Assembly: GCA_903930505.1 (NCBI GenBank)
Contig: CAIYYQ010000071.1
Coordinates: 1-10,866 of the forward strand
Direction of reading: 5' to 3'
Origin: Methanobacteriota archaeon
GTDB lineage: Archaea; Thermoplasmatota; E2; DHVEG-1
DNA length: 10,866 nucleotides
Of the stretch, positions 1-10,866 are shown in pieces. Within the stretch, counting starts at the first letter, position 1. Every line of letters starts with the position of its first letter. Made by a program: the position numbers and the translations under genes. The notes below the pieces were generated by a model. It saw only the letters and a list, made by a program, of their open reading frames with translations, made no database searches and was not told the DNA's origin.

Positions 1-1043
1 GCATTTTTACCGATTAATTCCGCCTTTGTAAAACCATGTATCATTGATGTTGCTTGGTTACATTCGATAATGTTTCCATTTAAATCAGTTACAGTGATTG
101 CGTCAGGAGATGAATCAAGTATTTGCTTTAGTTTTTCTTGGTTTTCAATGACTTCTTTTTCAACCTTCTTGCGCTCGGTAATATCTTGCACTCCCGCAAT
201 AGCACCCTGATATGTACCGGTCTCATCAGTGATCGGACTGGTCTCAAGTAAAGCGTATACGCGAGAACCATCTTTCCTGATGAATTCAAAATCATGTTGT
301 TCTTTTGCACCCTGTCGCCTTCGTATTAAATTCTCTGCGGCTATAGTTTTCCCTTGTTCATCCATAAATGAAAAAAGATGTTGACCCATCATCTCTTCTG
401 CTGTATAACCGAGGATCTCTGCCATGCGTGGATTCACAAACGTCGTAATGGCATTCTTATCAATGGCCCAGATTCCTTCATGTAACGTTTCAACAAGTTG
501 TCGATATTTCTTCTCACTTTCATTCAGTGAGTCTCGCAAATGTTTTTTCTGAGTGATATCAGAAACCATGACCAGATCCTGATACGTAACACCTTGTTCA
601 TTTTTCAGGGCGACAGCATGAATCAAACCAGTAACTTTTTTACCGTTTTTCGTATAAAAATCAAGCTCATACGCTGGAATCTGTTTCCCAAGTATTCTCT
701 CCTTAAAATTTTTTTTTGCTTTTTCTATGCCATCCGAGGAAAGAAACGGCAGATGCAAGAAATTCTTCCCAATGATCTCTTCTGGTGTATACCCAAGCCA
801 ATCACACAATCGATCATTGGCATCAACGAGTATTCCATCTCGGTTAATAAGAACAATCGCTTCAGCGGAAAATTGAAATATTTTTTTAAACACTTCGCCG
901 TCCATTCCCGGTTTCTTTTCCGTATCTATAGGCGTTTGTTGAGTCATCTCACAACTTGCTGAAGCACCATATGATGTACTCTGAAGTGTATCACTGTTTT
1001 TTTGTTTCTCCACTTCTTTTACAATCTTAGAATCATCACTAAT
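1..1043 (-). CDS. Multi-PAS sensor protein, 3' end outside window (probable histidine kinase)
   Basis: An open minus-strand frame runs from an in-frame TGA at 1056-1058 to the window edge without a stop; about 347 residues are visible. Three PAS domains can be read: about residues 51-165 (ends VSDITQKK), 177-290 (ends QDITERKK) and from 302 onward, cut off at the edge after KAELIGKNA. Each shows the usual N-terminal ELxGxxxEE-type turns and a DITxxK exit linker. No transmembrane segment is visible, so it is probably a cytoplasmic redox or ligand sensor. The HisKA/HATPase part expected for this family would lie outside the window and is inferred only. The first in-frame ATGs are at 947 and 905. 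However, a GAGGTGAG SD-like site (1057-1050) points to ATT at 1043, which would give an N-terminus reading SDDSKIVKEVEKQK. Upstream lies the kinase gene ending at 1242, same strand, 198 nt away. The frame is certain; the start is not. Confidence 0.85.
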   Translation of the reverse strand, partial: MSDDSKIVKEVEKQKNSDTLQSTSYGASASCEMTQQTPIDTEKKPGMDGEVFKKIFQFSAEAIVLINRDGILVDANDRLCDWLGYTPEEIIGKNFLHLPFLSSDGIEKAKKNFKERILGKQIPAYELDFYTKNGKKVTGLIHAVALKNEQGVTYQDLVMVSDITQKKHLRDSLNESEKKYRQLVETLHEGIWAIDKNAITTFVNPRMAEILGYTAEEMMGQHLFSFMDEQGKTIAAENLIRRRQGAKEQHDFEFIRKDGSRVYALLETSPITDETGTYQGAIAGVQDITERKKVEKEVIENQEKLKQILDSSPDAITVTDLNGNIIECNQATSMIHGFTKAELIGKN

Positions 1044-1241
1044 GCGACACTCACCTCACAGCCACTCAATAAATAAGAAATATTGATTAAACGATGAATT
1101 TTTTTTATGTATATTACCCCTCCGACGATATTAGACAAGAAAACACGTTATTGCTATAAGAATAAAAGGTAAAAAAAGGCATAAAATAGGATAAAAACAG
1201 TACTATTTGAAAAGATACGAATCATAGAATTAGTAGAATAT

Positions 1242-4200
1242 TCATTTCGGTTTTTTAACTGAACGAAGCGTGAAAAAAATAGTTGACCCTTTATCCGTCC
1301 CATGGCTTTCCGCCCAAATTTTCCCCCCATGCTTCTCAACAATCCGTTTACAGATAGGTAATCCTAGGCCGCTGCTATCCAGATCATGTCGAGAGAAGTC
1401 CGCTTTATAGAATTCTTCAAAAATATGGGGCATTTGTTCCAAGGTGATACCGATACCGGTGTCTTTAACAGAGATAACCACCATATCATTATCCGGTTGT
1501 GCGTCAACGGTTATTTTCCCACCTGCTGGTGAAAACTTCACCGAGTTGGTAAACAGATTGTCAAGAATCTCTCGAAGTCTCATGGGCTCAACATCGACAA
1601 CAACAGTATCTGAAATAAGATTTTCAGTGATTATATGATGGTCCGTAAACATCGCTTCGAGAATGTTGATAGATTTTTCTACTTCAGAACCAAGCGGGAT
1701 CGGCTGGGTCTCGAAATGAACCGTTGGTTCGGAAAGGATGGCGAGTTTAACGGTTTTTTCTACCAACTCCTTAATGATATGAACGTTTCTTTGGACTACC
1801 TGCAGCAGTTCTTTTTGTTTCACATCCTGCTCTTTTTTCTGGATAATTGGAAGAAGGGTTACCAGTGGTGTTAACGGGTTTTTCAAATCATGGCCTAGCA
1901 TCTGGATGAACTCGTCTTTTTGTTTCAGGAGTTGTTCTATTTCCAGGGTTCGTTCGTTGACTTTTTGCTCAAGCCCAGTGGTTAAAAACCGAAGTTTTTC
2001 ATTTGTTTCTTGTAGTTCTTTTTCGGTACGTTTACGTTCGGTGATTTCATCAGAAAGCACAAGCAAATGCCGTTCTCCTTTAAACATAAAAGGGAAAAAC
2101 TGTAAACTCAGCCACGTGTCTTTCCCAAATGTAGTTATGACTTTAGTTTCTATCTGTTCTAAAGCATTATTAGCGATAGCCTTTTCTGCCGCCTGTAATA
2201 ACCCGGATTTCTTCCAGGATTCAAGATGATAAAAATTTTGGGCGAGAAGTTTATCCACAGTCGCCCCAGCTACCTTAGCAGCAGCTTCATTGGCTAAGAT
2301 ACATTGACCGGATGTGCTGTAGACAAAAATACCGGTCGGTGATGTACTAAGGATACTTTGGTTGAAGGAAAGCGCATCAGATATCTGACGTTCAGCCGAT
2401 TTACGCTCGGTAATATCACGGTTACTCGCCCGTTTCCCAAGAAATACTCCATCTTTTGAATACACTGGTTGACAATAATGACTAATCCAACGCTCTTGAC
2501 CATTTTTCGTAATTATTCGAAAATCAATATGATCAGATTCCCAATTGTTTTCTTTGATATGTGTACAAATGTGATTATGGATTTTTTGACGATCGTCGGG
2601 ATGCGCAATCTCTTCTAACAACTGGGGATTGGCAATAAAATCTTCTGGGCTGTATCCCGAAATTCGTTTACACGCAGGAGAAACATACAGATATTTTCCG
2701 TCAACACCAAGCCAGGTCTCCCAGTCAAAAGTAAAATCAGCGATCGTATGATATTTTTCCTCACTCTTACGTAATGCTTCTTCCATAGTCTTACGTTCAC
2801 TGATATCTCGAACAATCCCTGAGACCGCTATCACCCTTCCGCTACCACCCGTAACAGGATTTAAACTGGCACTATTATACAATTCATGACCCTGAACAAC
2901 CATTTTTTCTTCAATAAAAAAACTCTTACCTGTATCAAATACTTGTTTAACATTTTTAGAGAATTGAACCGCAAGATCCTCCGGGAATATCTCAAAAATC
3001 GACAGACCGACCATCTCTTGAGGAGATTTCCTGGAAATATCTGCCGCAGTTTTATTGACAGACAAAAATTTATAGTCCTTATCCAACATGAATATCTGAT
3101 CGCTTGAATTTTCAACAATACTTCTTAATTTCTCTTCCGACTCTTTTAATCGATCCTCCGCCCGCTTGCGTTCGGTGATGTCCTGTCCTATTGCCAACAA
3201 ACCTATAAGACTGCCATCAACAGTCTTCAGTGTTTTATCATACCATTCAACCTCAACTATATGCCCATCTTTGGCAACAATTGGATTAATGTTACCTTGA
3301 GTCTGAATATCGCCTATAGATCGTTGAAATATTTCGCGGATTCTTATTTTATCTTCTTTTGGAAGAAAGGTTTCAAACCAGTCTTTACCTTGGACTTCTT
3401 CCAAGTTATATCCGGAGATCTTCTCCATAAAAGGATTAATACTAATGATGCAGCCTTTGGAATCCAATACAAGGATAATGGCCTGAGCAGTTCTAATTAT
3501 ATTACCGGTAAATTCTTTTTCTTTTCGAAGCACTTCTTCCATCTTCTTGCGATCAGTGATATCCCTGCCATACAAATTCACGTAACCTTCATCAGCTACT
3601 GGTGCAACGACAAACGAAAAGATTTTATCATTAACTTCTTCTTCTTCTTCTTCTTCTTCTGCTTTCAAATTCTTAGATGCAAACTTTTTTCCGATGATGT
3701 TGCACCATCGCTCTGGGACTGCTCCCCCGACACTTGTCTTCCAAAAATCAAGAATCAGAACACCCGCGGTATTACAATAAACGACCGTACCATCCTTCGT
3801 AACACGCAACACGGGACTCGGGTCCTCCGAAGGAAACCTTGCTAAACTTTTAATTTCTTCCTCCGCTTGTTTACCCTCGGTGATATCAGTTACAATGTAC
3901 AGAACACCAAGCAATTCATCGCCACTTTTAATTACCGAGCTCTGCACACTTATCGTTGTTTTGCTGTTATTCTTATTGAGGAACGTTATTTCCCTTTTTG
4001 ATGGCATTTCACGAAGTCTACGGTTGAAATCAGCAACATTTTCTGGTACATCCAAACCAAAAACGCGGATTAGTTCAACAAAGTTTCTCCCGATAAAATC
4101 TTCTTTTCGTATGGACAATAAATGAAGCAAACAATCGTTTGCCATTTGTATAACTCCATTTTTATCTACCAGTGCGATACCCGCTAGAGCACCATTGAAT

Positions 4201-5045
4201 AATAATCTGAATTTTTCCTCGCTTTGTCGTAGGTTTTCCCCCACCTGTCTACGCTCAGTGATATCTTCATGATTCCCAATCATGAACACAGCATCACCAT
4301 GTTCATCGCGCTGTACCACCTTTGCTTTCGCATGAATCCAACGATACGCACCAGATTTTGTTCTTAATCGAAACTCATTCTCGTATACATCTGGTTTTGT
4401 TTTAAGATACTCTTCTGTGGTTGCAAGTGCCTTTGCCCGATCATCAGGATGAATCAGATCTCTCCAATTTTCAAATGTCGCGGAAAATTCGTTAGGGTCG
4501 TACCTAAGCATGGTATAATACTTTGGGCTAAAAAAAAGTATATTCGTCTTGAAATTCCATGTCCAGATGCCATCGGTGGTTGCATCAAGAATTTGTTTTA
4601 ATTGATCCTCAGCTTTTTTCTGTTCTGAAATGTCAACAATGACTCCTCGAAAACCTACAGGTCGACTATCTTGGATAATTGGTGTACTATACAAGAGCCC
4701 TGGAAACGTTGTGCCATCGTTCCGTTTAAAGATATATTCAGTTCCACCTAATCGCTCTCCCTTCATAACCCGTGCAATATTCTCTTTTGCACGTTGCACC
4801 TCTTGTGATGCCAGCATATCAAACGCAGAAAACCCTGTCTCAAAATCCTTCTGCGAATATCGAAATAACTCCAACGCCTGTTTATTCACAAACGTCAGCT
4901 TCCCAGAAAGGTCCATCTCGTAGATTATCTGCGGCAGCAACTCAGCGAGTTCTTTAACCGTATCAACTGTAGACGTCCCGCTCAATGAGGCACCATTTAA
5001 AACTTTACTGTCCGCCTTATGCTGAATTGTATCGGAAAGAACCAT
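1242..5045 (-). CDS. Soluble multi-PAS sensor histidine kinase (eight PAS domains)
   Basis: A 1267-residue protein. It should sense signals through tandem PAS domains, autophosphorylate a histidine and pass phosphate to a response regulator, none of which is encoded nearby. PAS domains fall at about 27-145, 150-268, 277-393, 396-500, 507-628, 636-753, 760-884 and 890-1005, and most exit through a DI(T/S)ERK-like linker. A short coiled coil (about 1008-1040) leads to HisKA with phospho-acceptor H1052 in GHDLKNP. The HATPase has N-box N1163/N1167, G1 DTGIG (1195-1199), F-box FEEFYK (1209-1214) and G2 GLGLP (1226-1230), so all catalytic motifs are intact. There is no membrane segment and no receiver domain. 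PAS4 is degenerate and carries an eight-glutamate run (463-470). The ATG at 5045 is set by GGGAGGT 6 nt upstream. A T-rich stretch follows the stop. The ligand of each PAS domain is unknown. Confidence 0.95.
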   Translation of the reverse strand: MVLSDTIQHKADSKVLNGASLSGTSTVDTVKELAELLPQIIYEMDLSGKLTFVNKQALELFRYSQKDFETGFSAFDMLASQEVQRAKENIARVMKGERLGGTEYIFKRNDGTTFPGLLYSTPIIQDSRPVGFRGVIVDISEQKKAEDQLKQILDATTDGIWTWNFKTNILFFSPKYYTMLRYDPNEFSATFENWRDLIHPDDRAKALATTEEYLKTKPDVYENEFRLRTKSGAYRWIHAKAKVVQRDEHGDAVFMIGNHEDITERRQVGENLRQSEEKFRLLFNGALAGIALVDKNGVIQMANDCLLHLLSIRKEDFIGRNFVELIRVFGLDVPENVADFNRRLREMPSKREITFLNKNNSKTTISVQSSVIKSGDELLGVLYIVTDITEGKQAEEEIKSLARFPSEDPSPVLRVTKDGTVVYCNTAGVLILDFWKTSVGGAVPERWCNIIGKKFASKNLKAEEEEEEEEVNDKIFSFVVAPVADEGYVNLYGRDITDRKKMEEVLRKEKEFTGNIIRTAQAIILVLDSKGCIISINPFMEKISGYNLEEVQGKDWFETFLPKEDKIRIREIFQRSIGDIQTQGNINPIVAKDGHIVEVEWYDKTLKTVDGSLIGLLAIGQDITERKRAEDRLKESEEKLRSIVENSSDQIFMLDKDYKFLSVNKTAADISRKSPQEMVGLSIFEIFPEDLAVQFSKNVKQVFDTGKSFFIEEKMVVQGHELYNSASLNPVTGGSGRVIAVSGIVRDISERKTMEEALRKSEEKYHTIADFTFDWETWLGVDGKYLYVSPACKRISGYSPEDFIANPQLLEEIAHPDDRQKIHNHICTHIKENNWESDHIDFRIITKNGQERWISHYCQPVYSKDGVFLGKRASNRDITERKSAERQISDALSFNQSILSTSPTGIFVYSTSGQCILANEAAAKVAGATVDKLLAQNFYHLESWKKSGLLQAAEKAIANNALEQIETKVITTFGKDTWLSLQFFPFMFKGERHLLVLSDEITERKRTEKELQETNEKLRFLTTGLEQKVNERTLEIEQLLKQKDEFIQMLGHDLKNPLTPLVTLLPIIQKKEQDVKQKELLQVVQRNVHIIKELVEKTVKLAILSEPTVHFETQPIPLGSEVEKSINILEAMFTDHHIITENLISDTVVVDVEPMRLREILDNLFTNSVKFSPAGGKITVDAQPDNDMVVISVKDTGIGITLEQMPHIFEEFYKADFSRHDLDSSGLGLPICKRIVEKHGGKIWAESHGTDKGSTIFFTLRSVKKPK
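3636..3659 (-). repeat. (GAA)8 microsatellite coding for poly-Glu inside the kinase
   Basis: Eight identical GAA codons in a row on the minus strand encode E463-E470 within the degenerate PAS4 of the histidine kinase. A pure trinucleotide run without GAG codons suggests replication slippage. Changes in copy number would stay in frame and only alter linker length. Confidence 0.85.
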
Positions 5046-5106
5046 CAGCTACCTCCCTCAATTATCTCCGCTCAAAAAACAGAAACACCTTATAACTATA
5101 AAATAG
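5046..5106 (-). promoter_or_regulatory. Promoter and SD region of the eight-PAS kinase
   Basis: Reading leftward on the minus strand there are TATA-like sequences (TTTTATAG and TTATAAGG, about 5106-5088), then a GGGAGGT Shine-Dalgarno 6 nt before the ATG at 5045. The SD is clear. The TATA assignment is approximate because the region is AT-rich. Confidence 0.55.
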
Positions 5107-5161
5107 TAATGAATGTTCTCAACCAATCAAGAATATAGAAAATATTGAAAAAATGAAAAAA

Positions 5162-5503
5162 TCATCGGAGTCGCCGTGCTTTCATCCGTACCACGGGATC
5201 ATTGGAGAGCTCACAGATTTTTTCAGCGAGATTCTGAAAACCATTCACGGTGTCGATATCAAATCTCCCTAAGGTTAAACCCTTGCTGTTGACCAAGCTT
5301 ATTTCCCCGGATTTCTGAGCAAGTTCCCCTGTTTGCATACTTGACGAAATCTCCGGGGCAGCATGCATTTCGCTTACACTAGTCTGCAATTGTTTTTCCA
5401 AGAGTTCTGAGACAAATAGAGAGCGAGACCCAATAGTGTTTTTGTCATCAATTTTTTCAATGATGTTTGTAGGCAGTTCTAAAAAAACAATCTTTTTTTC
5501 CAT
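5162..5503 (-). CDS. Small ribbon-helix-helix-like DNA-binding protein
   Basis: A 113-residue protein. The first 45 residues (KKIVFLELPTNIIEKIDD, then SRSLFVSELLEKQLQ) have the pattern of a CopG/Arc-type ribbon-helix-helix fold: a short basic beta strand, a helix, a turn, and a second amphipathic helix. A polar linker (about 46-65) follows. The C-terminal part (about 68-113) contains LVNSKGLTLGRFDI and the basic end VRMKARRLR; I do not recognise this domain. A transcriptional regulator acting as a dimer is the likely role, and its target is unknown. I chose the ATG at 5503 over an upstream TTG (5512) because a TATA-like element ends about 24 nt before this ATG, giving a nearly leaderless mRNA, and there is no SD. 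A T-rich tract (5161-5140) follows the stop and may terminate transcription. It lies downstream of the broken small gene at 5564-5777. Confidence 0.75.
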   Translation of the reverse strand: MEKKIVFLELPTNIIEKIDDKNTIGSRSLFVSELLEKQLQTSVSEMHAAPEISSSMQTGELAQKSGEISLVNSKGLTLGRFDIDTVNGFQNLAEKICELSNDPVVRMKARRLR

Positions 5504-5526
5504 ACATAACAAAAATGGAGTAGTAA

Positions 5527-5535
5527 CTATATTAA
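5527..5535 (-). promoter_or_regulatory. TATA box of the RHH-like gene
   Basis: The minus strand reads TTAATATAG here, ending 24 nt before the ATG at 5503. That is the spacing expected for an archaeal promoter with a very short or absent leader. It agrees with the lack of an SD for this gene. Confidence 0.5.
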
Positions 5536-5563
5536 CTTTTAGTTTGTTTATTTGTTATGTGGT

Positions 5564-5777
5564 TCATCCAGGAAGGAGACTTGCCTCAGAAACACTCTCT
5601 AAATATACTTGAATCATTGATTCGGTGATCTTGTATTTTTTATCTAAATATTCATTGATTTGCTCCTACCGACAATTCTATCGCTGTGAGTATCTTGAAA
5701 ACAAGTTTAATACAATCATGTTCTTGTGTATATTTTTGTAGCGTTCCAACCATCTCATGGTAATCTTTGAGTATCAT
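5564..5777 (-). pseudogene. Small gene of unknown function, split by a probable one-base frameshift
   Basis: The ATG at 5777 has a GGAGG (5790-5786) 8 nt upstream and opens a 41-residue frame (MILKDYHEMVGTLQKYTQEH...) that stops at 5652 with GANQ. From about 5665 the frame shifted by one base stays open for 33 more residues (EQINEYLDKKYKITESMIQV...) and stops at 5564. The extra piece has a protein-like, amphipathic, charged composition. Skipping one G around 5666-5668 would join the two halves into one protein of about 71 residues. This could be a real mutation, an assembly indel, or, less likely, a programmed shift. No family is recognised. It lies directly after the folded leader RNA at 5794-5929 and could be regulated by it. 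Confidence 0.6.
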
Positions 5778-5793
5778 TTTTTTTACCTCCATT

Positions 5794-5929
5794 AAAAAAA
5801 TATTACAGGAAATTGCTAATGATTCTGGGAACTCTCGAGGGAGCTCATAGTGAACCTCGAGAGTTTCAGTCAACAAGTCTCAATGTTATTCCCCGCAAGC
5901 GAACCGCTTGCATGATTCCAATTTCCTGT
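5794..5929 (-). ncRNA. Structured leader RNA or attenuator ahead of the small gene at 5777
   Basis: Perfect complementarity encloses the element: ACAGGAAATTG (5805-5815) pairs with CAATTTCCTGT (5919-5929), 11 bp. Inside are hairpin A (5895-5911; on the minus strand GCAAGCG-GTT-CGCTTGC, 7 bp with a GUU triloop) and hairpin B (5828-5867; 11 perfect pairs AACTCTCGAGG/CCTCGAGAGTT, extended to 13 with a G-U). On the minus strand the closing stem is followed by AATA and T7 (5800-5794), and three bases later by the GGAGG of the next gene. This arrangement is what a transcriptional attenuator or riboswitch would look like. A TATA-like GATAAAAAGG lies at about 5971-5962, predicting a start near 5945. 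No known riboswitch class is recognised. A stand-alone small RNA is the alternative. Confidence 0.6.
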
Positions 5930-6013
5930 TTTTTGATTTCTGTAATTATGATATCGTATGGCCTTTTTATCTGTTTTGTTCAATTATTCTGATCAGACAG
6001 TTGACGGAACCGG

Positions 6014-6036
6014 AAAAGAGAGATGATTTGCTCTCT
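6014..6036 (-). terminator. Hairpin terminator of the 54-residue gene
   Basis: On the minus strand AGAGAG (6036-6031), an 8-nt loop and CTCTCT (6022-6017) form a 6-bp stem followed by TTT, starting 23 nt after the stop at 6059. The T tract is short, so confidence is moderate. Confidence 0.45.
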
Positions 6037-6058
6037 ACTTTTTCGCAAGATACGGAAA

Positions 6059-6223
6059 TCAGGTTCTCCTGTTGATCAAGACTTTCTTATCTTCCGGCAA
6101 ATCACGGGGAGTACCATACTTTGGAACTCTTTGCGAGAAGAAATAATCCGTCATCGATTCTCCGTTCTTTAATTTCACGACTCGTTCATACAGTGTCCAA
6201 CCATCATTTGTTTCGTATGCCAT
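6059..6223 (-). CDS. 54-residue YETxDGW small protein, paralogue 2
   Basis: A complete small gene. The ATG at 6223 is preceded by GGAGG with 9-nt spacing, and the stop is TGA at 6061-6059. The protein begins MAYETNDGWTLYERVVKLK, has a YFF core and ends DKKVLINRRT. It aligns along its length with the 62-residue neighbour at 6324-6512: shared YET, DGW, LY, R-V, LK, YFF, PK, DxP and NRRT. The shared aromatic and charged pattern without cysteine or membrane segments suggests a compact beta-rich domain. That is inference and the function is unknown. It lacks the roughly eight-residue tail (IPYLKRE) of its paralogue. It lies 100 nt downstream of that paralogue but is separated from it by a strong terminator, so the two are probably expressed separately. 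Confidence 0.85.
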   Translation of the reverse strand: MAYETNDGWTLYERVVKLKNGESMTDYFFSQRVPKYGTPRDLPEDKKVLINRRT

Positions 6224-6289
6224 ATTTTTTTACCTCCTCGATATCATTGTTTCAGATTCAATAACACAAATGCTGTTTTGTTATTCGAT

Positions 6290-6324
6290 GAAATAAAAAA
6301 AAGAAGGAGCGATGCTAGCTCCTT
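6290..6324 (-). terminator. Intrinsic-style terminator of the 62-residue gene
   Basis: On the minus strand AAGGAGC (6324-6318), loop TAGCATC and GCTCCTT (6310-6304) form a perfect 7-bp stem followed by C and T8. The stop codon TAA (6326-6324) overlaps the first base of the stem. This is a textbook hairpin plus U-tract. Confidence 0.75.
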
Positions 6325-6512
6325 TATTCCCGTTTAAGGTATGGGATACTTGTTCTTCTGTTAACACCAACAGTGTATCCTTCAGGCATATCGCATGGGT
6401 TTCCTGATTTTGGTGTTGCTCTCGTAAAGAAATAGATTTGTTGATTTCGGCCCCCTTTTAGGTGCACGATCCGTGTATATAGTATCCATCCATCTTTCGT
6501 TTCGTATACCAT
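6324..6512 (-). CDS. 62-residue YETxDGW small protein, paralogue 1
   Basis: The ATG at 6512 follows GGAGG with 8-nt spacing. The protein starts MVYETKDGWILYTRIVHLK, continues with GGRNQQIYFFTR, PKSGNPCDMPEGYTVGVNRR and ends in IPYLKRE. It is 62 residues, soluble, with one cysteine. It is clearly homologous to the 54-residue protein at 6059-6223 (about half the aligned positions identical), so this is a local duplication. I have the impression that similar short proteins with this motif occur in other archaea, but I cannot name a family or function. Its own SD and terminator mark it as an independent transcription unit. The basic residues near the end could contact nucleic acid, which is speculation. 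Confidence 0.85.
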   Translation of the reverse strand: MVYETKDGWILYTRIVHLKGGRNQQIYFFTRATPKSGNPCDMPEGYTVGVNRRTSIPYLKRE

Positions 6513-6682
6513 AATGATAACCTCCTTTTTTTATAGTTTTTTTTAACAAAAATCATCTACTGTTTCACAAAATTTTTGTGTTTAATCATGTTCGATTCTG
6601 ATCTATAAATTTCTTTGTTTTTTTGCGTTCACCTCCTGAGAATATAAGTTGTTTTTGTGTTCGTTCCATAAAATAAATCGCA

Positions 6683-6697
6683 AACGAAAAATTTATT
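6683..6697 (+). promoter_or_regulatory. BRE/TATA promoter of the candidate small RNA
   Basis: A CGAAAAA BRE-like element followed by TTTATTAA lies about 25 nt before position 6715, where the folded, GC-richer RNA begins. This fits archaeal promoter spacing. The region 6513-6716 is otherwise very AT-rich and I see no convincing gene in it. Confidence 0.5.
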
Positions 6698-6716
6698 AAA
6701 CAAAATAATATATCAT

Positions 6717-6855
6717 TCATGCAAGCGAAATCATCTTGGGAATGGAAGTCAAGCATATCCTGGTGGTTCGCCAGGGCTGAAACAGATCATTACCGAAGTT
6801 ACGCCCAAACTCAATACGTGGTTTGGGCATCGCATTCCCTCGCATCATTTTTTTT
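6717..6855 (+). ncRNA. Candidate structured small RNA ending in a T8 terminator
   Basis: A block of about 120 nt at roughly 50 percent GC stands out from very AT-rich flanks. GGGAATG (6738-6744) pairs with CATTCCC (6833-6839), extended by GCGA (6725-6728) with TCGC (6840-6843). Hairpin A is CCTGGTG-GTT-CGCCAGG (6759-6775; 7 bp including one G-U, GUU triloop). Hairpin B is GCCCAAAC/GTTTGGGC (6803-6810 with 6821-6828; 8 perfect pairs, 10-nt loop). The closing strand is followed by CGCATCA and T8 (6848-6855), a typical archaeal termination tract. A promoter is visible upstream. No reading frame here looks like protein. It does not match tRNA, 5S, SRP RNA, RNase P RNA or a C/D-box RNA as I know them. 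It may act alone or as a leader of the membrane-protein gene at 6925, which has its own TATA-like box. Confidence 0.65.
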
Positions 6856-6880
6856 ATTCTGATATCGCCATATAAAAAAT

Positions 6881-6889
6881 TATTTAAAC
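6881..6889 (+). promoter_or_regulatory. TATA-like box of the small membrane protein gene
   Basis: TTATTTAAA lies about 36 nt before the ATG at 6925, predicting a leader of about 10 nt. There is no SD before the ATG, consistent with a short leader. Confidence 0.4.
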
Positions 6890-6924
6890 TTATGATGCAC
6901 AATAGTATAGCCCGTGTATAAAAA

Positions 6925-7197
6925 ATGACAACAATAAGCATAGGCGCAATCGTCGGCCTGATGACACTGGTTGGTGGGCTGATCTTTGCAGTCTCCATTG
7001 CTGGCATGGTGAGCAATGCTCTGCATGGAGACACAAAGGCTGTTGAAAAACAAGCCAATGAAATTGCAAACGATGCCCTCGAAGAAGCCAAGCAGGCTCC
7101 ATTACAGCCACTTGTACCATACATCATAGGCGGAACAGCAACAGTTCTTACGACGATTTGTGGGATTCTTGGGATACCAATAATATTTAAAAAATAA
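6925..7197 (+). CDS. 90-residue membrane protein with two helices
   Basis: The protein has a hydrophobic segment at about residues 5-30 (GAIVGLMTLVGGLIFAVSIA), a charged amphipathic helix at about 36-57 (KAVEKQANEIANDALEEAKQ) and a second hydrophobic segment at about 64-88, ending in KK. This predicts a helical hairpin in the cytoplasmic membrane with the charged loop on one side. The glycines in both helices (GxxxG-like spacing in the first) could support packing or oligomerisation, which is inference. No family is recognised. Small toxin-like or regulatory membrane peptides have a similar shape, but nothing here proves such a role and no antitoxin partner is evident. The ATG at 6925 is the first possible start in the open frame. 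It lies 70 nt after the small RNA on the same strand. Confidence 0.75.
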   Translation: MTTISIGAIVGLMTLVGGLIFAVSIAGMVSNALHGDTKAVEKQANEIANDALEEAKQAPLQPLVPYIIGGTATVLTTICGILGIPIIFKK

Positions 7198-7238
7198 GGG
7201 ATGAATTCAGCGATCCCATCATTACTATACCGTAATGA
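7198..7238 (+). terminator. Two adjacent hairpins after the membrane protein gene
   Basis: Directly after the stop, GGGAT (7198-7202) can pair with ATCCC (7213-7217). Next, TCATTAC (7219-7225) and GTAATGA (7232-7238) form a perfect 7-bp stem with a 6-nt loop, followed by a moderately T-rich stretch. They could terminate the membrane protein mRNA. The second could instead be an operator-like palindrome for the next gene. Confidence 0.4.
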
Positions 7239-7350
7239 ATTTTCGTGATAGTATATCCTTTCGTTTTATTCATATTTTATTGATTTGACAACTGTCCATC
7301 AGCCATAAACCTTATGTTATGAAATTACATAATTATTGTCGCAGAAGATC

Positions 7351-8028
7351 ATGGCACAAAAAATCCCTGATGAAACCATCGAGAAGCTCAGAGAGCGTAT
7401 GAAAAACGGAGCGGATGCATCCCAGGTAGCCCAGGAATTCGGAATCACAACGACCACAGTCTATTTGAATACGAAGGATCTTCCTCGGAAACATTCACGC
7501 ATACCCTTAGAACAAAAAGAACAGATGAGAGAATTAGTGCGACAGGGTTATTCAAAGAGGGACGTTGCAAGACGATTCAATCGTAATTTCCGAACAATCC
7601 AAGCGATAACTAAAGGCATGCCTGGATATGAGGGTTATAGGAATGCAGTAGGACCTGAAGAAAAGCGTATTTTGGGACGACTATTGCAGGACGGATTTGT
7701 TATTTCGGATTTCTCCCTGTATGCTGCTCGGAATCTCAAGATGCAATTCCCGATTATTCGGAGTGTACGTATTTCGCGTAAAACGGTTTTTTATTTACAT
7801 GGTAAAGAAAAAGAAATGATCAAGGGCTATTTAGCCAGCTTGTCAACGCGAATTGTTAACTATGCTACTCTTGAAGAACTATGCGAACAACTAGGCATAC
7901 AATTGTCGCTCCCTGAACAAAAAACGCTCATACAACAAAGCAAATTGATAAGCACATTAAATCAGGTTCATTCGACTATTCAGAAAAAGCTCGCTGATTT
8001 TGGATGGGAATTAATATTAACTTTTTAG
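7351..8028 (+). CDS. Double helix-turn-helix protein of unknown function, paralogue A
   Basis: A 225-residue protein from the ATG at 7351. Two tandem helix-turn-helix repeats are visible: about residues 5-45 (IEKLRERMKNGADASQVAQE followed by FGITTTTVYLNTKDLP) and about 50-92 (MRELVRQGYSKRDVARRFN followed by RNFRTIQAITKGMP). Both have the resolvase or homeodomain-like pattern in which the second repeat begins QGYSKRDVA. The C-terminal domain (about 98-225) is shared with the protein at 8087 and I do not recognise it. The conserved piece reads GFVI... FPIIR... KTVFYLHGKEKEMI... RIVNYATLEEL. Likely a sequence-specific DNA-binding protein. An upstream TTG (7336) is in frame, but ATG 7351 lies about 26 nt after an A/T-rich TATA-like stretch (near 7325-7332) and has no SD, suggesting leaderless expression. 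Next to its paralogue in tandem, 58 nt apart. Confidence 0.8.
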   Translation: MAQKIPDETIEKLRERMKNGADASQVAQEFGITTTTVYLNTKDLPRKHSRIPLEQKEQMRELVRQGYSKRDVARRFNRNFRTIQAITKGMPGYEGYRNAVGPEEKRILGRLLQDGFVISDFSLYAARNLKMQFPIIRSVRISRKTVFYLHGKEKEMIKGYLASLSTRIVNYATLEELCEQLGIQLSLPEQKTLIQQSKLISTLNQVHSTIQKKLADFGWELILTF

Positions 8029-8055
8029 GCAATGAATGATCTGTTTTCAAATAGG

Positions 8056-8073
8056 TTTTTATACCCCTGGGTA
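8056..8073 (+). promoter_or_regulatory. TATA box plus palindrome before the second HTH gene
   Basis: TTTTTATAC (8056-8064) ends 22 nt before the ATG at 8087, so the mRNA is probably leaderless. Overlapping it is TACCC-CT-GGGTA (8062-8073), a perfect 5-bp inverted repeat placed where a bound repressor would block initiation. Autoregulation by one of the two HTH proteins is a reasonable guess only. Confidence 0.5.
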
Positions 8074-8086
8074 AATCTTTTTTTTC

Positions 8087-8666
8087 ATGCCTCGAAGACA
8101 TTCCAAGAACATCATTAATCAAATACGGAGGAAAGTCCTGAGTGGCAAATCAAAATACCAGGTAGCCAAAGAGATGAATTTACCGGACCAAACCGTTTAT
8201 AACCATACCAAGGACATACCCAGCAAGAGCCCCGGGAGAACCGAGATACGAGGAAAAACATTAGATCTGTTGAAACAACTGGTACGAGATGGATATGTCG
8301 TTGCAACTAGGCATACCAGTACTCAATTTCGCACCCTACGAAAGCATTTTCCTATGATTCAACGCTCAGAGATGGATCACAATGTCATCTACTACTTTGA
8401 CGATAAGAACAAGATAGCATTGAAGGCGATGCTTCAACAGAGAAAATCCAGGTTAATAAATTACACAGATCTTTCTAACATGGCTCATATTTTTAATGTT
8501 CCCCTGTCAAACCAGGAGAGAAAATTGTTCATTGGTGAAAAACAAAAGAAACATTTACGAAAAAATCATACATCTGATCAGGAATCTACAGGAGGAAATG
8601 ATTCCTTCATTGGTAGATTTTCACTCGCGGAAGGACTGCGATTTTATAAGAGCATTATTAAAATAG
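8087..8666 (+). pseudogene. Helix-turn-helix protein, paralogue B, with a probable +1 frameshift
   Basis: The ATG at 8087 opens a frame homologous to the protein at 7351 but with one HTH repeat (about residues 8-45: INQIRRKVLSGKSKYQVAKE, MNLPDQTVYNHTKDIP) instead of two. The shared C-terminal domain starts near residue 55 (LVRDGYVV, FPMIQR, NVIYYFDDKNK, RLINYTDLSNM). As it stands the frame runs to a TAA at 8776 with an unusual aromatic tail (FYCLFKQNFFFYEFYPIFC) that overlaps the opposite gene by 66 nt. From 8532, the frame one base ahead is open for 44 residues (LVKNKRNIYEKIIHLIRNLQ..., ending FIRALLK) and stops at 8666, just before a hairpin terminator. This looks like the true C-terminus, so a base was gained or lost near 8525-8534. 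The restored protein has about 193 residues. Confidence 0.75.
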
Positions 8667-8687
8667 TATGCAGGGGAATAAATAGAA

Positions 8688-8712
8688 ATTATTCAAAAAG
8701 AATGATTTTTTT
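8688..8712 (+). terminator. Hairpin and T7 terminator between converging genes
   Basis: ATTATTC (8688-8694) pairs with GAATGAT (8700-8706), 7 bp with one G-U and an AAAAA loop, followed by a T run ending at 8712. It starts 22 nt after the restored stop of the HTH gene at 8666 and meets the stop of the opposite gene at 8711-8713. It lies inside the unshifted frame, which supports the earlier stop. Confidence 0.6.
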
Positions 8713-9604
8713 ATGGTTTTACTGCCTCTTCAAACAGAATTTTTTCTTTTATGAGTTTTATCCCATTTTCTGCTAATTTTATTTCATTATCAGATATGTG
8801 TTGTAAATATTCATATCGTAAGAGTTGTTGAATCATATGATTGAATTCGACATCGGTAAGTTCTAGTAAAAATTTCGCGGATTCTTCATCGATATCTCGT
8901 TCGTAGAGCATCCGTAAAAATTGATATTCCTTTTCCGTGACCACATGGCTGTCTGATTTTTTTACCAATCTGCCAAAATCGGTTAATGTTCTTACATAAT
9001 ATTCGATAATTTGATTCAGATGGAGTTTATCGAGGAGTTTGCCGGTTTTGTCGTAGATAAAGCAGACGTTGTTTCGATATTTGAAAGAGGCGACTTGGTT
9101 CCAGGTGTATTCTAAGATATTGGTTCGGATCTCTTTCATTTCTGATCCGTCATCATGTTGAACGAGTGCTTTTCGTTTTTCTAATTGTTCGTGGAGATGT
9201 AGTTGTTCTAATCGTAAGAGTTCAAGATCCACGCCATATCGCTTCAATTCTATAACGTCGGAGTCACCAATAAGGGATTTAAATTCTTTAAGGAAGTAAA
9301 GACCGGTTTCTTCTTCAAGATCCATACATAATATTCGTATAACTGATTCAATTGCGTCCCCTATTTTTTCTACTTTAACTGAATTGATCGCAGAGGATAT
9401 AAAAATCGCATCCTCGCGTGCTCCTTCGTAATAGGTTATATTTTTAATTTCCACATTTTTTAAAAAATCATATTTTTTTGTTAAAGTTATAATAATTGCA
9501 TCGATAAATGCACAGGCAAGGGTTTCTGATGATCTTCGGCCCGCTATGTTAATAAGTGTTAAAAGTACTCGCCGCAGGATATCAGCATTTTTCTTTTTTG
9601 CCAT
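8711..9604 (-). CDS. 297-residue unknown protein with C-terminal winged helix, divergent from the archaellum gene
   Basis: A soluble protein in three parts. Residues about 5-115 form an alpha/beta region (LRRVLLTLINIAGRRSSETL, IESVIRILCMDLEEETGLYF) that I cannot assign. Residues 118-146 are a leucine-rich helix (LELLRLEQLHLHEQLEKRKA), likely a dimerising coiled coil. Residues about 221-285 look like a winged helix: helix EKEYQFLRMLYER, helix EESAKFLLEL, recognition-type helix DVEFNHMIQQLLRYEYL, then a short wing around QHISDNEIKLAENG. DNA binding is therefore plausible, and the position back to back with the FlaC-type gene makes it a candidate regulator or adaptor of motility. I do not recognise it as CheF or another named factor. 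The ATG at 9604 lacks an SD. A palindromic GTAATATATTAC (9654-9643) lies upstream. Confidence 0.8.
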   Translation of the reverse strand: MAKKKNADILRRVLLTLINIAGRRSSETLACAFIDAIIITLTKKYDFLKNVEIKNITYYEGAREDAIFISSAINSVKVEKIGDAIESVIRILCMDLEEETGLYFLKEFKSLIGDSDVIELKRYGVDLELLRLEQLHLHEQLEKRKALVQHDDGSEMKEIRTNILEYTWNQVASFKYRNNVCFIYDKTGKLLDKLHLNQIIEYYVRTLTDFGRLVKKSDSHVVTEKEYQFLRMLYERDIDEESAKFLLELTDVEFNHMIQQLLRYEYLQHISDNEIKLAENGIKLIKEKILFEEAVKP

Positions 9605-9831
9605 TCATTTCACAATTCCTTGATGATAGGTCTATTTCTCAAGTAATATATTACGTTTATACTCTGTTAATCATAATATATAAATATATCCAGACAAAAT
9701 ACCAAAACGGAAAAACGCACTAGATATCCTCATTCAACCTTTATGAAAACAACGATTTTAACATCAAAAAAGAACACTTTAAAAAACACATAAATCAGAG
9801 GTAAAAGTATAAATACAAGATTATAGTTGTT
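9605..9831. promoter_or_regulatory. Divergent promoter region between the winged-helix gene and the archaellum gene
   Basis: A very AT-rich spacer without a gene. On the minus strand a perfect 12-bp palindrome GTAATATATTAC (9643-9654) and TATA-like AGTATAAAC lie 40-60 nt before the ATG at 9604. On the plus strand TATAAATA (9808-9815), flanked by AAAAG, predicts transcription starting near 9832-9838. A second TATA-like ATATAAATATAT lies near 9679-9690. The palindrome could be an operator or simply a symmetric TATA box. Confidence 0.5.
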
Positions 9832-9879
9832 ATGCACGGGATTTCACCAAAAAGGGTGGTAACGGAGGGGTATAAATAA
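9832..9879 (+). other. Possible 15-residue upstream ORF of the archaellum gene
   Basis: The ATG at 9832 lies 24 nt after the start of TATAAATA, exactly where a leaderless message could begin, and encodes MHGISPKRVVTEGYK. Its TAA (9877-9879) overlaps the ATA codon proposed as the FlaC start. The GGAGGGG lies within its end, so its translation would be coupled to the main gene. It could equally be chance, or the true N-terminus of the main gene displaced by an indel. Confidence 0.25.
9864..9870 (+). promoter_or_regulatory. Shine-Dalgarno of the FlaC-type gene that decides the start
   Basis: GGAGGGG is 5-7 nt before ATA 9876, a spacing like that of the well-defined SD sites in this window (6, 8, 8 and 9 nt). 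No ATG, GTG or TTG follows in the right frame until 10002. An alternative reading is BRE plus TATAAATA (9871-9878) for a leaderless start near 9898. Confidence 0.45.
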
Positions 9880-10832
9880 AGTTAAAACTGGGAAAAGATG
9901 AGTCGGCAAAGACTCCTGATGATTCTACTTCTTCTACTCCCGCTACTCCTGAAGTAGCCGTTCAACCGTTAAAAAAAGAACCGGAGCCGGTTAAGCAAAA
10001 AGTGGAAGATATCCGAAAAGTAATTAAATTCGATTCAGCTGAAAATAAAAAAGAAGAAAAACCGCAGGAAGCACCAAGTAAAAAACCTGAATCAGGGACA
10101 AAAAAACCTTCCGAAGTAAAACTTGATAATCTCACAGATGCAGTCGGTGCTGCAACAGCCACTACCTCATCTCGAGAAGATCTTGAGATGAAGCGTACGA
10201 TCCTTCAAAACATGAAGGATTTTGATTTTCAAATAAAGAAAAACCAGGAAGACGTTACCAAAGTAACAGAAAAACTTGACAGCCTCTCAAAGGATCTGGA
10301 TGATCTTGTAAGTCTCTATGAAATTGTCTCCGAACAAATGAATCCTTTTGTCGGTTTGTCAAAGGTTACAAAAAAACGAATTGAAGCATTGGAAACCTTC
10401 ACAAAGGAAATTGATGAATTAAAAACCAGAATAGGCGAATTAGAAGGTAACCCCCAAGATACTGTTAAAAAAACAAATGATCAGAAATCATCAGAAAAAA
10501 TAGATGAACCTAAACCTTCTGATGAAACAACTACGACCAGCAAGGAAAATCAGTTGCCGACTAAAACCGGTGCTGAGGCATTAGCAAAAGAGCTTCTCGC
10601 AAAGAAATCAACAGAGCTGCAAGCAAAAACAGAAGTTCCTGTGGAGAAACCGGTTGCAAAAACTGAAGAATCTAAACCACCAGAACAAACGCAGATGATT
10701 AGCGGTTTCAACGAAAATGGGTTATCTGCAGACGTTTTAGACGAAATCCTTAATACGGCGTTAACAAATCTCCTTTATGAGCAGAAGATGGATTCTCTGA
10801 TTGATGAATTCATCATGAGTTTGAATAGATGA
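9876..10832 (+). CDS. flaC: Archaellum accessory protein of the FlaC/ArlC (FlaC/D/E) type
   Basis: A cytoplasmic archaellum component; FlaC/D/E proteins form part of the collar under the motor and link it to chemotaxis signalling. The diagnostic piece is a predicted coiled coil (about residues 112-190 in 318 numbering) carrying LYEIVSEQMNPFVGLSK, the family's YE-x-NPF signature, at about 147-163. The N-terminal 100 residues and the segment about 195-270 are acidic, Lys/Glu/Pro/Thr-rich and probably disordered. A conserved-looking C-terminal helix (VLDEILNTALTNLLYEQKMD) ends the protein. The first ATG/GTG/TTG start in frame is GTG 10002 (276 residues). However, the frame is open and similar in composition back to 9876, and GGAGG lies 7 nt before an ATA there (KLKLGKDESAKTPDD), so the true protein is probably 318 residues with an AUA start or a substitution. 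It is probably the first gene of an archaellum operon continuing to the right. No archaellin gene is visible. Confidence 0.85.
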   Translation: MKLKLGKDESAKTPDDSTSSTPATPEVAVQPLKKEPEPVKQKVEDIRKVIKFDSAENKKEEKPQEAPSKKPESGTKKPSEVKLDNLTDAVGAATATTSSREDLEMKRTILQNMKDFDFQIKKNQEDVTKVTEKLDSLSKDLDDLVSLYEIVSEQMNPFVGLSKVTKKRIEALETFTKEIDELKTRIGELEGNPQDTVKKTNDQKSSEKIDEPKPSDETTTTSKENQLPTKTGAEALAKELLAKKSTELQAKTEVPVEKPVAKTEESKPPEQTQMISGFNENGLSADVLDEILNTALTNLLYEQKMDSLIDEFIMSLNR

Positions 10833-10866
10833 AGAATCTGTTATAAACATATGTCAAGGTAGATGA

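Follow-up and report, generated by a model that had tools for sequence, protein, structure and literature searches.

The window, by which we mean the whole stretch of 10,866 nucleotides that was analysed, carries two putative small RNAs on opposite strands, here termed A and B. We consider it rather likely that both belong to a single small family of structured, stand-alone non-coding RNAs, about 120-190 nt long, in an uncultured archaeal lineage that is probably Thermoplasmatota. A third copy, termed B′, lies in a related genome from Lac Pavin sediment, and covariance models built without B′ or without A score the omitted member well above the next match.

Architecture of elements A and B

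The original prediction gave A and B one shared architecture, and refolding recovered it: closing stem, GUU-triloop hairpin, linker, second hairpin and U-tract are found in both (Table 1), and the minimum-energy folds of the full elements, each with its closing stem and both hairpins, are alike rather than unrelated. The layout and the GUU triloop stand as described, while two dimensions had to be revised, since the hairpin of "exactly 7 bp" folds with 8 bp in A and in B′, and the linkers, put at 25-28 nt, reach 29 nt in A, where the fold also places a weak extra hairpin. The fold energy of A is far better than that of shuffled sequences (z -4.5 with flanks, -4.7 trimmed; 200 shuffles), and a piece cut inside the 3′ closing strand loses the closing stem and gives z -2.2. 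The gain is small for B (z -1.4 with flanks, equalled by 20 of 200 shuffles, and -2.6 trimmed), and B′ on its own folds into a closing stem, a GUU hairpin and additional hairpins at z -4.9.

By inspection, the TATA/BRE-like AAAAATATTTATATT upstream of B′ resembles AAAAATTTATTAAAC of B, the TATA-like boxes start 51 (B) and 42 (B′) bases before the closing stems, the presumed promoter of A is weak, and oligo-U follows all three elements. An 11-letter word of A's hairpin, TCATGCAAGCG (5905-5915, minus strand), recurs just upstream of B (6717-6727, plus strand), and the other arm of this hairpin could therefore pair with the leader of B; no word of this type is common to B′ and A.

Table 1. Positions of the putative RNA elements, their parts and associated features (L051, stretch of the related genome that holds B′)
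Feature	Position	Strand	Basis
Element A, whole putative small RNA	5794-5929	-	Fold; matched by model of B and B′
A closing stem, 5′ strand CAGGAAAUUG	5928-5919	-	Fold, pair list
A closing stem, 3′ strand CAAUUUCCUG	5815-5806	-	Fold, pair list
A GUU-triloop hairpin GCAAGCG-GUU-CGCUUGC	5911-5895	-	Fold, pair comparison
A linker, 29 nt, starts GGGGAAUAACA	5894-5866	-	Alignment; GAAUAACA common to A and B′
A second hairpin	5865-5830	-	Fold
A U7 tract, presumed archaeal terminator	5800-5794	-	Sequence
Block with A and presumed promoter, about 220 bp, missing at syntenic locus of G001	5800-6019	.	Alignment
Gene for 62-aa protein, divergent from B; syntenic anchor that adjoins B′ as well in G001	6324-6512	-	Alignment
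BRE/TATA-like AAAAATTTATTAAAC upstream of B	6687-6701	+	Inspection
Element B, whole putative small RNA	6738-6855	+	Fold; syntenic homologue B′
B closing stem, 5′ strand GGGAAUG	6738-6744	+	Fold, pair comparison
B GUU-triloop hairpin CCUGGUG-GUU-CGCCAGG	6759-6775	+	Fold, pair comparison
B linker, 27 nt	6776-6802	+	Fold
B second hairpin, like CCAAAAC/GUUUUGG of B′	6803-6828	+	Fold, pair comparison
B closing stem, 3′ strand CAUUCCC	6833-6839	+	Fold, pair comparison
B U8 tract, presumed terminator	6848-6855	+	Sequence
B′, third copy, adjoins same 62-aa gene as B	L051:7988-8174		Synteny and eye

A third copy in a Lac Pavin relative

The nearest genome to the window found in a scan of the GTDB collection is a Euryarchaeota MAG from Lac Pavin sediment (hereafter G001). 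It encodes a relative of the window's 297-aa protein (locus L001) with 97% protein identity, and its DNA is 92% and 90% identical over most of window positions 8635-10866; the window itself is archaeal, as a FlaC-like protein encoded at its right end and a relative of the 297-aa protein named as Candidatus Thermoplasmatota indicate. B′ lies in L051, the stretch of G001 contig C5 around the best relative of the window's 62-aa protein, where this relative is adjoined by a paralogue in the same order as in the window. Positions 5657-5799 of the window align with L051 7125-7267 (80%) and positions 6020-6677 with L051 7274-7924 (83%; a 662-column flank), and in this alignment the block that holds A has no counterpart at the syntenic locus; two genomes are too few to distinguish gain from loss.

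Past the end of the alignment, B′ shows the layout GAGAGAAUG GAA ... CUCUAGUG GUU CGCUGGAG ACGAAUAACA ... CAUUCUCUC ... UUUUU. Between B and B′, 63 of 105 aligned columns are identical, and the place beside the 62-aa gene is kept. Judged by the three-member model described below, G001 carries B′ as its single copy. Nucleotide BLAST of A and B against G001 returned only short matches, mostly at T-rich ends, and B missed B′; a search with B against 60 relatives likewise gave only short matches, most of them at T-rich ends.

Covariance models and paired changes

Three covariance models were built, R1 from the 5′ half of A, B and B′, R2 from A and B, and R3 from B and B′, the latter two serving as leave-one-out runs for B′ (which had first been seen by eye) and for A, respectively. 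B′ is scored by R2 at 32.2 bits (E 7e-5 in 173 kb; next match 15.0 bits) and A by R3 at 31.2 bits (E 2.2e-4 in 174 kb; next match 14.1 bits), these E-values being rough by the tool's own statement. The original prediction had proposed one RNA family with compensatory change and suggested a structural-model search of relatives; that search gave a further copy, B′, the leave-one-out models join all three elements, and stem changes on both sides keep the pairing.

All 21 pair cells of the GUU hairpin are standard across A, B and B′, with three of the seven pairs changed on both sides, and in slid-partner controls pairing falls to 33-48%. When closing stem and hairpin are taken together for B and B′, 28 of 28 cells are paired and three pairs have both sides changed; in the closing stem itself 7 of 7 pairs are kept, one of them altered on both sides. 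With the closing stem of A set by hand from the inside, its seven inner pairs form alongside those of B and B′; positions 3 and 5 carry paired changes relative to both, as does position 6 relative to B, and B has two non-standard pairs (positions 8 and 9) where A and B′ still pair. A hand-set comparison of the second hairpins (CCCAAAC/GUUUGGG in B, CCAAAAC/GUUUUGG in B′) gives one paired change at a place where the MAFFT alignment is off by one column. With so small a set the shuffle controls are weak: for the two sequences B and B′, 71 of 500 shuffles do as well, and for all three members 14-19 of 500 do so on each of four measures (14 for the covariation score) and 34 when pair types are counted.

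The part in common lies in the 5′ half and consists of UGGAA in B and B′, less certain in its register in A, a hairpin of 7-8 bp with the form G-Y-G GUU CGC, and a linker with GAAUAACA in A and B′ that is looser in B. R3 aligns A without gaps, which leaves the register of UGGAA uncertain but not that of the hairpin and GAAUAACA. Since B′ keeps the shape with its letters changed, A and B probably belong to one family, and the three elements together are probably one apparently undescribed small RNA family of narrow spread as far as searched.

Distribution of the probable family

A descriptor based on A and B, and written after B′ had already been seen, asks for a 7-bp hairpin of the form G-GUU-C, a closing stem of 7 bp, a second hairpin and T5. 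It matches twice in the window and once in L051, where the match is B′, and had no match in 1,259 kb of other DNA, mostly viral contigs chosen for GGTTCGC...GAATAACA. The bare plan (any triloop on 7 bp, closing stem and T5, with the second hairpin not required) occurs 166 times in 2,312 kb on both strands. The signal is carried by the GUU hairpin and its neighbouring letters, and the bare architecture is not rare.

R1 gave a convincing copy in one of 60 relatives, one of 52 genomes in the order and one of 80 in the class, each time in G001; the three genome sets overlap and were scored with stricter filters. Over the 80 class genomes nothing except B′ exceeded 24.4 bits. At E <= 2 the model reported 12 places in 11 of the 60 genomes, G001 among them, and among its lesser matches are one of 17.8 bits in L066 and another, the second for L057, of 18.7 bits. 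One match in genome G023, at 24.4 bits, keeps GAAUAACA and a GUU hairpin with standard pairs, and was dropped as chance because it straddles the end of a 514-aa ORF, which we take to be secY; the other matches among the ten aligned either lack the GUU loop or have pairs broken or skipped. A GGTTC pattern occurs in G001 barely more often (66 and 69 times) than the reversed pattern used as control (62 and 52 times), and a stricter pattern matched in three of 60 genomes, G001 alone being convincing by eye. Two pattern scans of viral contigs (80 of 119 and 80 of at least 120 stretches) gave nothing above 19.0 bits, and plasmid and phage records gave no match. In each of two IMG/VR contigs (L080 and L093), the word pair GGTTCGC...GAATAACA is present in two places at a distance of 276 bases, and the RNA model has no match in them at E <= 10.

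The suggestion that the elements may be dispersed found no support in the DNA searched: there are two copies in the contig and one in G001, and none is convincing in the other 79 class genomes or in any of the 160 loci scored on viral contigs. Sampling of close kin is thin, as the 297-aa protein has a relative in one GTDB genome against 41 relatives in the protein collection (one of these 41 being named as Candidatus Thermoplasmatota), so that absence tells little about close kin. Relatives of the 62-aa protein on other contigs amount to 10 hits.

Relation to known RNA families

Neither A nor B matches any of the 4,227 families of Rfam 15, and B′ gives chance scores only (13.3 bits against a gathering score of 80), in line with the suggestion that the RNA could be undescribed. 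The parts of the published literature covered by our search held nothing resembling the motif of A and B. C/D box guide RNAs carry a C box (RUGAUGA) and a D box (CUGA), and H/ACA guide RNAs are built on a pocketed hairpin with a k-turn and a 3′ ANA box. Like these archaeal guides, A, B and B′ are small, structured and archaeal, and D-box-like CTGA words are present in all three, but the C box is absent from each of them, and their predicted multibranched fold with closing stem and U-tract differs from the k-turn fold of C/D RNAs and appears to differ from the pocketed hairpin plus ACA of H/ACA RNAs. A guide role, which had also been proposed, is unsupported because B′ has no notable match elsewhere in G001: an antisense search of that genome returned B′ itself and its own hairpin, the next match having E 0.40. 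Y RNA and YrlA are marked by a Ro-binding motif in the closing stem and by a Ro protein gene. The resemblance to them lies in ends paired in a closing stem, hairpins inside and an oligo-U 3′ end, but our elements are without an Rfam match. A comparative genomics survey of bacteria, archaea and metagenomes presents 104 structured RNA candidates (PMC2864571); A, B and B′ are like such orphan motifs in being small RNAs known by a conserved fold and paired changes and having no known partner, but have far fewer members.

Neighbouring genes

The 62-aa protein is related to a 54-aa protein of the window (6059-6223, minus strand), which stops earlier than its own 62-aa counterpart in G001. Of 60 related genomes, 58 hold relatives of this family, as many as ten in a single genome, and some of them lie within longer ORFs. 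Searches of Pfam, NCBIfam and PDB sequences gave no match for the protein, its AlphaFold model is confidently all-beta (five pLDDT values: 93.5, 92.7, 71.1, 70.3 and 58.4), and comparison with PDB folds gave no match (best E 0.89). With neither a PDB sequence match nor a fold match, nothing follows on its identity with a known RNA binder. The 90-aa neighbour of B has one weak match in 60 genomes, and viral scans for two neighbouring proteins gave none that was confirmed. The 41-aa ORF downstream of A (5652-5777, minus strand) has a G001 homologue of about 128 aa (L051:6859-7245, minus strand; 69% over 36 residues) that continues with a cysteine-rich part, the window copy being much shorter.

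Further along, window positions 7351-8028 and 8087-8776 (plus strand) encode adjoining related HTH proteins (28% over 152 residues), the first of them resolvase/ISL3-like. The profile of this first protein matches in 25 of 60 genomes at E <= 1e-10 and in none of the G001 sequences, which suggests a variable island. Near B′, the regions L051:5-6132 and 8481-9710 (both minus strand) encode a radical SAM protein like spore photoproduct lyase, a ResIII-type helicase, two tyrosine recombinases and an HTH protein, and the G001 neighbourhood of B′ is perhaps a mobile or defence island.

Stand-alone RNA, leader or DNA element?

The attC sites of integrons are defined by R-boxes, GTTRRRY or RYYYAAC. 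The absence of an Rfam match, a C box and attC R-boxes (the latter on either strand of A, B and B′) favours stand-alone small RNAs. The elements could instead be cis-acting leaders or terminators that control or insulate the downstream gene, as the U7 of A lies just before the ribosome site of the 41-aa ORF, B lies upstream of the 90-aa ORF, and oligo-U follows both. We regard this as unlikely, because the gene that follows B (90 aa) cannot be aligned with the one after B′ (66-71 aa) and the ORF downstream of A has a G001 homologue without A; ordinary terminator-like sites nearby, with a hairpin and a U-tract (such as 6324-6304, minus strand), look different as well. With their position kept and the genes downstream unrelated, B and B′ look like independent RNA genes.

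Elements acting at the DNA level, as folded single strands of palindromic mobile or recombination sites (MITE-, attC- or single-strand-origin-like), would account for the presence or absence of A as a block between related genomes, for the inverted closing stems and for the tyrosine recombinase gene that follows a small ORF downstream of B′, and fold energy does not favour the sense strand here, the antisense strands of A and B′ folding slightly better. Archaeal integrons with attC sites have been reported (PMC9668308), and our elements resemble attC sites in a fold kept with little sequence, in the small genes around and in the tyrosine recombinase near B′, but their closing stem encloses at least two separate hairpins and they are without R-boxes. 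The G-U pairs in the hairpins of B and B′ fit an RNA read from the plus strand; on the opposite strand they would become A-C mismatches. B has kept its position while its sequence changed, no target duplication is seen by eye at A, and we find a DNA-level role quite improbable. There is only a very slight chance that B and B′ are a real conserved RNA and A an unrelated look-alike which converged on the GUU hairpin. A and B′ have no word of at least nine letters in common, the alignment of their 3′ halves is unconvincing and the register of A's GGAA is ambiguous; nevertheless, the score that R3 gives to A stands far from the next match in the same DNA, and exceeds the best chance match of the related model R1 in the 80 genomes.

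Proposed role and significance

For the preferred stand-alone RNAs, each would be transcribed from its own TATA promoter and end at the oligo-U tract, with the closing stem protecting the RNA ends. The kept hairpin and A-rich linker may form a protein docking site, and the 3′ half, which differs among members in its length and in how many hairpins it has, may be a spacer or the part that touches a target, so that the RNA would work as a trans-acting RNA or small RNP and not as the leader of the next gene. Our best guess is a small RNA acting in trans, in which a protein would bind the conserved hairpin and the A-rich linker. A bolder version, which we offer tentatively and with rather low confidence, is a fast-evolving undescribed archaeal family that forms an RNP through the G-Y-G GUU CGC hairpin and the GAAUAACA-like linker and has an exchangeable 3′ half. 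Such RNA genes would come and go as whole units within a variable island that encodes small proteins, and the family could be a lineage-specific trans-acting regulator or a defence RNA.

We know of few structured RNAs described from uncultured relatives of Thermoplasma. Nucleotide BLAST passed over the presumed orthologue of B, and the leave-one-out tests give the family a concrete model with which to search. Should its transcripts and a protein bound to them come to light, it would be a new RNP for archaea, and otherwise still a defined orphan RNA motif.
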